64,000 nt of DNA from Gammaproteobacteria bacterium (GTDB taxonomy: Bacteria; Pseudomonadota; Gammaproteobacteria; Natronospirales; REEB76). A program made the translations under genes and the position numbers. Positions 1-64,000 of the stretch are shown piece by piece. The stretch's first letter is position 1. Every line of letters starts with the position of its first letter. The DNA lies in assembly GCA_036383255.1 (NCBI GenBank), contig DASVOS010000005.1, forward strand, positions 1-64,000, in the 5' to 3' direction. Below the pieces are notes generated by a model. That model was not told the DNA's origin. It made no database searches and saw only the letters and a program-made list of their open reading frames with translations.

Positions 1-465
1 GCTCGGCTGCGCGGCGGGTGCCTGCGCGGGCTGCGGCGCGGCAGCAGTGGGCGCGGCGTTCGCGGTCTGGAACGCCGGCGGGTTGAGCAGCACGGTGTAT
101 TCGCGGATCAACTCGCCGTTGTTCCAGTTCGCATCCAAAAGGAAGTCCAGGAACGGCTCGCGCACGGCGGCGTTGCTGGTGATGTGGATGTAGGCGGTGC
201 CGTCAGGATTGCGCACCACCAGGAACTGGAGCTGGCCGAGCACTTCAGGCCGGTCGAGGCCGGCCTGGCTGAACTGGGTTAGGCCTGCGAGCTTGACCTC
301 GAGGCTGTCGAGCTCGTCGCTGGTGGCACCGACCACCGCGATGTCGGCATTGAACTTATCGTTGAGCGCCGAGTTGAGCTTGATCTCGCCCAGGCCAAGC
401 GCATTCGCTGCCATGGGCAGCGCCGCCGACACCAAGGCCAGAAGAACCTTCAGCTTCATGCTCAT
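1..465 (-). CDS. fimV: FimV-type pilus assembly protein, N-terminal part (cut by window edge)
   Basis: Open frame with no stop before the window edge; about 155 residues are visible. It starts with a short signal peptide (about residues 1-22, ending AANA), then LGLGEIKLNSALND, the hallmark opening of FimV/HubP proteins, and a beta-rich domain with VRNPDGTAYIHITS. After that comes the first of the Pro/Ala-rich stretches typical of the family. FimV is an inner-membrane, peptidoglycan-linked polar organiser needed for type IV pilus function. The start at 465 has GGAGAAG six bases upstream; the next Met (459) is an alternative. The place directly behind asd matches the Pseudomonas/Xanthomonas order asd-fimV. 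The LysM and C-terminal parts lie outside the window. Confidence 0.93.
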   Translation of the reverse strand, partial: MSMKLKVLLALVSAALPMAANALGLGEIKLNSALNDKFNADIAVVGATSDELDSLEVKLAGLTQFSQAGLDRPEVLGQLQFLVVRNPDGTAYIHITSNAAVREPFLDFLLDANWNNGELIREYTVLLNPPAFQTANAAPTAAAPQPAQAPAAQPS

Positions 466-567
466 TACTTTCTTCTCCCCCAAACCCCCCGCCCCCCGGG
501 GGCTCGGAGGCGGGTCAGGACCCTCTCAAGCTAAGAACGCTCTTTACAATGATGGGCTAACTATAGC

Positions 568-1587
568 TTATAAATAGCTTTTCACCAATAACTCGGCTAT
601 CTGGACGCTGTTCAGGGCTGCCCCCTTCCGGATGTTGTCGGACACCACCCAGAGGTCTAGACCCCGGGGATGGCTCAAGTCTTCCCGGATCCGGCCTACA
701 TAGACCGCGTCCTGGCCGGAGGCCTCGGTGACAGGGGTGGGGTACCCCCCGGGGCGGCGCTCGTCCAGGACCACAACCCCTGGGGCCTTGGCCAGCAGGG
801 CACGCACTTCCCCTGCCCCGATCTTGTCCCGGGTCTCGAGGTGGATGGCCTCGGAATGGCCATAGAAGACCGGCACCCGGACGCAGGTGGCATTCACCTG
901 GATGGCCGGGTCCAGGATCTTGTGGGTCTCCCACACCATCTTCATCTCTTCCCGGGTGTAGCCGTTGTCCTGGAACTCGTCCACCTGGGGCAGCACGTTG
1001 AAGGCGATCTGCTTGGGGAACTTGCCGCCCTCTTCCAGGGGCTTGCCGTTGAGCAGCAGCGCCGTCTCCCGGGCCAGGGTCTCGATGGCCGCCCGGCCGG
1101 CGCCGGATACCGCCTGGTAGGTCGCGACGTTGATGCGCAGGATGCCGACCGCATCGTGGATGGGCTTCAGGGCCACCACCATCTGCATGGTGCTGCAGTT
1201 GGGGTTGGCGATGATGCCGCGGGCCTTGTAGCCGGCGAGCGCCTGCGGGTTCACCTCCGTCACTACCAGCGGCACGTCCGCCTCATAGCGGAACTGCGAG
1301 GTGTTGTCGATGACCACGCAGCCGGCGGCGGCGGCCTTGGGCGCGTACGCCTTGGACACGGAGGCGCCGGCGGAGAAGAGACCGATCTGCGCCTGGCCGA
1401 AGTCGAACTTGGCGAGGTCCTGCACCACCACCTCGCGGCCGGCGAACTCGATGCGCTCGCCGGCGGAGCGCTCGCTCGCGAGCGCGTACACCTTGCCCAC
1501 CGGGAACTTGCGCTCGGCGAGGATCTCCAGCAGGGCGGTGCCCACGGCACCGGTGGCGCCCACTACGGCTACATCGAAGGTCTTCAC
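568..1587 (-). CDS. asd: Aspartate-semialdehyde dehydrogenase
   Basis: 339 residues, the normal length. It reduces aspartyl-4-phosphate to aspartate semialdehyde with NADPH, the branch point to lysine/diaminopimelate, threonine and methionine. Visible are the N-terminal dinucleotide-binding loop GATGAVG (residues 10-16), the active-site segment NPNCST with the nucleophile Cys131, and a C-terminal region with GHSEAIH containing the likely catalytic histidine. It lies between aroC (34 bases upstream) and fimV (about 100 bases downstream) on the same strand, an order common in gammaproteobacteria. The roughly 100-base gap before fimV is locally AT-rich and could hold a fimV promoter, but I cannot define one. 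Confidence 0.97.
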   Translation of the reverse strand: MKTFDVAVVGATGAVGTALLEILAERKFPVGKVYALASERSAGERIEFAGREVVVQDLAKFDFGQAQIGLFSAGASVSKAYAPKAAAAGCVVIDNTSQFRYEADVPLVVTEVNPQALAGYKARGIIANPNCSTMQMVVALKPIHDAVGILRINVATYQAVSGAGRAAIETLARETALLLNGKPLEEGGKFPKQIAFNVLPQVDEFQDNGYTREEMKMVWETHKILDPAIQVNATCVRVPVFYGHSEAIHLETRDKIGAGEVRALLAKAPGVVVLDERRPGGYPTPVTEASGQDAVYVGRIREDLSHPRGLDLWVVSDNIRKGAALNSVQIAELLVKSYL

Positions 1588-1621
1588 GCGGACTCCAGGT
1601 TCAGCATGGGTGGTGCGCGCC

Positions 1622-2722
1622 TCAGCGCGCGGAAGGCGGGATGGGCTTGAGCGGCGGCGTCACGTCGGCGTTCTGGCCGCGGTGCCTGAGCGCATGGTCC
1701 ATGAGGGTGAGTGCCAGCATGGCCTCGGCGATGGGCACCGCGCGGATGCCCACCACGGGATCGTGGCGGCCGGTGACCACCACCTCGGCGGGCTCACCCG
1801 CCACGTCCACGGTCTCGCCCGGCAGGCGGATGCTGGAAGCAGGCTTGATGGCGAGGCTCACCACGATGTCCTGCCCCGTGGAGATGCCTCCCAGGATGCC
1901 GCCCGCATGGTTGCTCTTGAACCCCTGCGGCGTTATCGCGTCCCGGTGCTCGCTGCCCTTCTGCGTCACGGCGCCGAAGCCAGAACCGATCTCCACGCCC
2001 TTCACGGCGTTGATGCCCATCATGGCACGGGCCAGGTCTGCGTCCAGCTTGTCGAACACCGGCTCGCCCCAACCCGGCGGCACACCGGCGGCTGACACCG
2101 TGACGCGCGCACCGATGGAGTCGCCGGACTTGCGCAGGGTATCCACGTAGTCCTCCAGTTCCTTTACGCGGGAAGGATCCGCGCAGAAGAACGGGTTGGA
2201 ATCCACCGCGTCGATGTCTTTCATGTCCAGCGCGAGAGGGCCGAGCTGGGCCAGCCAGCCGCGGATGCTGACGCTGTAGCGTTCCTTTAGGTACTTGCGC
2301 GCGATGGCGCCGGCGGCGACGCGCATCACCGTCTCCCGGGCCGACGCGCGCCCGCCCCCGCGATGGTCGCGGCGGCCGTATTTCATGAGATAGGTGTAGT
2401 CGGCGTGGCCGGGACGGAACTTATCCTGGATGGTCTCGTAGTCCTTGGACCGGGCATCGGTGTTCTCGATCAGCAGGCCGATGGGCGTTCCGGTGGTGAC
2501 ACCCTCGAACACGCCGGAGAGGATCTTCACCGTGTCCGCCTCGTGGCGCTGGGAGGTATGGCGCGAGGTGCCGGTGCGGCGGCGGTCCACGTCGCGCTGG
2601 ATGTCCGTCTCCGTGAGCGCGAGCCCCGGCGGGCAGCCGTCCACGACGCAGCCCAGCGCCGGTCCATGGCTCTCGCCGAAGGTGGTCACGCTGAACAGGC
2701 GGCCGAACGTGTTACCGGACAC
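1622..2722 (-). CDS. aroC: Chorismate synthase
   Basis: Converts 5-enolpyruvylshikimate-3-phosphate to chorismate, with reduced FMN as cofactor; last step of the common aromatic pathway. The protein opens [19 protein letters not shown], the family's N-terminal signature, followed by [16 protein letters not shown] around residue 125. I use the GTG at 2722, giving 366 residues, because the signature begins right behind it; the longer open frame to 2911 is only prmB in another frame. The start lies inside the last 11 bases of prmB, so the two are translationally coupled. Downstream come asd and fimV. Confidence 0.96.
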
Positions 2723-3647
2723 GCGCCGCCTTCTTCTGGGGCTTGGCCGGCGCGCCGAGCTGGCCGGCGCGCAGCAGGAACACTTCCGCCTGGCCGCGTT
2801 CGAACTCGAGCCAGGTGAACGGCAGGTCGGGATAGGCCTGTTCCAGCGCCCAACGGCTGTTGCCCACTTCCACCACCAGGATGCCGTCCGGCGCGAGGTA
2901 ACGCGGCGCATCCGCGAGGATGTGGCGCACCACGTCCAGGCCGTCCTTCCCCGCCGCGAGTCCTAGCCTGGGCTCGTGCTTGTGCTCGTCAGGGAGAGTC
3001 GCCATGTCCTCGGCGTCCACGTAGGGCGGATTGCTCACGATGATGTCGTAAGGCGCTTCCGGCAACCCCTCGAAGACATCGGCCTTGTGCAACAGCACCC
3101 GGTCCGCCACATGCAGGCGCTCGGCGTTCATGCGGGCCACCGCCAGCGCGTCGTCGGAGATGTCAGTGGCGTCCACCGCCGCGTCGCCGAAGGCGTGGGC
3201 GCAGGCGATGGCGATGCAGCCGCTGCCGGTGCACAGGTCCAGCACCCGGCTCACCCGCTCCGCATCTATCCAGGGCTCGAAGCCGGCCTCGATCAGCTCG
3301 GCGATGGGCGAGCGCGGCACCAGCACCCGCTCGTCCACGTAGAAATCCAGGCCGGCGAAACGGGCGGTGTTCGTTATGTAGGCGTAGGGCTTGCGCTCCT
3401 CCACGCGGCGGCGGATGAGGTCGTACACCGCGCGCTTCTCGGCGTCGGTCAGGCGGCCGTCCAGCAGCCAGGGCGGGATATCATGGGTGAGGCTCAAGCC
3501 ATGCAGCACCAGGTTGAGGGCCTCGTCCACCGCGTTGTTGGTGCCGTGCTCGAAATGCAGCTTGGCGCGGCTGAACGCGCTCGCGCCCCAGCGGACGAAG
3601 TCCTTGGGCGTCTCCAGGCGTGAGCCGATGTCCTCGAAACGTTCCAT
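2712..3647 (-). CDS. prmB: 50S ribosomal protein L3 N5-glutamine methyltransferase
   Basis: 311-residue SAM-dependent methyltransferase of the HemK/PrmB type that methylates a glutamine side chain of ribosomal protein L3. The N-terminal helical domain (about 1-120) contains the PrmB-type opening around [18 protein letters not shown]. The Rossmann part has [12 protein letters not shown] (SAM loop I) and SNPPYVD, the NPPY motif for amide-nitrogen methylation. The aroC neighbour supports PrmB over the release-factor enzyme PrmC, which usually sits with prfA. ATG start at 3647; the 72 bases to the divergent sco gene hold both promoters. Confidence 0.93.
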
Positions 3648-3707
3648 CTCGCGCGCGGCCTCAAGGTCGGGAAGCGCCTATGATAAAGGAGTCGCGCACC
3701 CTGCTGT

Positions 3708-3713
3708 TATAAT
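3708..3713 (+). promoter_or_regulatory. -10 element of the sco-pccA-psd operon; transcript probably leaderless
   Basis: A perfect TATAAT ends six bases before the ATG at 3720. Transcription normally starts 6-8 bases after the -10 box, so the first base would fall on or next to the A of the ATG. No Shine-Dalgarno sequence precedes the ATG, which fits a leaderless mRNA. No convincing -35 box is visible. Confidence 0.6.
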
Positions 3714-3719
3714 TCCGCC

Positions 3720-4358
3720 ATGAAATCCAAGACCCTGCTGGCTTACGCCGGGCTATGCATCCTGGCGATCGCGGGCGGCCTGCTTGCCGGTTACCTCACT
3801 TTCCATCCCCGTCACCCGCGGCCGGTGACCGAGGCGGTGCTGCTGCATGAGGCCAAGCCGTTACCGGAATTCACGCTGAGCGATACCGCAGGTCAGGGCT
3901 TCACCCGCGCGGCCCTGCTCGGCCACTGGAGCCTGCTCTACTTCGGCTATACCCACTGTCCGGATGCCTGCCCCACCACCCTCTCGGAACTGGACCACAT
4001 GCAGGGGCAACTCCGCGGCGTGCCTGCGGCGGACAAGCCCGCCGTGTACTTCATCTCGGTGGACCCGCAGCGGGACGACCTCGCGCTGCTGCGCAACTAC
4101 GCGCTCTATTTCAACCCGGCCTTCATAGGGGCGACCGGCAACGTCGAGTCGCTAAAGGCGCTGACCGCTCCCCTGGGCGTGGACTTCTCCTACGACCCGG
4201 CCGATCGCAAGGGGGACTACGGCGTGAACCACAGCACCTTCGTGGTGCTGGTGGACCCGGAAGCACGGGAGGTGGCGCTGTTCACCCCACCGCTGCAACC
4301 CAAGCGCATGGCTGCCGACTACCTTGCGATACTCAAGTACTACGGAGAGAACACCTGA
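3720..4358 (+). CDS. SCO1/SenC-family copper metallochaperone
   Basis: 212 residues. A single N-terminal membrane segment (about residues 6-26) anchors a thioredoxin-fold domain facing the periplasm. Copper ligands of the SCO family are present: Cys80 and Cys84 in THCPDACPT, and His171 in VNHSTF. SCO proteins deliver copper to, or reduce, the CuA site of cytochrome c oxidase. The stop overlaps by one base the start of a PCuAC copper chaperone, the usual SCO partner, so the two probably work together. The ATG has no ribosome-binding site but sits right behind a TATAAT, suggesting leaderless translation. Confidence 0.93.
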   Translation: MKSKTLLAYAGLCILAIAGGLLAGYLTFHPRHPRPVTEAVLLHEAKPLPEFTLSDTAGQGFTRAALLGHWSLLYFGYTHCPDACPTTLSELDHMQGQLRGVPAADKPAVYFISVDPQRDDLALLRNYALYFNPAFIGATGNVESLKALTAPLGVDFSYDPADRKGDYGVNHSTFVVLVDPEAREVALFTPPLQPKRMAADYLAILKYYGENT

Positions 4359-4801
4359 TGCCGCGCCGACTGCCCGTCCTGCTGCTCCTGCTCGCTGCCT
4401 TCGTCCCTGCCGCTCGAGGCGAGGGTCCCAGCGTGCGCGCCGGCCATGTGTGGATACGCCAGGCGCCCCCGGGCGTGAGCGTGCTTGCGGGTTACTTCAG
4501 CATCGAGAACCTCACCGACAAGCCCCTCACGCTCACCTCGGTGAAGAGCCCGGACTTCGGCACGGTGGAGATGCACGAGAGCGTGAGCCAGGGCGGCACG
4601 GAGAGCATGCGCCAGGTGGGAGAAGTGGACATCCCCGCGCTGGGCAGCGTCGAGTTCAAGCCCGGCGGCTACCACGTGATGCTGATGCAGCCGAAGAAGA
4701 ACCTGTTCGCCGGCGACATGGTGTCGCTCACGCTCGCGTTCTCCGACGGTTCCGAGCTCGCGATCCTGGCGCCGGTGCGCCGCGACCCGCCGCAGCGCTG
4801 A
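4358..4801 (+). CDS. Periplasmic copper chaperone, PCu(A)C family
   Basis: 147 residues with a signal peptide (about 1-21, cleavage near AARGEG). The family's copper motif H-x10-M-x21-HxM is complete: His73, Met84, His106 and Met108. PCuAC proteins carry Cu(I) in the periplasm and pass it with SCO to the CuA centre of cytochrome oxidase. The gene overlaps the preceding SCO gene and the following psd gene by one base each (TGATG junctions), so the three are co-translated. No oxidase subunit gene is in the window. Confidence 0.93.
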   Translation: MPRRLPVLLLLLAAFVPAARGEGPSVRAGHVWIRQAPPGVSVLAGYFSIENLTDKPLTLTSVKSPDFGTVEMHESVSQGGTESMRQVGEVDIPALGSVEFKPGGYHVMLMQPKKNLFAGDMVSLTLAFSDGSELAILAPVRRDPPQR

Positions 4802-5664
4802 TGTCCGCCTCCCTCGCCGACCGCATCAAGGCCTGGCTGCAGCACCCGCTGCCGCACCATGCCATCTCGCGTCTGACCCACCGCCTCACGCGCGTGCGCC
4901 ACCGCGGCCTCAAGGACTGGGCGATCCGGGACTTCGCGCGCCGCTTCGGCGTGGACATGAGCGAGGCCGTGCAGGCGGACCTCGGCGCCTATGAGCATTT
5001 CAATGCCTTCTTCACCCGGGCGCTGCATCCCCATGCGCGCCCTGTCGCCGCCGGCGCGAAGGACGTGGCCTGCCCCGTGGACGGGGCCGTGAGCCAGATC
5101 GGCGCGATCGAAAGCGGCCGAATCTTCCAGGCTAAGGGCCAGGCCTTCACCGCGCTGGAACTCCTCGGCGGCGATGCCGCAGCCGCAGCCCTGTTCGAGC
5201 ATGGCAGCTTCGCCACGCTCTACCTCTCGCCGAAGGATTACCACCGCATCCACATGCCGCTGGACGGCACGCTCACCCGCATGACCCACGTGCCGGGACG
5301 CCTGTTCAGCGTGAACCCGCCCACCACCCGCGTGGTGCCGCGGCTGTTTGCCCGCAACGAGCGGGTCGCTTGCCTGTTCGACACGCCCGCCGGGCCCATG
5401 GCCCTGGTGATGGTGGGCGCACTGAACGTGGCCAGCATCGAGACGGTGTGGGCCGGCGAGGTGACTCCGCCCAAGGGCGGGAAGGTCAGGAGCTGGGATT
5501 ACCAGGCAGGCGAGGTCAGACTAGCCAAGGGCGCCGAGGCGGGCCGCTTCAACATGGGTTCCACGGTGATCCTGCTGTTCGCCCAGGGCCGCATCCGCTG
5601 GGAACCTGGCTATCAGCCCGCCTCGTCCGTGCGCATGGGCCGGAAGATCGCCTCTATTATCTGA
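4801..5664 (+). CDS. psd: Phosphatidylserine decarboxylase proenzyme
   Basis: Makes phosphatidylethanolamine from phosphatidylserine; the proenzyme self-cleaves to form a pyruvoyl cofactor. From the ATG at 4801 it is 287 residues. The cleavage motif reads NMGST, with Ser254 as the future pyruvoyl group (many homologues have LGST). Asp94 in CPVDGAVSQ and His151 in YHRIHMP match the conserved catalytic positions. A longer frame reaching upstream only covers the PCuAC gene in another frame. The start overlaps the PCuAC stop by one base. Its 3' end overlaps the convergent msrC gene by 8 bases. Confidence 0.95.
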   Translation: MSASLADRIKAWLQHPLPHHAISRLTHRLTRVRHRGLKDWAIRDFARRFGVDMSEAVQADLGAYEHFNAFFTRALHPHARPVAAGAKDVACPVDGAVSQIGAIESGRIFQAKGQAFTALELLGGDAAAAALFEHGSFATLYLSPKDYHRIHMPLDGTLTRMTHVPGRLFSVNPPTTRVVPRLFARNERVACLFDTPAGPMALVMVGALNVASIETVWAGEVTPPKGGKVRSWDYQAGEVRLAKGAEAGRFNMGSTVILLFAQGRIRWEPGYQPASSVRMGRKIASII

Positions 5665-6157
5665 GGCTATCCAAGAAGACCTTCGCCAGAGCTTCCAACC
5701 CAGCCTGATCTTCCTTGTCGAAGCGCGCGAGCTTGGGGCTGTCCAGGTCCAGCACGCCCAGCACCTCGCCCTCGTGGATGAGCGGCACCACCAGCTCCGA
5801 GCGGGAATCCCCGTCGCAGAAGATATGGCCCGGGAAGGCGTTCACGTCCGGCACCAGCTGCGTCTCACGGGTCTTAGCGGCGGTGCCGCAGACGCCCTTG
5901 CCGAGGGCGATGTGCACGCAGGCAGGCTTGCCTTGGAATGGCCCCACCAGCAGTTCGTCGCCCTGCATGCCCTTGTTGATGAAGTAGAAACCCACCCAGT
6001 TCACGTCCGGCAGGCTGTGGTAGAGCAGCGCCGAGAAATTGGCGGCATTGGCCACGCGGTCATGCTCGTCGTGCAGCAGGCCCTTGGCCTGGGACAGGAG
6101 GTCCCCGTAGAGATCAGCCTTGCTATCCGCCTTCACCTTCTTCAGCTCGAAACTCAT
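5657..6157 (-). CDS. msrC: Free methionine-(R)-sulfoxide reductase (GAF domain)
   Basis: 166 residues forming one GAF domain. It reduces free methionine-(R)-sulfoxide with thioredoxin as electron donor. The three family cysteines are present: Cys80 (KPACVHI), Cys90 (GVCGTAA) and Cys114 (HIFCDGDS), at the same spacing as E. coli fRMsr (84/94/118). The gene lies 10 bases behind epmA and is probably the last gene of an efp-epmA-msrC unit. It converges on psd with an 8-base overlap. Confidence 0.93.
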   Translation of the reverse strand: MSFELKKVKADSKADLYGDLLSQAKGLLHDEHDRVANAANFSALLYHSLPDVNWVGFYFINKGMQGDELLVGPFQGKPACVHIALGKGVCGTAAKTRETQLVPDVNAFPGHIFCDGDSRSELVVPLIHEGEVLGVLDLDSPKLARFDKEDQAGLEALAKVFLDSLR

Positions 6158-6167
6158 CTCTCTCTCC

Positions 6168-7124
6168 TCAGGCCCGGTCCGCCGGGAACGCGATCACTTC
6201 CTCTATAGACCGGGCACCGGCGGCGATCATTACCAACCGGTCGAAACCCAATGCTACGCCGGCGCAGTCCGGAAGACCTTGCTCCAAACCCGCCAACAGG
6301 CCCTCGTCCAGCGGCACCTCCATGAGGCCCTGGGCCTTGCGGTAGGCCCTATCCGCCTCGAAGCGGCGCCGCTGCTCGGCCGCGTCCGAGAGCTCGTGGA
6401 AGCCGTTCACCAGCTCCACGCCGCCGATGAAGGCCTCGAAGCGCTCCGCCACCGGCGGCTCGCCGGGCCACACCCGGGCCAGGGCAGCCTGGCTCGCCGG
6501 ATAGTTATATATAAAGGTGAGGCGCCCCTTGCCGAGCGCCGGGTAGACCAGGTCCCCCGCCACCATGTCCAACCAGCCGTCGTAATCCAACTGGTCCTCG
6601 GCCGGCACCTGGCGTCCCGCGCGGTTCAAGGCGGCGATGCAGTCCTTGCTGCCGGCGGTGACCACATCAAAGCCCGCATGGGTCTGGAAGGCCTCCCGGT
6701 AGGTGAGGTATTCCGGCGGATCGAGTTCCGGCAGCAGCGCGCCGATCAGCTCCGCCACCTCCGCCATCAGCTGGTGATGGTCGAAACCGATCCGGTACCA
6801 CTCCAGCATGGTGAACTCGGGGTTGTGCATGCGTCCCGCCTCGCCGCTGCGGAACACCTTGCAGAGCTGGTAGATATCGCCCACGCCTGCGGCGAGCAGG
6901 CGCTTCATGGGGAACTCCGGAGAAGTGTGAAGGTACAGATGACCCTTGCGGCCATCCTCGACACGGAAACTCTGGATGTGGCGGTCGGTGGCGCCTGCCC
7001 GGGACAGGGCCGGCGTATCCACTTCCAGCACGCCACGGGTGGAAAAGAAAGCGCGGAACTTCGTCAGAAGCTCCGCGCGCAGCTTGAGATTATCTAGCGA
7101 GGCTGTGGGCTGCCAGTCAGACAT
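6168..7124 (-). CDS. epmA: EF-P-(R)-beta-lysine ligase
   Basis: 318 residues, resembling the catalytic domain of class II lysyl-tRNA synthetase without the anticodon-binding domain. EpmA attaches (R)-beta-lysine to Lys34 of elongation factor P. Motifs include FLEVDTPALS-like motif 1 (GVLEVDTPALS), CKVFRSGEAGRMHNPEFTMLEWY (motif 2 region, read in pieces) and ALGFDRLVM (motif 3). It lies 17 bases downstream of efp, with the aminomutase gene epmB divergent from efp, so ligase, substrate protein and beta-lysine source sit together. Confidence 0.95.
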   Translation of the reverse strand: MSDWQPTASLDNLKLRAELLTKFRAFFSTRGVLEVDTPALSRAGATDRHIQSFRVEDGRKGHLYLHTSPEFPMKRLLAAGVGDIYQLCKVFRSGEAGRMHNPEFTMLEWYRIGFDHHQLMAEVAELIGALLPELDPPEYLTYREAFQTHAGFDVVTAGSKDCIAALNRAGRQVPAEDQLDYDGWLDMVAGDLVYPALGKGRLTFIYNYPASQAALARVWPGEPPVAERFEAFIGGVELVNGFHELSDAAEQRRRFEADRAYRKAQGLMEVPLDEGLLAGLEQGLPDCAGVALGFDRLVMIAAGARSIEEVIAFPADRA

Positions 7125-7141
7125 GACTGACGCGCGCGGGC

Positions 7142-7708
7142 TTACTTAGCCCGGGCGACATACTCCGCAGAACGGGTGTCGACTTTGATCAGGTCGCCTT
7201 CGTTGATGAACAGCGGCACCTTCACGGTGGCGCCGGTCTCCAGCTTGGCAGGCTTGCTGCCTCCGGTGACGGTGTCGCCGCGCGCGCCGGGATCCGTCTC
7301 GGTGACCTTGAGGATGGCGAAGATGGGCGCGGTCACGGCCAGGGGCTTGCCGTCCCACAGCATGATCTTGCAGAGCTCCTCGCCCTTCAGCCAGTTCTTG
7401 GCATCGCCCATGGCGACAGCGTCGGCGGCAAGCTGCTCGAAGTTCTCCGGATTCATGAAATGCCAGAACTGGCCATCGCCATACAGGTACTGCACGTCCA
7501 GCTCGGCGATGTCGGCGGCCTCGACGGTATCGCCGGACTTCAGGTTGCGCTCCAGCACCTTGCCGGTCTTGAGGTTGCGGATCTTGATCCGGTTGAAGGC
7601 CTGGCCCTTGCCGGGCTTCACGGCTTCGTTCTCGAGGATGGCATAGGGGTCGCCATCCATCATGATCTTGAGACCGGATTTGAATTCGCTGGTGCTGTAG
7701 CTGCTCAT
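7142..7708 (-). CDS. efp: Elongation factor P
   Basis: 188 residues with the three beta-barrel domains of EF-P. It rescues ribosomes stalled at proline runs. The modified residue is Lys34 in VKPGKGQAF, the site EpmA lysylates. I choose the ATG at 7708, with GGCGGA eight bases upstream and the usual EF-P opening ([13 protein letters not shown]). An in-frame TTG at 7723 would add five residues but has no ribosome-binding site. It leads the efp-epmA-msrC operon and is divergent from epmB; the 117-base gap must hold both promoters. Confidence 0.96.
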
Positions 7709-7825
7709 GGAGATATCCGCCAAGTGTTAAAATGGGCCCGGGCCGCCCCATATCGACAGGTGCCGCCCGAAAAAGCGCGTAATCATACCCTACCGCCCGT
7801 CTCCGGGCAGCCCCACGAACCACCC

Positions 7826-8818
7826 ATGACCACCCGCTGGCAGACCGAGATGGCCGAAGCAGTGCGCGACCCCGCCGAGCTGCTGGCGCTGCTGGAACTG
7901 GACCCGCGCTGGCTCGAGCCCGCGCGCCGTGCCGCCGCGGGCTTTCCCCTGCGGGTGCCGCGCGCCTTCCTGGCGCGCATCGCCAAGGGCGACCCGGCCG
8001 ACCCGCTGCTGCGCCAGGTGCTGCCCCTGGGCGAGGAGCTGGCAGCGGCTCCGGGCTACAGCCGCGACCCCGTGGGCGACCTGCCGAGCGTCGCCGCGAA
8101 GGGACTGCTCCACAAGTACCGTGGCCGGGTACTGCTCATCACCACGGGCGCCTGCGGCGTGCACTGCCGCTACTGCTTCCGCCGTCACTTCCCCTACGCC
8201 GAGGAGAACGCCCGCAGCGGCGAATGGAAGGAGGCGCTGGACTACCTCGCCGCCGACCGGAGCGTGCGCGAGGTGATCCTGAGCGGCGGCGATCCGCTGG
8301 CGCTCAGCGACGAGCGCCTGGCGGCCCTGGAGCGGTCGCTCTCGGCCATACCTCATATAAGGAGGTTGCGCATCCACACCCGCCAGCCGGTGGTGCTGCC
8401 GTCCCGCGTGGACGAGACGCTGCTCGGCTGGCTCGAGGCCTCGCGGCTGCAGAAGGTGATGGTGCTGCACGTGAACCACGCGCGCGAGATCGACGCCGCG
8501 GTGAAGGAAGCCTGCGCGCGGCTGCGCGGGGCCGGCGTCACGCTGCTCAACCAGACCGTACTGTTACGGAAGGTGAACGACTCGGCAGAAGCCCTGGAGG
8601 CATTGTCCGAGGCCTTGTTCGAAGCCCAGGTGCTGCCCTACTACCTCAACCTGCTTGATCCGGTGGAAGGCGCCGCGCACTTCGACGTGCCGGAAGCCGA
8701 GGCGTTGGCGCTCATGGACGCCATCCGCGCCCGCTTGCCTGGCTATCTCGTGCCCAAGCTGGTGCGGGAAGTGCCGGGGGCTCCGGCTAAAATGCCGGTG
8801 TTCCAGCCGGCGAGATAG
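7826..8818 (+). CDS. epmB: EF-P (S)-lysine 2,3-aminomutase-type radical SAM enzyme
   Basis: 330 residues from the ATG at 7826. It isomerises lysine to beta-lysine for EF-P modification, using a 4Fe-4S cluster, SAM and PLP. The radical-SAM motif is CGVHCRYCFRR (CxxxCxxC), followed by the KamA-type SGGDPLAL. The C-terminus retains VPKLVREVPG with the likely PLP lysine. The small size without the C-terminal extension of catabolic lysine aminomutases, and the position divergent from efp-epmA, argue for EpmB. The frame is open further upstream but overlaps efp; I reject that extension. Confidence 0.93.
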   Translation: MTTRWQTEMAEAVRDPAELLALLELDPRWLEPARRAAAGFPLRVPRAFLARIAKGDPADPLLRQVLPLGEELAAAPGYSRDPVGDLPSVAAKGLLHKYRGRVLLITTGACGVHCRYCFRRHFPYAEENARSGEWKEALDYLAADRSVREVILSGGDPLALSDERLAALERSLSAIPHIRRLRIHTRQPVVLPSRVDETLLGWLEASRLQKVMVLHVNHAREIDAAVKEACARLRGAGVTLLNQTVLLRKVNDSAEALEALSEALFEAQVLPYYLNLLDPVEGAAHFDVPEAEALALMDAIRARLPGYLVPKLVREVPGAPAKMPVFQPAR

Positions 8819-8923
8819 CCATCGACCGTGACGGTAATCACGGCGCTCACTGGTAAAAGTGTCGTGGATGGGATAAAAATACCCTCCGCAACAAAGAGTT
8901 ATCGGGTCTTCTAGGGAGTCCTC

Positions 8924-11140
8924 TTGTCGCCACGCAGCGTCCTGCCTGTCCTCGTCGTCGCGCCCTCGCAGAACGACGCGGAAACCCTCAACAGCACGCT
9001 GCGTAACGCGGGACACGCCGTCCGTCCCATCTGGGTGGCGAGCATCGACGCCGCCGAGAAGAGCATCAAGCAGCAGAAGCCCGACCTGATCCTCTGCTCC
9101 ACCAGCGTGCCGGCGGCACCCTTCGCCGACGTGGTGCGCATGCGCGACATGACCTTGCCGAACGTGCCGATCATCGCCATCGGCGACAGCCTGAAGCCCA
9201 TGATCGTGGCCGAGATCGTCAACACCGGCGCACGTGACCTCGTGTCCATGGCCCAGGTGGAGCATCTGCAGGCGGTGGTCTCGCGCGAGCTGGAGGTGCT
9301 GCAGCTGGCCCGCGACTTCGAGCAGGCCAGCATCAAGCTGCATGAGTACGAGAAGCGCATCAACCTGGTGGTGAAGGAGTCGAAGGACGCCATCAGCTAC
9401 GTGCACGACGGCATCATCCTCTCCGCCAATCCCGCCTTCCTGGAGCTGTTCGGCCACAAGGAGAGCGCGGATATCGAGGGCACACCCATCCTGGAGTTGT
9501 TCGAGAGCGCATCGCAGGGCGCGCTCAAGGAGGCGCTCAAGATCGCCGGCAAGGACCAGGCCGTGGAACCGCTGGAAGTGAAGGGCCTTCCGGCGGAGGG
9601 CAAGCCCTTCAGCACCGTGCTCGAGTTCGCGAAGGTGGAGGTGGATGGCGAGCCAGCCATCGCCATCTCCATCCGCAGCGATGCCGGGGCGAAGGAGGCC
9701 CAGGCCAAGACCCAGCAGGCGCAGGAGCTCGCCATCAAGGTGCATACCAAGGCCCAGGAGAAGGCGGAAGGTTTCGCGCAGCAGATCGAGCAGCTCACCC
9801 AGCAGAACGAGCAGCTCACCCAGAAGCTCGCCGCCAGCGTGCAGCAGCTCACCAGTTTCCGCAACCTCGACCTGTTCACCGGCCTGCTGAACCGCAACCG
9901 CTTCCTGGAGGTGCTGAACCAGGCCATGCAGGAACCGCCCAAGGGCGCGGTGCGCGCGCTGGTCATCATCAAGCCGGACAAGTTCACCGCCGTGGCCGAG
10001 AAGGTGGGGGTGCTGGCGAGCGACAACATCATCAAGGCGCTCTCGGACCTGATCCGCAGCATGGGCGAGAAGGACGACCAGATAGCCCGCTTCGGCGGCA
10101 CCGTGTTCATGGCCATGGTGACCCGCGCCAAGCTGCCGGAGGTCGCCGCCTGGGCCGACAAGCTGCGCACCACCGCCGCGAGCCGTATCTTCCAGGCGGG
10201 CGGCAAGTCCACCAGCCTGACCATCAGTCTCTCCTATGTGGAGATGGATGCTGCCCGCACCAACGCCGAGAAGCTGCTGGAGGACGCCGAGCAGGCGCAC
10301 CGCACCGCGCTCCAGCAGGGCGGCAACAAGGTGGTGGGCTGGACGCCCCCGACCGTCGACGCCGAGGGCCGCGTCACCGATACCGAGTGGCAGCGCCGCT
10401 TCAACGAGGGCCTCAAGAACAACAAGTTCATCCTGGCTTTCCAGCCGGTGGCGAGCCTCACCGGCGAGGCCACCGACCTGCATGACGTGCTGGTGCGCAT
10501 GCGCGGTGACAAGGACGAGGAGATACCGCCGAAGGACTTCCTGCCGGCGGCCGAGCGCATCGGCATGATGCCAGCCATCGACCGCTGGATCCTGGAGAAC
10601 TCGGTGCGGATGCTGGCGGAGCGCGCGAAGGCCGGCAACAAGAGCAGCCTGTTCGTGCGCCTCTCGGACCAGTCGCTCACGGACAAGGGCCTCCTGCCCT
10701 GGATCGAGAAGCTGCTCGCGGGCGTCACCGGCATCGCGCCGGGGGCCCTCATCTTCGAGATCCCGGAGAAATCCGCCGAGAAGTACCTCACCGACACCAG
10801 CAGCTTCGCCGAGAGCGTCCAGAAGCTGAAATGCGGCTTCGCGCTGGAGCACTTCGGCATCGGCCACGATCCGATGCATACCCTCGACCTCATCAAGGGC
10901 GTGAACTACCTCAAGATCGACGGCAGCATCAGCGCGGTGCTGGCCACCGATCCCAAACGCAGCGACATGGTGAAGAAGATCGTGGAGAAGGCGCAGGGCG
11001 CCGGCATCAAGACGGTGGCGGAGCGGGTGGAGAAGCCCGAGACCATGGCGGTGCTCTACACCCTAGGCATAGAGTTCATCCAGGGCAACATAGTCCAGGA
11101 ACCTGAAGTCGTCATGACCGACGCTCGGGCTCCCCGCTAA
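8924..11140 (+). CDS. FimX-like REC-like/PAS/degenerate GGDEF/degenerate EAL protein
   Basis: 738 residues. In order: a response-regulator-like domain (about 1-125), a PAS domain (about 140-245), a glutamine-rich coiled coil (about 250-310), a GGDEF-like domain (about 315-480) whose signature is degraded to RFGGTVFMAM, and an EAL-like domain (about 490-735) in which the EAL triad is lost, while FQPVASL and LKIDGSIS remain. This architecture and degeneracy match FimX, a c-di-GMP receptor controlling type IV pili and twitching, not an active cyclase or phosphodiesterase. The start is TTG with GGGAG just upstream. FimV at the window start is another pilus-pole protein. The symbol is withheld because orthology needs a tree. 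Confidence 0.85.
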   Translation: MSPRSVLPVLVVAPSQNDAETLNSTLRNAGHAVRPIWVASIDAAEKSIKQQKPDLILCSTSVPAAPFADVVRMRDMTLPNVPIIAIGDSLKPMIVAEIVNTGARDLVSMAQVEHLQAVVSRELEVLQLARDFEQASIKLHEYEKRINLVVKESKDAISYVHDGIILSANPAFLELFGHKESADIEGTPILELFESASQGALKEALKIAGKDQAVEPLEVKGLPAEGKPFSTVLEFAKVEVDGEPAIAISIRSDAGAKEAQAKTQQAQELAIKVHTKAQEKAEGFAQQIEQLTQQNEQLTQKLAASVQQLTSFRNLDLFTGLLNRNRFLEVLNQAMQEPPKGAVRALVIIKPDKFTAVAEKVGVLASDNIIKALSDLIRSMGEKDDQIARFGGTVFMAMVTRAKLPEVAAWADKLRTTAASRIFQAGGKSTSLTISLSYVEMDAARTNAEKLLEDAEQAHRTALQQGGNKVVGWTPPTVDAEGRVTDTEWQRRFNEGLKNNKFILAFQPVASLTGEATDLHDVLVRMRGDKDEEIPPKDFLPAAERIGMMPAIDRWILENSVRMLAERAKAGNKSSLFVRLSDQSLTDKGLLPWIEKLLAGVTGIAPGALIFEIPEKSAEKYLTDTSSFAESVQKLKCGFALEHFGIGHDPMHTLDLIKGVNYLKIDGSISAVLATDPKRSDMVKKIVEKAQGAGIKTVAERVEKPETMAVLYTLGIEFIQGNIVQEPEVVMTDARAPR

Positions 11141-11173
11141 GGAGCGCCAGCTCCGCATCCCTGCTCCGCTACG

Positions 11174-12091
11174 TCAAAGATCTTGTTTGAAATTCTGCAG
11201 CGCCGCGATGCGCTCTTCCAGCGGCGGATGCGACAGGAACCAGCGGTTCGCGCCCTCGGCCGAATGGTCATGGACGCCGAAGGCCTGCAACGGCTTCGGC
11301 AGTGTCCCCTTGTTCCCGGCCGCATCGCCCTCCTCCAGTGTGCCGAGCCGCTTGAGGGCATCGATCATCGCATTCCTGCCCACGAGCTTGGCGCCGCCCG
11401 CGTCGGCGCGTAACTCGCGGCGCCGGCAATGAGCCATGACGATGAGCGTGGCCAGGATGCCGAGCGCCGATTGCAGGAATATCACCACCAAGAACACGAT
11501 GATGGCTGCGCCGATGGAGCGGCCGACCCGGTTCAGGACGGCACCCAATCCCCGCGAGACCAGCCACGAGAAGAAATAGATGAAAGCGTTGAGCACGCCT
11601 GTCAGGAGGGTCATGGTGACCATGTCGCCGTTGGCGATGTGGCTCACCTCGTGCCCGATGACGGCCTGTAGTTGCTGGCGGTTCATGTCCCGCATCAGCC
11701 TGCTGCTCACGGCCACCAGCGCGTGGTCCCGGTACATGCCGGTGGAGAATGCATTGATCTCATCGGACGGGTAGATGGCGACATCGGGCATGCCGATGCC
11801 GGCCTGGCCAGCCAAGCGCTCCACGGTGCTCTTGAGCCAGGCCTCGTCGGGATTGGCAGGCGCCGTGATCGCCTTCGCCTTGGTGAGGCGCAGAGCCGCC
11901 CACTTCGAGAGTGCCAAAGATACGAAAGCACCGGTCATGCCCCAGACCAGCCCCACCACGAGGACACTGAAGACGGTGTCGGTACTGAGGTCGACCACCC
12001 CGAGCGCTTCGAGCAGGCCCAGGACCAGGCTCATGACGATGAGCACGGCGAAATTGGTGATCAAGAACAGGACGAAACGCCAGGTGATCAT
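11174..12091 (-). CDS. htpX: Membrane zinc metalloprotease HtpX
   Basis: 305 residues, M48 family. Two N-terminal membrane segments (about 4-30 and 40-62), then the zinc motif HEVSH (His147, Glu148, His151) with the third ligand Glu226 in RRRELRADAGGAKLVG, flanked by two more hydrophobic segments (about 160-180 and 193-221). HtpX cleaves misfolded or oxidised inner-membrane proteins and is usually envelope- or heat-stress induced. It starts 28 bases downstream of parC on the same strand and converges on the FimX-like gene. Confidence 0.95.
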   Translation of the reverse strand: MITWRFVLFLITNFAVLIVMSLVLGLLEALGVVDLSTDTVFSVLVVGLVWGMTGAFVSLALSKWAALRLTKAKAITAPANPDEAWLKSTVERLAGQAGIGMPDVAIYPSDEINAFSTGMYRDHALVAVSSRLMRDMNRQQLQAVIGHEVSHIANGDMVTMTLLTGVLNAFIYFFSWLVSRGLGAVLNRVGRSIGAAIIVFLVVIFLQSALGILATLIVMAHCRRRELRADAGGAKLVGRNAMIDALKRLGTLEEGDAAGNKGTLPKPLQAFGVHDHSAEGANRWFLSHPPLEERIAALQNFKQDL

Positions 12092-12118
12092 GGACTCCCC
12101 CTGCCTGACCCAAATAGT

Positions 12119-14404
12119 CTAATCCTTGCGGGACCTGCCCGGCCAGCGGGATTCGGGGTACAGGGCATCCACGGTGCGGTAGTTCTTGGGCAGCTTGAGG
12201 CCCTTGCGGCCGCGGTCGCCCTTGTACTCCGCGAGCTCCTTGGCGGAGAGCGTCATGTGACGGTTGCCGCAGACGATCACCATGCTCTCGCCCGCCGGCA
12301 CGCTGGTGATGGCCGCCATGGCCTCCTCGCCCGCCGCGTGCTTCTTGGTGTTGATGCCCATGATCTTGTTGCCCTTGCCGCGGGCCAGCTCCGGCAGGTT
12401 CTTGATGGCGAAAGCCAGGATGTGGCCCTCGTTGCTCACCGCCACCAGGGTGTCGGTCTTCACGTCCTTCACCGGCGAGGGTACGCTCACCTTGGCGCCC
12501 GGCTTCACCTTCAGCACCGCCTTGCCGGCGCGATTGCGGGTGACGAGCTCGGCTAGCTTCACCACGAAGCCGTAACCCAGGTCGTTCGCCACTAACCACA
12601 GGTCCGTGGGCTCGCCAATCAGGGCGCCCGCGAAGGTCGCGCCATCCGGCGGGGAGACGCGGCCCGTGAGCGGCTCGCCCTGGCTCCTGGCCGAGGGCAG
12701 CGTGTGGGCCGGCAGCGTGTAGGCGCGGCCGGTGGAGTCCAGGAAAACGGCTGGCTGGTTGCTCTTGCCGTAGGCGGCGGTGAGGAAGGCGTCCCCGGAC
12801 TTGTAACTCAGGGTCGTGGGGTCCAGCTCGTGCCCCTTGGCCGCACGCACCCAGCCCGCCTTCGACAGCACGACCGTGGTCGGCTCGGTGGGCAGGAGCT
12901 GGGTCTCGTCGATGGCCTGGGCCGCGATGGCCTTCTCCACCAGGCGCGAACGGCGCTCGTCGCCGAAGGTCTCGGCGTCCGCCGCGAGCTCGGTGCGGAT
13001 CAGCTTCTTGAGCTTGGCCTTGGAAGCCAGCGTCTCCTCCAGGCTCTTGCGCTCGGCGGCCAGCTCCTTCTGCTCACCCTTGATCTTCATCTCCTCGAGC
13101 TTGGCCAGGTGCCGCAGCTTGAGCTCCAGGATCGCCTCGGCCTGGATGTCAGAAAGCTTGAACTTCTTCATCAGCACGGGCTTGGGCTCGTCGTGCTTGC
13201 GAATGATGGCGATGACCTCGTCGATGTTGAGGTAGGCCGTCAGCATTCCAGCCAGGATGTGCAGGCGCTTCTGCACCTTGTCGAGGCGGAACTCCAGGCG
13301 CCGGGTCACGGTCTTGAGGCGGAACTCCAGCCACTCCTGCAGGAGCTCCTTGAGGTTCTTCACCGCCGGCCGGCCGTCGAGCCCGATCATGTTGAAGTTG
13401 ACCCGGTAGCTGCGCTCGAGGTCGGTGGTGGCGAAGAGATGCGCCATCAGCTCGTCCGAGTCCACCCGGTTGGAGCGCGGCACGATCACGAGCCGCGTCG
13501 GGTTCTCGTGGTCGGACTCGTCGCGCAGGTCCTCCACCATGGGCAGCTTCTTGTTGCGCATCTGGGTGGCGATCTGCTCCAGCACCTTGGCGCCGGACAC
13601 CTGGTACGGGAGCGCGGTGACCACAATCTCACCGGTGCCCTTCTCGCGGCTCCACTTGGCGCGCACCCGCACGCTGCCGTTGCCCGTGTCGTACATCTGG
13701 CGCAGCTCGGTCTTGGGCGTGACGATCTCCGCCGCGGTCGGGAAGTCCGGACCCTTGATGTGCTCGCACAGGTCGCGCACCGTGGCCTTGGGATCATCCA
13801 GGAGGTGGATGCAGGCGGTGGCGACCTCGCGCAAGTTGTGGGGCAGGATGTCGGTGGCCATGCCCACGGCGATGCCGGTGGTGCCGTTCAAGAGCACGTT
13901 CGGCAGCCGCGCCGGCAGGAGCTTGGGCTCCTCCAGGGTGCCGTCGAAATTCGGCTGCCAGTCCACAGTCCCCTGCCCCAGCTCCGAGAGGAGCACCTCG
14001 GCGTACTTGGAGAGCTTGGCCTCGGTGTAGCGCATGGCGGCGAAGGACTTGGGGTCGTCGGTGGAACCCCAGTTGCCCTGGCCCTCGATGATGGGATAGC
14101 GGTATGAGAACGGCTGGGCCATGAGCACCATGGCCTCGTAGCAGGCGGAATCGCCGTGCGGATGGTACTTGCCGAGCACGTCGCCCACGGTGCGGGCGGA
14201 CTTCTTGGGCTTGGACTGCCAGTCCAGCGAGAGCTCTGACATGGCGTACACGATGCGCCGCTGCACGGGCTTGAGGCCGTCGCCGATGTGCGGCAGCGCC
14301 CGGTCCAGGATCACGTACATGGAGTAATCCAGGTACGCCTTCTCCGTGAACTCCTTCAGGGGCTGCTGCTCGGCGCCCTTCACCGTATACATCTGCTCGG
14401 CCAT
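12119..14404 (-). CDS. parC: DNA topoisomerase IV subunit A
   Basis: 761 residues from the ATG at 14404 (a GTG at 14410 is an alternative). The breakage-reunion domain has the catalytic tyrosine in [11 protein letters not shown] and the quinolone-determining segment [10 protein letters not shown] with the usual Ser and acidic residue, so no target-site resistance change is visible. The C-terminal region is short and variable, as in ParC and unlike the longer GyrA beta-pinwheel with a GyrA-box. The partner parE lies 19 bases upstream on the same strand. Together they decatenate replicated chromosomes. Confidence 0.95.
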
Positions 14405-14423
14405 GGTCACTTACCTATAGATG

Positions 14424-16373
<1,950 letters not shown>

Positions 16374-16403
16374 CTACCTGAAACAGCGGCTATTGCAGGG
16401 CTT

Positions 16404-17006
16404 TCAAGCCAGGTCGGCGACGAGAGACTTCCGCAGTTCCGCCGGCACCGGCTTGAGCTCATGACGGTATGCCGGATGGTCCGCGCCCGCGTCCAGCTCG
16501 GCGCCTTCCTTCAGCGCACGCGCCATCTCCGGTGTGAGTTCGAAGCGCAGGAAATGCACCGAGGAGGTCTTCTCCTCCGTTTCTCGCTCCAGGTCCTCGT
16601 CGGCGATGGGGTGGACCTTCTCCTGGCCGCGCACCTGCAGCCACACCTTGTCCTCGACACCGATGAGCTTGGCCAGCGCCTGGCGCCGCTCCTCCACGTC
16701 GCCGAACTCGATGAGCATGGTCGCCTTCCAGTTGGAGCCGTCCGGGATCAGCGGGTTGTAGGCGTCCAGCTCGTCTTGGATGCCCGCGGCCTCGAAGATG
16801 CGCTCGGCGCGCAGCATCTCCTGCACCTGGTAACGCATGGTCTCGCGGTCCTCGAACAGGAGCGTGAGGTTGGGCCCGATGTGCAGGGTCCGCGCGCGCT
16901 TGTGCGCGATGATCTCCTGGCGGAACGCAGCGCGCTTCTGCGCGTACTCCTCCAGGCTCCACAGGTCCTTGCGTTCCAGTTTGCCGTTCGCGATCTGCAT
17001 GTTCAT
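16404..17006 (-). CDS. DUF3501 family protein
   Basis: 200 residues, no signal peptide or membrane segment; rich in charged residues, with no cysteine cluster. I recognise it as DUF3501 (for example IGPNLTLLFEDRETMRYQVQEML, given in pieces: LLFEDRETM, RYQVQEML). Function is unknown. Members tend to sit with rubrerythrin and heterodisulfide-reductase-like Fe-S proteins, as here: it is the last gene of a four-gene minus-strand run, 6 bases behind the EncFtn-type gene. A role in iron or peroxide handling is inferred from context only. Confidence 0.8.
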   Translation of the reverse strand: MNMQIANGKLERKDLWSLEEYAQKRAAFRQEIIAHKRARTLHIGPNLTLLFEDRETMRYQVQEMLRAERIFEAAGIQDELDAYNPLIPDGSNWKATMLIEFGDVEERRQALAKLIGVEDKVWLQVRGQEKVHPIADEDLERETEEKTSSVHFLRFELTPEMARALKEGAELDAGADHPAYRHELKPVPAELRKSLVADLA

Positions 17007-17012
17007 GTCGCT

Positions 17013-17312
17013 CTAGTCCTCTTTGTCCTTGATGGGCCCCTCGGTGAAAAGGTATTCCCTCAATTCCTTGTTGAAGCGCGGGTTGCGGCGGCGGATCCAC
17101 TCCAAGGTCATGGCCGCGTGCTCGATCTCCTCGTCACGGTTGTGGGCGAGCACGGCTTTCAGCTCCGGATCCTTGGCGGCGGCGACCCGCTGGTTGTACC
17201 AGTCCACCGCCTCCAGCTCCTCCATGAGGGAGACGATGGCGCGGTGCAGGTCCCGGACCTCGTCCGGCAGCTCCTCGATCGGCTCGTGATATCCCTCGCT
17301 GGACATGGTCAT
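17013..17312 (-). CDS. Encapsulated-ferritin (EncFtn)-type iron protein without a cargo tail
   Basis: 99 residues, two long helices. It matches the EncFtn core almost position for position: MEELEAVDWY with Glu31, Glu32, Glu34, Trp38 and Tyr39, and DEEIEHAAMTLEW with Glu62 and His65. In the Rhodospirillum rubrum protein these form the inter-subunit di-iron ferroxidase centre (Glu32, Glu62, His65) and metal entry site. That protein is longer and ends in an encapsulin-targeting tail. Here the frame stops straight after YLFTEGPIKDKED and no encapsulin shell gene is in the window. It lies between an Fe-S oxidoreductase and DUF3501. I infer a free ferroxidase ring. ATG at 17312, alternative at 17306. 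Confidence 0.87.
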   Translation of the reverse strand: MTMSSEGYHEPIEELPDEVRDLHRAIVSLMEELEAVDWYNQRVAAAKDPELKAVLAHNRDEEIEHAAMTLEWIRRRNPRFNKELREYLFTEGPIKDKED

Positions 17313-17354
17313 CTCCTGGAGTCCGAAGCGGATGTTCGATTGTACTGCTCTGAG

Positions 17355-18701
17355 TCAGTCCAGACCGTAGGCCTTGCGAAGCAGTTCCATCGGCAGTTCG
17401 GGTTCCTTGCGGTCCTTGAGGCCGTTCTGGATCTGCTCCGCGGCCATGGGGCAGTCGCTTATGTAATGGTCGCAGCCCGACCCTTCCACCTTGGTCATCA
17501 CCGGCCGGCCGATCTTCATGGAGATGCCGTGGTACTCGCTCTTCACGGCATAGGTGCCGTTGTGGCCGGAGCAGCGCTCGATGGCCTCGAGCTTGGTGTC
17601 CGGCACCAGCTCCAGCACTTCCTTGGTCTTGAGGCCCACGTTCTGCACCCGCTGGTGACAAGGGACGTGGTAGGAGACCTTGCCGAGGCTCTCCTTGAAG
17701 TCGATCTTGAGCTTGCCGGCTTTCTGCCGGAGCGAGAGGTACTCGAAGGGATCGTAGAACGCGTCCCTCACCTTGATCACCTGCGGATCGTCCGGGAACA
17801 TCAGCGGCAGCTCCTGCTTGAACATGAGCACACAGGAGGGGATGGGCGCGACCAGGTCCCAGCCTTCGTCCACCAGCTTGGCCAGCATGGGAACGTTCTC
17901 TTCCTTATATCCACGGATGGTGTCGAAGTCGCCCAGCTCCAGCTTGGGCATACCGCAGCAGTTCTCGGAAGGCGTGAGCCGCACCGGCATGCCGTTGTGC
18001 TCGAACACCTTGACGAGGTCCGTGACCATCTCCGGCTTGTTGCGGTTGCCGTAGCAGGTGAGGAAGATCGCCACCTTGCCGCGGGTCTCGCCGGCGGGCT
18101 CCGGCTGCGCCGCGAGCGGCGCGTGGTCCTTGAGCTGCTTGCGCGCGGTGTCACTGTGGAACTCCGGCAGCACCGCGTCCGGGTGGATGCCGAGAGTCTT
18201 GTCCAGCAGCTTGCGCACGGCGCCGTTCTTGTTGGCGGCGTTCACCGCCTGCGCCACGACGGGGATGCCCGCGAACTCGCCCATCTTCTGCGGCGCGGAG
18301 AGCATGCGGTCGCGGAAGCCCGCGCCCTCCTTCTTGAACTTCACCGCCTTGGCCCGGAGCATGAGGTGCGGGAAGTCCACGTTCCAGGGATGCGGCGGCA
18401 CGTACGGGCACTTGGTCATGTAGCACATGTCGCACAGGTAGCAATGGTCCACCACGTCCCAGTAGACCTTCTTGTCCACGCCGTCGAGCTCCAGCGTGGG
18501 CGACTCGTCGATGGCGTCGAACAGCGTAGGGAAGGAGTTGCACAGGCTGAAGCAGCGGCGGCAGCCGTGGCAGATGTCGAACACCCGCTCCAGCTCTTTC
18601 GTCAGCGCCGTCTCGTCCCAGAACTCGGGTTTCTGCCACTCGATGGCATGGCGCGTCGGGGCTTCCAGGCCCCCTTCCCGTCCTTCGCCGATCTTCGCCA
18701 T
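17355..18701 (-). CDS. GlpC/HdrD-like iron-sulfur oxidoreductase subunit
   Basis: 448 residues. Two 4Fe-4S motifs near the N-terminus: Cys44/47/50/54 (standard CX2CX2CX3C) and Cys87/90/93/98 (CX2CX2CX4CP, one residue longer than usual). Two CCG-type domains follow: the first keeps NCCGMP, the second reads RCSGHNG, so one cysteine of that CCG pair is replaced. Such proteins pass electrons as in GlpC or heterodisulfide reductase subunits, but no flavin subunit is encoded nearby. The neighbours (rubrerythrin upstream, EncFtn-type and DUF3501 downstream) suggest electron supply to peroxide or iron chemistry. The partner substrate is unknown. Confidence 0.88.
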   Translation of the reverse strand: MAKIGEGREGGLEAPTRHAIEWQKPEFWDETALTKELERVFDICHGCRRCFSLCNSFPTLFDAIDESPTLELDGVDKKVYWDVVDHCYLCDMCYMTKCPYVPPHPWNVDFPHLMLRAKAVKFKKEGAGFRDRMLSAPQKMGEFAGIPVVAQAVNAANKNGAVRKLLDKTLGIHPDAVLPEFHSDTARKQLKDHAPLAAQPEPAGETRGKVAIFLTCYGNRNKPEMVTDLVKVFEHNGMPVRLTPSENCCGMPKLELGDFDTIRGYKEENVPMLAKLVDEGWDLVAPIPSCVLMFKQELPLMFPDDPQVIKVRDAFYDPFEYLSLRQKAGKLKIDFKESLGKVSYHVPCHQRVQNVGLKTKEVLELVPDTKLEAIERCSGHNGTYAVKSEYHGISMKIGRPVMTKVEGSGCDHYISDCPMAAEQIQNGLKDRKEPELPMELLRKAYGLD

Positions 18702-18718
18702 GAGCGCTCCTTAGTGGA

Positions 18719-18747
18719 TAAAAAGCGGGGGTGCTTAACACCCCCGC
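18719..18747 (-). terminator. Rho-independent terminator between rubrerythrin and the Fe-S gene
   Basis: On the minus strand a perfect 9-bp stem (GCGGGGGTG / CACCCCCGC) with a 5-base loop is followed by TTTTTATCC. It lies 38 bases behind the rubrerythrin stop and 18 bases before the Fe-S gene start, so it should end most rubrerythrin transcripts and let a fraction through. Confidence 0.85.
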
Positions 18748-18785
18748 ATCATCTCAACAGTCCGTCCGCCGCGGGTTGACCCAGG

Positions 18786-19208
18786 TCACTTGCCCAGGGT
18801 ATCGAGCGCCTTCTGGAAGCGGTTGGCGTGGGAACGCTCCGCCTTGGCCAGGGTCTCGAACCAGTCAGCGATCTCGCCGAAGCCTTCCTCGCGGGCGGCC
18901 TTGGCCATGCCCGGGTACATGTCGGTGTACTCGTGGGTCTCGCCGGCGATGGCGGCCTTCAGGTTCTTGTCGGTGGCGCCGATCGGCAGGCCGGTAGCCG
19001 GGTCACCCACCGCCTCCAGGTATTCCAGGTGGCCGTGCGCGTGGCCGGTCTCGCCTTCCGCGGTGGAGCGGAACACGGTGGACACGTCGTTGAAGCCTTC
19101 CACGTCCGCCTTGTTTGCGAAGTACAGGTAACGGCGGTTCGCCTGGGACTCGCCCGCGAAGGCCTCTTTCAGGTTCTTCTCGGTCTTGCTGCCTTTCAGG
19201 TTGCTCAT
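18786..19208 (-). CDS. Rubrerythrin (di-iron domain only)
   Basis: 140 residues consisting of the ferritin-like four-helix bundle. Metal ligands are seen as Glu20 ([10 protein letters not shown]), Glu53/His56 (EGETGH), a Glu in AGETHEY and the final EXXH in [10 protein letters not shown]. The C-terminal rubredoxin FeS4 domain of classical rubrerythrin is missing, so the electron donor must be a separate protein; the Fe-S oxidoreductase next door is a candidate. Rubrerythrins reduce hydrogen peroxide. First gene of the minus-strand redox cluster, with a perfect 17-bp palindrome 60 bases upstream and its own terminator behind. Confidence 0.93.
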
Positions 19209-19267
19209 TTCATCCTCCGGTGCTGTTCTCTATCCATTCCAGGGGGGGCCACGCTCATCCGCAGCCG

Positions 19268-19284
19268 TTTAGACTAAGTCTAAA
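19268..19284. promoter_or_regulatory. Perfect 17-bp palindrome, candidate operator of the rubrerythrin cluster
   Basis: TTTAGACTAAGTCTAAA: 8-bp arms around a single A, an AT-rich island in GC-rich DNA, between divergent rubrerythrin (start 19208) and xseB (start 19370). The GACT/AGTC halves recall Rrf2-family (IscR-like) sites, but the spacing differs, so the regulator is unassigned. Confidence 0.65.
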
Positions 19285-19369
19285 ATGTACCCTTCGCGGC
19301 CGGCACTGTCAACGGGTTTGACCCTATCCTGACCCGCGCGTATCGTGCCCGGCCCAGAAGGAGACCCAA

Positions 19370-19627
19370 GTGGCCAAAGCCGCCAAGACCGATCCCGCCG
19401 CCGGCCTCGACTTCGAGAAGGCCCTCGCCGAACTCGAGGAGATCGTCTCCACCCTGGAGAAGGGCGACCTCAGCCTCGACGCGGCGCTCAAGCACTTCGA
19501 GCGCGGCATCAGCCTCACCCGCCAGTGCCAGGCCTCCCTCAAGGATGCCGAACTCAAGGTGGAGATGCTGGTGGAGAAAGGCGGCAAGCAGTCGCTTGAA
19601 CCCTTCGAGACCGAAGAAGACGAATGA
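19370..19627 (+). CDS. xseB: Exodeoxyribonuclease VII small subunit
   Basis: 85 residues. XseB forms the helical small subunit of exonuclease VII, which degrades single-stranded DNA together with XseA (not in the window). The conserved stretch FEKALAELEEIVSTLEKGDL is followed by LSLDAALKHFERGISL, typical of the family. The start is GTG at 19370 with AAGGAG eight bases upstream. The stop overlaps ispA by four bases (ATGA); the order xseB-ispA-dxs is widespread in gammaproteobacteria. Confidence 0.95.
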   Translation: MAKAAKTDPAAGLDFEKALAELEEIVSTLEKGDLSLDAALKHFERGISLTRQCQASLKDAELKVEMLVEKGGKQSLEPFETEEDE

Positions 19628-20520
19628 CCCCTTCGTTTAAGGACCGGGTGCCGGATTACTCCGCCCGCATCGAGAAGGTCCTGGACCTCTGGCTGCCCTC
19701 CGCGGAGAAGATCCCGCAACGTCTGCACTCCGCCATGCGTTACGCCGTGCTGGGCGGCGGCAAGCGCCTGCGTCCGCTCCTCATCTATGCCGCCGGGGAA
19801 GCCCTGGGGATGCCGCCGGAACGGCTGGATGGCCCGGCAGCCGCGGTGGAGATCATCCACGCCTACTCCCTCATCCACGACGACCTGCCGGCCATGGACG
19901 ACGACGCGCTGCGCCGCGGCCGGCCCACCTGCCACATCGCCTACGATGAGGCCACCGCCATCCTCGCCGGGGATGCACTGCAGGTGCTGGCCTTCCAGAT
20001 CCTCGCCGAGGACCCGTCCATGACCGCCTCCCCCGCCGCGCGGGTGGAGATGTTGAAGAGCGTCGCCATCGCCAGCGGCTCCGCCGGCATGGCGGGCGGC
20101 CAGGCCATCGACCTCGCCGCCGCCGGCCGCCAGCTGGATCTCGCCGAGCTCGAACTCATGCATATCCATAAGACCGGCGCGCTGATCCGCGCCAGCGTGC
20201 TGCTCGCCGCCCAGAGCGCAGCGGGACTCGAGGCCGCGAAGCTGGCGGCGCTGGACCGCTACGCCAAGTGCGTGGGCCTCGCGTTCCAGATCCAGGACGA
20301 CATCCTGGACGTGGAGGGCGAGACCTCGACCCTGGGCAAACAGGCGGGCGCCGACTCTGCCCGCAACAAGCCCACCTACCCCAGCATCCTGGGCCTGGAA
20401 CGCTCCAAGCAGCGGGCCACGGAACTCAGGGACGAGGCGGTGCAGGCCCTGGCGCCCCTGGGCGAGGCCGTGGCACCCCTCATCTGGCTCGCGGAATACA
20501 TAGTTTCCCGGGAAAGTTGA
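19624..20520 (+). CDS. ispA: Farnesyl diphosphate synthase (geranyltranstransferase)
   Basis: 298 residues. It condenses isopentenyl and dimethylallyl/geranyl diphosphates to farnesyl diphosphate for ubiquinone and undecaprenyl phosphate. The first aspartate-rich motif is HDDLPAMDDD, with the two-residue insertion typical of bacterial FPP synthases; the second is FQIQDDILD. GGGKRLRP near residue 45 binds diphosphate. Translationally coupled to xseB; dxs follows after 58 bases that contain a short hairpin. Confidence 0.95.
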   Translation: MTPSFKDRVPDYSARIEKVLDLWLPSAEKIPQRLHSAMRYAVLGGGKRLRPLLIYAAGEALGMPPERLDGPAAAVEIIHAYSLIHDDLPAMDDDALRRGRPTCHIAYDEATAILAGDALQVLAFQILAEDPSMTASPAARVEMLKSVAIASGSAGMAGGQAIDLAAAGRQLDLAELELMHIHKTGALIRASVLLAAQSAAGLEAAKLAALDRYAKCVGLAFQIQDDILDVEGETSTLGKQAGADSARNKPTYPSILGLERSKQRATELRDEAVQALAPLGEAVAPLIWLAEYIVSRES

Positions 20521-20530
20521 GCCTTTATAG

Positions 20531-20546
20531 CGGCGTCCAAACGCCG
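20531..20546. other. Small hairpin between ispA and dxs
   Basis: CGGCGT-CCAA-ACGCCG, a perfect 6-bp stem with a 4-base loop. No U-run follows, so it is not a clear terminator; it may be an mRNA processing or stability element inside the operon, or chance. Confidence 0.35.
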
Positions 20547-20578
20547 GATAATAGGCACCTGACCTCCCCGGGCACCCC

Positions 20579-22477
20579 ATGACCCCCATCCCCTCCTCAT
20601 TCCCGCTGCTCGCGCGCGTCGACTCGCCCGCGGACCTGCGCAAGCTGGATGAGCATGAGCTGCAGCAGCTCACCGATGAGCTGCGCGCCTACCTCATCAA
20701 GACCGTGAGCGGCGTGGGTGGGCACTTCGCCGCAGGCCTGGGCGTGGTGGAACTCACCGTGGCCTTGCACTACGTGTTCGACACCCCCCGCGACCGGCTG
20801 GTGTGGGACGTGGGCCACCAGGCCTATCCCCACAAGGTGGTCACGGGCCGGCGCGACGAGCTCGCCACCATCCGCAAGCTCGACGGCCTCGCGCCGTTCC
20901 CGCGCCGCCTCGAGAGCGAGTTCGACACCTTCGGCGTCGGCCACTCCAGCACCAGCATCAGTGCCGCCCTCGGCATGGCCATCGCCGCCCAGCAGAAGGG
21001 CGAGCATGACCGCCACGTGGTGGCGCTCATCGGCGATGGCGCCATGACCGCCGGCATGGCCTTCGAGGCCCTGAACCACGCCGGCAGCCTGAACGCGAAC
21101 CTGCTGGTCGTGCTCAACGACAACGACATGTCCATCTCCGGCAACGTGGGCGCACTGTCGAACTACTTCGCCAAGGTGCTCTCCGGCCAGGTGTACGCGC
21201 ACCTGCGCGAGGGCGGCAAGAAGGCGCTCTCCATCATGCCGCCGGTGAAGGAGTGGGCGCGCCGCTCGGAAGAGCACGTGAAGGGCATGGTGATGCCCGG
21301 CACGCTGTTCGAGGAGCTGGGCTTCAACTACATCGGCCCGGTGGACGGCCACAACCTGCATACCCTGGTGCAGACGCTGCGCAACATGCGCGCGCTCCGG
21401 GGTCCGCAGTTCCTGCATGTGGTCACCCGCAAGGGCAAGGGCTACGAGCCCGCCGAGAAGGACCCCATCAAGTGGCACGGTCCGTCCGCGTTCGATGCCG
21501 CCACCGGTGTCATCAAGGAGAAACCCTCCGCCGGACCCACCTACTCCGAAGTGTTCGGCCAGTGGCTCTGTGACATGGCGGCGCGGGAGCCCAAGCTCAT
21601 CGCCATCACCCCCGCCATGCGCGAGGGTTCCGGCATGGTGGAGTACGCCGAGAAGTTCCCCGATCGCTACTTCGACGTGGGCATCGCCGAGCAGCATGCG
21701 GTGACGCTGGCCGCCGGCATGGCGGTGGAAGGCATGAGGCCCGTGGTGGCCATCTACTCCACCTTCCTGCAGCGCGCCTACGACCAGCTCATCCACGACG
21801 TGGCGCTGCAGAACCTGCCGGTCCTGTTCGCCATCGACCGCGCGGGCCTCGTGGGCCCGGACGGCCCGACCCATGCCGGCAGCTTCGACCTCTCCTACAT
21901 GCGCTGCCTGCCGAACCTGGTGCTGATGGCGCCGGCGGACGAGGACGAATGCCGCCAGATGCTCTACACGGGCATGACGCTGGAACAGCCTTCCGCGGTG
22001 CGCTATCCGCGCGGCCGCGGGCCCGGCGTGAAGCCCGCCGGGAAGATGACCGCGCTGCCGGTGGGCAAGGCGGAGCTGCGCCGCCGCGGCAAGCAGCTGG
22101 CCCTGCTCTCCTTCGGCGCGCTCCTGGAGAACGCGCGTGCCGCCGCCGAGGCGCTGGACGCGACCCTGGTGAACATGCGCTTCGTGAAGCCGCTGGATAC
22201 GGCGCTCCTGCTGGAGCTCGCCGGCAGCCACGAGGGTTTCGTGACCATCGAAGACAACGCGGTGGCCGGCGGCGCCGGTTCCGCGGTGGACGAGTTCCTG
22301 GCGGCAAGCGGCGTGAAGATGCCGCTGCTCAACCTGGGCCTGCCGGACCTGTTCCTGGAGCACGGCTCCCGCGAGGATTGCCTGGCCATGGCGGGCCTGG
22401 ATGCGGAGGGCATCCGCAAGTCGATCGAAGCCTGGGTCGCCAAGAAGATGCCGCGGCAGCGCAAGGCCGCCACCTGA
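20579..22477 (+). CDS. dxs: 1-Deoxy-D-xylulose-5-phosphate synthase
   Basis: 632 residues, full length. The thiamine-diphosphate enzyme joins pyruvate and glyceraldehyde-3-phosphate in the first step of the MEP isoprenoid pathway and also supplies thiamine and pyridoxal synthesis. Visible motifs: [12 protein letters not shown], the ThDP motif [18 protein letters not shown]...LNDN (read in pieces), the transketolase pyrimidine domain with [15 protein letters not shown], and [15 protein letters not shown]. Together with ispA it covers both ends of farnesyl diphosphate synthesis. Confidence 0.97.
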
Positions 22478-22479
22478 TT

Positions 22480-22692
22480 TCAGTGCTTGCGGTGGAGCGC
22501 GCTGCCCTTGTGCATCGCCACGTGGTCGGTCTTGTCGCTCTTGATCTCGTACTGCGGGTCGTCGCGGCTCGCGTGATGGGTGTGACCCTTGTAGTCCGTG
22601 TCCCGGGTGTGGACCTTCACGATCTTGCCGCTGACGTGGCCCGCTTCCGAGTTCCAGCTCACGTGGTCGCCCACCTTGAACCTTGTGGTCAT
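22480..22692 (-). CDS. DUF2945 (HVA1/TUDOR-like) small protein
   Basis: 70 residues from the ATG at 22692, which has a strong GGAGGT seven bases upstream (a GTG nine bases earlier overlaps that site and is rejected). The sequence [18 protein letters not shown] and [20 protein letters not shown] is characteristic of DUF2945, also called HVA1 TUDOR, found in bacteria and fungi. No enzyme function is known; the fold suggests binding. Convergent with dxs, two bases apart. The divergent 320-base gap to folE2 holds a hairpin repeat. Confidence 0.88.
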
Positions 22693-22855
22693 GCTGCTCA
22701 CCTCCTTCCTTCGACCCTAGGCCGCGCACCGCGCGGGGTCAAAGCTTGACGACATAGGGCTTATGTCGCAGGACCGAAATCGGGTGGAAATCGTCGCAGC
22801 GGAGTAGTATCCTAGTAAATCACTCAGGTATGTGCGACCGCCTAACCCGCCAAAC

Positions 22856-22969
22856 GAAACGAGGGATTTTGGCCTCCGGCGCGGCGAGCAGGAGGGAGCG
22901 TACTCTTAGCGTACGTGACCGACTGCGAGTCCGAAGCGCAACGACGCCAGAGAGCAAAAGACCCGTTTC
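22856..22969. repeat. Large imperfect hairpin repeat, copy 1
   Basis: Outer arms pair from GAAACG to CGTTTC; the arm GGATTTTGGCCTCCGGCG pairs with CGCCAGAGAGCAAAAGACC. At the tip lies GGAGCGTACTC...GTACGTGA. The same tip occurs at 30872-31002 and 60940-61076. This copy sits between the divergent DUF2945 and folE2 genes; the rest of the gap (22693-22855 and 22970-23012) shows no further feature I can name. Confidence 0.8.
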
Positions 22970-23012
22970 AGGTGTAAGAAGACAAAATTCAGCGTGTCCG
23001 TGGAGAATGTGA

Positions 23013-23843
23013 ATGAACGTCCCCAGCCAGCCTGCGAAGAAAGCCAGCGTGACCCACATCGAGGACGTGCAGTCCAGCGCCGACACGCGTCGCATCCCCA
23101 TCAACAAGGTGGGCATCAAGGACATCCGCCACCCGATCCGCATCAAGGAGCGCAGCGGCGGCGAGCAGCATACGGTCGCCAACTTCAGCATGTACGTGCA
23201 TCTGCCCCAGGATTTCAAGGGCACCCACATGTCCCGCTTCGTGGAGATCCTCAACAACTACGAGCGCGAGATCACCGTGGACAGCTTCAAGGAGATGCTC
23301 ACGGACATGACCGAGCGCCTGGAGTCGGGTGAGGGTCACATCGCCATGACCTTCCCCTACTTCATCAACAAGAAGGCGCCGGTCTCCGGCGTGCAGAGCC
23401 TCCTGGACTACGAGGTCAGCTTCATCGGGGAACGCAAGGACGGCGAGAACTGCATGCGCATCAAGGTGGTGGTGCCGGTCACGAGCCTCTGTCCCTGCTC
23501 CAAGAAGATCTCAGCCTACGGCGCCCACAACCAGCGCTCCCACGTCACCGTGAGCTGCAAGGCCAAGGGCTTCATCTGGATCGAGGAGATCATCGACATC
23601 GTAGAGAAGGAGGCCTCCTGCGAGCTCTATGGGCTCCTGAAGCGCCCCGACGAGAAGTACGTGACCGAGCGCGCCTACGACAACCCGAAGTTCGTGGAGG
23701 ACATGGTCCGGGACATCGCGGTGAAGTTCAACGCGGACGACCGCATCCGCGCCTACGTGGTGGAGTCCGAGAACTTCGAGTCCATCCACAACCATTCCGC
23801 GTACGCGATGGTCGAAAAAGACAAGGACTCGGTGTCCGCATAA
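23013..23843 (+). CDS. folE2: GTP cyclohydrolase FolE2 (type IB)
   Basis: 276 residues of the COG1469 family. It turns GTP into 7,8-dihydroneopterin triphosphate for folate and related pterins, replacing zinc-dependent FolE and able to use other metals. Recognised by [11 protein letters not shown] with the metal-binding cysteine, HNQRSHVTV, and the C-terminal [10 protein letters not shown]. Such genes are often Zur-controlled when FolE is also present, but I find no Zur-like palindrome upstream; a large hairpin repeat lies there instead. A strong terminator follows. Confidence 0.95.
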
Positions 23844-23870
23844 GTCACTTCGACATATGTCCACAACGAA

Positions 23871-23898
23871 GGCCGCACATTGTGCGGCCTTTTGCTTT
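23871..23898 (+). terminator. Terminator of folE2
   Basis: GGCCGCACA / TGTGCGGCC inverted repeat directly followed by TTTTGCTTTT, 27 bases after the folE2 stop. Confidence 0.9.
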
Positions 23899-23936
23899 TA
23901 TACCGAACCGTCTTGCATCAGTGACGAGACGTTTAC

Positions 23937-24074
23937 TTGCATCCGGTGAATGCTGTGCTATACCCAACAGCTGTCACCAAACGGAACCAAGGATCTGGTT
24001 CGCACAGAACAGGTGACAAGGATGCCGGCTCCGGCCGGCTTTCATAATTCTACTTAACCCAATCGGGGGTCTAC
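23937..24074 (+). promoter_or_regulatory. Promoter and structured leader of the secreted HEATET-motif protein gene
   Basis: TTGCAT (23937-23942) lies 15 bases before CTATAC (23958-23963). The leader then has stem I, GTCACC pairing with GGTGAC about 45 bases later and enclosing an inner GAACCA/TGGTTC hairpin, followed six bases later by stem II, GCCGG/CCGGC. It ends in CGGGGGTCTAC before the ATG. The same layout precedes the S53 peptidase gene at 25419. Confidence 0.6.
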
Positions 24075-25094
24075 ATGAAGACCAGTGTCGTTCTCTGGGC
24101 GTCGCTCGCGACTGCCTTGTCTGCTACTGCGATATCCGCCACGGCCGCACCTCGGGCCGGCTCCATGGTCGGCAATCCCGCCGGCAACGTCCGCATCCTC
24201 GAACGCGGCCAGCGGCCAGTGGTGATCCACCCGACGGTGGATGGCATCAAGATGCAGCGCGAGGAAGCCCGTGCCACCCAGAAGGCCAGACCGCGCAAGT
24301 CCGTCAACCTCACCTACCACGGTGGCGTGGGCGGCATCGGCGTCGAGACTTCTCCCAAGCTCTATCTGGTGTTCTACGGCTCCCAGTGGACCAACAACGA
24401 TCCGAGCGGTGAGGCGAGCCTGCTGCAGTCCTTCTTCAGCGTGGTGGGCGGCAGCTCCTGGGCCAACTCCGTCACCCAGTACTGCCAGGGCGTCCCCAGC
24501 GGCACCACCTTCTGCAACGGCGCTGGCCAAGCGGCGGGCAATCCGTCGGGCATCCTGCAGGGCGTGTGGTTCGATTCGGGTTCTGCGGCCCCCAGCCGCC
24601 CGAGCCAGTCGCAGCTCGCCGCTGAGGCGGTGCGTGCCGCCCAGCACTTCGGCAACACCGCCGCGGGCAGCAACAACAGCACCCAGTACGTGATCGCCAC
24701 CGCCACCGGCAACAGCGCCAGCGGCTTCGGCACCCAGTACTGCGCCTGGCACAGCTCAACGAGCTCCAGCTACGGCAACGTGGCTTACACGAACCTGCCG
24801 TACATCACGGATGCGGGCTCGAGCTGCGGCGCCAACTTCAACGGACTGGGTCCGAAGGCCGGCGTCACCATGGTGTCGGGCCATGAGGCGACCGAGACCA
24901 TGACCGACCAGTTCCCGAACGGCGGCTGGCTCGACGGCAGCGGCGCGGAGAACGCCGACAAGTGCGCCTGGATCTCCTCGGGCCAGGGAGCTTCCGCGAA
25001 CGTGAGCTTCCCCGGCGGCGGCAGCTATCCGGTGCAGTCGCTGTGGAGCAATGCGTTCAATAACGGCGCGGGTGGCTGCGTCCTGTCGTATTGA
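24075..25094 (+). CDS. Secreted protein with zincin-like HEATET motif (putative peptidase)
   Basis: 339 residues with a Sec signal peptide (about 1-25, ending SATAA). A likely pro-region (26-75) precedes a domain with LTYHGG and LVFYGSQW. Near the C-terminus is SGHEATETMTDQFPNGGW, then SGAENADKCAW; this HExxxE-type motif followed by a conserved Trp/Asp-rich patch resembles secreted zinc-peptidase-like and EXORDIUM-like bacterial proteins. Four or more cysteines suggest disulfides. Its leader and terminator are near copies of those of the S53 peptidase gene that follows, so both exoproteins are probably co-regulated. Catalysis is not proven. Confidence 0.75.
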   Translation: MKTSVVLWASLATALSATAISATAAPRAGSMVGNPAGNVRILERGQRPVVIHPTVDGIKMQREEARATQKARPRKSVNLTYHGGVGGIGVETSPKLYLVFYGSQWTNNDPSGEASLLQSFFSVVGGSSWANSVTQYCQGVPSGTTFCNGAGQAAGNPSGILQGVWFDSGSAAPSRPSQSQLAAEAVRAAQHFGNTAAGSNNSTQYVIATATGNSASGFGTQYCAWHSSTSSSYGNVAYTNLPYITDAGSSCGANFNGLGPKAGVTMVSGHEATETMTDQFPNGGWLDGSGAENADKCAWISSGQGASANVSFPGGGSYPVQSLWSNAFNNGAGGCVLSY

Positions 25095-25127
25095 TGACTG
25101 GATAACCAGAGTCCCAGGGGTTTTTGG

Positions 25128-25159
25128 GCCGGAGGCGGCGACGCCTCCGGCCTTTTTAT
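25128..25159 (+). terminator. Terminator of the HEATET-motif protein gene
   Basis: Perfect 10-bp stem GCCGGAGGCG / CGCCTCCGGC with GCGA loop and CTTTTTAT tail. Between here and 25297 I see only AT-rich sequence with no gene. Confidence 0.95.
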
Positions 25160-25297
25160 CTGCATATGCACAGGCATGGACGGTTGCTGTTCGCCAAGAA
25201 ACTTCCATCGGCTGATATAAAAGAGCCGCACATCATGCGGATTTTCACGCTTCCACGAAATTTACTTCATCGGCTCGCTTTTAGCGGCCACACAAGC

Positions 25298-25418
25298 TTG
25301 CAAGCCTTGAATCCTATGCTATATCCCTTAGCGGTCACCGCAGGCAAACAACAACAAGGTGACAACGAGCCGGATATAACGCCGGCGCTACACAATCCAT
25401 CACCCACTCGGGGGTTAC
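25298..25418 (+). promoter_or_regulatory. Promoter and structured leader of the S53 peptidase gene
   Basis: TTGCAA (25298-25303) and CTATAT (25319-25324) have the same 15-base spacing as in the leader at 23937. Then stem I GTCACC...GGTGAC, a 5-base spacer, stem II GCCGG...CCGGC, and CGGGGGTTAC before ATGAAGAC. Loop sequences differ from the first copy while stems are kept. Confidence 0.6.
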
Positions 25419-27032
25419 ATGAAGACGTCGAAACTGCTGTTGCAGGCAGCGATCACCGCTGCCGTATCCGTTCCTGCGCTCTCTTCCGCCGCCAGCCTGG
25501 CTCATCAGGAACGGGGCATGGTGGCGAACAACGTGCCGGCCATCGTCGCCAAGTCGCACCTCGTCGGCCGTCACAACCCGGCGGGCAACCTTTCGCTCAT
25601 CGTGAGCCTCAAGCTGCACAACACCGGCCAGCTGGAGAGCTTCCTGCGCGACGTGCAGGACCCCTACAGCCCCAACTACCACCACTTCCTCACGCCGCAG
25701 ACGTTCACCGAGCAGTACGGCCCGACCCGTGACGAGGTCGCCGCCGTCAGCGAGTTCCTGAGCCGCAACGGCATCCGTGTCACGGACGTGTCCGAGAATC
25801 GCATGCTGATCCACGCCCAGGGCCAGGTCGCCGCGGTGGAACGCGCCATGGGCGTGACCATCAACGACTACAGCTACGGCGTGCGCCGCTTCTTCGCGGC
25901 GTCCTCCAACCCGCGCCTGCCGGCGGAGGTCGCTTCCTCCGTGCGGTCGGTGATGGGCCTCAGCAACTCCGACGTGATGCGCCCGCACCTGGTGATGTCG
26001 CCCAACGGCAAGCCGGGCGGCGGCGGGACCCCGGCGGGCTTCTCGCCCAACCAGATCGCCACCGCCTACAACTGGCCCTCGGTGACCAGCACCGCCAACG
26101 GCGCCGGTGTGAAGATCGCGGTGGCCACGGCATTCACCTACAAGAGCTCGGACCTCACGAGTTTCTGGAGCCAGTACGGCCTGCCGAGCCACAGCGTGAC
26201 CGCGATCGCGGTGGACGGCACCACACGCAAGACCGACGTGGAGACCACCCTGGACATCCAGCGCAGCGCCGCCATGGCGCCGGGCGCCGCGATCCTGGTG
26301 TACGAGGCCGCCAACGCCCAGCTCACCACCTTCACGGACTGCTACAACAAGGTGGTGACGGACAACCAGGCGGATGTGATGACCACCAGCTGGGGCCTGG
26401 ATGAGAACAGCACCCCGGTGTCCAGCATGCAGGCGGATGACGCGATCTTCGCCCAGGCCTCGGCCCAGGGCATCGCGCTGTTCGCCGCGGCGGGCGACAA
26501 CGGCGCCTCCGACGGCACCAGCGACTCCGACAATGCCGACTTCCCGGCCTCGGACCCGCACGTGACCGCCGCGGGCGGCACGCACCTGGTGCTGGCCAGC
26601 AACGGCAGCATCTCCAGCGAGACGGTGTGGAGCGGCAGCGGCGGCGCGGACAGCGTGCAGTTCGGCCAGCAGTCCTGGCAGGCGGTGCGCAACGTGCCGC
26701 AGAACGGCCATCGCGTGAGCTCGGACCTGTCCATGGACGCCGACCCCAACACCGGCTACTCGGTGCTGAGCGGCGGCCGCTGGGCAGTGTACGGCGGCAC
26801 CAGCTTCGTGGCGCCGGAACTCGCGGGCCTGTTCGCGGTGCGGGTGGGCCAGGTGGGCCGCCTGGGCCAGGTGAACGCGCTGATCTACGCGAACGCCGGC
26901 ACGAGCAACTACTCGACCGACTTCCACGACATCACCTCGGGCAGCAACGGCTTCAGCGCCGCGGCCTTCTGGGACTATCCCACGGGCTGGGGCACGCCGA
27001 ATGCGTCGAGCCTGATCTCGCACATCAACTAA
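25419..27032 (+). CDS. Secreted S53-family serine-carboxyl peptidase (sedolisin/pseudomonalisin type)
   Basis: 537 residues: signal peptide (about 1-25), a pro-domain of the Pro-kumamolisin activation type (about 45-190) that ends before a glycine-rich linker (198-206), then the catalytic domain. The sedolisin residues are present: Glu275 and Asp279 (DVETTLD), Asp360 (AAAGDNG) for the oxyanion hole, and nucleophile Ser462 in GGTSFVAP. The C-terminal calcium site is DFHDITSGSNG. Such enzymes are self-activating acid endopeptidases. The leader and terminator are near copies of those of the preceding exoprotein gene, suggesting a shared secretion programme. Confidence 0.95.
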   Translation: MKTSKLLLQAAITAAVSVPALSSAASLAHQERGMVANNVPAIVAKSHLVGRHNPAGNLSLIVSLKLHNTGQLESFLRDVQDPYSPNYHHFLTPQTFTEQYGPTRDEVAAVSEFLSRNGIRVTDVSENRMLIHAQGQVAAVERAMGVTINDYSYGVRRFFAASSNPRLPAEVASSVRSVMGLSNSDVMRPHLVMSPNGKPGGGGTPAGFSPNQIATAYNWPSVTSTANGAGVKIAVATAFTYKSSDLTSFWSQYGLPSHSVTAIAVDGTTRKTDVETTLDIQRSAAMAPGAAILVYEAANAQLTTFTDCYNKVVTDNQADVMTTSWGLDENSTPVSSMQADDAIFAQASAQGIALFAAAGDNGASDGTSDSDNADFPASDPHVTAAGGTHLVLASNGSISSETVWSGSGGADSVQFGQQSWQAVRNVPQNGHRVSSDLSMDADPNTGYSVLSGGRWAVYGGTSFVAPELAGLFAVRVGQVGRLGQVNALIYANAGTSNYSTDFHDITSGSNGFSAAAFWDYPTGWGTPNASSLISHIN

Positions 27033-27055
27033 ATAGAAGATTTTGAGAAAACTGA

Positions 27056-27090
27056 GGCCGGAGGTGGCGACACCTCCGGCCTTTTATTTA
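27056..27090 (+). terminator. Terminator of the S53 peptidase gene
   Basis: 11-bp stem GGCCGGAGGTG / CACCTCCGGCC, GCGA loop, TTTTATTTA tail. It differs from the terminator at 25128 by a T-A for C-G pair exchange in the stem, keeping the pairing. Overlaps the 3' end of the convergent kinase gene. Confidence 0.93.
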
Positions 27091-28355
27091 GGCCGCTCAC
27101 TGCGGGTGAGGCGCTCGATCATCCCGCGCATGAACATCTTGTGGAAGCGCAGCTGGCAGGACATGGTGAGCTGCTCCAGCAGGGTGGCGCTCACCTTCAG
27201 CACCGAGCAGGCGCTCTTGGCCACGATCGCGGAAGTGCTCTTCTTGCCGCCCATGGCGGCGGCCTCGCCGAAGCAGTCACCCTCGTGCAGGCGGCCCACG
27301 GCCTTGTTCTGGCGGCGCACCTCCGCCTCGCCGGATACCACCAGCAGGAAGGCATCGTCCATGTCTCCTTCCACCAGGATGGACTCGTCCATGCCGTAGC
27401 TGTGCCAGCGGCCGGCCTGGAGGATCTCGAAGATCTCGGGATAGGTGAAGTCCTTGAAGAACGGCAGGCGGCGCAGCATGGAGAAACGCTCCTGCTCCGC
27501 CATCTCCTGGTCCAGCTGGTCTAGCTTGCGCACCGCCTGGGAGAGCGCGGTCGCGAACTCGATGCCGCTCTGGTAGCGCTTGGCGGGGTCCTTGGAGATG
27601 GCCTTGGAGACCACCTCCTCCAGCACCGTCGGCACGTCGGGACGCAGGCGATGCAGCGGCGGCGGCGTGGCGTAGATGATCTGGTGCACGAGCTTGGACA
27701 GGTTGTCCCCGTAGTAGGGGCGCTTGCCCGAGAGCAGCTCGTACATGACCACGCCGAGTGAGTAGAGGTCGGTCTGCACCGAGGCCGGCGCGTGGCGCAT
27801 CTGTTCCGGGGCCATGTAGCTCGGGGAGCCGACGAGGCCCTTGACCTGGGCCTCCTCGTTGCCGGCCATCTGGGCCACGCCGAAGTCCACGATGCGTACG
27901 TCGCCCTCGACCGTGAACATGATGTTGCCGGGCTTGATGTCGCGGTGGATGAGGCCGTTGCGGTGGGCATAGTCCAGCGCCTTGGCGCACTTGAACACCA
28001 CTTCCACCACCTTGCGCACCGGCAGCAGGTTCTCGATGCGGCAGAAGGTGGTGAGCGGCTTGGCGCCGCGCACATACTCCATGACCACGAAGCAGTGGCC
28101 GGCGTCCTCGCCCGCGTCGTAGATGGGCAGGATGTTGGGGTGCTGCATCTTGCCGACGAGGTAAGCCTCGTTGAAGAACAGCTTGCGCCGGGTGCGGGCA
28201 TCCGCCTCCGGCACGTTCTCGTCCAGGCTGTAGAGCTTGAGGGCCACGTCCTTGCCCAGGAACGAGTCGTGGCACAGGTACACCGTGCCGGTGGTGCCCC
28301 GGCCGAGTTCCTGCGTGACCACGAATTTCCCGAGCTTGGCGGGTATCGCCCCCAT
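27084..28355 (-). CDS. Ser/Thr protein kinase fused to a cyclic-nucleotide-binding-like domain
   Basis: 423 residues, cytosolic (no membrane segment). The Hanks-type kinase domain (about 10-270) is complete: glycine loop GRGTTGTV (18-25), Lys40, Glu64, HRDIKPGN with Asp139 and Asn144, DFG at 157-159 and MAPEQ. A C-terminal CNB domain (about 295-410) follows. Its phosphate-binding cassette reads FGEAAAMGGKKSTSA, lacking the arginine that binds cyclic-nucleotide phosphate, so the ligand is unclear. Upstream lies pgpA on the same strand, 65 bases away. Substrate and partner phosphatase are not evident. Confidence 0.9.
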   Translation of the reverse strand: MGAIPAKLGKFVVTQELGRGTTGTVYLCHDSFLGKDVALKLYSLDENVPEADARTRRKLFFNEAYLVGKMQHPNILPIYDAGEDAGHCFVVMEYVRGAKPLTTFCRIENLLPVRKVVEVVFKCAKALDYAHRNGLIHRDIKPGNIMFTVEGDVRIVDFGVAQMAGNEEAQVKGLVGSPSYMAPEQMRHAPASVQTDLYSLGVVMYELLSGKRPYYGDNLSKLVHQIIYATPPPLHRLRPDVPTVLEEVVSKAISKDPAKRYQSGIEFATALSQAVRKLDQLDQEMAEQERFSMLRRLPFFKDFTYPEIFEILQAGRWHSYGMDESILVEGDMDDAFLLVVSGEAEVRRQNKAVGRLHEGDCFGEAAAMGGKKSTSAIVAKSACSVLKVSATLLEQLTMSCQLRFHKMFMRGMIERLTRSERPK

Positions 28356-28420
28356 CCCTAGTTCCCTTTTGTCAGTTCCACCAGTGTTGCAGACCGGCGC
28401 CCGCCGCGTCCAGCGGGGAC

Positions 28421-28903
28421 TCAGCCGTTCAGCAGGCGGGCTGATACGTTCAGCAACACGCAGGCGATGAGCGCCGCCGCCACATCATCCAGCATGATTC
28501 CCACCCCACCCTTGATGCGCCGGTCCAGCCATCGGATGGGCCATGGCTTCCAGATGTCGAATAGCCGGAACAGCAGGAAACCGCCCAGCATCCACGCCCA
28601 GCCGAAAGGCAGGCCCAGCATGGCGATGAGATAGCCCACGATCTCGTCCCACACCACGCCCTTGGGATCGTCCAGGCCGGTGTTGGCGGCGGTATATCCG
28701 CAGATGAACACGCCCGCCACGAGCATGGCCGCCAGCGCCGCCAGATACACGGTGTCCCCTGCCTGTGCGAGCAGCACATATATAGGTATCGCCACCAAGG
28801 TGCCGGCGGTGCCAGGCGCCTTGGGGGCGAGGCCCGCACCGAAGCCGTAGGCCAGGAGGTGCACCGGATGCGTGAATACCTGGCGTGCGCTTAAGTTCCC
28901 CAT
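28421..28903 (-). CDS. pgpA: Phosphatidylglycerophosphatase A
   Basis: 160 residues from the ATG at 28903, with AAGGA five bases upstream; an ATG two codons earlier is an alternative, and a frame further upstream overlaps thiL. Removes phosphate from phosphatidylglycerol phosphate at the inner membrane. Signature parts: GLAPKAPGTAGTL, DDPKGVVWDEIVG and FRLFDIWKPWP, with at least three hydrophobic segments. It follows thiL by a few bases, as in many proteobacteria, at the end of the rib-nusB-thiL run. Confidence 0.94.
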   Translation of the reverse strand: MGNLSARQVFTHPVHLLAYGFGAGLAPKAPGTAGTLVAIPIYVLLAQAGDTVYLAALAAMLVAGVFICGYTAANTGLDDPKGVVWDEIVGYLIAMLGLPFGWAWMLGGFLLFRLFDIWKPWPIRWLDRRIKGGVGIMLDDVAAALIACVLLNVSARLLNG

Positions 28904-28913
28904 GGTCATCCTT

Positions 28914-29864
28914 CTAGAAGTGCCGGTAGCCCGCGTGTGGATATTCATGCAGCCGCCCCGCCGCGTCCACGCAGTGGATGCCGGGCTGCGCCTCGATGCT
29001 GCCGATGCAGGCCACGGGACAGCCGGTCTCTTTCATGCGTTGCTCCACCGCCGATGCCTGGGCCGCGCGCACTGTGAAGCAGAGTTCATAGTCATCGCCG
29101 CCCGTGAGCGCGAGGCGGCAGGCCTCGTCCTGGCCATGGAGTTGCAGTAGTTCCGGTGAGAGGGGCAGCTTGTCCAACGCCAGCTTCGCGCCGTGATGGC
29201 GCGCTTCCATGAGATGCGCAAGGTCCGCCAAGAGGCCGTCCGAGACATCGATCGCGGCGCTGGCGAGACCCCGAAGCGCCTCGCCCGCCGCGAGGCGCGG
29301 CTCCGGATATGCGAAGCGCCGCACGCAAGCGTGCTGCATGTCCGCCTTGCCCGCCTGCAATAACTTCAGGCCTGCCGCCGCGTCACCGGGATGGCCGGTG
29401 ACGTAGACGAGGTCGCCGGGCTGCGCGCCGGCACGGGTGAGCGCCCGGCCCTTAGGCACAAAGCCCTGGACCGTGAGGGTGATGTTGAGCGGCCCGCGCG
29501 CCACGTTGCCGCCCACCAGCGCCACGCCGTGGCGCTTCGCGAGGGCGAAGAAGCCGCGGCTGAAGGCCGTGAGCCAGGCTTCGTCCGCCCCGGGCAGCGT
29601 GAGTGCCATGAGCACCCACGCGGGCTTGGCGCCCATGGCCGCGAGGTCGCTCAGGTTCGAAGCGAGGGCACGGTGGCCGATGGCCTCGGGATCGAGGTCT
29701 GGCGGGAAGTGCACGCCCGGCACCAGGGAATCGGTGCTGACGGCGAGTTCCTGGTCCGGCGGCACCCTGAGCAGCGCCGCGTCGTCGCCGATGCCCAGCA
29801 CCACGTCGTCCCGCCTCACCGCCGGTGCGGCGAAGTGGCGGCGGATGAGCTCGAACTCGTCCAT
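28914..29864 (-). CDS. thiL: Thiamine-monophosphate kinase
   Basis: 316 residues of the PurM/ThiL fold. Phosphorylates thiamine monophosphate to thiamine diphosphate. Visible: GIGDDAALL near residue 25, STDSLVPGVHF, SDLAAMGA, GGNVARGPLN and SDGLLADL. The second metal/ATP motif usually reads GGDTTRG; here it is GGNVARG, a change at the acidic position worth noting. Between nusB (10 bases upstream) and pgpA, the classic order. Confidence 0.94.
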   Translation of the reverse strand: MDEFELIRRHFAAPAVRRDDVVLGIGDDAALLRVPPDQELAVSTDSLVPGVHFPPDLDPEAIGHRALASNLSDLAAMGAKPAWVLMALTLPGADEAWLTAFSRGFFALAKRHGVALVGGNVARGPLNITLTVQGFVPKGRALTRAGAQPGDLVYVTGHPGDAAAGLKLLQAGKADMQHACVRRFAYPEPRLAAGEALRGLASAAIDVSDGLLADLAHLMEARHHGAKLALDKLPLSPELLQLHGQDEACRLALTGGDDYELCFTVRAAQASAVEQRMKETGCPVACIGSIEAQPGIHCVDAAGRLHEYPHAGYRHF

Positions 29865-29874
29865 ACGGAGCGGG

Positions 29875-30318
29875 TCAGCGCGCGGCGCGTTCCGCCTGGC
29901 GCAGCCCGGCGGAGGTCTTGTCCAGCACGGCGTTGATGTACTTGTGGCTATCCTCGGCGCCGAAGCCCTTGGCGAGCTCCATGGCTTCGTTCAACACCAC
30001 CCGATAGGGCACATCGATGCGGGACTTGAGCTCATAGGTGCCGATGAGCAGGATGCCGCGCTCGATGGGATCGATCTGCTCCACCGGCCTGTCCAGGTGC
30101 GGCTGGAACAGGGCCTGCAGCCCGGCGCTGTCGCCGATGACGCCCTTCACCAGCTCCTGGAAGTACTCGCCATCCACATCCTTGGTGTTCTGGCTCGCCT
30201 CGAGTTCGGCGATCAGCTCGCGGGCATCGGTGCCGTTGAGCTGCCATTGGTAGAGACCCTGCAGCGCGAGGCGCCTGGCCTTGCCCCGGGCGCGCGCGCC
30301 CTGCGAGTTGCCGGCCAT
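29875..30318 (-). CDS. nusB: Transcription antitermination factor NusB
   Basis: 147 residues, all-helical. NusB with S10 (NusE) binds boxA in rRNA leaders and promotes antitermination. Family features: ARGKARRLALQGLYQWQL near the N-terminus, IDPIERGILLIGTYEL and VVLNEAMELAKGFGAEDSHKYINAVLDK (seen in parts). It starts three bases after ribH, the common ribH-nusB pair. Confidence 0.96.
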   Translation of the reverse strand: MAGNSQGARARGKARRLALQGLYQWQLNGTDARELIAELEASQNTKDVDGEYFQELVKGVIGDSAGLQALFQPHLDRPVEQIDPIERGILLIGTYELKSRIDVPYRVVLNEAMELAKGFGAEDSHKYINAVLDKTSAGLRQAERAAR

Positions 30319-30321
30319 GCT

Positions 30322-30798
30322 TCAGCCCTCCAGCTTGCGCAGGAGGTCGGCCATCTCGATGGCCGCGAGCGCCGCATCGGCGCCCTTGTTGCCGTGCTTG
30401 CCGCCGGCCCGCTCGGTGGCCTGCTCCAGGTCATCGCAGGTGAGCACGCCGAACACCACCGGCAAGCCGCTGTCACGGGCCGCCTCCGACACGCCGCGGG
30501 CGCACTCGCCTGCCACGTAGTCGAAATGGGGGGTACCGCCGCGGATGACGGCGCCGAGGCAGATGACGGCCTCGTAGCTATTGCTCAGGGCGAGCTTGCG
30601 GGCGGCGAGCGGGATCTCGAAGGCGCCGGGCACGCGCACCACGTCCAGGTCCTGGGCGCTGATGCCGGCCTCGGTGAGGGTCTGCAGGGCCCCCGCCACG
30701 AGCTTGTCCACCACGAAGTGGTTGAAGCGCGCCGCGACGATGGCGATGCGCAGGCCTTTGGCGGAGCGTCCGCCTTCTATTGTTCTGTGCCCGGCCAT
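30322..30798 (-). CDS. ribH: 6,7-Dimethyl-8-ribityllumazine synthase
   Basis: 158 residues. Joins 5-amino-6-ribitylaminouracil and dihydroxybutanone phosphate, the next-to-last riboflavin step; assembles into 60-mers or pentamers. Signature: VAARFNHFVVDKL, RVPGAFEIPLAA, GAVIRGGTPHFDYV and GVLTCDDLEQA. It is separated from ribBX by 204 bases that contain a long hairpin repeat, so it may start a second transcript with nusB-thiL-pgpA. Confidence 0.96.
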   Translation of the reverse strand: MAGHRTIEGGRSAKGLRIAIVAARFNHFVVDKLVAGALQTLTEAGISAQDLDVVRVPGAFEIPLAARKLALSNSYEAVICLGAVIRGGTPHFDYVAGECARGVSEAARDSGLPVVFGVLTCDDLEQATERAGGKHGNKGADAALAAIEMADLLRKLEG

Positions 30799-30871
30799 AG
30801 GAAAGAGCTTTGAAAAGTCAGGAAGCTATTTTAACTTAGAAATCATCTTCACGGACTTAAGAAACAAAGTG

Positions 30872-31002
30872 CCCTAAAAATTGGAGATTTTAGCCGCTGG
30901 CGAAGCAAAAATCCCCGAGCCACCGGAGCGTACTCCGAGTGTACGTGAGGATTGTGAGGGGATTTTTAACGAAGCCAGGGGGCAAAAGATCAATGTTTAG
31001 GG
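30872..31002. repeat. Large imperfect hairpin repeat, copy 2 (abuts the ribBX stop codon)
   Basis: 131 bases that fold end to end: CCCTAAA at the left pairs with TTTAGGG at the right, and AAAAATCCCC pairs with GGGGATTTTT. The tip carries GGAGCGTACTC...GTACGTGAGG, shared with the copies at 22856 and 60940. The right edge touches the ribBX stop codon, so on the minus strand it is the immediate 3' UTR. Confidence 0.85.
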
Positions 31003-32103
31003 TCAGTCCGGAGTGACGTACTCCACGACTTCCAGGCCAAAGCCCGAGAGACCGTGCATCTTCTTGGGCTGGCTGAGCACGCGCATGCGTGTCACCCCCA
31101 AGTCCAGCAGAATCTGGGCACCGACGCCGTAGGTGCGAAGGTCCGCCGCCCCCGGCTTCTCCTCGGCTGCGGCGCCGCCGGCCTGCAGCCGCTGCATGAG
31201 TTCGCCCGGCTCCTCCGGCTGGCGCAGCACCACCAGCACCCCGCCCTCCTTCGCGATCTTCTGGAGCGCCTTGCGCAACGGCAGCCCCAGGCTGTCCCAG
31301 TTCACGCCCAGCATGTCTCCCAGGGTGTCCTGCAGGTGCACGCGCACCAGGGTGGGCCCGCCGGCCTCGATCTTCCCGGCGGTGAGCGCGAGGTGCATGG
31401 CCTTGCTGACCCGGTCCTCGTAGGCCACCAGATTGAACTCGCCGAACTCGGTGGGCACGCTGCGCTCCGCCACCCGCTGCACCGTCTTCTCCTTCTCGAT
31501 GCGGTAGCGGATGAGGTCGGCGATGGTGCCGATCTTGAGGCCGTGCTGTTGGGCGAACTTCTCGAGGTCCGGACGGCGCGCCATGCTGCCGTCCTCGTTC
31601 AGGATCTCGACGATCACTGCCGCCGGTTCGAGACCCGCGAGGCGCGCCAGGTCGCAGCCCGCCTCGGTGTGGCCGGCGCGGGTGAGCACGCCGCCCGGCT
31701 GGGCCATGAGCGGAAAGATGTGGCCGGGCTGCTTCAGGTCCTGAGGCCCCGCGTCCGGCTTCACTGCGGTGCGAACGGTGTGGGCGCGGTCGTGGGCCGA
31801 GATGCCGGTGGTGACGCCCTGAGCCGCCTCGATGGAGAGGGTGAAATTGGTGGTCTGCTGGCTGTCGGTGTCGCTCACCATGAGCGGCAGCCGGAGCTGC
31901 CGGCAGCGCTCACGGGTCAAGGTGAGGCAGATGAGGCCGCGCCCGTAGCGCGCCATGAAGTTGATGTCCTCTGCACGGCACATCTGCGCTGCCATGATGA
32001 GGTCGCCCTCGTTCTCCCGGTCCTCGTCGTCCATGATGACGACCATGCGCCCGGCGGCGAGCTCGGCGAGGATGTCCTCCACGCGATCCAGCTTGCCGCT
32101 CAC
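31003..32103 (-). CDS. ribB: 3,4-Dihydroxy-2-butanone-4-phosphate synthase with degenerate GTP cyclohydrolase II half (RibBX type)
   Basis: 366 residues. The N-terminal half (about 1-205) is an intact RibB: DDEDRENEGDLIMAA and TRAGHTEAGCDLARLAG carry the metal and substrate residues. The C-terminal half resembles RibA but reads VRVHLQDTLGDMLG where active GTP cyclohydrolase II has the zinc cysteines (CLTGD...CDCG); all three zinc cysteines are gone. This matches the RibBX variant known in many proteobacteria, so a separate RibA is needed elsewhere. GTG start at 32103, overlapping the ribE stop. Confidence 0.93.
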   Translation of the reverse strand: MSGKLDRVEDILAELAAGRMVVIMDDEDRENEGDLIMAAQMCRAEDINFMARYGRGLICLTLTRERCRQLRLPLMVSDTDSQQTTNFTLSIEAAQGVTTGISAHDRAHTVRTAVKPDAGPQDLKQPGHIFPLMAQPGGVLTRAGHTEAGCDLARLAGLEPAAVIVEILNEDGSMARRPDLEKFAQQHGLKIGTIADLIRYRIEKEKTVQRVAERSVPTEFGEFNLVAYEDRVSKAMHLALTAGKIEAGGPTLVRVHLQDTLGDMLGVNWDSLGLPLRKALQKIAKEGGVLVVLRQPEEPGELMQRLQAGGAAAEEKPGAADLRTYGVGAQILLDLGVTRMRVLSQPKKMHGLSGFGLEVVEYVTPD

Positions 32104-32693
32104 GGCGCACGCCCCGCCAGCATGCGCTCCACGTAGCGCGCCACCACGTCCACCTCCAGGTTCACGCGGCTGCCGGGCTGGTAGCTGCCGAAGACGGTGT
32201 GGGCCATGGTATGGGGGATGATGTTCACGTCGAAGGTGTCACCCTGCACTGCGTTCACGGTGAGGCTGACGCCGTCCACCGCCACGGAGCCCTTGTGGGC
32301 GATGTACCTGGCGAGTCCCGCCGGCACCTGGATGTCGAAGCGCACCGAGCGCGCCTCCTCGCGGCGGGACTTCACGGTCCCCAAGCCATCCACGTGGCCG
32401 CTGACGAGGTGCCCGCCCAGGGGTGTGCTCAAGGTCAGGGACTTCTCCAAGTTCACGGGGGAACCGGGCTCGAGGCCGCCCAGCGTGGTGAGAGAGAGGG
32501 TCTCCCGGGACACGTCCGCATCGAAGCCCTGCTCGCGCCTGGCGATGACCGTGAGGCAGCAGCCGCTGACGCAGATGCTGTCCCCCACCTTCACGTCCTG
32601 CATGGAGAGGCCGCCGATGGACAGTCGCAGGTCACCGCCCGTGGGCGTGAGCGCCTCCACTTTGCCGACTGCCTGGATGATGCCGGTGAACAC
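32100..32693 (-). CDS. ribE: Riboflavin synthase, alpha subunit type
   Basis: 197 residues from a GTG at 32693. Dismutates two lumazines to riboflavin. The start MFTGIIQAVGKV-like segment (here VFTGIIQAVGKV) and two tandem lumazine-binding repeats are clear: VGDSICVSGCCLTV and SVAVDGVSLTVN. The N-terminal FTGIIQ is invariant in the family, which fixes the start; the frame open upstream overlaps ribD. Start and ribD stop share one base, and the stop overlaps ribBX by three bases. Confidence 0.95.
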   Translation of the reverse strand: MFTGIIQAVGKVEALTPTGGDLRLSIGGLSMQDVKVGDSICVSGCCLTVIARREQGFDADVSRETLSLTTLGGLEPGSPVNLEKSLTLSTPLGGHLVSGHVDGLGTVKSRREEARSVRFDIQVPAGLARYIAHKGSVAVDGVSLTVNAVQGDTFDVNIIPHTMAHTVFGSYQPGSRVNLEVDVVARYVERMLAGRAP

Positions 32694-33799
32694 TACTGCT
32701 TCTGCTTGGGCCGCAGGATCAGCCGCATGTCCGGGCCGGTCATGCGCGCGTCCACGATCTCGAGCTCGCGACGCTCCTGCATGGAACTGATGCCCGGCAG
32801 GCTGAACATGCCGCGGGCCTTGTCGCCGAGCAGGCTCGGGCACACGTAGAGGATGAGCTCGTCCAGGAGGCCCGCCTCCAGCAGCGCGCCGTTCATGCCG
32901 GCACCCGCCTCCATCAGCACCTCGTTGCACTCGAGCTCCGCGAGGGTCTCGAGGATGGCCTTGAGGTCCATGAAGCCGCGCCGCTCCGGGAACACCTGGA
33001 TGTTGGCGCCGATGGCGTTGAGGGCCTCATGCTCCTCCGGGTCGTCCACGCCGGTGGCGATGTAGACCAGGTCGGGGTTGAGCTTGAACACCTTGGCGTC
33101 CACCGGCGTGCTCAGGTTCGTGTCCACGACCACCTTCTTGGGCTGGCGCCACTCGCCCGGCAGGCGCACGGTGAAGGTGGGGTCGTCCGCCAGCAGCGTG
33201 CCGATGCCCGTGAGCACCGCAGAGCTGCGCGCGCGCCAGCGGTGCACGTCCTCGCGGGAGGCATCGCTGCTGATCCACTTGCTCTCGCCGTTGGTGAGCG
33301 CGGTGCGCCCGTCCAGGCTCGCGGCTAGCTTGCTGCGCACCCAGGGGCGGCCGCGGGTCATGCGGCTGATGAAGCCGGGGTTGAGCGCCTTAGCCTGCGC
33401 GGCCATGAGGCCCTCGTCCACCCGCACGCGCGCGGCGGTGAGGCGCTCGAAGCCCTTGCCGGACACCTCGGGATTGGGATCGCCCATGGCCGCCACCACG
33501 CGGGTGATGCCTGCGGCGGCCACGGCGTCCGCGCAGGGCGGTGTCTTGCCCTGGTGGGAGCAGGGTTCCAGCGTCACATATAAGGTGGCGCCCTTGGCCT
33601 CGCCGCCGGCATCCTGGATGGCCAGTATCTCGGCGTGGGCTTCGCCCGCGGTCTTGTGGAAGCCGCGGCCCACCACCTTGCCGTCCTTCACCACTACGGC
33701 GCCGACGCGCGGGTTGGGATCGGTGGTGTAGAGGCCGCGCTCGGCGAGCTGCAGGGCTTCGGCCATGAAGCGGGAGTCATCGGTCGTGAAATCGGTCAT
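32693..33799 (-). CDS. ribD: Bifunctional riboflavin deaminase/reductase RibD
   Basis: 368 residues: an N-terminal cytidine-deaminase-like domain with HAEILAI and PCSHQGKTPPCADAV (zinc ligands), then a dihydrofolate-reductase-like reductase with KLAASLDGRTAL and TGIGTLLADDP. Performs deamination of the pyrimidine and reduction of the ribosyl side chain. It sits four bases behind nrdR and is coupled to ribE. Confidence 0.96.
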   Translation of the reverse strand: MTDFTTDDSRFMAEALQLAERGLYTTDPNPRVGAVVVKDGKVVGRGFHKTAGEAHAEILAIQDAGGEAKGATLYVTLEPCSHQGKTPPCADAVAAAGITRVVAAMGDPNPEVSGKGFERLTAARVRVDEGLMAAQAKALNPGFISRMTRGRPWVRSKLAASLDGRTALTNGESKWISSDASREDVHRWRARSSAVLTGIGTLLADDPTFTVRLPGEWRQPKKVVVDTNLSTPVDAKVFKLNPDLVYIATGVDDPEEHEALNAIGANIQVFPERRGFMDLKAILETLAELECNEVLMEAGAGMNGALLEAGLLDELILYVCPSLLGDKARGMFSLPGISSMQERRELEIVDARMTGPDMRLILRPKQKQ

Positions 33800-33803
33800 G
33801 GGT

Positions 33804-34319
33804 TCACTTCTTCTTTTCGTCTTCCGGCAATAACGGCATCTGCTCGCGTTCCAGCGCGGCGCGGGCCGACTCGCCCTGCAGCCGCTCGATCTCCTCGCGG
33901 AACTCGTTCACGTCCTGGAAGCTGCGGTATACCGAGGCGAAGCGCACATAGGCCACCTCGTCCAGCACCCTCAGCTCCTCCATCACCCAGTCGCCGAGCT
34001 GGCGCGACTTGATCTCACGCTCACCGGCCACCTGCAGGCGGTGGATGATGCGGGACAGCGCCGCCTCCATGGCCTCGGTGCTGACCGGGCGCTTCTCCAG
34101 CGCGCGGGTCATGCCGGAGCGCAGCTTCTGCTCGTCGTAGGGCTCGCGGTTGCCGTCGTTCTTGACGATGCGCGGCATCACGAGCTCGGCGCTCTCGAAA
34201 GTGGTGAAACGCTCGCCGCACTTCTCGCACTCGCGGCGGCGGCGCACCTGCTGCCCCTCGCCCGCGAGGCGCGAGTCGATCACTTTCGTGTCTTCGTGGT
34301 TGCAGAACGGGCAGTGCAC
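33804..34319 (-). CDS. nrdR: Transcriptional repressor NrdR
   Basis: 171 residues. The N-terminal zinc ribbon has [11 protein letters not shown] and [12 protein letters not shown], followed by the ATP-cone domain (about 50-140). NrdR senses ATP/dATP and represses ribonucleotide reductase operons at NrdR boxes; no nrd gene is in the window. It lies 10 bases behind glyA and just ahead of ribD, an order seen in many gammaproteobacteria. Confidence 0.96.
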
Positions 34320-34329
34320 GGCGCGTCCG

Positions 34330-35598
34330 TCAGAACTTCACGCTACCGCCGTACACCGGGAACTTCTTGCACATGGCCAGCACCTTCTGCCGGGTATCGG
34401 CGATGACCTTCTCGTCGCCCATGTGGTCCAGGATGTCTGCGATCCAGCCGGACAGCTCGCGGAACTCGGCCTCCTTGAAGCCGCGGGTGGTGGACGCGGG
34501 CGAACCCAGACGCAGGCCCGAGGTGACCATGGGCGGGCGCGGGTCATTCGGCACCGCGTTCTTGTTCACGGTGATGTTGGCCGCATGCAGGGCCGCATCC
34601 GCGTCCTTGCCGGTGATGTCCTTGCGCACCAGGTCCAGCAGGAACAGGTGGTTGTCGGTGCCGCCAGAGACCACGTCGTAGCCGCGCTTGATCAGCGCGT
34701 CGGCCATGGCGCGGGAGTTGTCCAGCACCTGCTTCTGGTAGGCCTTGAACTCCGGCTGCAGGGCCTCGAGGAAGGCCACCGCCTTGGCGGCGATCACGTG
34801 CATGAGCGGGCCGCCCTGGGAGCCGGGGAACACCATGGAGTTGAGCTTCTTCTCGATCTCCTCGTTGGCGCGGGCCAGGATCAGGCCGCCGCGCGGGCCG
34901 CGCAACGTCTTGTGGGTGGTAGTGGTGGTCACGTCCGCATGGGGCACCGGGTCGGGGTAGTAGCCGGCGGCCACCAGGCCCGCGACGTGCGCCATGTCCA
35001 CGAACAGGTATGCTCCGACGGAGTCGGCGATGGTGCGGAACTTCTGCCAGTCGATGCGACGGCTGTAGGCGGAGAAGCCCGCCACGATCATCTTGGGCTT
35101 ATGTTCATCGGCGAGCTTCTGCACCTGGGCGTAGTCGATCTCGCCGGTCTTAGTGTCGATGCCGTACTGCACGGCGTTGAACACCTTGCCCGAGAGGTTG
35201 ACCTTGGCGCCGTGGGTGAGGTGGCCGCCATGGGCCAGGCTCATGCCGAGGATGGTATCGCCGGGCTTGAGCAGCGCGAAGTACACCGCCGCGTTGGCCT
35301 GGGAACCGGAATGGGGCTGCACGTTGGCGTAGGCGGAGCCGAACAGCTTCTTGGCACGCTCGATGGCGAGGCGCTCGGCCACGTCCACGTACTCGCAGCC
35401 GCCGTAGTAGCGCTTGCCGGGATAGCCTTCCGCGTACTTGTTGGTCATCACCGAGCCCTGGGCCGCCAGCACCCGGGGGCTGACATAATTCTCGGAGGCG
35501 ATGAGCTCGATGTTCTCCTCCTGGCGGCGCAACTCGTCGCGCAGGGCATCATTGAGTTCGTCGTCGAACCCGGCGATCTGCATGTCGGGAGTGAACAT
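34330..35598 (-). CDS. glyA: Serine hydroxymethyltransferase
   Basis: 422 residues, PLP-dependent. Converts serine and tetrahydrofolate to glycine and methylene-tetrahydrofolate. The PLP lysine is in [14 protein letters not shown]; other family segments are [19 protein letters not shown] and HSGSQAN. First gene of the glyA-nrdR-ribDE-ribBX operon. No glycine or purine riboswitch is visible in the 58 bases upstream. Confidence 0.97.
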
Positions 35599-35656
35599 TC
35601 GGAAGGCTCCGCGGGATGGGTGATCAGCGGCGCCTATTTTACAGCAGCGCCAAAGG

Positions 35657-36613
35657 CTACGTGGCTAAAAAAGACTCAAGCACCCCATTCCAGCCCAGGG
35701 CGATGTTCGTGCGGTTATAGCCCCCTCCCCCCATGCCCACGATGCGGCCATGGCCCAGCTCCTCGGCGATGGCGCAGAGCCGCGTGGCGGCGTGCGCATG
35801 GGCCGCGGGCGTGAAGCGCAGGTGGGTGATGGGATCACCGGCGATGCTGTCGGCACCGCACTGGAACAGGATGAACTCCGGTTTGCCGGCCTTCAGGTAC
35901 TCCTCCACCCACTCCCAGGCGCGGCGGAACTCCGCGTCCCCCGAACCCGGCGGGAGCGGCAGGTTGAGCTTGGTGCCCTTGGCCGGGCCCGCACCGGTCT
36001 CGCCCGCAGCACCGGTACCGGGATAGAGGAAGCGGCCGTCCTCATGCAGGTCGGCGAACAGGAGGTCCGGGTCGTCCTCGAAGGAGTAGAACACCCCATC
36101 GCCGTGGTGCGCGTCGATGTCGACATAAGAGATGCGGCGCAGGCCATGCCGGCGGCGCAGCGACTCGATGGCGACACCGATGTCATCCAGCACGCAGAAG
36201 CCGGCGGCATGGGCGCGCGCCGCGTGGTGCAGCCCAGCGATGGGCACGAAGGCACGGCGCCACTCCCCCGCCATCACACCGTCCACCGCATTTAACGTTG
36301 CGCCCACCACCTCGCAGGCCGCTTCATATATACCCTGCTGCGCGGGCGTGTCACCCTCGTCCAGCCAGCCATCGCCCCGGTGGCTCGCCTCCTCGGCGAA
36401 GCCCAGGAAGTCACGGGAGTGAAACATCTCGAGCTGCTCGCGCGCGGCCGGCTGCACCGGGACGGCGTGCACGCGCTTGTCCAGACCGCGGGCGCAGCTC
36501 TCGCGCCAGAAGGCGCTGAAGCGGTCATGGCCGAAGGGGTGGCCCTCGCCGAAGCCGTAGTGCGCCTGGCGGGGGTCCTGGCACACGCCCACCTTGAGCA
36601 GGGAATCCGGCAT
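35657..36613 (-). CDS. Histone-deacetylase-family protein (class II/AcuC-like amidohydrolase)
   Basis: 318 residues from the ATG at 36613, which has GGAGGT nine bases upstream; a longer frame to 36703 overlaps the rimB start and lacks a site. Zinc-dependent deacetylase fold: [27 protein letters not shown] and [10 protein letters not shown] supply the Asp-His-Asp zinc ligands and His pair; GMGGGGYN is the C-terminal glycine loop. Bacterial members deacetylate small polyamines or acetyl-lysine; the substrate here is unknown. Divergent from rimB. Confidence 0.92.
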
Positions 36614-36681
36614 TTGACACACACCTCCTCGCGAAGCCCGGTGTATTATGGACCCAAGCCCCATCCGGCCGCATTCCAACG

Positions 36682-37167
36682 ATGAACGAAGTCCCAACCA
36701 CACCGCTGCAGGTCGGTTGGCGCGAGTGGGTCGCGCTGCCGGAGCTCGGCATCAAGCGCATCAAGGCCAAGATCGACACCGGCGCGCGCACCTCATCGCT
36801 GCACGCGTTCGCGGTCGTGACCTTCACGGAGAACGGCCGGCGCCGCGTGCGCTTCGGACTGCACCCCAAGCAAAATCACACCGTGCCGGAGCGCTTCTAC
36901 GAAGCGGACGTGGTCGAGGAGGAACGCTGGGTCACCGACTCCGGCGGCCATCGCGAGCAGCGCCCCGTGATCCTCACCCTGCTGCAGGTGGGAGCGGAGA
37001 GCTGGCCCATCGAGATCACGCTCGCCTCCCGCGACAGCATGCGCTTCCGCCTGCTGCTGGGCAGGAGTGCCATGCAGGGCCGCATGACCATCGACCCCGC
37101 CGCCTCCTACGTCACCGGCGCGCGCCGCAAGCCGAGAGCGGGCCAGCCCGCCGACGGGCGCGCATGA
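36682..37167 (+). CDS. rimB: Retropepsin-like ATP-grasp-associated protease (RimB type)
   Basis: 161 residues of the COG4067 group. The key motif is [13 protein letters not shown] with Asp32, an aspartic-protease-like flap and the C-terminal LLGRSAM. In Pseudomonas RimB trims the poly-glutamate tails that RimK adds to ribosomal protein S6. It overlaps rimK by four bases (ATGA). A TATTAT box at 36644-36649 may be its -10 element. RimA, the c-di-GMP phosphodiesterase partner known in Pseudomonas, is not adjacent. Confidence 0.87.
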
Positions 37168-38114
37168 AGAAGAAGAAAAAGAAGAAGCCGGGTCGGCTCA
37201 AGATCGCGATCCTCTCGCGCAACACGCGGCTCTACTCCACCAAGCGGCTGGTGGAAGCCGGCATCAAGCGCGGCCACGACATGTACGTGATCGACCCGCT
37301 GCGCTGCTACATGAACCTGGCGACCGACAGCCCCGAGATCCACTTCAAGGGACGCAAGCTCGCTGGCTTCGACGCCATCATCCCCCGTATCGGCGCCTCG
37401 GTGACGTTCTACGCCACCGCCATGCTGCGCCAGTTCGAGATGACCGGCGTGTTCACGCTCAACGACTCCGACTCCATCATGCGGGCGCGCGACAAGCTGC
37501 GTTCGCTGCAGCTCCTGTCGCGCGCAGGCATCGGCCTGCCGGTGACCGGCTTCGCCCACGCGCCGGACGATACCGAGGACCTCATGACCCTGGTGGGCGA
37601 CGCGCCGGTCATCATCAAGCTCACCGAGGGCTCCCAAGGACAGGGGGTGGTGCTGGCGGAGACGCGCCAGGCGGCGGAGAGCGTGATCGACGCGTTCCGC
37701 GGCCTCAACGCCCACTTCATGGTGCAGCGCTTCGTGAAGGAGGCCCAAGGCGCCGACATCCGCTGCTTCGTGGTGGGCGGCAAGGTGGTGGCGGCCATGA
37801 AGCGCCAGGCCCGCCGCGGCGAGTTCCGCGCCAACCTGCACAAGGGCGGCAGCGCCGAGGAGGTGAAGGTGAGTCCCCAGGAGCGCGACATGGCGCTGAT
37901 GGCGGCGGAGATCATCGGCCTCAACGTGGCCGGCGTGGACATCATCCGTTCGTCCCAGGGCCCGCTGATCCTGGAGGTGAACTCCTCGCCCGGCCTGGAG
38001 GGCATCGAGGCGGCCACCCGGAAGGACATCGCCGGCGAGATCATCGGCTTCATCGAGGGCCACGCCCGCAAGTACCGCATCCCGAAAGGCGCCCGCAACG
38101 GCAAGAACGCCTGA
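37164..38114 (+). CDS. rimK: ATP-grasp S6 glutamate ligase RimK
   Basis: 316 residues. The ATP-grasp fold shows [29 protein letters not shown] and [12 protein letters not shown] (metal site). RimK adds glutamates to the C-terminus of ribosomal protein S6. It starts with a run of lysines (residues 2-8) not typical of E. coli RimK, which may be a start-site extension or a charged tail; an in-frame start further on is not obvious. A frame open upstream is rimB in another frame. Confidence 0.93.
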
Positions 38115-38175
38115 TTCCCCGCCGGTTCACGGATATAATCTGCGTCCCTGAACTCCCCGCCCCTCCAGCAGAGCC

Positions 38176-39843
38176 ATGGCCCAATACATCTACACCATGC
38201 ACCGGGTCGCCAAGGTGGTGCCCCCGAAGCGCGAGATCCTGCGCAACATCTCCCTGTCGTTCTTCCCCGGCGCCAAGATCGGTGTGCTGGGCCTGAACGG
38301 CTCCGGCAAATCCACCCTGCTGCGGATCATGGCGGGGGTGGACACCGAGATCAACGGCGAGGCGCACGCGCTCGCCGGCACCAAGATCGGCTACCTGCCC
38401 CAGGAACCGCAGCTCGACCCCGCCAAGGACGTGCGCGGCAACGTGGAGAGCGGGCTCACGGAGATCGTGGAAGCCAAGGCCAAGCTGGAGGCGGTGTACG
38501 CCGCCTACGCCGAGCCGGACGCGGACTTCGACAAGCTCGCCGCCGAGCAGGCGCGGCTGGAGAACGTGCTGCAGGCCGCCGGCGCCACCAACCTGGACCA
38601 CGTGCTGGAAGTGGCGGCGGAAGCGCTGCGCCTGCCGCCCTGGGACGCGGACGTCAACAAGCTCTCCGGCGGCGAGCGCCGCCGCGTGGCGCTGTGCCGC
38701 CTCTTGCTCTCCAAGCCCGACATGCTGCTCCTGGACGAGCCCACCAACCACCTGGACGCGGAGTCGGTGGCCTGGCTGGAGCGCTTCCTGCAGGAGTATC
38801 CCGGCACCGTGGTGGCCGTGACCCATGACCGCTACTTCCTGGACAACGTGGCCGGCTGGATCCTCGAGCTAGACCGCGGGCACGGTATCCCCTGGCAGGG
38901 CAACTACTCCTCCTGGCTGGAACAGAAGGAGAAGCGCCTCGAGATCGAGGAGAAGCAGGAGACCGCCCACATCAAGGCCATGAAGGCCGAGCTGGAGTGG
39001 GTGCGCACCAACCCGAAGGGCCGCCATGCCAAGAGCAAGGCGCGCATCGCCAAGTTCGAAGAACTGTCCTCCCAGGAGTTCCAGAAGCGCAACGAGACGC
39101 AGGAGCTCTACATCCCGCCGGGCCCGCGCCTGGGCGAGCTGGTGGTGGAAGCCAAGGGCGTGAAGAAGTCCTTCGGCGACCGGCTGCTGTTCGACAACCT
39201 GGAGTTCAACCTGCCGCAGGGCGGCATCGTCGGCGTGATCGGCCCCAACGGCGCCGGCAAGACCACCCTGTTCCGCATGATCACCGGCAACGAGAAGCCG
39301 GACGCGGGTGAGATGCGCATCGGCCCCAGCGTGAAGATCGCCTACGTGGACCAGAGCCGCGACGCGCTCAATCCGGACAAGACCGTGTGGGAGGAGATCA
39401 GCGACGGGCAGGACCTCATCACCGTCGGCACCTGGACCACGCCCTCGCGGGCCTACGTGGGCCGCTTCAACTTCCGTGGCACCGACCAGCAGAAGCTCGT
39501 CGGCCAGCTCTCGGGCGGCGAACGCAACCGCGTGCACCTGGCCAAGGTGCTGAAGGTCGGCGGCAACGTGCTGATGCTGGACGAGCCCACCAACGACCTG
39601 GACGTGGAGACGCTGCGTGCGCTGGAAGAGGCCGTGCTGGCCTTCCCGGGCTGCGCGGTGGTCATCTCCCACGACCGCTGGTTCCTGGACCGCGTGGCCA
39701 CCCACATGCTCGCCTTCGAGGGCGACAGCAAGGTGGTGTGGTTCGAAGGCAACTACGCGGATTACGAGGCGGACCGCAAGCGCCGCCTGGGCGCCGATGC
39801 GGACCAGCCGCACCGCATCAAGTACCGCCGGTTGAAGGACTGA
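38176..39843 (+). CDS. ettA: Energy-dependent translational throttle protein EttA (ABC-F)
   Basis: 555 residues with two ABC ATPase domains and no membrane segment. Walker A motifs GLNGSGKST and GPNGAGKTT, signature motifs [11 protein letters not shown] and [11 protein letters not shown], Walker [12 protein letters not shown] and [11 protein letters not shown]. The [11 protein letters not shown] opening and the linker between domains are EttA-like. EttA binds the ribosomal E site and gates the first peptide bond depending on ATP level. A TATAAT at 38134-38139 is a plausible promoter element. Confidence 0.96.
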
Positions 39844-39891
39844 ACGGGAAAGACGGAAGAGGAAACGAGACGGCGCCGCGAGGCACCGTTT

Positions 39892-40626
39892 TCAATTGGA
39901 CGAGACGTACTTTTCTCTGCGCAGATTCGTATTGTCGAAGCCGATGGCCTTGAGGCGTTCCACCGCGGTGTCGATCATGTCCGGGTTGCCGCACAGGTAC
40001 ACGATGTCGCGCTTGGGATCGGGCTTGAGCTCCATCAGGTGCTCCTGCACGTAGCCCTTGCGCTCATGGGTCTGCGCCGGTTCGGAGACGCGGCGGCTGT
40101 AGCTCGCCACGAACTCGAAGCCCGGGTTTTCCTTCGCGAAACCCAGGAAGTCGCCGCCGAACAGGCACTCGTCCGGCCCGCGCACGCCCAACATGACGAC
40201 CGCGCTGTGGCTCTTGGCCGCCAGCAGGCCCTTGAGCTGCGGCAGCATGGCCCGGTAAGGCGAGACGCCGGTGCCGGTGGCGATGAGCATGTAGCGTGAG
40301 GGCGGATCCTCCCGCAGCACGAAACGGCCGAAGGGACCGGTGGCGGACACGAGCTCACCCGGCTTCATGCCGAACAGGAGCCCTGTGGCGCGGCCGCCCT
40401 CCACCTGGGTCACCGCGATCTCCACCTCACCGCTGCTGCCCGGGATGGTGGCGACGCTGTAGCTGCGGCGCAGCTCCATGTTCTCGAAGGGCAGGTGCAG
40501 GGTGATGAACTGCCCCGGGACATAGGTGAAAGGCTGGCCGTCGGCGCGGCGGAAGCTCATCTGCAGCACCCGCGGCGTGACCATCTGGCTCTCGGTGAGG
40601 ACGAAGTTGAACTTCTCGTGGCTCAT
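39892..40626 (-). CDS. fpr: Ferredoxin-NADP reductase
   Basis: 244 residues from the ATG at 40626 (a TTG three codons upstream has no ribosome-binding site). The FAD domain has LRRSYSVAT and the NAD(P) domain has ATGTGVSPYRAM and YLCGNPDMID; the C-terminus is KYVSSN. It reduces ferredoxin/flavodoxin with NADPH and is often part of oxidative-stress and Fe-S biogenesis supply. Convergent with ettA, 48 bases apart; divergent from the first methyltransferase-like gene. Confidence 0.85.
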   Translation of the reverse strand: MSHEKFNFVLTESQMVTPRVLQMSFRRADGQPFTYVPGQFITLHLPFENMELRRSYSVATIPGSSGEVEIAVTQVEGGRATGLLFGMKPGELVSATGPFGRFVLREDPPSRYMLIATGTGVSPYRAMLPQLKGLLAAKSHSAVVMLGVRGPDECLFGGDFLGFAKENPGFEFVASYSRRVSEPAQTHERKGYVQEHLMELKPDPKRDIVYLCGNPDMIDTAVERLKAIGFDNTNLRREKYVSSN

Positions 40627-40760
40627 GGATTCCAAACAGGTCTGTGTTGGAGGGGCAGGATATCGGTCCAGGCGCCAAAGCGCGGCGCACTTTTTACCAT
40701 ATCTGACGCGATAAACCGAGCCCTCAGGCTAGTATCTAGGGTCTCAACGGAGGGATACCC

Positions 40761-41558
40761 ATGCGCAAACTCCTCATCGCCACCCTGGCCACATACGTCC
40801 TGGCCCTGCCGCTCGCCGCCCTGGCCGCTTCCGACCCTGGTACCCCAGCGCTGCTGAAACAAGCCGTGGCCGGGAGCTGGCGCTCCGATGCCCACAAGGC
40901 CCGCGACCAGTACCGCCACCCGGTGGAGACCCTGGAGTTCTTCGGCCTCGAACCCGGCATGACGGTGGTGGAGCTTGCCCCCGGCGGCGGCTGGTACACC
41001 GAGATCCTGGCACCGGTGCTCAAGGATCACGGCCACCTCATCGCCGCCACCGGCCGCACCACCGGCGCCTACGCCGACATGCTCAAGCAGCATCGGGCTG
41101 AGTTCGGCGACGTCAAGCTCGTGGAGTTCTCGCCGCCGGACAAGGTGGACCTGGGCCCCGCCGGCTCGGCCGACATGGTGGTGACCTTCCGCAACACCCA
41201 CGACTGGCTCAACGACGGCGAGGCGGAACTGGACGCGGTGTTCGACGCCGCCTTCAAGGTGCTCAAGGCCGGCGGCGTGCTGGGCATCGAGGAGCATCGC
41301 GCCCGTCCCCACTCCGACGCCCAAGTCTCCTCCAAGAGCCTGCACCGCATCCCGCAGGACTACATGATCAGCATGGGCCTCAAGCATGGCTTCGTGCTGG
41401 CCGGCGCCTCGGAGATCAATGCGAACCCGAAGGACGACGGGAGCGTGAACGTGCACCAGCTCCTGCCGGACCTGGCGGGCGACGACCCCAAGCTCAAGGC
41501 CATCGGTGAGAGCGACCGCATGACCCTCAAGTTCGTGAAACCCAAACAACAAAGGTGA
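40761..41558 (+). CDS. Exported class I methyltransferase-like protein, paralogue 1
   Basis: 265 residues with a clear Sec signal peptide (about 1-22, ALPLAALAA). The mature part has a Rossmann methyltransferase-like fold: VVELAPGGGWYTEIL aligns with SAM motif I, followed by ADMVVTFRNTHDW and KAGGVLGIEEHRA. It shares RDQYRHPVETLEFFGL and IGESDRMTLKFVKP with the next gene, so the two arose by tandem duplication. SAM is not known in the periplasm, so the ligand may differ. SD GGAGGG precedes the ATG. Confidence 0.82.
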   Translation: MRKLLIATLATYVLALPLAALAASDPGTPALLKQAVAGSWRSDAHKARDQYRHPVETLEFFGLEPGMTVVELAPGGGWYTEILAPVLKDHGHLIAATGRTTGAYADMLKQHRAEFGDVKLVEFSPPDKVDLGPAGSADMVVTFRNTHDWLNDGEAELDAVFDAAFKVLKAGGVLGIEEHRARPHSDAQVSSKSLHRIPQDYMISMGLKHGFVLAGASEINANPKDDGSVNVHQLLPDLAGDDPKLKAIGESDRMTLKFVKPKQQR

Positions 41559-41565
41559 TGCCGCG

Positions 41566-42375
41566 ATGCGATACCTGAAACCCCTGCTCCTCGGCTGTGC
41601 GTTGCTGCTCCCCGCAGCGGTGGGCGCGGCCGGTGACAGCGCTGATGCCGCCATCCGCGATGCCCTCAAGGGCGCCTGGCGCGCGCCGGCCAACGTGGCG
41701 CGTGACCAGTACCGCCACCCCCTCGAGACGCTGGAGTTCTTCGGCCTCAGGCCCGACATGACCGTGGTGCAGCTCTGGCCCGGCGCCGGCTGGTACACGG
41801 AGATCCTGGCGCCGGTACTCAAGGACCGCGGCAAGCTCATCGACGCGGCGCTGCCGCCCAAGGGCTACGGCGAGTCCAGCACCAGCCAGCGCTATCTCAG
41901 CAAGCTCAAGGCGGATCCGGTGGTATACGGCAAGGTGCAGGTGGTGGACTTCGCGCCGCCCACCAAGCTCGACTTGGGACCCGAGGGCTCGGCGGACATG
42001 GTGCTGACCTTCCGCAATGCCCACAACTGGGAGAGCGACCACCAGCTGCCTGCGGTGTTCCAGGCATCCTTCAAGGTGCTGAAGCACGGCGGCGTGCTCG
42101 GCCTCACGGATCACCGGGCCGCCCCCGGCAAGACCGTGGAGCAAGTGTTCGATTCGGGCTACATGCCCACCGACTACATCATCAAGATCGCCGAGCAGGC
42201 GGGCTTCAAGCTGGTGGCGCAGTCCGAGATCAACGCGAACCCGAAGGACACCAGGGACTACCCGCACGGCGTGTGGACCCTGCCGCCGACCTACACCTTG
42301 GGCGACAAGGACCGGGCCAAGTACGCGGCCATCGGCGAGAGCGACCGGATGACGCTGAAGTTCGTGAAGCCTTGA
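41566..42375 (+). CDS. Exported class I methyltransferase-like protein, paralogue 2
   Basis: 269 residues, signal peptide about 1-22 (LLLPAAVGAA). Motif I region reads VVQLWPGAGWYTEIL, so the first acidic/glycine pattern is partly changed from paralogue 1 (ELAPGGGW). DQYRHPLETLEFFGL and SEINANPKD are shared with the first copy; the middle differs. Seven bases separate the two genes and a strong terminator follows, so they form a two-gene operon. Function unknown. Confidence 0.82.
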   Translation: MRYLKPLLLGCALLLPAAVGAAGDSADAAIRDALKGAWRAPANVARDQYRHPLETLEFFGLRPDMTVVQLWPGAGWYTEILAPVLKDRGKLIDAALPPKGYGESSTSQRYLSKLKADPVVYGKVQVVDFAPPTKLDLGPEGSADMVLTFRNAHNWESDHQLPAVFQASFKVLKHGGVLGLTDHRAAPGKTVEQVFDSGYMPTDYIIKIAEQAGFKLVAQSEINANPKDTRDYPHGVWTLPPTYTLGDKDRAKYAAIGESDRMTLKFVKP

Positions 42376-42393
42376 GCTGAATCGATGGAAAAG

Positions 42394-42427
42394 AAACGGC
42401 GGCTAGCAAAGCTAGCCGCCGTTTTTA
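42394..42427 (+). terminator. Terminator of the methyltransferase-like pair
   Basis: 14-bp perfect stem AAACGGCGGCTAGC / GCTAGCCGCCGTTT with AAA loop and TTTTTATTT tail. Confidence 0.95.
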
Positions 42428-42510
42428 TTTCGATTTCTTTTGCAGGTTGAGAGTCTTGCCGTCCCTGGCGGGTCGGGGCCCCAGCTCGACATCCCTGTCT
42501 CGCGGCCGAG

Positions 42511-42906
42511 CTATCGCTCGGCCCCTCCCACCCATTGCGCGTCGAGGTGCATCAGCTGCCACAGGTTGCCGTCGTACTGCCAGCTCACGCGGCAGAGCCA
42601 GGTGCCGGGCAGGCGTCCCGGGCCCGCGCTCGCTTCCTTCCAGGCGTAGTTGAACTCATCGCCGGGCTTGCCTTCCGGCAGCGTCAGCCGCACAGGCGCC
42701 TGCGGCGACAGCTTGCGGATCTCAAGCTCGACGCCCGGCGCGAGCGGGCTCAGGCTGTCCTTGAGCGGGGGTGCACCCGGCGCCGGCAGGCTGCCGGGAC
42801 AGCTGAGCTGCACCGGGCCGCCATCCGCCGCATAGGGATCGCTGACGCTCTGGCAGGCCGCGAGGACCAGCACCGCGGCGGACAGAAGGCCGAGTCGTGC
42901 GTTCAT
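42511..42906 (-). CDS. Small lipoprotein of unknown function behind hutG
   Basis: 131 residues. Lipobox LVLAAC puts the lipid cysteine near residue 18. The rest is rich in Pro, Leu and Gly, with two Trp in the last third; no family is recognised. The start overlaps the hutG stop by four bases, so it is co-translated with hutF-hutG. Whether it has a role in histidine use is unknown. Confidence 0.75.
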   Translation of the reverse strand: MNARLGLLSAAVLVLAACQSVSDPYAADGGPVQLSCPGSLPAPGAPPLKDSLSPLAPGVELEIRKLSPQAPVRLTLPEGKPGDEFNYAWKEASAGPGRLPGTWLCRVSWQYDGNLWQLMHLDAQWVGGAER

Positions 42907-43724
42907 TTGCTCACCTGCCTGCGCTTGTGGATCTCGGCGATCAGCCCCGCGAACACTTCCCGCATCACTTCCTTGAAGCCCGTGAACTTGGAATTGGTCA
43001 TCGGAGTGCGGTCGGGATAGGCCTCGTCCAGGTACAGGCCCCAGCGCATCTCGAGCTGCAGTGCCGCGACCCGCGGTATCTGACCGTAGTGTTCGGTGAT
43101 GTAACCGCCCTTGTAAGGGTTGTTGCGGCGCACGGTGCGGCCGGCAGCGGTGAAGCCATGCTCCACCGCGGCGGTGAGCCAGCCGGAGTTGCTCTTGCCA
43201 TCCCGGTCGCCGAGGTAGATGTCGTGCTCCAGCTTGGCGTGCAGCAGGTTCGGTTTCGAGGAGACGCTGTGGGCATCTATGAGCACCACGCCGCCGAAGC
43301 GCGTGATGCGGCTCTGCAGGAGTTCCAGGAGGCGCGCGTGGTAGGGCTGGTACACCATGGTGCGGCGCCGCTCGATCTCCTCGGCGGAAGGCGGGGTCTG
43401 GTAGATGTCCTCGCCCCAGAAGGTCTTGCTCGCCACCATGCCGGTCTCGTAGCGGCCGGGATAGAGCGGCTTGTCGTCCGGCGGCCGGTTCAGGTCCGCC
43501 ACGAAGCGGCTGTAGGTGGCATAGATGGTGGTGATGCCGAGGGACGGCAGGAAGTCGTAGAGGTGGTGCAGGTACCAGTCTGTCATCGGCAGGCTGCGGA
43601 TATAGCTGGAGGCGAACTCGGCGCGGATGGACTCCGGCACGTAGATGCCGGTGTGCGGGATGCTGACGACGATGGGCACCTCGACGGTGCTGGCGTCACG
43701 GACGTGGAATGAACTTATCTTCAT
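42903..43724 (-). CDS. hutG: N-formylglutamate amidohydrolase (deformylase)
   Basis: 273 residues. Hydrolyses N-formyl-L-glutamate to glutamate and formate, the last step of the five-enzyme histidine route. Typical segments: VVSIPHTGIYVP, the metal-site VLIDAHSVSS, and RNNPYKGGYITEHYG. It starts six bases behind hutF, whose product it uses. A lipoprotein gene follows with a four-base overlap. Confidence 0.94.
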   Translation of the reverse strand: MKISSFHVRDASTVEVPIVVSIPHTGIYVPESIRAEFASSYIRSLPMTDWYLHHLYDFLPSLGITTIYATYSRFVADLNRPPDDKPLYPGRYETGMVASKTFWGEDIYQTPPSAEEIERRRTMVYQPYHARLLELLQSRITRFGGVVLIDAHSVSSKPNLLHAKLEHDIYLGDRDGKSNSGWLTAAVEHGFTAAGRTVRRNNPYKGGYITEHYGQIPRVAALQLEMRWGLYLDEAYPDRTPMTNSKFTGFKEVMREVFAGLIAEIHKRRQVSK

Positions 43725-43730
43725 GCTTCC

Positions 43731-45071
43731 TCACACGGAGTTGAGCCGCAGCATGGCCCGGCCGAACGCGCGAGCGCTCTCTTCCGCTCCATGGCATACA
43801 CCCCCGCGCATGCGCCTTTGCCCACCCACGTAGACGTCGCTGATGTCGGCGCGGCTGCCGCCGATCACCAGTGCATCCATGAAGCTGTCGGCGTCATGGC
43901 CGCGCAACGGGGCCGCGTCGCGGTGGAAGGCCACCACGTCGGCATAGTGTCCGGGCGCGAGCGCGCCGCTGGAGTGCCCCAGCGCCGCGGCGCCGCCGCG
44001 GCAGGCTTGCTGCCACAGGGGGTTGCCCAGGCCTTCGCGGGTCGCGAAGCGGGCGCGCCGTTCGGTCCGCAGGCGCTGGCCGTACTCTAACAGACGCAGC
44101 TCCTCGATGCCGTCGATGCGACAATTGCTGTCGGAGCCGACTGCGATGCGTCCACCTTGGGACACGAACTCGTCGGCAGCGAACAGGCCGTCACCGAGAT
44201 AGGCCTCGGTGATCGGACAGAGCACCACGCTCGCGTCCGCCTCGCGCACCCGCGCGCATTCCGCGGCGCTCGCGTGGGTGGCGTGGACGAGGTTCCAGCG
44301 GGCATCCAGCTCGACGTGCCGCGCCAGCACCTCGATGGGCGTGGCGCCATAGGCGGCCTGGCATTCCTCCACCTCGCGGCGCTGCTCACTGATGTGGATG
44401 TGGATGGGCGCGCCGTCACCCATCACCTTGCGCGCGCCTTCCACCAGCGGCCGCAGGAGCTCCGGTGGCACCGCCCGCAACGAGTGTGGCGCGAGCCCGA
44501 GCTCCACATCCTTCAATTCCGCCAGCAGGCCGCAGAAATCCTCCACGCTGCGGTGCACGAAGCGCTGCTGCTCATCCCGCGCCGGCTTGCCGAAACCGCC
44601 TGCCTGGTAGAACACCGGAAGAAGACGCAGGCGGATGCCCACTTCGCGCGCAGCGTCGATCACCGCCCGGCCCATCTCGGCACCGGGGCGTCCATCCGGC
44701 AGGTGATGCAGGTAGTGGAACTCGGCTACGCTGGTGAAACCGCCCCGCAGCATGTCGAAGAAAGCCTCGCGGGCGATCACGAACATGTCCTCGGGAGTCA
44801 CGCGGCTGGCGAGGCGGTACATGGCCTCGCGCCAGCTCCAGAAGGAGTCCTCCCCGCCTCTTGCACCGGGCACTTCGCCATAGCCGGCGAGGGCCCGCTG
44901 GAAGGCGTGGCTGTGGGCATTGGGGATGCCGGGGACCGCGAGGAAGCCGTCATGGGGACCGCTGGCGGGTTCCAGCCGTTCGATACGCCCGTCCGCGCCC
45001 ACCACCAGCGCCTGGTCGCGGACGATACCCTGGGGAGTGAGGACGTATTCAAACGCCAGACGGGTCTGCAT
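43731..45071 (-). CDS. hutF: Formimidoylglutamate deiminase
   Basis: 446 residues, amidohydrolase superfamily. Turns N-formimino-glutamate into N-formyl-glutamate and ammonia. Metal motif PNAHSHAFQRAL near the N-terminus, HISEQRREVEEC, HATHASAAE and the conserved GSDSNCRID near the C-terminal metal site. Presence of HutF with HutG means the formyl branch rather than direct HutG-type hydrolysis to formamide. Divergent from hutI across 41 bases. Confidence 0.95.
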   Translation of the reverse strand: MQTRLAFEYVLTPQGIVRDQALVVGADGRIERLEPASGPHDGFLAVPGIPNAHSHAFQRALAGYGEVPGARGGEDSFWSWREAMYRLASRVTPEDMFVIAREAFFDMLRGGFTSVAEFHYLHHLPDGRPGAEMGRAVIDAAREVGIRLRLLPVFYQAGGFGKPARDEQQRFVHRSVEDFCGLLAELKDVELGLAPHSLRAVPPELLRPLVEGARKVMGDGAPIHIHISEQRREVEECQAAYGATPIEVLARHVELDARWNLVHATHASAAECARVREADASVVLCPITEAYLGDGLFAADEFVSQGGRIAVGSDSNCRIDGIEELRLLEYGQRLRTERRARFATREGLGNPLWQQACRGGAAALGHSSGALAPGHYADVVAFHRDAAPLRGHDADSFMDALVIGGSRADISDVYVGGQRRMRGGVCHGAEESARAFGRAMLRLNSV

Positions 45072-45112
45072 ACTTATATGTTCTCATATGAAACCCCCGG
45101 GAGCCGTGCATT

Positions 45113-46291
45113 GTGCATGACCTGCTGATCAAAAACGCTAGGGTATATACCCCAACGACGGGCGCAGTCCCGGCCTCGACCTTGGCGATAGACGCCGGGA
45201 AAGTGGCCGCGGTGGGATGCCCCGAGGACGCACCGGCACGGGAACAGCTGGATGCCGAGGGCATGCTGCTGCTGCCGGGTTTCGTGGACTGCCATACCCA
45301 TGCCCTCTACGCGGGCGACCGCATGGGCGAGCACCTGCTCAAGATGCAGGGCGCGAGCTATGCGGACATCTCCAAGGCGGGCGGCGGCATCATCAGCACC
45401 GTGAAGGCGGTGCGCATGGCGAGCGAGGCCCAGCTCATCGAGGAGACGCTGCCGCGGCTGGAAGCGCTGCGTGCCGAGGGCGTCACTGCCATCGAGATCA
45501 AGAGCGGCTACGGCCTGGACCTGGAGAACGAGCTCAAGATGTTGCGGGCCATCCGCGCCCTGCCCCGCCATATCCCCATGGACGTGACCGCCACTTTCAT
45601 CGGCGCCCACACCGTGCCGCCCGGCACGGAGCGCGAGGACTACCTCGAGCAGGTGCTGGAGAAGATGCTGCCGGCGGTGGCTGAGGAACGCCTGGCGGAC
45701 GCGGTGGACATCTATGTGGAACACATCGCCTTCAGCGTGGCCGACCTGGAGCGCCTGGCGGAGAAGGCGGCGAAGCTCGGCCTCAAGCTGCGCGCCCACA
45801 CCGACCAGCTCTCGAACCTGGGGGCCACCCGCCGCGCCGCGGAGCTGGGCGCCCTCTCCTGCGACCACCTGGAATACACCGTGGAGACGGATGCCGCCGC
45901 CATGGGTGAGCGCGGCACTGTGGCGGTGCTGATGCCGGGCACCTTCTATTTCCTCAAGGAGACCCATAAACCGCCGGTGGATCTCCTGCGCAAGCACAGG
46001 GTGCCGATGGCCGTGGCCACGGACCTCAACCCCGGCACCTCGCCGGTGGCCAGCCTGCTCACCGCCATGCACATGGCCGGACTCCTGTTCGGCCTCACCG
46101 CGGATGAGGTCCTGGCGGGGGTCACGGTGAACGCCGCGCGCGCACTCGGCCGGGAGGGTAGAATCGGCGCCCTCGCGCCGGGGCTGGACGCGGATTTCTG
46201 CCTCTGGGACCTGCCGGCGCCCGGTTACCTCAGCTACCAGCTCGGCGGCCTCAAGCCCGCCCGGCGCTTCTTCAAGGGAAAGCCCGCATGA
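45113..46291 (+). CDS. hutI: Imidazolonepropionase
   Basis: 392 residues. Hydrolyses 4-imidazolone-5-propionate to formiminoglutamate. Amidohydrolase metal site GFVDCHTHALYAG, then EIKSGYGLDLENELKML and HTDQLSN, with AVATDLNPGT near the end. The start is the GTG at 45113, preceded by GGGAG; an ATG at 45117 is out of frame. It overlaps hutH by four bases (ATGA). The short divergent gap to hutF holds both promoters; I could not recognise a HutC operator. Confidence 0.95.
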   Translation: MHDLLIKNARVYTPTTGAVPASTLAIDAGKVAAVGCPEDAPAREQLDAEGMLLLPGFVDCHTHALYAGDRMGEHLLKMQGASYADISKAGGGIISTVKAVRMASEAQLIEETLPRLEALRAEGVTAIEIKSGYGLDLENELKMLRAIRALPRHIPMDVTATFIGAHTVPPGTEREDYLEQVLEKMLPAVAEERLADAVDIYVEHIAFSVADLERLAEKAAKLGLKLRAHTDQLSNLGATRRAAELGALSCDHLEYTVETDAAAMGERGTVAVLMPGTFYFLKETHKPPVDLLRKHRVPMAVATDLNPGTSPVASLLTAMHMAGLLFGLTADEVLAGVTVNAARALGREGRIGALAPGLDADFCLWDLPAPGYLSYQLGGLKPARRFFKGKPA

Positions 46292-47814
46292 CCAGCCTCA
46301 CGCTCACCGGCGCGGATCTCAAGCTCGCGGACCTGCGGGACTTCGACGTGCGCCGCCCCCAAGCGATACTCGGCGAGCATGCCCGCCGCGCGATGCAGGC
46401 GAGCGTGGACACGGTGCGCAAGGTCATCGACACCAACCAGGTGTGCTACGGCATCAACACCGGCTTCGGCGCCCTGGCACGCGAGCGCATCTCCCGCGAC
46501 CGCCTCACGCAGCTCCAGTACAACCTGGTGCGCAGCCACGCCTGCGGCGTGGGCGAGCCGCTGCCGGCATCGGTGGTGCGGCGCATCTTGCTGCTCAAGG
46601 CCAACAGCCTCGCCATCGGCAACTCCGGCATCCGTCCCGAGGTGGTGGACACGCTCCTCGCGCTGCTCAACCACGATGTGTTGCCGGTGATCCCGTCGCA
46701 AGGCTCGGTCGGCGCCTCCGGCGATCTCGCACCCCTCGCGCACATGACGCTGGCGCTGATCGGGGAAGGTGAAGCGATCCACCAGGGCAAGCTGCTGGAG
46801 GGCGAAGCGGTGCTGAAGGCCGCCGGCGCGAAGCCGGTGCAGCTCGAAGCCAAGGAGGGGCTGGCACTCCTGAACGGCACCCAGCTCAGCGCGGCGCTGG
46901 CGCTGCAGGGCCTGTTCGGCGCCGAGGCGGCATTGGCCGGGTCTATCGTAATCGGGGCACTGACTGTAGAAGCCCTGGCCGGCAGCTACAGCCCCTTCGA
47001 CGCGCGCATCCACAAGGCGCGCAACATGCACGGCCAGATGAAGGTAGCGGAACTGTTCCGCGGCCTGCTCACAGGCAGCGACATCTGGAAGAGCCATCAG
47101 GGCTGCGACCGCGTGCAGGACCCCTATGCCCTGCGTTGCATGCCGCAGGTGTACGGCGCGGTGTGGGACACCCTGAAACACGCCAGCGGCGTGCTGGAGC
47201 GCGAGCTCAACAGCGTCTCGGACAACCCGCTGATCTTCGGCGAAGACGTGCTCTCGGGCGGCAACTTCCATGCCGAGGCCCTCGCTTTCGTCTCGGACTT
47301 CATGGCGGTAGCCGCCACCGAGCTCGGCAACATCTGCGAGCGGCGCATCGACCTCTTGCTGAAGAAGGTGAATCCGCGCCTGCCCATGTTCCTGGCTCGG
47401 GATCCGGGCGTGGAATCGGGCTTCATGATCGCGCACGTCACCGCGGCGGCGCTCACCTCCGAGAACAAGACCCTGGCCCATCCGGCCTCGGCTGACACGG
47501 TACCCACCTCCGCCGGCCAGGAAGACCACGTGAGCATGGCGCCCTGGGCGGGGGTGAAACTCGGACGGGTCCTCGCGAACCTGAGCCACATCCTGGCGGT
47601 GGAAGCCCTGGCGGCGGCCGAAGCCATCGACCTGCAGCGCCCTTCCCGGACCACCGCCGAGCTCGAACCGGTGCAGGCGGCTATCCGCCGCCGGGCCCCA
47701 GGTACCCAGGGCGACCGGCGGCTGGATGGCGACATCACGCGGCTGGCTGCTGCCCTCTTGGACGGCTCCCTGCTGGCGGAGTCTGTCCCGGCCTTCACAC
47801 GGTTAGCGCTCTAA
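46288..47814 (+). CDS. hutH: Histidine ammonia-lyase
   Basis: 508 residues. Removes ammonia from histidine to give urocanate. The MIO cofactor forms from Ala143-Ser144-Gly145 in GSVGASGDLAPL; Tyr54 in CYGINTGFG is the catalytic base position. Full family length. It follows hutI with a four-base overlap. Urocanate is taken by HutU, encoded about 5 kb downstream on the opposite strand. About 290 bases without a protein gene follow, holding a candidate small RNA. Confidence 0.96.
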   Translation: MTSLTLTGADLKLADLRDFDVRRPQAILGEHARRAMQASVDTVRKVIDTNQVCYGINTGFGALARERISRDRLTQLQYNLVRSHACGVGEPLPASVVRRILLLKANSLAIGNSGIRPEVVDTLLALLNHDVLPVIPSQGSVGASGDLAPLAHMTLALIGEGEAIHQGKLLEGEAVLKAAGAKPVQLEAKEGLALLNGTQLSAALALQGLFGAEAALAGSIVIGALTVEALAGSYSPFDARIHKARNMHGQMKVAELFRGLLTGSDIWKSHQGCDRVQDPYALRCMPQVYGAVWDTLKHASGVLERELNSVSDNPLIFGEDVLSGGNFHAEALAFVSDFMAVAATELGNICERRIDLLLKKVNPRLPMFLARDPGVESGFMIAHVTAAALTSENKTLAHPASADTVPTSAGQEDHVSMAPWAGVKLGRVLANLSHILAVEALAAAEAIDLQRPSRTTAELEPVQAAIRRRAPGTQGDRRLDGDITRLAAALLDGSLLAESVPAFTRLAL

Positions 47815-47867
47815 GCATTCACCCCGGTTTCTCAAGCCGGACAGGGCGTCCGGACTCGTTCTAGATT

Positions 47868-47908
47868 TATGTCTTAAAACAGACATAACGCCGGTTTTCC
47901 TCTATACT
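47868..47908 (+). promoter_or_regulatory. Palindrome and promoter ahead of the candidate sRNA
   Basis: TATGTCT-TAAAAC-AGACATA (47868-47887) is an inverted repeat with 7-bp arms. Its right arm covers the expected -35 position (AGACAT, 47881-47886), 16 bases before TATACT (47903-47908). An operator overlapping the -35 box is inferred. Confidence 0.55.
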
Positions 47909-47913
47909 CGTTT

Positions 47914-47997
47914 TGAAGCGTTTAAGACGCCTTCGCGCAACGCGGGGGAGTCCGGGGCCTCTCGTTTTCCCCCTTTGACGAGAGGCCCCTCTTTTTT
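47914..47997 (+). ncRNA. Candidate small RNA, about 85 nt
   Basis: Between hutH and a lipoprotein gene, with its own TATACT box upstream and a strong Rho-independent terminator at its end. The predicted transcript starts with a bulged hairpin (GAAGCGT / ACGCCTTC), then a G-rich single-stranded part, then an 11-bp stem GGGGCCTCTCG / CGAGAGGCCCC followed by TCTTTTTT. No start codon with a ribosome-binding site is inside. No Rfam family is recognised. Alternatively it is only the distant hutH terminator. Confidence 0.55.
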
Positions 47998-48108
47998 GCG
48001 CGACCCCGGACCTGCGGACAGCGCGTCAACCCCAAGGTAAACTGCGCTGCCCGGCGGTCGTTAACCCCTCGAGTGACAGTCCCGCCTCGCCCAAGACCTG
48101 GAGAATCC

Positions 48109-48981
48109 ATGCTGAACCGGATGCTGAAGATCGCCGCCCTGGCGCTCCCCACCCTATTGCTCGTGAGTTGCGGCGGCAACACCATCAACGGTGTCAGCTT
48201 GGCGATCACCGATGCGCCGTTGGACCTGGCCACCTCGGTCAACATCAGCTTCGCCAAGATCGAGTTCAGCGGGCCCAAGGTCGCCCCCTTCAAGATCAAC
48301 ATCAAGCCCGCCAGCAGCGTGGATGTGTTCCAGCTCCAGGGCGGCATCTCCGCTACCGTGCTGGCCGGACTGCAGGTCACCCCGGGGCATTACACGAACC
48401 TGCAGGTGACCCTGGCGGCAGACCCTAACACCGCCCAGTCCAACATCACCCTGCCCGATGGCCTTCACATCCTGTATATACCGGCGGGGGTCTCCTCCAA
48501 GGTGGACATCCCCATCGATTTCACCATCGCCAGCGGCGGCACGGTGAACCTGACCATGGACGTCGACCTGCGCAAGTCCATCATCCAGGACCCGGACGAC
48601 CCGACGAAATACCAGCTGATCCCCTCCATCCGTGCGGTGGAGAACGAGCGCTCCGGCACCATCACCGGGAGCGTGGACTCCGCGCTCATCACCTGCCTGT
48701 CTCCGGCGGTATACGTGTATAGCGGCGACGTCACGCCCACCGACGTGGACATCGACGACCCCACCCACCAGCAGCCCCTCGGCACCGCACTGGTGGGCCT
48801 CAATGCCACCACCGGCAACTACAACTTCACCGTCGGTTTCCTGCCGGTGGGAGACTACACCGTGGCGTTCACCTGCCAGTCCACGCTGGACGTCGCGAAT
48901 CAGCCCAATGACATAAAGTTCGCCTCCGTGACCCACACCTCGGTACAGCCACTGGTCACGAGTTTCATCGCGCTGCATTGA
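48109..48981 (+). CDS. DUF4382 lipoprotein, paralogue 1
   Basis: 290 residues from the ATG at 48109 with CTGGAG just upstream. Lipobox LLLVSCGG makes it an outer- or inner-membrane lipoprotein (Cys near residue 21). The DUF4382 domain follows: VSLAITDAPLDLATSVNISF, VFQLQGG and LAGLQVTPGHYTNLQVTL-type strands, then a carboxypeptidase-regulatory-like beta domain (about 185-290) ending IALH. Function unknown; such proteins are surface-exposed or periplasmic. The next gene is a paralogue 30 bases on. Confidence 0.85.
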   Translation: MLNRMLKIAALALPTLLLVSCGGNTINGVSLAITDAPLDLATSVNISFAKIEFSGPKVAPFKINIKPASSVDVFQLQGGISATVLAGLQVTPGHYTNLQVTLAADPNTAQSNITLPDGLHILYIPAGVSSKVDIPIDFTIASGGTVNLTMDVDLRKSIIQDPDDPTKYQLIPSIRAVENERSGTITGSVDSALITCLSPAVYVYSGDVTPTDVDIDDPTHQQPLGTALVGLNATTGNYNFTVGFLPVGDYTVAFTCQSTLDVANQPNDIKFASVTHTSVQPLVTSFIALH

Positions 48982-49011
48982 GCTAGACTCAAGGCAGTAA
49001 GGAGACCTGCC

Positions 49012-49878
49012 ATGAAGCACATCCGCATCCTCCTGGCCCTGGGCCTATCGGCGCTCGCCGGCTGCAACGGCGAGAGCGGCAGTGGGCGCATCGGCATCGA
49101 CCTCACCGACGCGCCGGCAGACGGCGCCAGCAGCGTGGTGGTGGCCTTCACCGGTGTGCGCGTGAAACCCGCCGGTGCCGCGGCCATCCAGTACATCTTC
49201 CCTCGAAGCGTACAGGTCGACCTCGCCGAGCTGCAGGGTGGCGCCAGCGCGCCCCTGCTGCACAACCTGACCCTGCCCGCCGGCCACTATGAATGGCTGG
49301 AACTCGAGGTTAGCGCCACGCCAGGCGCGAAGGATTCCTATGTGGTGGATGCGAACGGCAAGCACGGCCTGGTGCTGGCATCGGGCACCGGCCTGCGGAT
49401 CGCCGGCGGATTCGACGTCAAGGCCGACGAGAGCAGCCCCTTCATCGTGGACTTCGACGCGCGCCGCTCGGTACTGCCGCCCGCCAGCGCCTCCAGCGAC
49501 TTCCGCCTCAGTCCGGTGCTGCGCATGCTGGACGAGCGTGCCGCCGGCAACATCGTCGGCTCGGTGCTGCCGAGCCTCGCTGCCGCAGCCGGCTGCGTGC
49601 CGGTGGTATATGTGTACCGGGGCGACGTGGCTGCTCCGGCAGGCCTGGACAGCTCCGGCTCCGCGCCGCAGCCCGTGACCGAGGCGCCGGTGAAGCTCGA
49701 GACGCGCTTCGGCACCTACCGCTTCACCGCCGCCTATCTCCCGGCAGGGTTCTACACCCTCGCCTTCACCTGCGATGCGGGGAACGACGATCCCAGCCTC
49801 GCAGACGCGGTGAGCTTCGACTCGGTGGGCACGGTGCAGGCCATAGCCGGCAACACCATCCTCACAGCGCTGCACTAA
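49012..49878 (+). CDS. DUF4382 lipoprotein, paralogue 2
   Basis: 288 residues, lipobox LSALAGCNG (Cys near 18). Same layout as the preceding gene: IGIDLTDAPADGASSVVVAF, LAELQGG, LPAGHYEWLEL, then GSVLP and VVYVYRGDVAAP, and a final TALH. The duplicates have diverged in the second half. SD AAGGAG precedes the start. It probably forms a two-gene transcript with paralogue 1. Unknown function. Confidence 0.85.
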   Translation: MKHIRILLALGLSALAGCNGESGSGRIGIDLTDAPADGASSVVVAFTGVRVKPAGAAAIQYIFPRSVQVDLAELQGGASAPLLHNLTLPAGHYEWLELEVSATPGAKDSYVVDANGKHGLVLASGTGLRIAGGFDVKADESSPFIVDFDARRSVLPPASASSDFRLSPVLRMLDERAAGNIVGSVLPSLAAAAGCVPVVYVYRGDVAAPAGLDSSGSAPQPVTEAPVKLETRFGTYRFTAAYLPAGFYTLAFTCDAGNDDPSLADAVSFDSVGTVQAIAGNTILTALH

Positions 49879-49919
49879 GAGAAAGCAAACTCTCTGAGCG
49901 TCATGAGCGGGGCAGCAGC

Positions 49920-50381
49920 TTAAGGGCGGCCGGCACCAACGTAGTGCTCGTTCCAGTATCCGGCGTTCATCCATGCGCCAGCCACCGGCTTGCCGGTCTC
50001 GGGCGCGTGGATGAACCAGCCATCCCCCGTGTAGATCCCCACATGCATCGCCGTCCCGCCGAAGAAGAACACAAGATCGCCGGGTTCGAGGTCCGCGCGC
50101 GGCACGCGCCGGGTGTGGTCGTACTGGGCCTGGGCGGTGCGGGGCAGGCTCACGCCCAACCTGCCATAGGAGTAGTAGACGAGGCCGCTGCAGTCGAAGC
50201 CCAGGGGGCTGTGGCCGCCGTAGACGTAGGGCACGCCCACCTGCTGTTCGGCGAGGGCCGTCACCCGCTTGCCCAGATCCACCTCGCGGGGTGTAGCCGC
50301 CACGGCCGCACCGGGCTCCGGCCATTCGGCACAGCCGCCGAGCAGCGAGATCATCATGAGCGTGACCGTGAGGGTCTTCAC
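49920..50381 (-). CDS. NlpC/P60-family lipoprotein endopeptidase
   Basis: 153 residues from a GTG at 50381, which puts the signal peptide VKTLTVTLMMISLLGGC in the right place (lipid Cys17). The NlpC/P60 domain has Cys64 in FDCSGLVYYSYG, His113 in MHVGIYTG and His125 in FIHAPETG, the catalytic triad pattern of murein DD/LD-endopeptidases. Longer frames upstream lack a signal. It hydrolyses peptidoglycan cross-links near the envelope. Lies 28 bases behind pxpC and may end that operon. Confidence 0.9.
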   Translation of the reverse strand: MKTLTVTLMMISLLGGCAEWPEPGAAVAATPREVDLGKRVTALAEQQVGVPYVYGGHSPLGFDCSGLVYYSYGRLGVSLPRTAQAQYDHTRRVPRADLEPGDLVFFFGGTAMHVGIYTGDGWFIHAPETGKPVAGAWMNAGYWNEHYVGAGRP

Positions 50382-50409
50382 GCCCCCATTATATAGAGGG
50401 CGCTTCCGG

Positions 50410-51432
50410 CTACTTGCGGATGCGTATGCGCCGCTGTCCATCAGACAGCGCGGCCTGCTTGAGGCTCGCGTGGGTCCCGGCGAGGCGCATCAGGGCGCGG
50501 GCCGCCAGCAGCCCCTCATCCGCCGGGATTATGTCCTGCACGAGTCTCTCCTCCTGTTCGCGGAGTGCCGCAAGCGCATCGGCACGGCTCACATCCATGA
50601 AGCATACCTCCATGCCGGGCGCGAGCTGCGCCAGGCGCGGCAGGTCCGCGCCGATCACTACTGCGATCACGGGATAGCCGCCGGTGGTGCCATGGTTGGC
50701 GAGCAGCGCGATGGGCTGGCCTGACGATGGCACCTGCAGCGCACCGCTCACCATGCCCATGGAAGGCAGTTCACCCTCCCATCCACGCGTGAGCGCCTGG
50801 CCTTCCAGGCGCACACCGGTGCGGTCGCCCATCTTGGACACCCGGTAGACGGAACTGCGCAGTGCGAGTCGCGCATCCGGCGTGAACCAATCCTGCTGCG
50901 GTCCGGGCAGCGTGCGCAGCCGCACTGACCGCCTGTACTCAGGAGGCGATCGCAGGTACGCGGCCTCTTCCCTGACTGGCGTCCCGACGGCAAGACGCAT
51001 GCCCGCCGCGAGCGCCGGCGGCCCGAGCCCCGCGAGGGTATCGCTGGAGCGGCTCCCCAACAGCACCGGCATGTCGATGCCGCCGGCCACCGCGAGGTAG
51101 CTGCGCCAGCCGGTGAAGATGCGCCCGCAGGCGAGCTCGCTGCCGGCTTTCACCGCCAAGGTCTGGTACATGGGGACCGGCGCACCGTCCAACAGCACTT
51201 CCATCGCACCCCCGCAGAGGGCCACACGTGAATCGCACGCAAAGCGCAGCGTCGCACCCTCCTCCGTCATCTCCAGTCCCGCCGCGCCATCCGGGTTGCC
51301 CACCAGACGGTTGGCGACGCGCAGGTCGAAACGGTCGACGGCCCCCGCCTCCGGCACGCCCAGATGCGCATGACCCAAGCGCCCAAAGTCCTGGATGGTG
51401 GACAGCAGGCCCGGCCGGATGACCTCGATCAT
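50410..51432 (-). CDS. pxpC: 5-Oxoprolinase subunit C
   Basis: 340 residues of the biotin-dependent carboxyltransferase fold (urea amidolyase-related). Starts EVIRPGLLSTIQDFGRLGH; GVPEAGAVDRFDLRVANRLVGN and LANHGTTGGYPVIA are family segments. With PxpA and PxpB it splits 5-oxoproline (pyroglutamate) to glutamate using ATP. Start overlaps the pxpB stop by four bases. Encoded in the same operon as hutU. Confidence 0.93.
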   Translation of the reverse strand: MIEVIRPGLLSTIQDFGRLGHAHLGVPEAGAVDRFDLRVANRLVGNPDGAAGLEMTEEGATLRFACDSRVALCGGAMEVLLDGAPVPMYQTLAVKAGSELACGRIFTGWRSYLAVAGGIDMPVLLGSRSSDTLAGLGPPALAAGMRLAVGTPVREEAAYLRSPPEYRRSVRLRTLPGPQQDWFTPDARLALRSSVYRVSKMGDRTGVRLEGQALTRGWEGELPSMGMVSGALQVPSSGQPIALLANHGTTGGYPVIAVVIGADLPRLAQLAPGMEVCFMDVSRADALAALREQEERLVQDIIPADEGLLAARALMRLAGTHASLKQAALSDGQRRIRIRK

Positions 51433-52040
51433 GGCGCGGGCCTGAAGCGCACCCGGTCGCCGGGGGCGAGCAGCGCAGGCACGGCGCGGGCGGCATCGAA
51501 GAGCGAGGCATCGCAGCGGCCCAGCAGGTGCCAGCCGCCGGGCGTCGCCTCGGGATAGATGCCGGTGAATTCATCGGCCATGGCGACGCTGCCGGCCGGC
51601 ACGCGGGTGCGGGGATCGGTGCGGCGCGGCAGCTTGAGTCCCGCGTCCAGGCCGGTGAGGTAAGGGAAACCCGGCGCGAAGCCCAGGAACGCGACGGTGT
51701 AGAGCGGCGCCGCGTGGCGGCGCACCAATTCCGCCGCCTCGATACCGAGCCGCTTCGCGCAGGCAGCGAGGTCCTCGCCGTGATACCGCACCGTGAACTC
51801 GTGCAGGCGGGGTTCCGGCGCAGCCGGCGTTGCGCGCGCGAGTTCCGGCAACCGCGCGGCCAGCGCCTCCAGGTCCGTGAGCAACGGGTCCGCTTCGACG
51901 AGCAGCGACGCCTGGCCTGGCGCCAGTTGCCGCAACCCGGGCAGCGAGGCTCCGAGCAGCGCGCGGCGCAGGTCCTGGGCCGCGGCGGCGTCCGGGGTCT
52001 CGATCAGCAGGGCGCCCTCACCCATGAAACTCGTCTTCAT
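51429..52040 (-). CDS. pxpB: 5-Oxoprolinase subunit B
   Basis: 203 residues from the ATG at 52040; longer frames overlap pxpA and are rejected. Family segments: GEGALLIE at the start, FTVRYHGEDLAACAKRLGI, YTVAFLGFAPGFPYL and AGSVAMADEFTGIYPEATPGGWHLLGR (read in parts). It forms a complex with PxpC. Coupled to pxpA upstream and pxpC downstream by ATGA overlaps. Confidence 0.93.
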   Translation of the reverse strand: MKTSFMGEGALLIETPDAAAAQDLRRALLGASLPGLRQLAPGQASLLVEADPLLTDLEALAARLPELARATPAAPEPRLHEFTVRYHGEDLAACAKRLGIEAAELVRRHAAPLYTVAFLGFAPGFPYLTGLDAGLKLPRRTDPRTRVPAGSVAMADEFTGIYPEATPGGWHLLGRCDASLFDAARAVPALLAPGDRVRFRPAP

Positions 52041-52777
52041 GTGAATGCGACGAGCTCGACGCCCGCATCCAGGAGTGCTTCCCGCAGGGCCGCGGCCATG
52101 GCCACCGCGCCCGGTGTGTCGCCGTGCACGCACAGGGAACGTGCCGCGAGCTCGAAAGGCTTGCCGTCCACGCTCGGCATCATGCCGCCACGGAGCCAGG
52201 CGAGTGCACGGGAGGTGACTTCGCTGACATCGGTAAGCAACGCGCCCGGCTCGCCGCGGGGCTGCAGACGGCCATCGTCCCGGTAACCCCGGTCGGCGAA
52301 GGCCTCCCCCACCGCTTCCACGCCTGCGGCGGCGGCGCGGCGCGCGGCCATGCTGTCCGGCAGGGTGAGGAGCTTGAGCGCGGGAGAGAAACCCTTGAGC
52401 GCGGCGATCACCGCGTCGGCGGTGGCGGGGTCATCCGCCATGCGGTTGTAGAGCGCGCCGTGGGCCTTGAGATAGCGCACTTCGGCACCCGCGCTGCGGG
52501 CGATGGTGGCGAGCCCGTTCAGCTGGCCGGCCACGCTGGTGGCGACCTCGGCAGGCGGCAGGTCCAGGTCGCGGCGGCCGAAATGCTCGCGATCGGGATA
52601 AGAGACATGGGCGCCGATGCGGACGCGGTGCGCAAGGCAGGCCTCCACGGTCCGGCGCATGGTGCCGGGATCGCCGGCATGGGCGCCGCAGGCGATGTTG
52701 GCGCTGGTGAGGAGCGGGATGAGCGCTGCATCGTCGCCGCACTCCTCCCCCACGTCGGCGTTGAGGTCGATGCGCAT
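52037..52777 (-). CDS. pxpA: 5-Oxoprolinase subunit A (LamB/YcsF family)
   Basis: 246 residues, polysaccharide-deacetylase-like TIM barrel. Typical: MRIDLNADVGE, ANIACGAHAGDP, GAHVSYPDREHFGRR, YLKAHGALYN and LCVHGDTPGAV, with several metal-binding histidines. Lies 24 bases behind hutU on the same strand, so hutU-pxpA-pxpB-pxpC form one transcription unit. Physiologically it recycles pyroglutamate to glutamate. Confidence 0.94.
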   Translation of the reverse strand: MRIDLNADVGEECGDDAALIPLLTSANIACGAHAGDPGTMRRTVEACLAHRVRIGAHVSYPDREHFGRRDLDLPPAEVATSVAGQLNGLATIARSAGAEVRYLKAHGALYNRMADDPATADAVIAALKGFSPALKLLTLPDSMAARRAAAAGVEAVGEAFADRGYRDDGRLQPRGEPGALLTDVSEVTSRALAWLRGGMMPSVDGKPFELAARSLCVHGDTPGAVAMAAALREALLDAGVELVAFT

Positions 52778-52801
52778 GCCGACGCCGCGCTTCAGGTCCG
52801 G

Positions 52802-54472
52802 TCAGCGGGTGCCGAACATCGGCAGGTCGAGGCCGCGCTCCCGCGCCACCTCCACCGCCCGTTCGTAGCCCGCGTCGGCGTGGCGCATCACCCCGGTGCC
52901 GGGGTCGTTCACCAGTACCCGCGCCAGGGCCTCCTCCGCGCGTTCGCTGCCGTCAGCCACGATCACCACGCCCGCGTGCAGCGAGTAGCCCATGCCGACG
53001 CCGCCGCCGTGGTGGAAGCTCACCCAGGTGGCGCCGCTCGCGGTGTTGAGCAGCGCATTGAGGATCGGCCAGTCCGCCACCGCGTCGGTACCGTCCCGCA
53101 TGCCCTCGGTCTCCCGGTTGGGCGAAGCCACCGAGCCCGAGTCCAGGTGGTCGCGGCCGATGACGATGGGCGCCTTGAGCTCGCCCTTGCGCACCATCTC
53201 GTTGAAGGCGAGGCCGAGGCGATGGCGTTCCTTGTAGCCCAACCAGCAGATGCGGGCCGGCAAGCCCTGGAACTTGATACGCGCGCGGGCCATGTCCAGC
53301 CAGCGGTGCAGGTGCTTCATGTCCGGGAACAGTTCGCGGGCCTTGGCGTCGGTCTTGTAGATGTCCTCCGGGTCGCCAGAGAGCGCAGCCCAGCGGAACG
53401 GCCCCATGCCCTCGCAGAACAGCGGCCTTATATAGAGGGGCACGAAGCCCTTGAAGTCGAAGGCGTTGGTGACGCCGGCGTCCTGCGCCATGGCACGGAT
53501 GTTGTTGCCGTAGTCGAAGGTGGGGATGCCCTTCTGCTGCAGGCCGAGCATGGCCCGCACCTGGCGCGCCATGGATTGCTTGGCGAGCTCAACGTATTTC
53601 TTGGGGTCCGCCTTGCGCAATTCGGCGGCCTTGGCGAGCGAGTAACCCACGGGGATGTAGCCGTTCAGGGGGTCGTGGGCCGAGGTCTGGTCGGTGACGA
53701 GATGAGGCAGGTGATCGCCCTTAAGTATCTCCTCGAACACTTCCGCCGCATTGCCGAGCAGACCCACGGATTTGGGCTCGCCCTGCTCCGCCGCCTTCTT
53801 GAGGTATGCGATCGCATCCTTGAGGCTCGTGGCCTTGTGGTCCAGGTAACCCGTCGCTAGACGCTTGTCGATGCGGCTCTCGTCCACCTCCACCGCCAGG
53901 CAGTTCAAGCCTGCGAACACCGCGGCCAGGGGCTGGGCCCCACCCATGCCGCCCAAGCCGCCGGTGAGCAGCCACTTGCCCGATGCAGAACCCTTGTAAT
54001 GCTGCCGCACCGCCTCGGCGAAGGTCTCATAGGTGCCCTGCACGATGCCCTGGGATCCGATGTAGATCCAGGAGCCGGCCGTCATCTGGCCGTACATCAT
54101 GAGGCCTTTCTTATCCAGCTCGAAGAAGTGGTCCCAGTCGGCCCACTTGCCCACCAGGTTGGAGTTGGCCAGCAGTACGCGCGGCGCGCCGGCGTGGGTC
54201 TTGAACACCCCCACCGGACGGCCGGACTGGATCAGCAGGGTCTCATCGTCCTCCAGGCGCTTGAGGGTCGCCACGATGGCGTCGAAGCTCTCCCAGTCGC
54301 GGGCGGCACGGCCGATGCCGCCGTACACCACCAGTTCCTTGGGGTTCTCGGCCACCTGCGGGTCGAGGTTGTTATGCAGCATGCGCAGCGCGGCTTCCTG
54401 CTGCCAGCCCTTGCAGCTCAGCTTGGATCCGGTGGGCGCGCGGAGCTCGATGTCGCGGAAACGGGTGGCCAC
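52802..54472 (-). CDS. hutU: Urocanate hydratase
   Basis: 556 residues from a GTG at 54472, which has AGGA seven bases upstream; a GTG six codons earlier (54490) is open but touches the U-run of a terminator. NAD+-dependent; adds water to urocanate giving imidazolonepropionate. Hallmarks: [46 protein letters not shown] and the Cys in [15 protein letters not shown]. It heads the hutU-pxpABC unit, apart from hutIH. A terminator hairpin with a TACAAT in its loop lies in its upstream region. Confidence 0.94.
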
Positions 54473-54490
54473 TCGATCATCCTGGTGCAC

Positions 54491-54525
54491 AAAAAGACAG
54501 GGCCGGTATTGTACCCGGCCCTGTC
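54491..54525 (-). terminator. Terminator between the small lipoprotein gene and hutU
   Basis: Minus strand: 11-bp stem GACAGGGCCGG / CCGGCCCTGTC, 8-base loop, then TTTTTG right before the hutU region. It should end the upstream lipoprotein transcript. Its loop contains TACAAT, which could serve as the -10 of hutU. Confidence 0.85.
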
Positions 54526-54548
54526 TGGGTCATTGAACCTGAGGAGCA

Positions 54549-54872
54549 TCAGCCGCCGCTGCTGCTGGCTCTCGTCTGGGTGTTGTTATTCTGGGCATTG
54601 CGTATCGCGTCCTGGGCGGCCTTCCGGCGCGCAGCCGCTTCCTCGGGGGTCATGCAGATGCGCTGTGGCAGCAGCGAGCCCAGCGGCTTGCTCTCCTCGC
54701 ACACCAGCTTGGGCTTGGCAGGAGCAGCCTGGGCCGTCGCCGGGGCGGTGCCGCTGGCGGAAGCCGGGGCAACGCTGCTGCCGGCCGCAGGGGCGGGAGT
54801 CTCAGGATTGGAGGCGCAGGCCGCGATCCCGAGGGACAGGGCTAGGCCACAGGCGAGGGCGAACTTGGTCAT
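54549..54872 (-). CDS. Small Ala/Pro-rich lipoprotein, unknown
   Basis: 107 residues. Lipobox GIAACASN (Cys near 19), then an Ala/Pro/Ser-rich linker (about 22-55), then a segment VCEESKPLGSLLPQRICMTPEEA with two cysteines 14 residues apart, probably a disulfide, and an Asn/Gln-rich tail. No family is recognised with certainty; the CEES...ICMT layout recurs in small periplasmic proteins of Xanthomonadales. Divergent from blaI; the two paired BlaI-type operators lie in between, so it may belong to that regulon. Confidence 0.7.
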   Translation of the reverse strand: MTKFALACGLALSLGIAACASNPETPAPAAGSSVAPASASGTAPATAQAAPAKPKLVCEESKPLGSLLPQRICMTPEEAAARRKAAQDAIRNAQNNNTQTRASSSGG

Positions 54873-54917
54873 GAGCGGTTTCTCCAGGCTTTTCAGGGCT
54901 TACGCCCATGGGGAATC

Positions 54918-54933
54918 TACTAAGTGAATAGTA
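54918..54933. promoter_or_regulatory. BlaI-type operator 1 (imperfect)
   Basis: TACTAAGTGAATAGTA: TACTA and TAGTA arms with a 6-base centre, 16 bp in all, the same size as operator 2, centre 51 bp away. It lies 45 bases upstream of the lipoprotein start (54872), so it may control that side. Confidence 0.6.
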
Positions 54934-54968
54934 TTTTAGCCATCCAGCAGGCTTTTGCAAGGGGGGTG

Positions 54969-54997
54969 TACTAGATTTCTAGTAGCTGGTCTATACT
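54969..54997 (+). promoter_or_regulatory. BlaI-type operator 2 overlapping the blaI promoter
   Basis: TACTAGATTTCTAGTA (54969-54984) is a perfect palindrome with 7-bp arms, of the TACTA...TAGTA kind related to BlaI/MecI sites. TATACT (54992-54997) is a -10 box whose -35 would fall on 54969-54974. Repressor binding here would block the promoter, implying autoregulation. Confidence 0.75.
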
Positions 54998-55047
54998 CAG
55001 TCACAGCGCTGCCCCCGGGGCGGCACCTTGCCACAGGGAAATCCGAC

Positions 55048-55458
55048 ATGTCACCCAGACGGCCCGCCCCCGCCACCCAGGTCCCGGAACCCACCGAAGC
55101 GGAACTCGAAGTCCTGCGCGTGCTCTGGCAGCAGGGTGACTGCACCGTCCGCCAGGTCCACGAGGTGCTGGCGCAGGGCAACCCGGTTGCCTACACCACC
55201 GTGCTCACCACCCTGCAGATCATGCACCAGAAGGGCTTGGTCAAGCGCGACGCCTCCGAGCGTGCCCACGTCTACGCAGCCGCCCTCAGCCAGCGCAAGG
55301 CCCAGAAGCGCTTCCTCGGCAAGTTGCTGCACCGGGTGTTCGAGGATTCGGCTGCCGAGCTCGTCATGCAGGCGCTCGGTTCCGGCAAGCCGGCGAGCGC
55401 CGAAGAGCTGGCCATGATCCGGGCCAGGCTCAACGAACTGGAGGAGCAGCACAAATGA
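55048..55458 (+). CDS. BlaI/MecI-family winged-helix repressor
   Basis: 136 residues from the ATG at 55048 with AGGGAA upstream; a frame open to 54955 runs through the promoter. The winged helix has LEVLRVLWQQGDCTVRQVHEVL and AYTTVLTTLQIMHQKGLV, with the DNA-recognition helix AYTTVLTTL; the C-terminal part dimerises. Such repressors are cleaved when the partner M56 sensor is triggered. Its stop overlaps that sensor gene by four bases. Two 16-bp operators precede it. No beta-lactamase gene lies near, so it may control other functions. Confidence 0.92.
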   Translation: MSPRRPAPATQVPEPTEAELEVLRVLWQQGDCTVRQVHEVLAQGNPVAYTTVLTTLQIMHQKGLVKRDASERAHVYAAALSQRKAQKRFLGKLLHRVFEDSAAELVMQALGSGKPASAEELAMIRARLNELEEQHK

Positions 55459-56888
55459 ACACCCTCCTCGATACTCCCTTCGCCTACCACCTTGGATGGA
55501 CGCTGTTGCACTTCCTCTGGCAGGGGCTGCTGGTGGCGGCGATCTATGCTTGCTTACGCAGCGTCATGGCTGATGCCTCGCCGCAAGCACGCTACGTGCT
55601 GAGCCTTGGCGCCCTGGCGCTGCTGGCGGTGCTGCCGCTCATCACATTCCTCTACCTCCTGGGAACGCCGGTGGAGGTGCACACGATCACCGGCTATGCC
55701 GCCGGCACCCATGCGGTCATGCCGCCCCAGAGCGCCACGTTCAGCGAGAGCCTGCGCGTCCTGCTGCATCCGCTGGTGCCGTGGACGGTGCCGGCCTGGA
55801 GCGCCGGCGTGGCGCTGCTCGGTTTCAAGTCCCTGGCCGGCTGGTATCAGGCGCGCATGCTGACGCGCCACGCTTCCCACGCCGCGCCCGACGCCTGGCA
55901 GGAGACCGTGGCCAGGCTGGCGGCCCAGGTGGGCGTGCGCGTGCGCATCCACCTCATGGTGACCGCGCGGGTCGCGGTGCCCTGCGTGGTGGGCTGGCTC
56001 AAGCCCGTCATCCTGCTGCCTCCTGCGGCGCTCACCGGCCTCACCACCCTGCAGTTGGAGATGGTGCTGGCCCATGAGCTGTCTCACATCCGACGCCACG
56101 ACTACCTCGTGAACCTGCTGCAGGTGGCGGTGGAGACGCTGCTGTTCTACCACCCGGCGGTCCGCTGGATCTCCCGCGACGCGCGCCGCGAGCGCGAACT
56201 GTGCTGTGATGATTCGGCGGTGCATGCCTGCGGCGATGCGCTGCACTACGCGCACGCCCTCACCGACCTCGCGACCCTGCGCGCCGGCGACATGAGCCCG
56301 GCGCTGGGCATCAACGGCGGCGACCTGGCGCTGCGGGTGGAGAGGCTCATCACTCCGCACCATGCCGCCACCGCGCCCCGCCTCGCCAGCGTGATGCTGG
56401 CCTCGGCCCTATGCCTCAGTGGTTTCCTGGCACTGGCTTCGGCGCGTCACATGCCGATGCCGCTGCTGCAGGGCTTCACGCTGCCGATGCCTCAGCTGCT
56501 GCAGTCCTCCGCCTACCGCGAACCGGTGACGGTGCAGCGCGCGCTGCTGGCACCGACCCAGGCCCGCGCCGAACTGCCGGCCGCCGGCAGGCTGCCGCGG
56601 CTCGCCGGCAAGGGGAGCCTCACCCCAGCGCTCCTCGGTGAAGTGACCTCGCCGCCGGAGCCCTTGCAGGCCTCGGCGACGGCGGCGGCCGCCCCGATGG
56701 AACCGGTGGTCATCGGCGGTAAGTCCCTGGCTGCGACGCTGGTGGATGCGCGCGACCCGACGTTCGTCGCGAGCAAGCGCGCCGCAGCGCCCATCAAGGT
56801 CATCAACATGAACCACGCGGATGCGCCGGCGCCCAAGGGCGAGCATGAATACTGCGAGCCGCTCACCGGCTCGCGGGTCTGCAACTGA
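55455..56888 (+). CDS. M56-family membrane zinc protease sensor (BlaR1-like, no penicillin-binding domain)
   Basis: 477 residues. Membrane segments near 12-36, 45-70, 105-125 and 310-330 surround the M56 protease domain with HELSH (His207, Glu208, His211) and the third ligand Glu248 before CCDD. BlaR1/MecR1 end in a class D-like penicillin-binding sensor; here the C-terminal about 147 residues are Ala/Pro/Leu-rich with no SxxK-SxN-KTG set, ending in CEPLTGSRVCN, a possible disulfide. So the signal is unknown. Coupled to the BlaI gene; a terminator follows. Confidence 0.9.
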   Translation: MNTLLDTPFAYHLGWTLLHFLWQGLLVAAIYACLRSVMADASPQARYVLSLGALALLAVLPLITFLYLLGTPVEVHTITGYAAGTHAVMPPQSATFSESLRVLLHPLVPWTVPAWSAGVALLGFKSLAGWYQARMLTRHASHAAPDAWQETVARLAAQVGVRVRIHLMVTARVAVPCVVGWLKPVILLPPAALTGLTTLQLEMVLAHELSHIRRHDYLVNLLQVAVETLLFYHPAVRWISRDARRERELCCDDSAVHACGDALHYAHALTDLATLRAGDMSPALGINGGDLALRVERLITPHHAATAPRLASVMLASALCLSGFLALASARHMPMPLLQGFTLPMPQLLQSSAYREPVTVQRALLAPTQARAELPAAGRLPRLAGKGSLTPALLGEVTSPPEPLQASATAAAAPMEPVVIGGKSLAATLVDARDPTFVASKRAAAPIKVINMNHADAPAPKGEHEYCEPLTGSRVCN

Positions 56889-56913
56889 CCCCGACCTGAC
56901 GACTCAGACTGGA

Positions 56914-56938
56914 ACGGCCCCTCTGGGGCCGTTTCTTT
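56914..56938 (+). terminator. Terminator of the BlaI-M56 operon
   Basis: 8-bp stem ACGGCCCC / GGGGCCGT with TCT loop, then TTCTTT. Confidence 0.85.
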
Positions 56939-57005
56939 GAGACCATCTTAAAAGCCACTGCGCTCGGCGTGACTTAAGGTGGTTTCAGCAGAGCTTGCCC
57001 GACGC

Positions 57006-60000
57006 CTAGCCGACCCAGGCGCGGGCATTGCGGAACATCCGCATCCAGGGCGAGTCCTCACCCCACTCAGCCGGGTGCCAGGACATCTGCACGCTCCGGA
57101 ACACCCGCTCCGGGTGCGGCATGAGCAGGGTCACGCGCCCGTCGGTGTTGGTGATGCCGGTGATGCCGAGCGGCGAGCCGTTGGGGTTCGCGGGATAGGC
57201 TTCCGTCACCCATTCGCGGTTGTCCACGAAGCGCAGCGCCACCCGTCCGCCGGCCAGGAGCTGCTGGGCCGCGTCGGGCCGGTCGAACAGCGCGCGGCCC
57301 TCGCCGTGGGCCGTGACGATGGGGATCACCGAACCCTGCATGCCGGCGAAGAACAGCGAGGGAGAATCCAACACCTCCACCAGCACGAGGCGCCCCTCGT
57401 ACTGCTCGGAGGCATTGCGCACGAACTGCGGCCAGCCGGCGGTGCCGGGGATCAGGTCGGCGAGCGCCGCCATCATCTGGCAGCCGTTGCAGACGCCGAG
57501 GCCGAAGCTGTCGGCGCGATTGAAGAACTGGCTGAACTCCTCGCGGGCGCGCGGGTTGAACAGGATGGACTTGGCCCAGCCCTGGCCGGCGCCCAACACG
57601 TCGCCGTAGGAGAAGCCGCCGCAGGCCACCAGGCCCTTGAACTCGGCGAGCGCGACCCGCCCCTCCAGCACGTCGGTCATGTGAACGTCCTGGGCGGCGA
57701 AGCCGGCCCGGTCCAGGGCGGCCGCCATCTCCACCTGCCCGTTCACGCCCTGTTCGCGCAACACCGCCACCCGGGGCCGGGCGCCCTTGCCAATATAAGG
57801 AGCGGCTGGGTTCTCGGCGAGGTCGAAGCTTAGCTTGGCATGCAGGCCGGGATCGCCGGCATCCTGCTTCGCCTCCCATTCCCGTTGCGCGCCGGCAGGG
57901 TTGTCCCGCAGGCGCTGCATGTGGAAGGAGAGCTCGCTCCAGGCGCCGTGCAGCTCGGCGCAGGCCTCATCCAGCAGCGCCTCGCGCGCGCGGCTGATGA
58001 CCATGCGGCCGTCATGGCGCGGCGCACCCAGGGCATGCACCAGGGCGCCAAGCCCATGGCGCTCGAATATCGCATGTACGCGTTGGGCGTCGCGACCGTG
58101 CACCTGCAGCACCGCGCCCGCCTCCTCGGCGAACAGTGCCGCCAGGGTGTCGCCGCCCAGGGCATCCAGGTGCAGGTCCACGCCGCAGTGGCCGGCGAAA
58201 GCCATCTCCGCCAGGGTCACGAACAGGCCGCCGTCGGAGCGGTCGTGGTAAGCGAGCAGGAGGCTCGCCGCCACCAACTCCTGTACCGCGGCGAAGAACC
58301 CGGCGATGAGCTTGGGATCGTCCACATCGGGAGCGGTATCGCCGCTCGCCCCGAACACCTGCGCGAGGCATGAACCGCCCAGGCGGTTCTTACCCTTGCC
58401 GAGATCCACCAACAGGAGCTGGGTGTCGGCGAGGGCAGCGTGCAGCTCGGGGGTCAGCGTACGGCGGATGTCCCGAACCGGGGCGAAGGCCGTCACCACC
58501 AGCGACAAGGGCGCCAGCATGGTGCGGGTGGCGCCATCCTGCTGCCATACCGTCTTCATGGAGAGGGAGTCTTTGCCCACCGGGATCGCGAGGTCCAGCG
58601 CCACGCACAGCTCGCTCACGGCCTCGACCGTGTCGTAGAGCGCGGCGTCTTCCCCCGGGTTTCCGCAGGCCGCCATCCAGTTCGCCGAGAGGCGGACCTT
58701 GGCGAGGGAACCGATGTCCGCGGCGGCGATGTTGGTGACCGCCTCCGCTACTGCCAGGCGGCCGGAGGCCGGCGCGTCGATGGTGGCGACCGGTGTACGC
58801 TCGCCCATGGCCATGGCCTCGCCGGCATAGCCTTCATAGCTCGCGGCGGTGACGGCGAGGTCGCTCACCGGCACCTGCCAGGGGCCGACCAAGGGGTCGC
58901 GGTGCACATGGCCGCCCACGGTGCGGTCGCCGATGGTGATGAGGAAGCCCTTGTCCGCCACCGCCGGCAGGCGCAGCACGCGGAACACCGCCTCGCGCAG
59001 TTCGATGCCCGAGGTGTCGAAGGCTTGGCGCGTCGCTGCCACGCGCTTCACGTCGCGCAGCATCTTGGGCGGCTTGCCAAGCAGCACCTCCATGGGCATG
59101 TCCACGGGCGGCTTGCCGAGCAGCGGATCCTGCACCTTGAGCTGGCGGTCGCCGGTGGCCTCGCCGATCACGGCATAGGGGCAGCGTTCGCGGGCACAGA
59201 GCTTCTCGAAGTCGGCGAGGCGCTCCGGCGCCACCGCCAGCACGTAGCGCTCCTGCGCCTCGTTGCACCACACCGCCATGGGCGACATGCCGGGTTCGTC
59301 GCTGGGCACACGGCGCAGGTCGAAGCGGCCGCCGCGGTGGCTGGCATCGATGATCTCAGGCACCGCGTTGGACAGGCCGCCGGCACCGACATCGTGGATG
59401 GAGAGGATCGGATTGTTGGCGCCCTGGGCCCAGCAGCGGTCGATGACCTCCTGGGCGCGGCGCTCCATCTCGGCGTTGTCGCGCTGCACCGAGGCGAAGT
59501 CCAGGTCCTCGGCGGACGCGCCGCTCGCCATGCTGGAGGCGGCGCCGCCGCCGAGACCGATGAGCATGGCGGGACCGCCCAGGACGATGATCTTGGCGCC
59601 CACCGGGATCTCGCATTTCTCCACGTGCGGCGCGCGGATGTTGCCCATGCCGCCCGCGATCATGATCGGCTTGTGGTAGCCACGCAGGGTGCCGCCCACC
59701 TCCTGCTCATAGCTGCGGAAGTAGCCTCCGAGGGCGGGACGGCCGAACTCGTTGTTGAAGGCCGCGGCGCCGATGGGGCCCTCGAGCATGATGTCGAGCG
59801 CCGAGACGATGCGTCCGGGTTTGCCGAAATCCTTCTCCCAGGGCTGGGTGAAGCCGGGGATGCGCAGGTTCGACACCGAGAAGCCGGTGAGACCGGCCTT
59901 GGGCTTGGCGCCGGTGCCGGTGGCGCCCTCGTCGCGGATCTCGCCGCCGGCACCCGTCGCCGCGCCGGCGAACGGCGCGATGGCGGTCGGGTGGTTGTGG

Positions 60001-60878
60001 GTCTCCACCTTCATGAGGATGTGGATGTCCTCCTGGTGGTAGGCGTATTCATCGTCCGCCGGGCGCGGGAAGAAACGCGCACCGCGGCTGCCCTCGATCA
60101 CCGAGGCATTGTCCTTGTAGGCGGACAGTACGCCCTTGGGCGTGTGGGCATGGGTCTCCCGGATCATGTCGAACAGAGAGCGCGCCTGCTGCCGTCCGTC
60201 GATCACCCAGTCGCCGCGGAAGATCTTGTGGCGGCAGTGCTCGGAGTTGGCCTGGGCGAACATCATGAGCTCGGCGTCGCTGGGATTGCGGCCGAGGCGC
60301 TGGAAGCCTTCCACCAGGTAGTCGATCTCGTCCTCGGAGAGAGCGAAGCCGTAGTCACGGTTCGCGGCGGCCAGCGCCGGACGGCCGCCACCCATCACGT
60401 CCACGGTGTTGAGCGGCGCCGGCGCGGTCTGGGCGAACAGCTTCTGTGCCTCGTTCGCATCGAACAGCACCGACTGGGTCATGCGGTCATGCAGCATCGC
60501 GGTGGCCTGCTTGAGGGCATCCATCGCGAGGCTGCTGCCGTACAGATAGTAGGCGACGCCGCGCTCGATGCGGCGCACCTTCTGCAGGCCGCAGTTGCGG
60601 GCGATGTCTGTGGCCTTGCTGGCCCAGGGGGATACGGTGCCAAGGCGCGGCACCACCAGCACCAGGCTGCCCCCGGCCGGCACGTCGTGGTTCACGCCGT
60701 CGTTGAGCAGCCGCTCCAGCAGCGCGCGGTCGGAGGCGCCGGGCGTACCTTCGGCATCAACGAAGTAGAGGAACTGGGTTTCGAGACGGTCTATGCCGGG
60801 GACGCGTTTCTGCAGTTTCTCGAGCAGGATCCGGATGCGGAAAGTGGAGAGTGCCGGACCACCACGAAACTGAAGCAT
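57006..60878 (-). CDS. purL: Phosphoribosylformylglycinamidine synthase (large single-chain)
   Basis: 1290 residues, the single-polypeptide form. Converts FGAR, ATP and glutamine to FGAM in purine synthesis. N-terminal PurS-like domain (about 1-160), linker, two tandem PurM-type ATPase halves, and a C-terminal glutaminase. Seen: [35 protein letters not shown], and the glutaminase nucleophile in [14 protein letters not shown] with the late HPERVFR. Full length with no break. A long hairpin repeat lies upstream, between it and the MBL-fold gene. Confidence 0.97.
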
Positions 60879-60939
60879 CTTCGATCCTGGAGGCGGGTGC
60901 GGAGCGGTATTTTACAGTAAAACCCGGACCCCCGCTCCA

Positions 60940-61076
60940 GCCCTCATAGAAGCGTAGCGAGCGCAGGCAGGGCGAGGCGCAGGGCGGCGAGGACCCGGAG
61001 CGTACTCTTCAGTACGTGAGGACTCCGAGCTGCCCCGCAACGAAGCCATGCCAAGCGCAGTAGCTTCTATGAGGGC
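60940..61076. repeat. Large imperfect hairpin repeat, copy 3 (abuts the MBL gene stop codon)
   Basis: Outer 14-bp perfect stem GCCCTCATAGAAGC / GCTTCTATGAGGGC (60940-60953 with 61063-61076); the tip is GGAGCGTACTCTTCAGTACGTGAGG, read in two parts. Like copy 2, its right edge touches the stop codon of a minus-strand gene. Confidence 0.85.
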
Positions 61077-61838
61077 CTAGGAAATCTCGCGCCATTCCAA
61101 GCCGTACTCCTGGTCTGCTATCCCTATCCACTCCTCATCGCAATCCATCGCCTCGGCAAGAGCCGTCCTGGCCAGTTCAGGCTTGTTGTTCTTCTCGGAG
61201 AGGTGCGCCGCCACCAGATGCTGCAGCCATTGCTTGTCGAGCCCGCGCAAGAGGTCCGCCGCCTGAGCGTTGCTGAGGTGGCCCAAGGGCCCCCCTACCC
61301 GGTGCTTCAGGGAAGGCGGATAGGGCCCGTCCTCCAGCATGTCCCGGTCGTGGTTGCACTCCAGCAGCAAGGCCGCGCAACCGCTGAACATGCGCTTGAT
61401 GTGGGGCGTCACGCTGCCCACGTCCGTGAGCAGGCCGAAGCGGTGCGCGCCGCCGTCGAACAGGAACTGCACCGGTTCGCGCGCGTCGTGGGGTACCGTC
61501 ACCGGCGTGACCTCGATCTCGCCGATGACCAGCTTGGCGTGGCTGTCGAAGGGCTCGGCAGCAGCGAAGCCGAGCTTGAGGCAGGCCTGGCGGGTGCCAG
61601 CGGTGCAACGCACCGGGATACCATGGCGCGCGGCGAAGCGCATCACGCCGGAGGCGTGGTCGCTGTGCTCGTGAGTCACCAGGATCGCCGCCAGGGACGT
61701 GGGCTCGACGCCGCAGCGGGCAAGGCGCAACTCCGTCTCGGCGATGGAGAAGCCGCAATCCACCATGAGGATGGTGTCTCCGGCCTGGATGAGGGTGGCG
61801 TTACCGCGGCTGCCGCTGCCCAGGGAGGCGAAGCGCAC
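61077..61838 (-). CDS. YycJ/WalJ-like metallo-beta-lactamase-fold hydrolase
   Basis: 253 residues from a GTG at 61838. Opens RFASLGSGSRGNATLI, has the metallo-beta-lactamase motif THEHSDH, a further TVPHDA and LTDVGSVT, and C-terminal AAHLSEKNNKP. This is the YycJ/WalJ group, proposed exonucleases or tRNA/DNA-processing hydrolases. It lies three bases behind the DUF1820 gene and ends at the hairpin repeat. Substrate unknown. Confidence 0.9.
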   Translation of the reverse strand: MRFASLGSGSRGNATLIQAGDTILMVDCGFSIAETELRLARCGVEPTSLAAILVTHEHSDHASGVMRFAARHGIPVRCTAGTRQACLKLGFAAAEPFDSHAKLVIGEIEVTPVTVPHDAREPVQFLFDGGAHRFGLLTDVGSVTPHIKRMFSGCAALLLECNHDRDMLEDGPYPPSLKHRVGGPLGHLSNAQAADLLRGLDKQWLQHLVAAHLSEKNNKPELARTALAEAMDCDEEWIGIADQEYGLEWREIS

Positions 61839-61841
61839 GCC

Positions 61842-62171
61842 TTATTTCTTTCCCGGGGTGTAGAGAGGCACCGGGAACGGAGTGACGTTGGTCCCGCCTT
61901 CCACCGCGGTGATCTTGGCGGTGCCCTCGCGGGCCACCTCATCGATGCGCACCACCGAGTGCATGGGGATGTAGCTCTTCTTCACGCCCTCGAATTCGGT
62001 CTTGAGGCGCTCCTCGCCCGGGTCCACCACCACCCCGCCGCGTTCGCCGAACACCAGCTGCTCGATCTCGATGAAACCCCAGAAGCCTTCCTGGCTCACT
62101 TTGCGGGCATAGACCTCATAGAGCTTGCCCTGGCTCATGAAGATGACTTTGTAGATGTGGCGTGGGGGCAT
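61842..62171 (-). CDS. DUF1820 family protein
   Basis: 109 residues from the ATG at 62171, chosen because DUF1820 proteins begin close to HIYKVIFMSQGKLYEVYA; no strong ribosome-binding site is visible there. FGERGGVVVDPGEERLKTEF and KSYIPMHSVVRIDEV are typical. Cytosolic, function unknown, conserved in gammaproteobacteria. First gene of a unit with the MBL-fold gene. Confidence 0.87.
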   Translation of the reverse strand: MPPRHIYKVIFMSQGKLYEVYARKVSQEGFWGFIEIEQLVFGERGGVVVDPGEERLKTEFEGVKKSYIPMHSVVRIDEVAREGTAKITAVEGGTNVTPFPVPLYTPGKK

Positions 62172-62259
62172 GGCGTGGATACCGTGGATTCTGCCGCGAA
62201 TTTTACCCAAGACCCCGCGAAGCCGCCATGAGAAGGCTGCCCAAACCCGGCAAGTCCTG

Positions 62260-62265
62260 TAAAAT
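62260..62265 (+). promoter_or_regulatory. -10 element of the tRNA-Ser gene
   Basis: TAAAAT 12 bases before the tRNA 5' end, giving a start a few bases ahead of the mature RNA. No good -35 is visible. Confidence 0.4.
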
Positions 62266-62276
62266 ACGCGCCTCCT

Positions 62277-62370
<94 letters not shown>

Positions 62371-62377
62371 CCAAACG

Positions 62378-62409
62378 AAAAGGCCCCCTGTTTCAGGGGG
62401 CCTTTTTTG
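62378..62409 (+). terminator. Terminator behind tRNA-Ser
   Basis: AAAAGGCCCCCTG / CAGGGGGCC stem with TTT loop and TTTTTTG tail. Confidence 0.92.
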
Positions 62410-62549
62410 TTTGGTGATGAGGGCGGATTCGAACCACGTAGATATCGGCTGGTTCGACAAAATCGCCGGGAGCGATTTTGAACCGCGCGCAGCGCGGGCC
62501 CGAAGGGCGGCGGGAGGGACAGCCCGCCGTAATCCCACCCTCTCCGCCA
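62410..62549. repeat. Hairpin cassette ending in a second copy of the tRNA-Ser 3' end
   Basis: AATCCCACCCTCTCCGCCA, the last 19 bases of the tRNA (62350-62368), is repeated exactly at 62531-62549. In between are four small hairpins: AAAATCGC/GCGATTTT, CGCGC/GCGCG, GCCC/GGGC and CGGCGGG/CCCGCCG. The reverse complement of 62411-62439 reads like another tRNA T-arm with a CCA-like end. No open frame of note. Confidence 0.8.
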
Positions 62550-62557
62550 TACAAACG

Positions 62558-62580
62558 AAGGCCCCTCGCGGGGCCTTTTC
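62558..62580 (+). terminator. Second terminator behind the tRNA 3'-end copy
   Basis: AAGGCCCC / GGGGCCTT stem, TCGC loop, TTCC tail. It could also serve the convergent tadA, since an AAGG run lies on the other side. Confidence 0.7.
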
Positions 62581-62584
62581 CGTC

Positions 62585-63064
<480 letters not shown>

Positions 63065-63109
63065 TCATAGGGCACAGTCCGGTCTTACGGGGCCGGGATA
63101 CCCCTACGG

Positions 63110-63115
63110 TATAAT
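63110..63115 (+). promoter_or_regulatory. -10 element for the AAA regulator gene
   Basis: Perfect TATAAT in ACGGTATAATGAATCC, about 95 bases before the ATG. TTACGG at 63085 is a weak -35 with too long a spacer. No other feature is seen in the 172-base divergent gap to tadA. Confidence 0.45.
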
Positions 63116-63209
63116 GAATCCCGAAGCAGGCTGTGTCCCAACCACAACTCGAATCGGCCTGCCGGTGACCGCAACAGGGTGCGGCCGGGCAGCCGGAACG
63201 GGGACAGCC

Positions 63210-64000
63210 ATGTCTTTGCTTGAACGCCAACCCTATCTCGACGTGCTTGTCTCGTCCCTCGAGCGCTGCGGGATGGGCACGGGCCACGTGGTGCTGATCG
63301 CCGGCGAAGCCGGCATGGGCAAGACCTCGCTAATGCGCGAGTTCGCCGCGCAGCAGGCCAAGTCGGCGCGGGTGCTATGGGGCGGTTGCGAAGCCCTGTT
63401 CACACCTCACCCGTTGGCACCGCTCCATGACATCGCCCTGCAGATAGACGCAGGTTTCGCCGCCGCCATCGCCGCCGCCTCAAACCGGCATGAGATCTTC
63501 AACGTCACCCTCGACCGCCTCTCTCGCATGCCGCCGTCCACGGTGGTGGTTATCGAGGACGCCCATTGGGCCGACGAGGCGACCCTCGACCTCATCAAGT
63601 TCCTCGGCCGCCGTCTGCAGCGGCTCGGCATCCTGTTGGTGATCAGTTATCGGGATGACGAGGTGACGGACAAGCATCCGTTGCGCTCGGTACTGGGGGA
63701 CCTGCCACACAAGGCCGTGAGCCGCATCCGCCTGCCGCCACTCAGCGAAGGTGCCGTCGGCTCCCTGGCAGAGGCGGCCGGCCGCCCCGCCGCGGGCTTG
63801 CACGAGCTGACCGGCGGGAACGCCTTCTTCGTGACCGAGGTGCTCGCCACTTCGACGGAGGATATCCCCTCGACCGTGCGTGACGCGGCCATGGCGCGCA
63901 TCGCGCGACTGCCCGAGGCGGCCCGGCGCATCGCCCACATGATCGCGATCGTGCCCGGCAAGACCGAACGCTGGCTTATGGATGCGACCATCACGCCACA
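63210..64000 (+). CDS. AAA ATPase-type regulator or sensor, N-terminal part (cut by window edge)
   Basis: 263 codons are visible from the ATG at 63210 (GGGGA seven bases upstream) and the frame stays open to the edge. Walker A is GEAGMGKTS (residues 32-40); Walker B and neighbouring Asp/His are in VVVIEDAHWAD, and ELTGGNAFFVTEVLA is the sensor region typical of AAA_16 domains. This N-terminal domain is the one found in large LuxR-type (LAL/MalT-like) regulators and in adenylyl-cyclase/kinase fusions. The effector end is not visible, so the class is open. Confidence 0.8.
   Translation, partial: MSLLERQPYLDVLVSSLERCGMGTGHVVLIAGEAGMGKTSLMREFAAQQAKSARVLWGGCEALFTPHPLAPLHDIALQIDAGFAAAIAAASNRHEIFNVTLDRLSRMPPSTVVVIEDAHWADEATLDLIKFLGRRLQRLGILLVISYRDDEVTDKHPLRSVLGDLPHKAVSRIRLPPLSEGAVGSLAEAAGRPAAGLHELTGGNAFFVTEVLATSTEDIPSTVRDAAMARIARLPEAARRIAHMIAIVPGKTERWLMDATITP

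Follow-up and report, generated by a model that had tools for sequence, protein, structure and literature searches.

A predicted 5′-terminal hairpin leader on exoprotein genes of a gammaproteobacterium, and a larger covarying leader ahead of secreted protease genes in Rhodanobacteraceae

Unrelated secreted proteases are often co-produced, which is usually explained by transcription factors. In classic targets of CsrA, a GGA overlaps the ribosome-binding site. The SELEX consensus of CsrA is RUACARGGAUGU, with ANGGAN as a known hexaloop (PMC7652899), and the stabilising 5′ hairpin of E. coli ompA provides another precedent (Emory 1992 and Arnold 1998, as cited in PMC2777011). Here we describe two leaders of the window, the whole stretch of 64,000 nucleotides that was analysed. 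Judged from sequence, they represent a real, conserved 5′-terminal hairpin leader of exoprotein genes, a form of structured mRNA leader. The reading we prefer, with a probability of about 0.4, is that each would fold at the 5′ end of the mRNA of an exoprotein gene and serve post-transcriptional control of exoprotease production, CsrA/RsmA being the likeliest partner.

The first gene, EXO1 (24075..25094, + strand), encodes a secreted protein of 339 aa with a signal peptide and a conserved HExxE (HEATE) motif. It had no match in Pfam, NCBIfam or PDB and its predicted fold was uninformative (mean pLDDT 46); homologues occur in Rhodanobacter, Dyella, actinobacteria and acidobacteria. The second gene (25419..27032, + strand) encodes a secreted S53 (sedolisin/kumamolisin) protease of 537 aa carrying a pro-kumamolisin activation domain (Pfam PF09286), and matches kumamolisin 1t1e (E 6.4e-52). 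The two sequences are unrelated. A protein kinase with a C-terminal cyclic-nucleotide-binding domain is encoded next to the S53 gene, at 27084-28355 on the minus strand.

Leader 1 (23937-24074) and leader 2 (25298-25418) both consist of a promoter, stem I, stem II and CGGGGGT followed by ATGAAGAC, and in both the start region reads CGGGGGT(C)TACATGAAGAC. All features lie on the + strand. The promoter of the first gene (23937..23964) comprises TTGCAT (23937-23942), a 16-base spacer and an extended -10 TGC-TATACC (TATACC at 23959-23964). Stem I (23972..24018) starts 7 bases past the -10 box and pairs TGTCACC (23972-23978) with GGTGACA (24012-24018), stem II (24024..24039) is made of GCCGGC (24024-24029), a TCCG loop and GCCGGC (24034-24039), and the ribosome-binding region CGGGGGT (24064..24070) is followed by ATG at 24075. 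Similarly, the promoter of the second gene (25298..25325) has TTGCAA (25298-25303), a 16-base spacer and TGC-TATATC (TATATC at 25320-25325); stem I (25334..25363), 8 bases past the -10 box, pairs GTCACC (25334-25339) with GGTGAC (25358-25363); stem II (25369..25386) is made of GCCGG (25369-25373), a ATATAACG loop and CCGGC (25382-25386); and CGGGGGT (25409..25415) precedes ATG at 25419. The spacer between the stems is 6 bases long in leader 1 and 5 in leader 2. Every leader element listed by the initial annotation was thus located in both leaders, the genes at 24075 and 25419 do encode the unrelated secreted proteins that it had announced, and the strong difference in loop length is borne out by the stem I loops (33 versus 18 bases).

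We observed 4 occurrences of GTCACC-N(8-38)-GGTGAC in the window where 0.2 would be expected, and TCGGGGGT-N(0-2)-TACATGAA exactly twice in the 2.59 Mb genome, at the two window leaders. A third start region, CTCGGGGGTTATATGAA, precedes an EXO1 paralogue at G000:C4:256493. The leader of this paralogue (locus L008, G000:C4:256200-256510) is ~260-280 nt long and very stable (-132.7 kcal/mol predicted for the piece folded), and is laid out as in the window, with a 9-bp hairpin at the predicted +1 first and the same CTCGGGGGTTATATGAAGA last. RNA spanning stem I to stem II was more stable than shuffles (z -3.5 for leader 1 and -3.3 for leader 2); for whole-leader folds, z was -3.0 and -1.4 respectively. 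Since the stem I letters are identical in leaders 1 and 2, this pair alone cannot tell conserved structure from duplication, and within this genome it is best read as a duplicated leader now serving two genes. A rival explanation would be a duplicated promoter-leader cassette that travels with exoprotein genes, its inverted repeats being DNA operators of a transcription factor or without function. Promoter, stem I letters and start region, near-identical between the two leaders, fit such a cassette, as does the lack of other copies in the genome, the paralogue aside. Against an operator, however, the arm-to-arm distance differs by 15 bases between leaders 1 and 2, and its letters should be kept, which is not the case in relatives.

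A search of 12 same-family genomes yielded EXO1 orthologues with 67-71% identity in G003, G004, G007 and G009. Upstream of all four, the order of the window recurs: TTGCAA, which G003 lacks, is followed by TGCTATA, both stems and a G-rich box. TTGCA-N14-TGCTATA is common to leaders 1 and 2 and three of the four relatives' leaders. The stem I arms are CTCGCTG/CAGCGTG, CGCGCTG/CAGCGCG, TGTGCCG/CGGCACG and CGTGCTA/TAGCACG in the relatives, to be compared with TGTCACC/GGTGACA and GGTCACC/GGTGACA in the window. Across the six-leader alignment, pairing was kept in about 95% (95.8% of cells) and 6 of 7 stem I pairs had both-side changes, these counts leaning to structure because the alignment was fitted by hand with the loop masked, and perhaps ~3-4 changes being independent. 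Sliding the structure by 1-3 columns lowered pairing to 26-55%. This change of letters under kept pairing argues for RNA and against a DNA operator: both arms vary and yet stay paired, so that a simple operator was rejected, and we hold the travelling cassette to be quite unlikely. Stem II is near-invariant across the six leaders, almost without covariation, and therefore supplies no compensatory-change evidence. Taken whole, the relatives' leaders showed no stability beyond that of shuffles (z 0.1 to 0.75).

In three of the relatives' loci (L004 on the minus strand, L005 and L007), the ~190 bases between leader and EXO1 start resemble the decaying start of a secreted-protein gene, which begins MDIRLLLKAALGAA... 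in G004, is frameshifted in G007 and lacks an ATG in G003. EXO1 in these loci thus has a second, nearer ribosome-binding site.

A covariance model of the six leaders (R1) recovered only its training leaders in 19 genomes of the order and none new in 369 genomes of the class, and added no copy of weight in the rest of this genome or in the family. It also missed the L008 leader, so diverged members may escape it. One full-length R1 match upstream of an S53 gene in G002 (L026; 18 bits, E 7e-4 in a small search) has a poor stem I and was left uncounted. Against 4227 Rfam models, the window leaders gave zero matches; the c-di-GMP-I riboswitch (RF01051), already discounted by the initial annotation, matched neither at its gathering score nor at E up to 10, and its dismissal can be upheld. 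The place of the element before secreted-enzyme genes, which that annotation had pointed out, is borne out as well. The covariance check that it had suggested did not speak against it among orthologues, whose stem I shows compensatory changes, but R1 brought up nothing new elsewhere in the genome, in the order or in the class. A folded RNA rather than simple duplication agrees with these changes in relatives, whereas the window leaders themselves look like a duplicated cassette and stem II shows almost no covariation.

The distance between the -10 hexamer and the start of stem I is 7, 8, 8, 8, 8 and 5 bases in the six leaders, the -10 boxes being picked by eye, and the 9-bp stem of the L008 paralogue, made of other letters, starts 7 bases past TATAGT. 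A hairpin would fall at that place by chance with a combined p of ~9e-4 (shuffles), G004 alone being not significant. A generic sigma-70 promoter scan flagged no promoter at either window leader. Transcription normally starts ~7 bases past the -10 box, and with stem I 5-8 bases past it the mRNA should begin with stem I; stem I should thus be the very 5′ end of the mRNA, with a start site predicted from the -10 position. The simplest rival to our reading takes up this location: stem I would be a plain 5′-terminal hairpin of ompA type, which would protect the 5′ end against RNase E and pyrophosphate removal, with no dedicated regulator and a loop free to change. It suits this explanation that stem I lies at the predicted +1 throughout, that letters, loop sequence and loop length drift under a kept structure, and that secreted proteins are often made in quantity. 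Stem II and the conserved start region are nevertheless left unexplained by it, and we consider it possible, if doubtful.

Stem II could also be regarded as an intrinsic terminator whose formation is governed by stem I, in a scheme of transcription attenuation. In G004, G007 and G003 stem II is indeed CCGGCGCCCGGTGCCGG followed by TTTTT or TTTT, but in the window just TTTCAT follows it in leader 1 and no T run at all in leader 2. With this T run absent and neither leader flagged by a terminator scan, stem II was rejected as an intrinsic terminator in the window; attenuation appears very improbable.

A larger leader was found in Rhodanobacteraceae (the family that includes the Rhodanobacter genome of locus L075), where EXO1 homologues are preceded by a hairpin 7-8 bases past the -10 box; its stem varies from leader to leader and its loop is of GGGGAG type. 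At E <= 0.1, R2, a covariance model of promoter and first hairpin of this leader, retrieved 22 leaders from 10 genomes, and at E <= 0.001 it had matches in 43 of the 147 Rhodanobacteraceae-type genomes. Genes downstream of R2 leaders encode secreted proteases of the EXO1, S53 and M4 (thermolysin-type) families, frequently as tandem genes ~2.8 kb apart; 23 of 25 further R2 loci run into one of these three, whereas L158 and L179 gave no match from the start that the script had picked. The full leaders, 235-270 nt long (loci L127-L148 and L155-L179), align end to end across all three gene families. Over helices P1, long-range P2 (UGAUCCC/GGGAUCG) and P3, pairing stood at 93.7%; of their 18 pairs, 12 had changes on both sides, in 43 cells altogether, a covariation reached by 0 of 500 shuffles; a P4 helix was weak and was not retained. 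Conserved unpaired stretches, GGGAUCGCUAGGCAA and GGCCGCAUCGGGYYCGYUUGUCC, lie shortly upstream of the ribosome-binding site. This leader had no Rfam match, miRNA matches being due to chance on a repeat, and no paper on such a leader was found in the open-access literature; it is apparently undescribed so far. In L048, L052, L054, L062, L065 and L075, a conserved AAAAAGTCCTATTGAC box is located at the -35 region upstream of the hairpin, and this box may mark a shared activator of Rhodanobacteraceae exoprotease promoters.

The Rhodanobacteraceae leaders bear on two of the alternatives. A plain stabilising hairpin explains neither their long-range helix nor their GGA loop and the unpaired segment ahead of the ribosome-binding site, both of which are conserved. 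Such leaders, with three covarying helices and strongly conserved unpaired stretches, could fit a sensing RNA, riboswitch-like or responsive to pH or ions, through which a signal would set exoprotease output; the typical acid activity of S53 proteases would be in line with it. The window leaders, however, are short, with variable loops, no conserved unpaired core and no Rfam match, so that sensing is unlikely for them, and as an overall explanation we rate it as improbable. R1 and R2 do not cross-match and R2 is silent in the window and in the same-family leaders; the window leaders are therefore not claimed as members of the Rhodanobacteraceae leader. That both would be diverged members of one undescribed RNA class, coordinating the output of several secreted proteases of unrelated kinds in two bacterial orders and perhaps sensing a signal directly, seems to us unlikely.

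In the preferred reading of post-transcriptional control, with CsrA/RsmA as candidate partner, transcription would start at or just ahead of the stem I base, so that the mRNA opens with this hairpin, followed by a second predicted hairpin and then by the G-rich ribosome-binding site. The leader would act after transcription, on mRNA life and ribosome access. CsrA/RsmA would bind GGA sites in the stem I loop and beside stem I, and through this binding the cell could adjust the output of several secreted proteases jointly. From the sequence data, it is likely that exoprotease genes are under a common control at the RNA level. A csrA gene is present in the genome (G000:C11:185790-185945; PF02599 match, 89 bits). 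In leader 1, the stem I loop contains a small hairpin (23984..24001, + strand; GAACCA-AGGAUC-UGGUUC; -7.6 kcal/mol predicted for the isolated piece) exposing CAAGGAUC, a candidate CsrA/RsmA site; the GGA of AAGGAU had an unpaired probability of 0.86 in the whole-leader fold. After stem I, leader 1 has a second candidate site, a full ACAAGGAUG: ACAAGGATG (24016..24024, + strand) fully matches the core of the SELEX consensus and overlaps the end of stem I and the spacer between the stems; it is found twice in the window against 0.7 expected on both strands. In this best consensus match of leader 1, the predicted fold leaves the GGA largely base-paired (P unpaired 0.06).

Unpaired GGA was predicted for the stem I loops of leader 1, of G004, G007 and G003 and of the L008 paralogue. 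Similarly, the first loop of Rhodanobacteraceae leaders carries GGA in 33 of 42 cases, often as a GGGGAG hexaloop, which resembles the ANGGAN hexaloop of CsrA/RsmA targets, and A-N-GGA sites outnumbered all 100 shuffles in both leader sets. The second S53 gene of the genome (G000:C14; L184, ~6620-6640, minus strand) has GCCGG-AUGGAA-CCGGC, an ANGGAN hexaloop, just upstream of its ribosome-binding site. CARGGAT occurs 12 times in the window versus 14 expected; CsrA is common and its motif short. Leader 2 has zero A-N-GGA sites and its sole GGA is partly paired, and the window ribosome-binding sites (CGGGGGT) lack the GGA which occurs there in Rhodanobacteraceae. With leader 2 site-less and GGA absent from both ribosome-binding sites, CsrA is a lead, not a finding.

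One RNA leader type ahead of several exoprotease genes would provide a concrete, testable case for RNA-level co-regulation. The more notable result is the covarying Rhodanobacteraceae leader, absent from Rfam and placed before three secreted-protease families: it is much better supported than the window type, and its alignment could directly serve as the seed of a new RNA family.

Compared with c-di-GMP-I (GEMM-I) and other cis-regulatory families of Rfam, the window leaders are alike as structured leaders ahead of genes for surface or secreted proteins and differ in matching none of the 4227 models. With the ompA-type hairpin they have in common a hairpin at the predicted mRNA 5′ end whose pairing is kept while letters are free, but they add a second stem and a conserved start region, and a stabilising role is here putative. 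With CsrA/RsmA target leaders of the glgC, hcnA and pgaA type they share a folded leader, a putative role in controlling secreted products, a csrA gene in the genome and, in leader 1, a GGA in a hairpin loop before the start; they differ in that leader 2 has no A-N-GGA and the window ribosome-binding sites have no GGA, the CsrA partner being a prediction. Finally, although the Rhodanobacteraceae leader differs from the window leaders by its 235-270 nt and its long-range helix, both place a hairpin 7-8 bases past the -10 box, upstream of EXO1 and S53 family genes and of exoprotease genes arranged in tandem.
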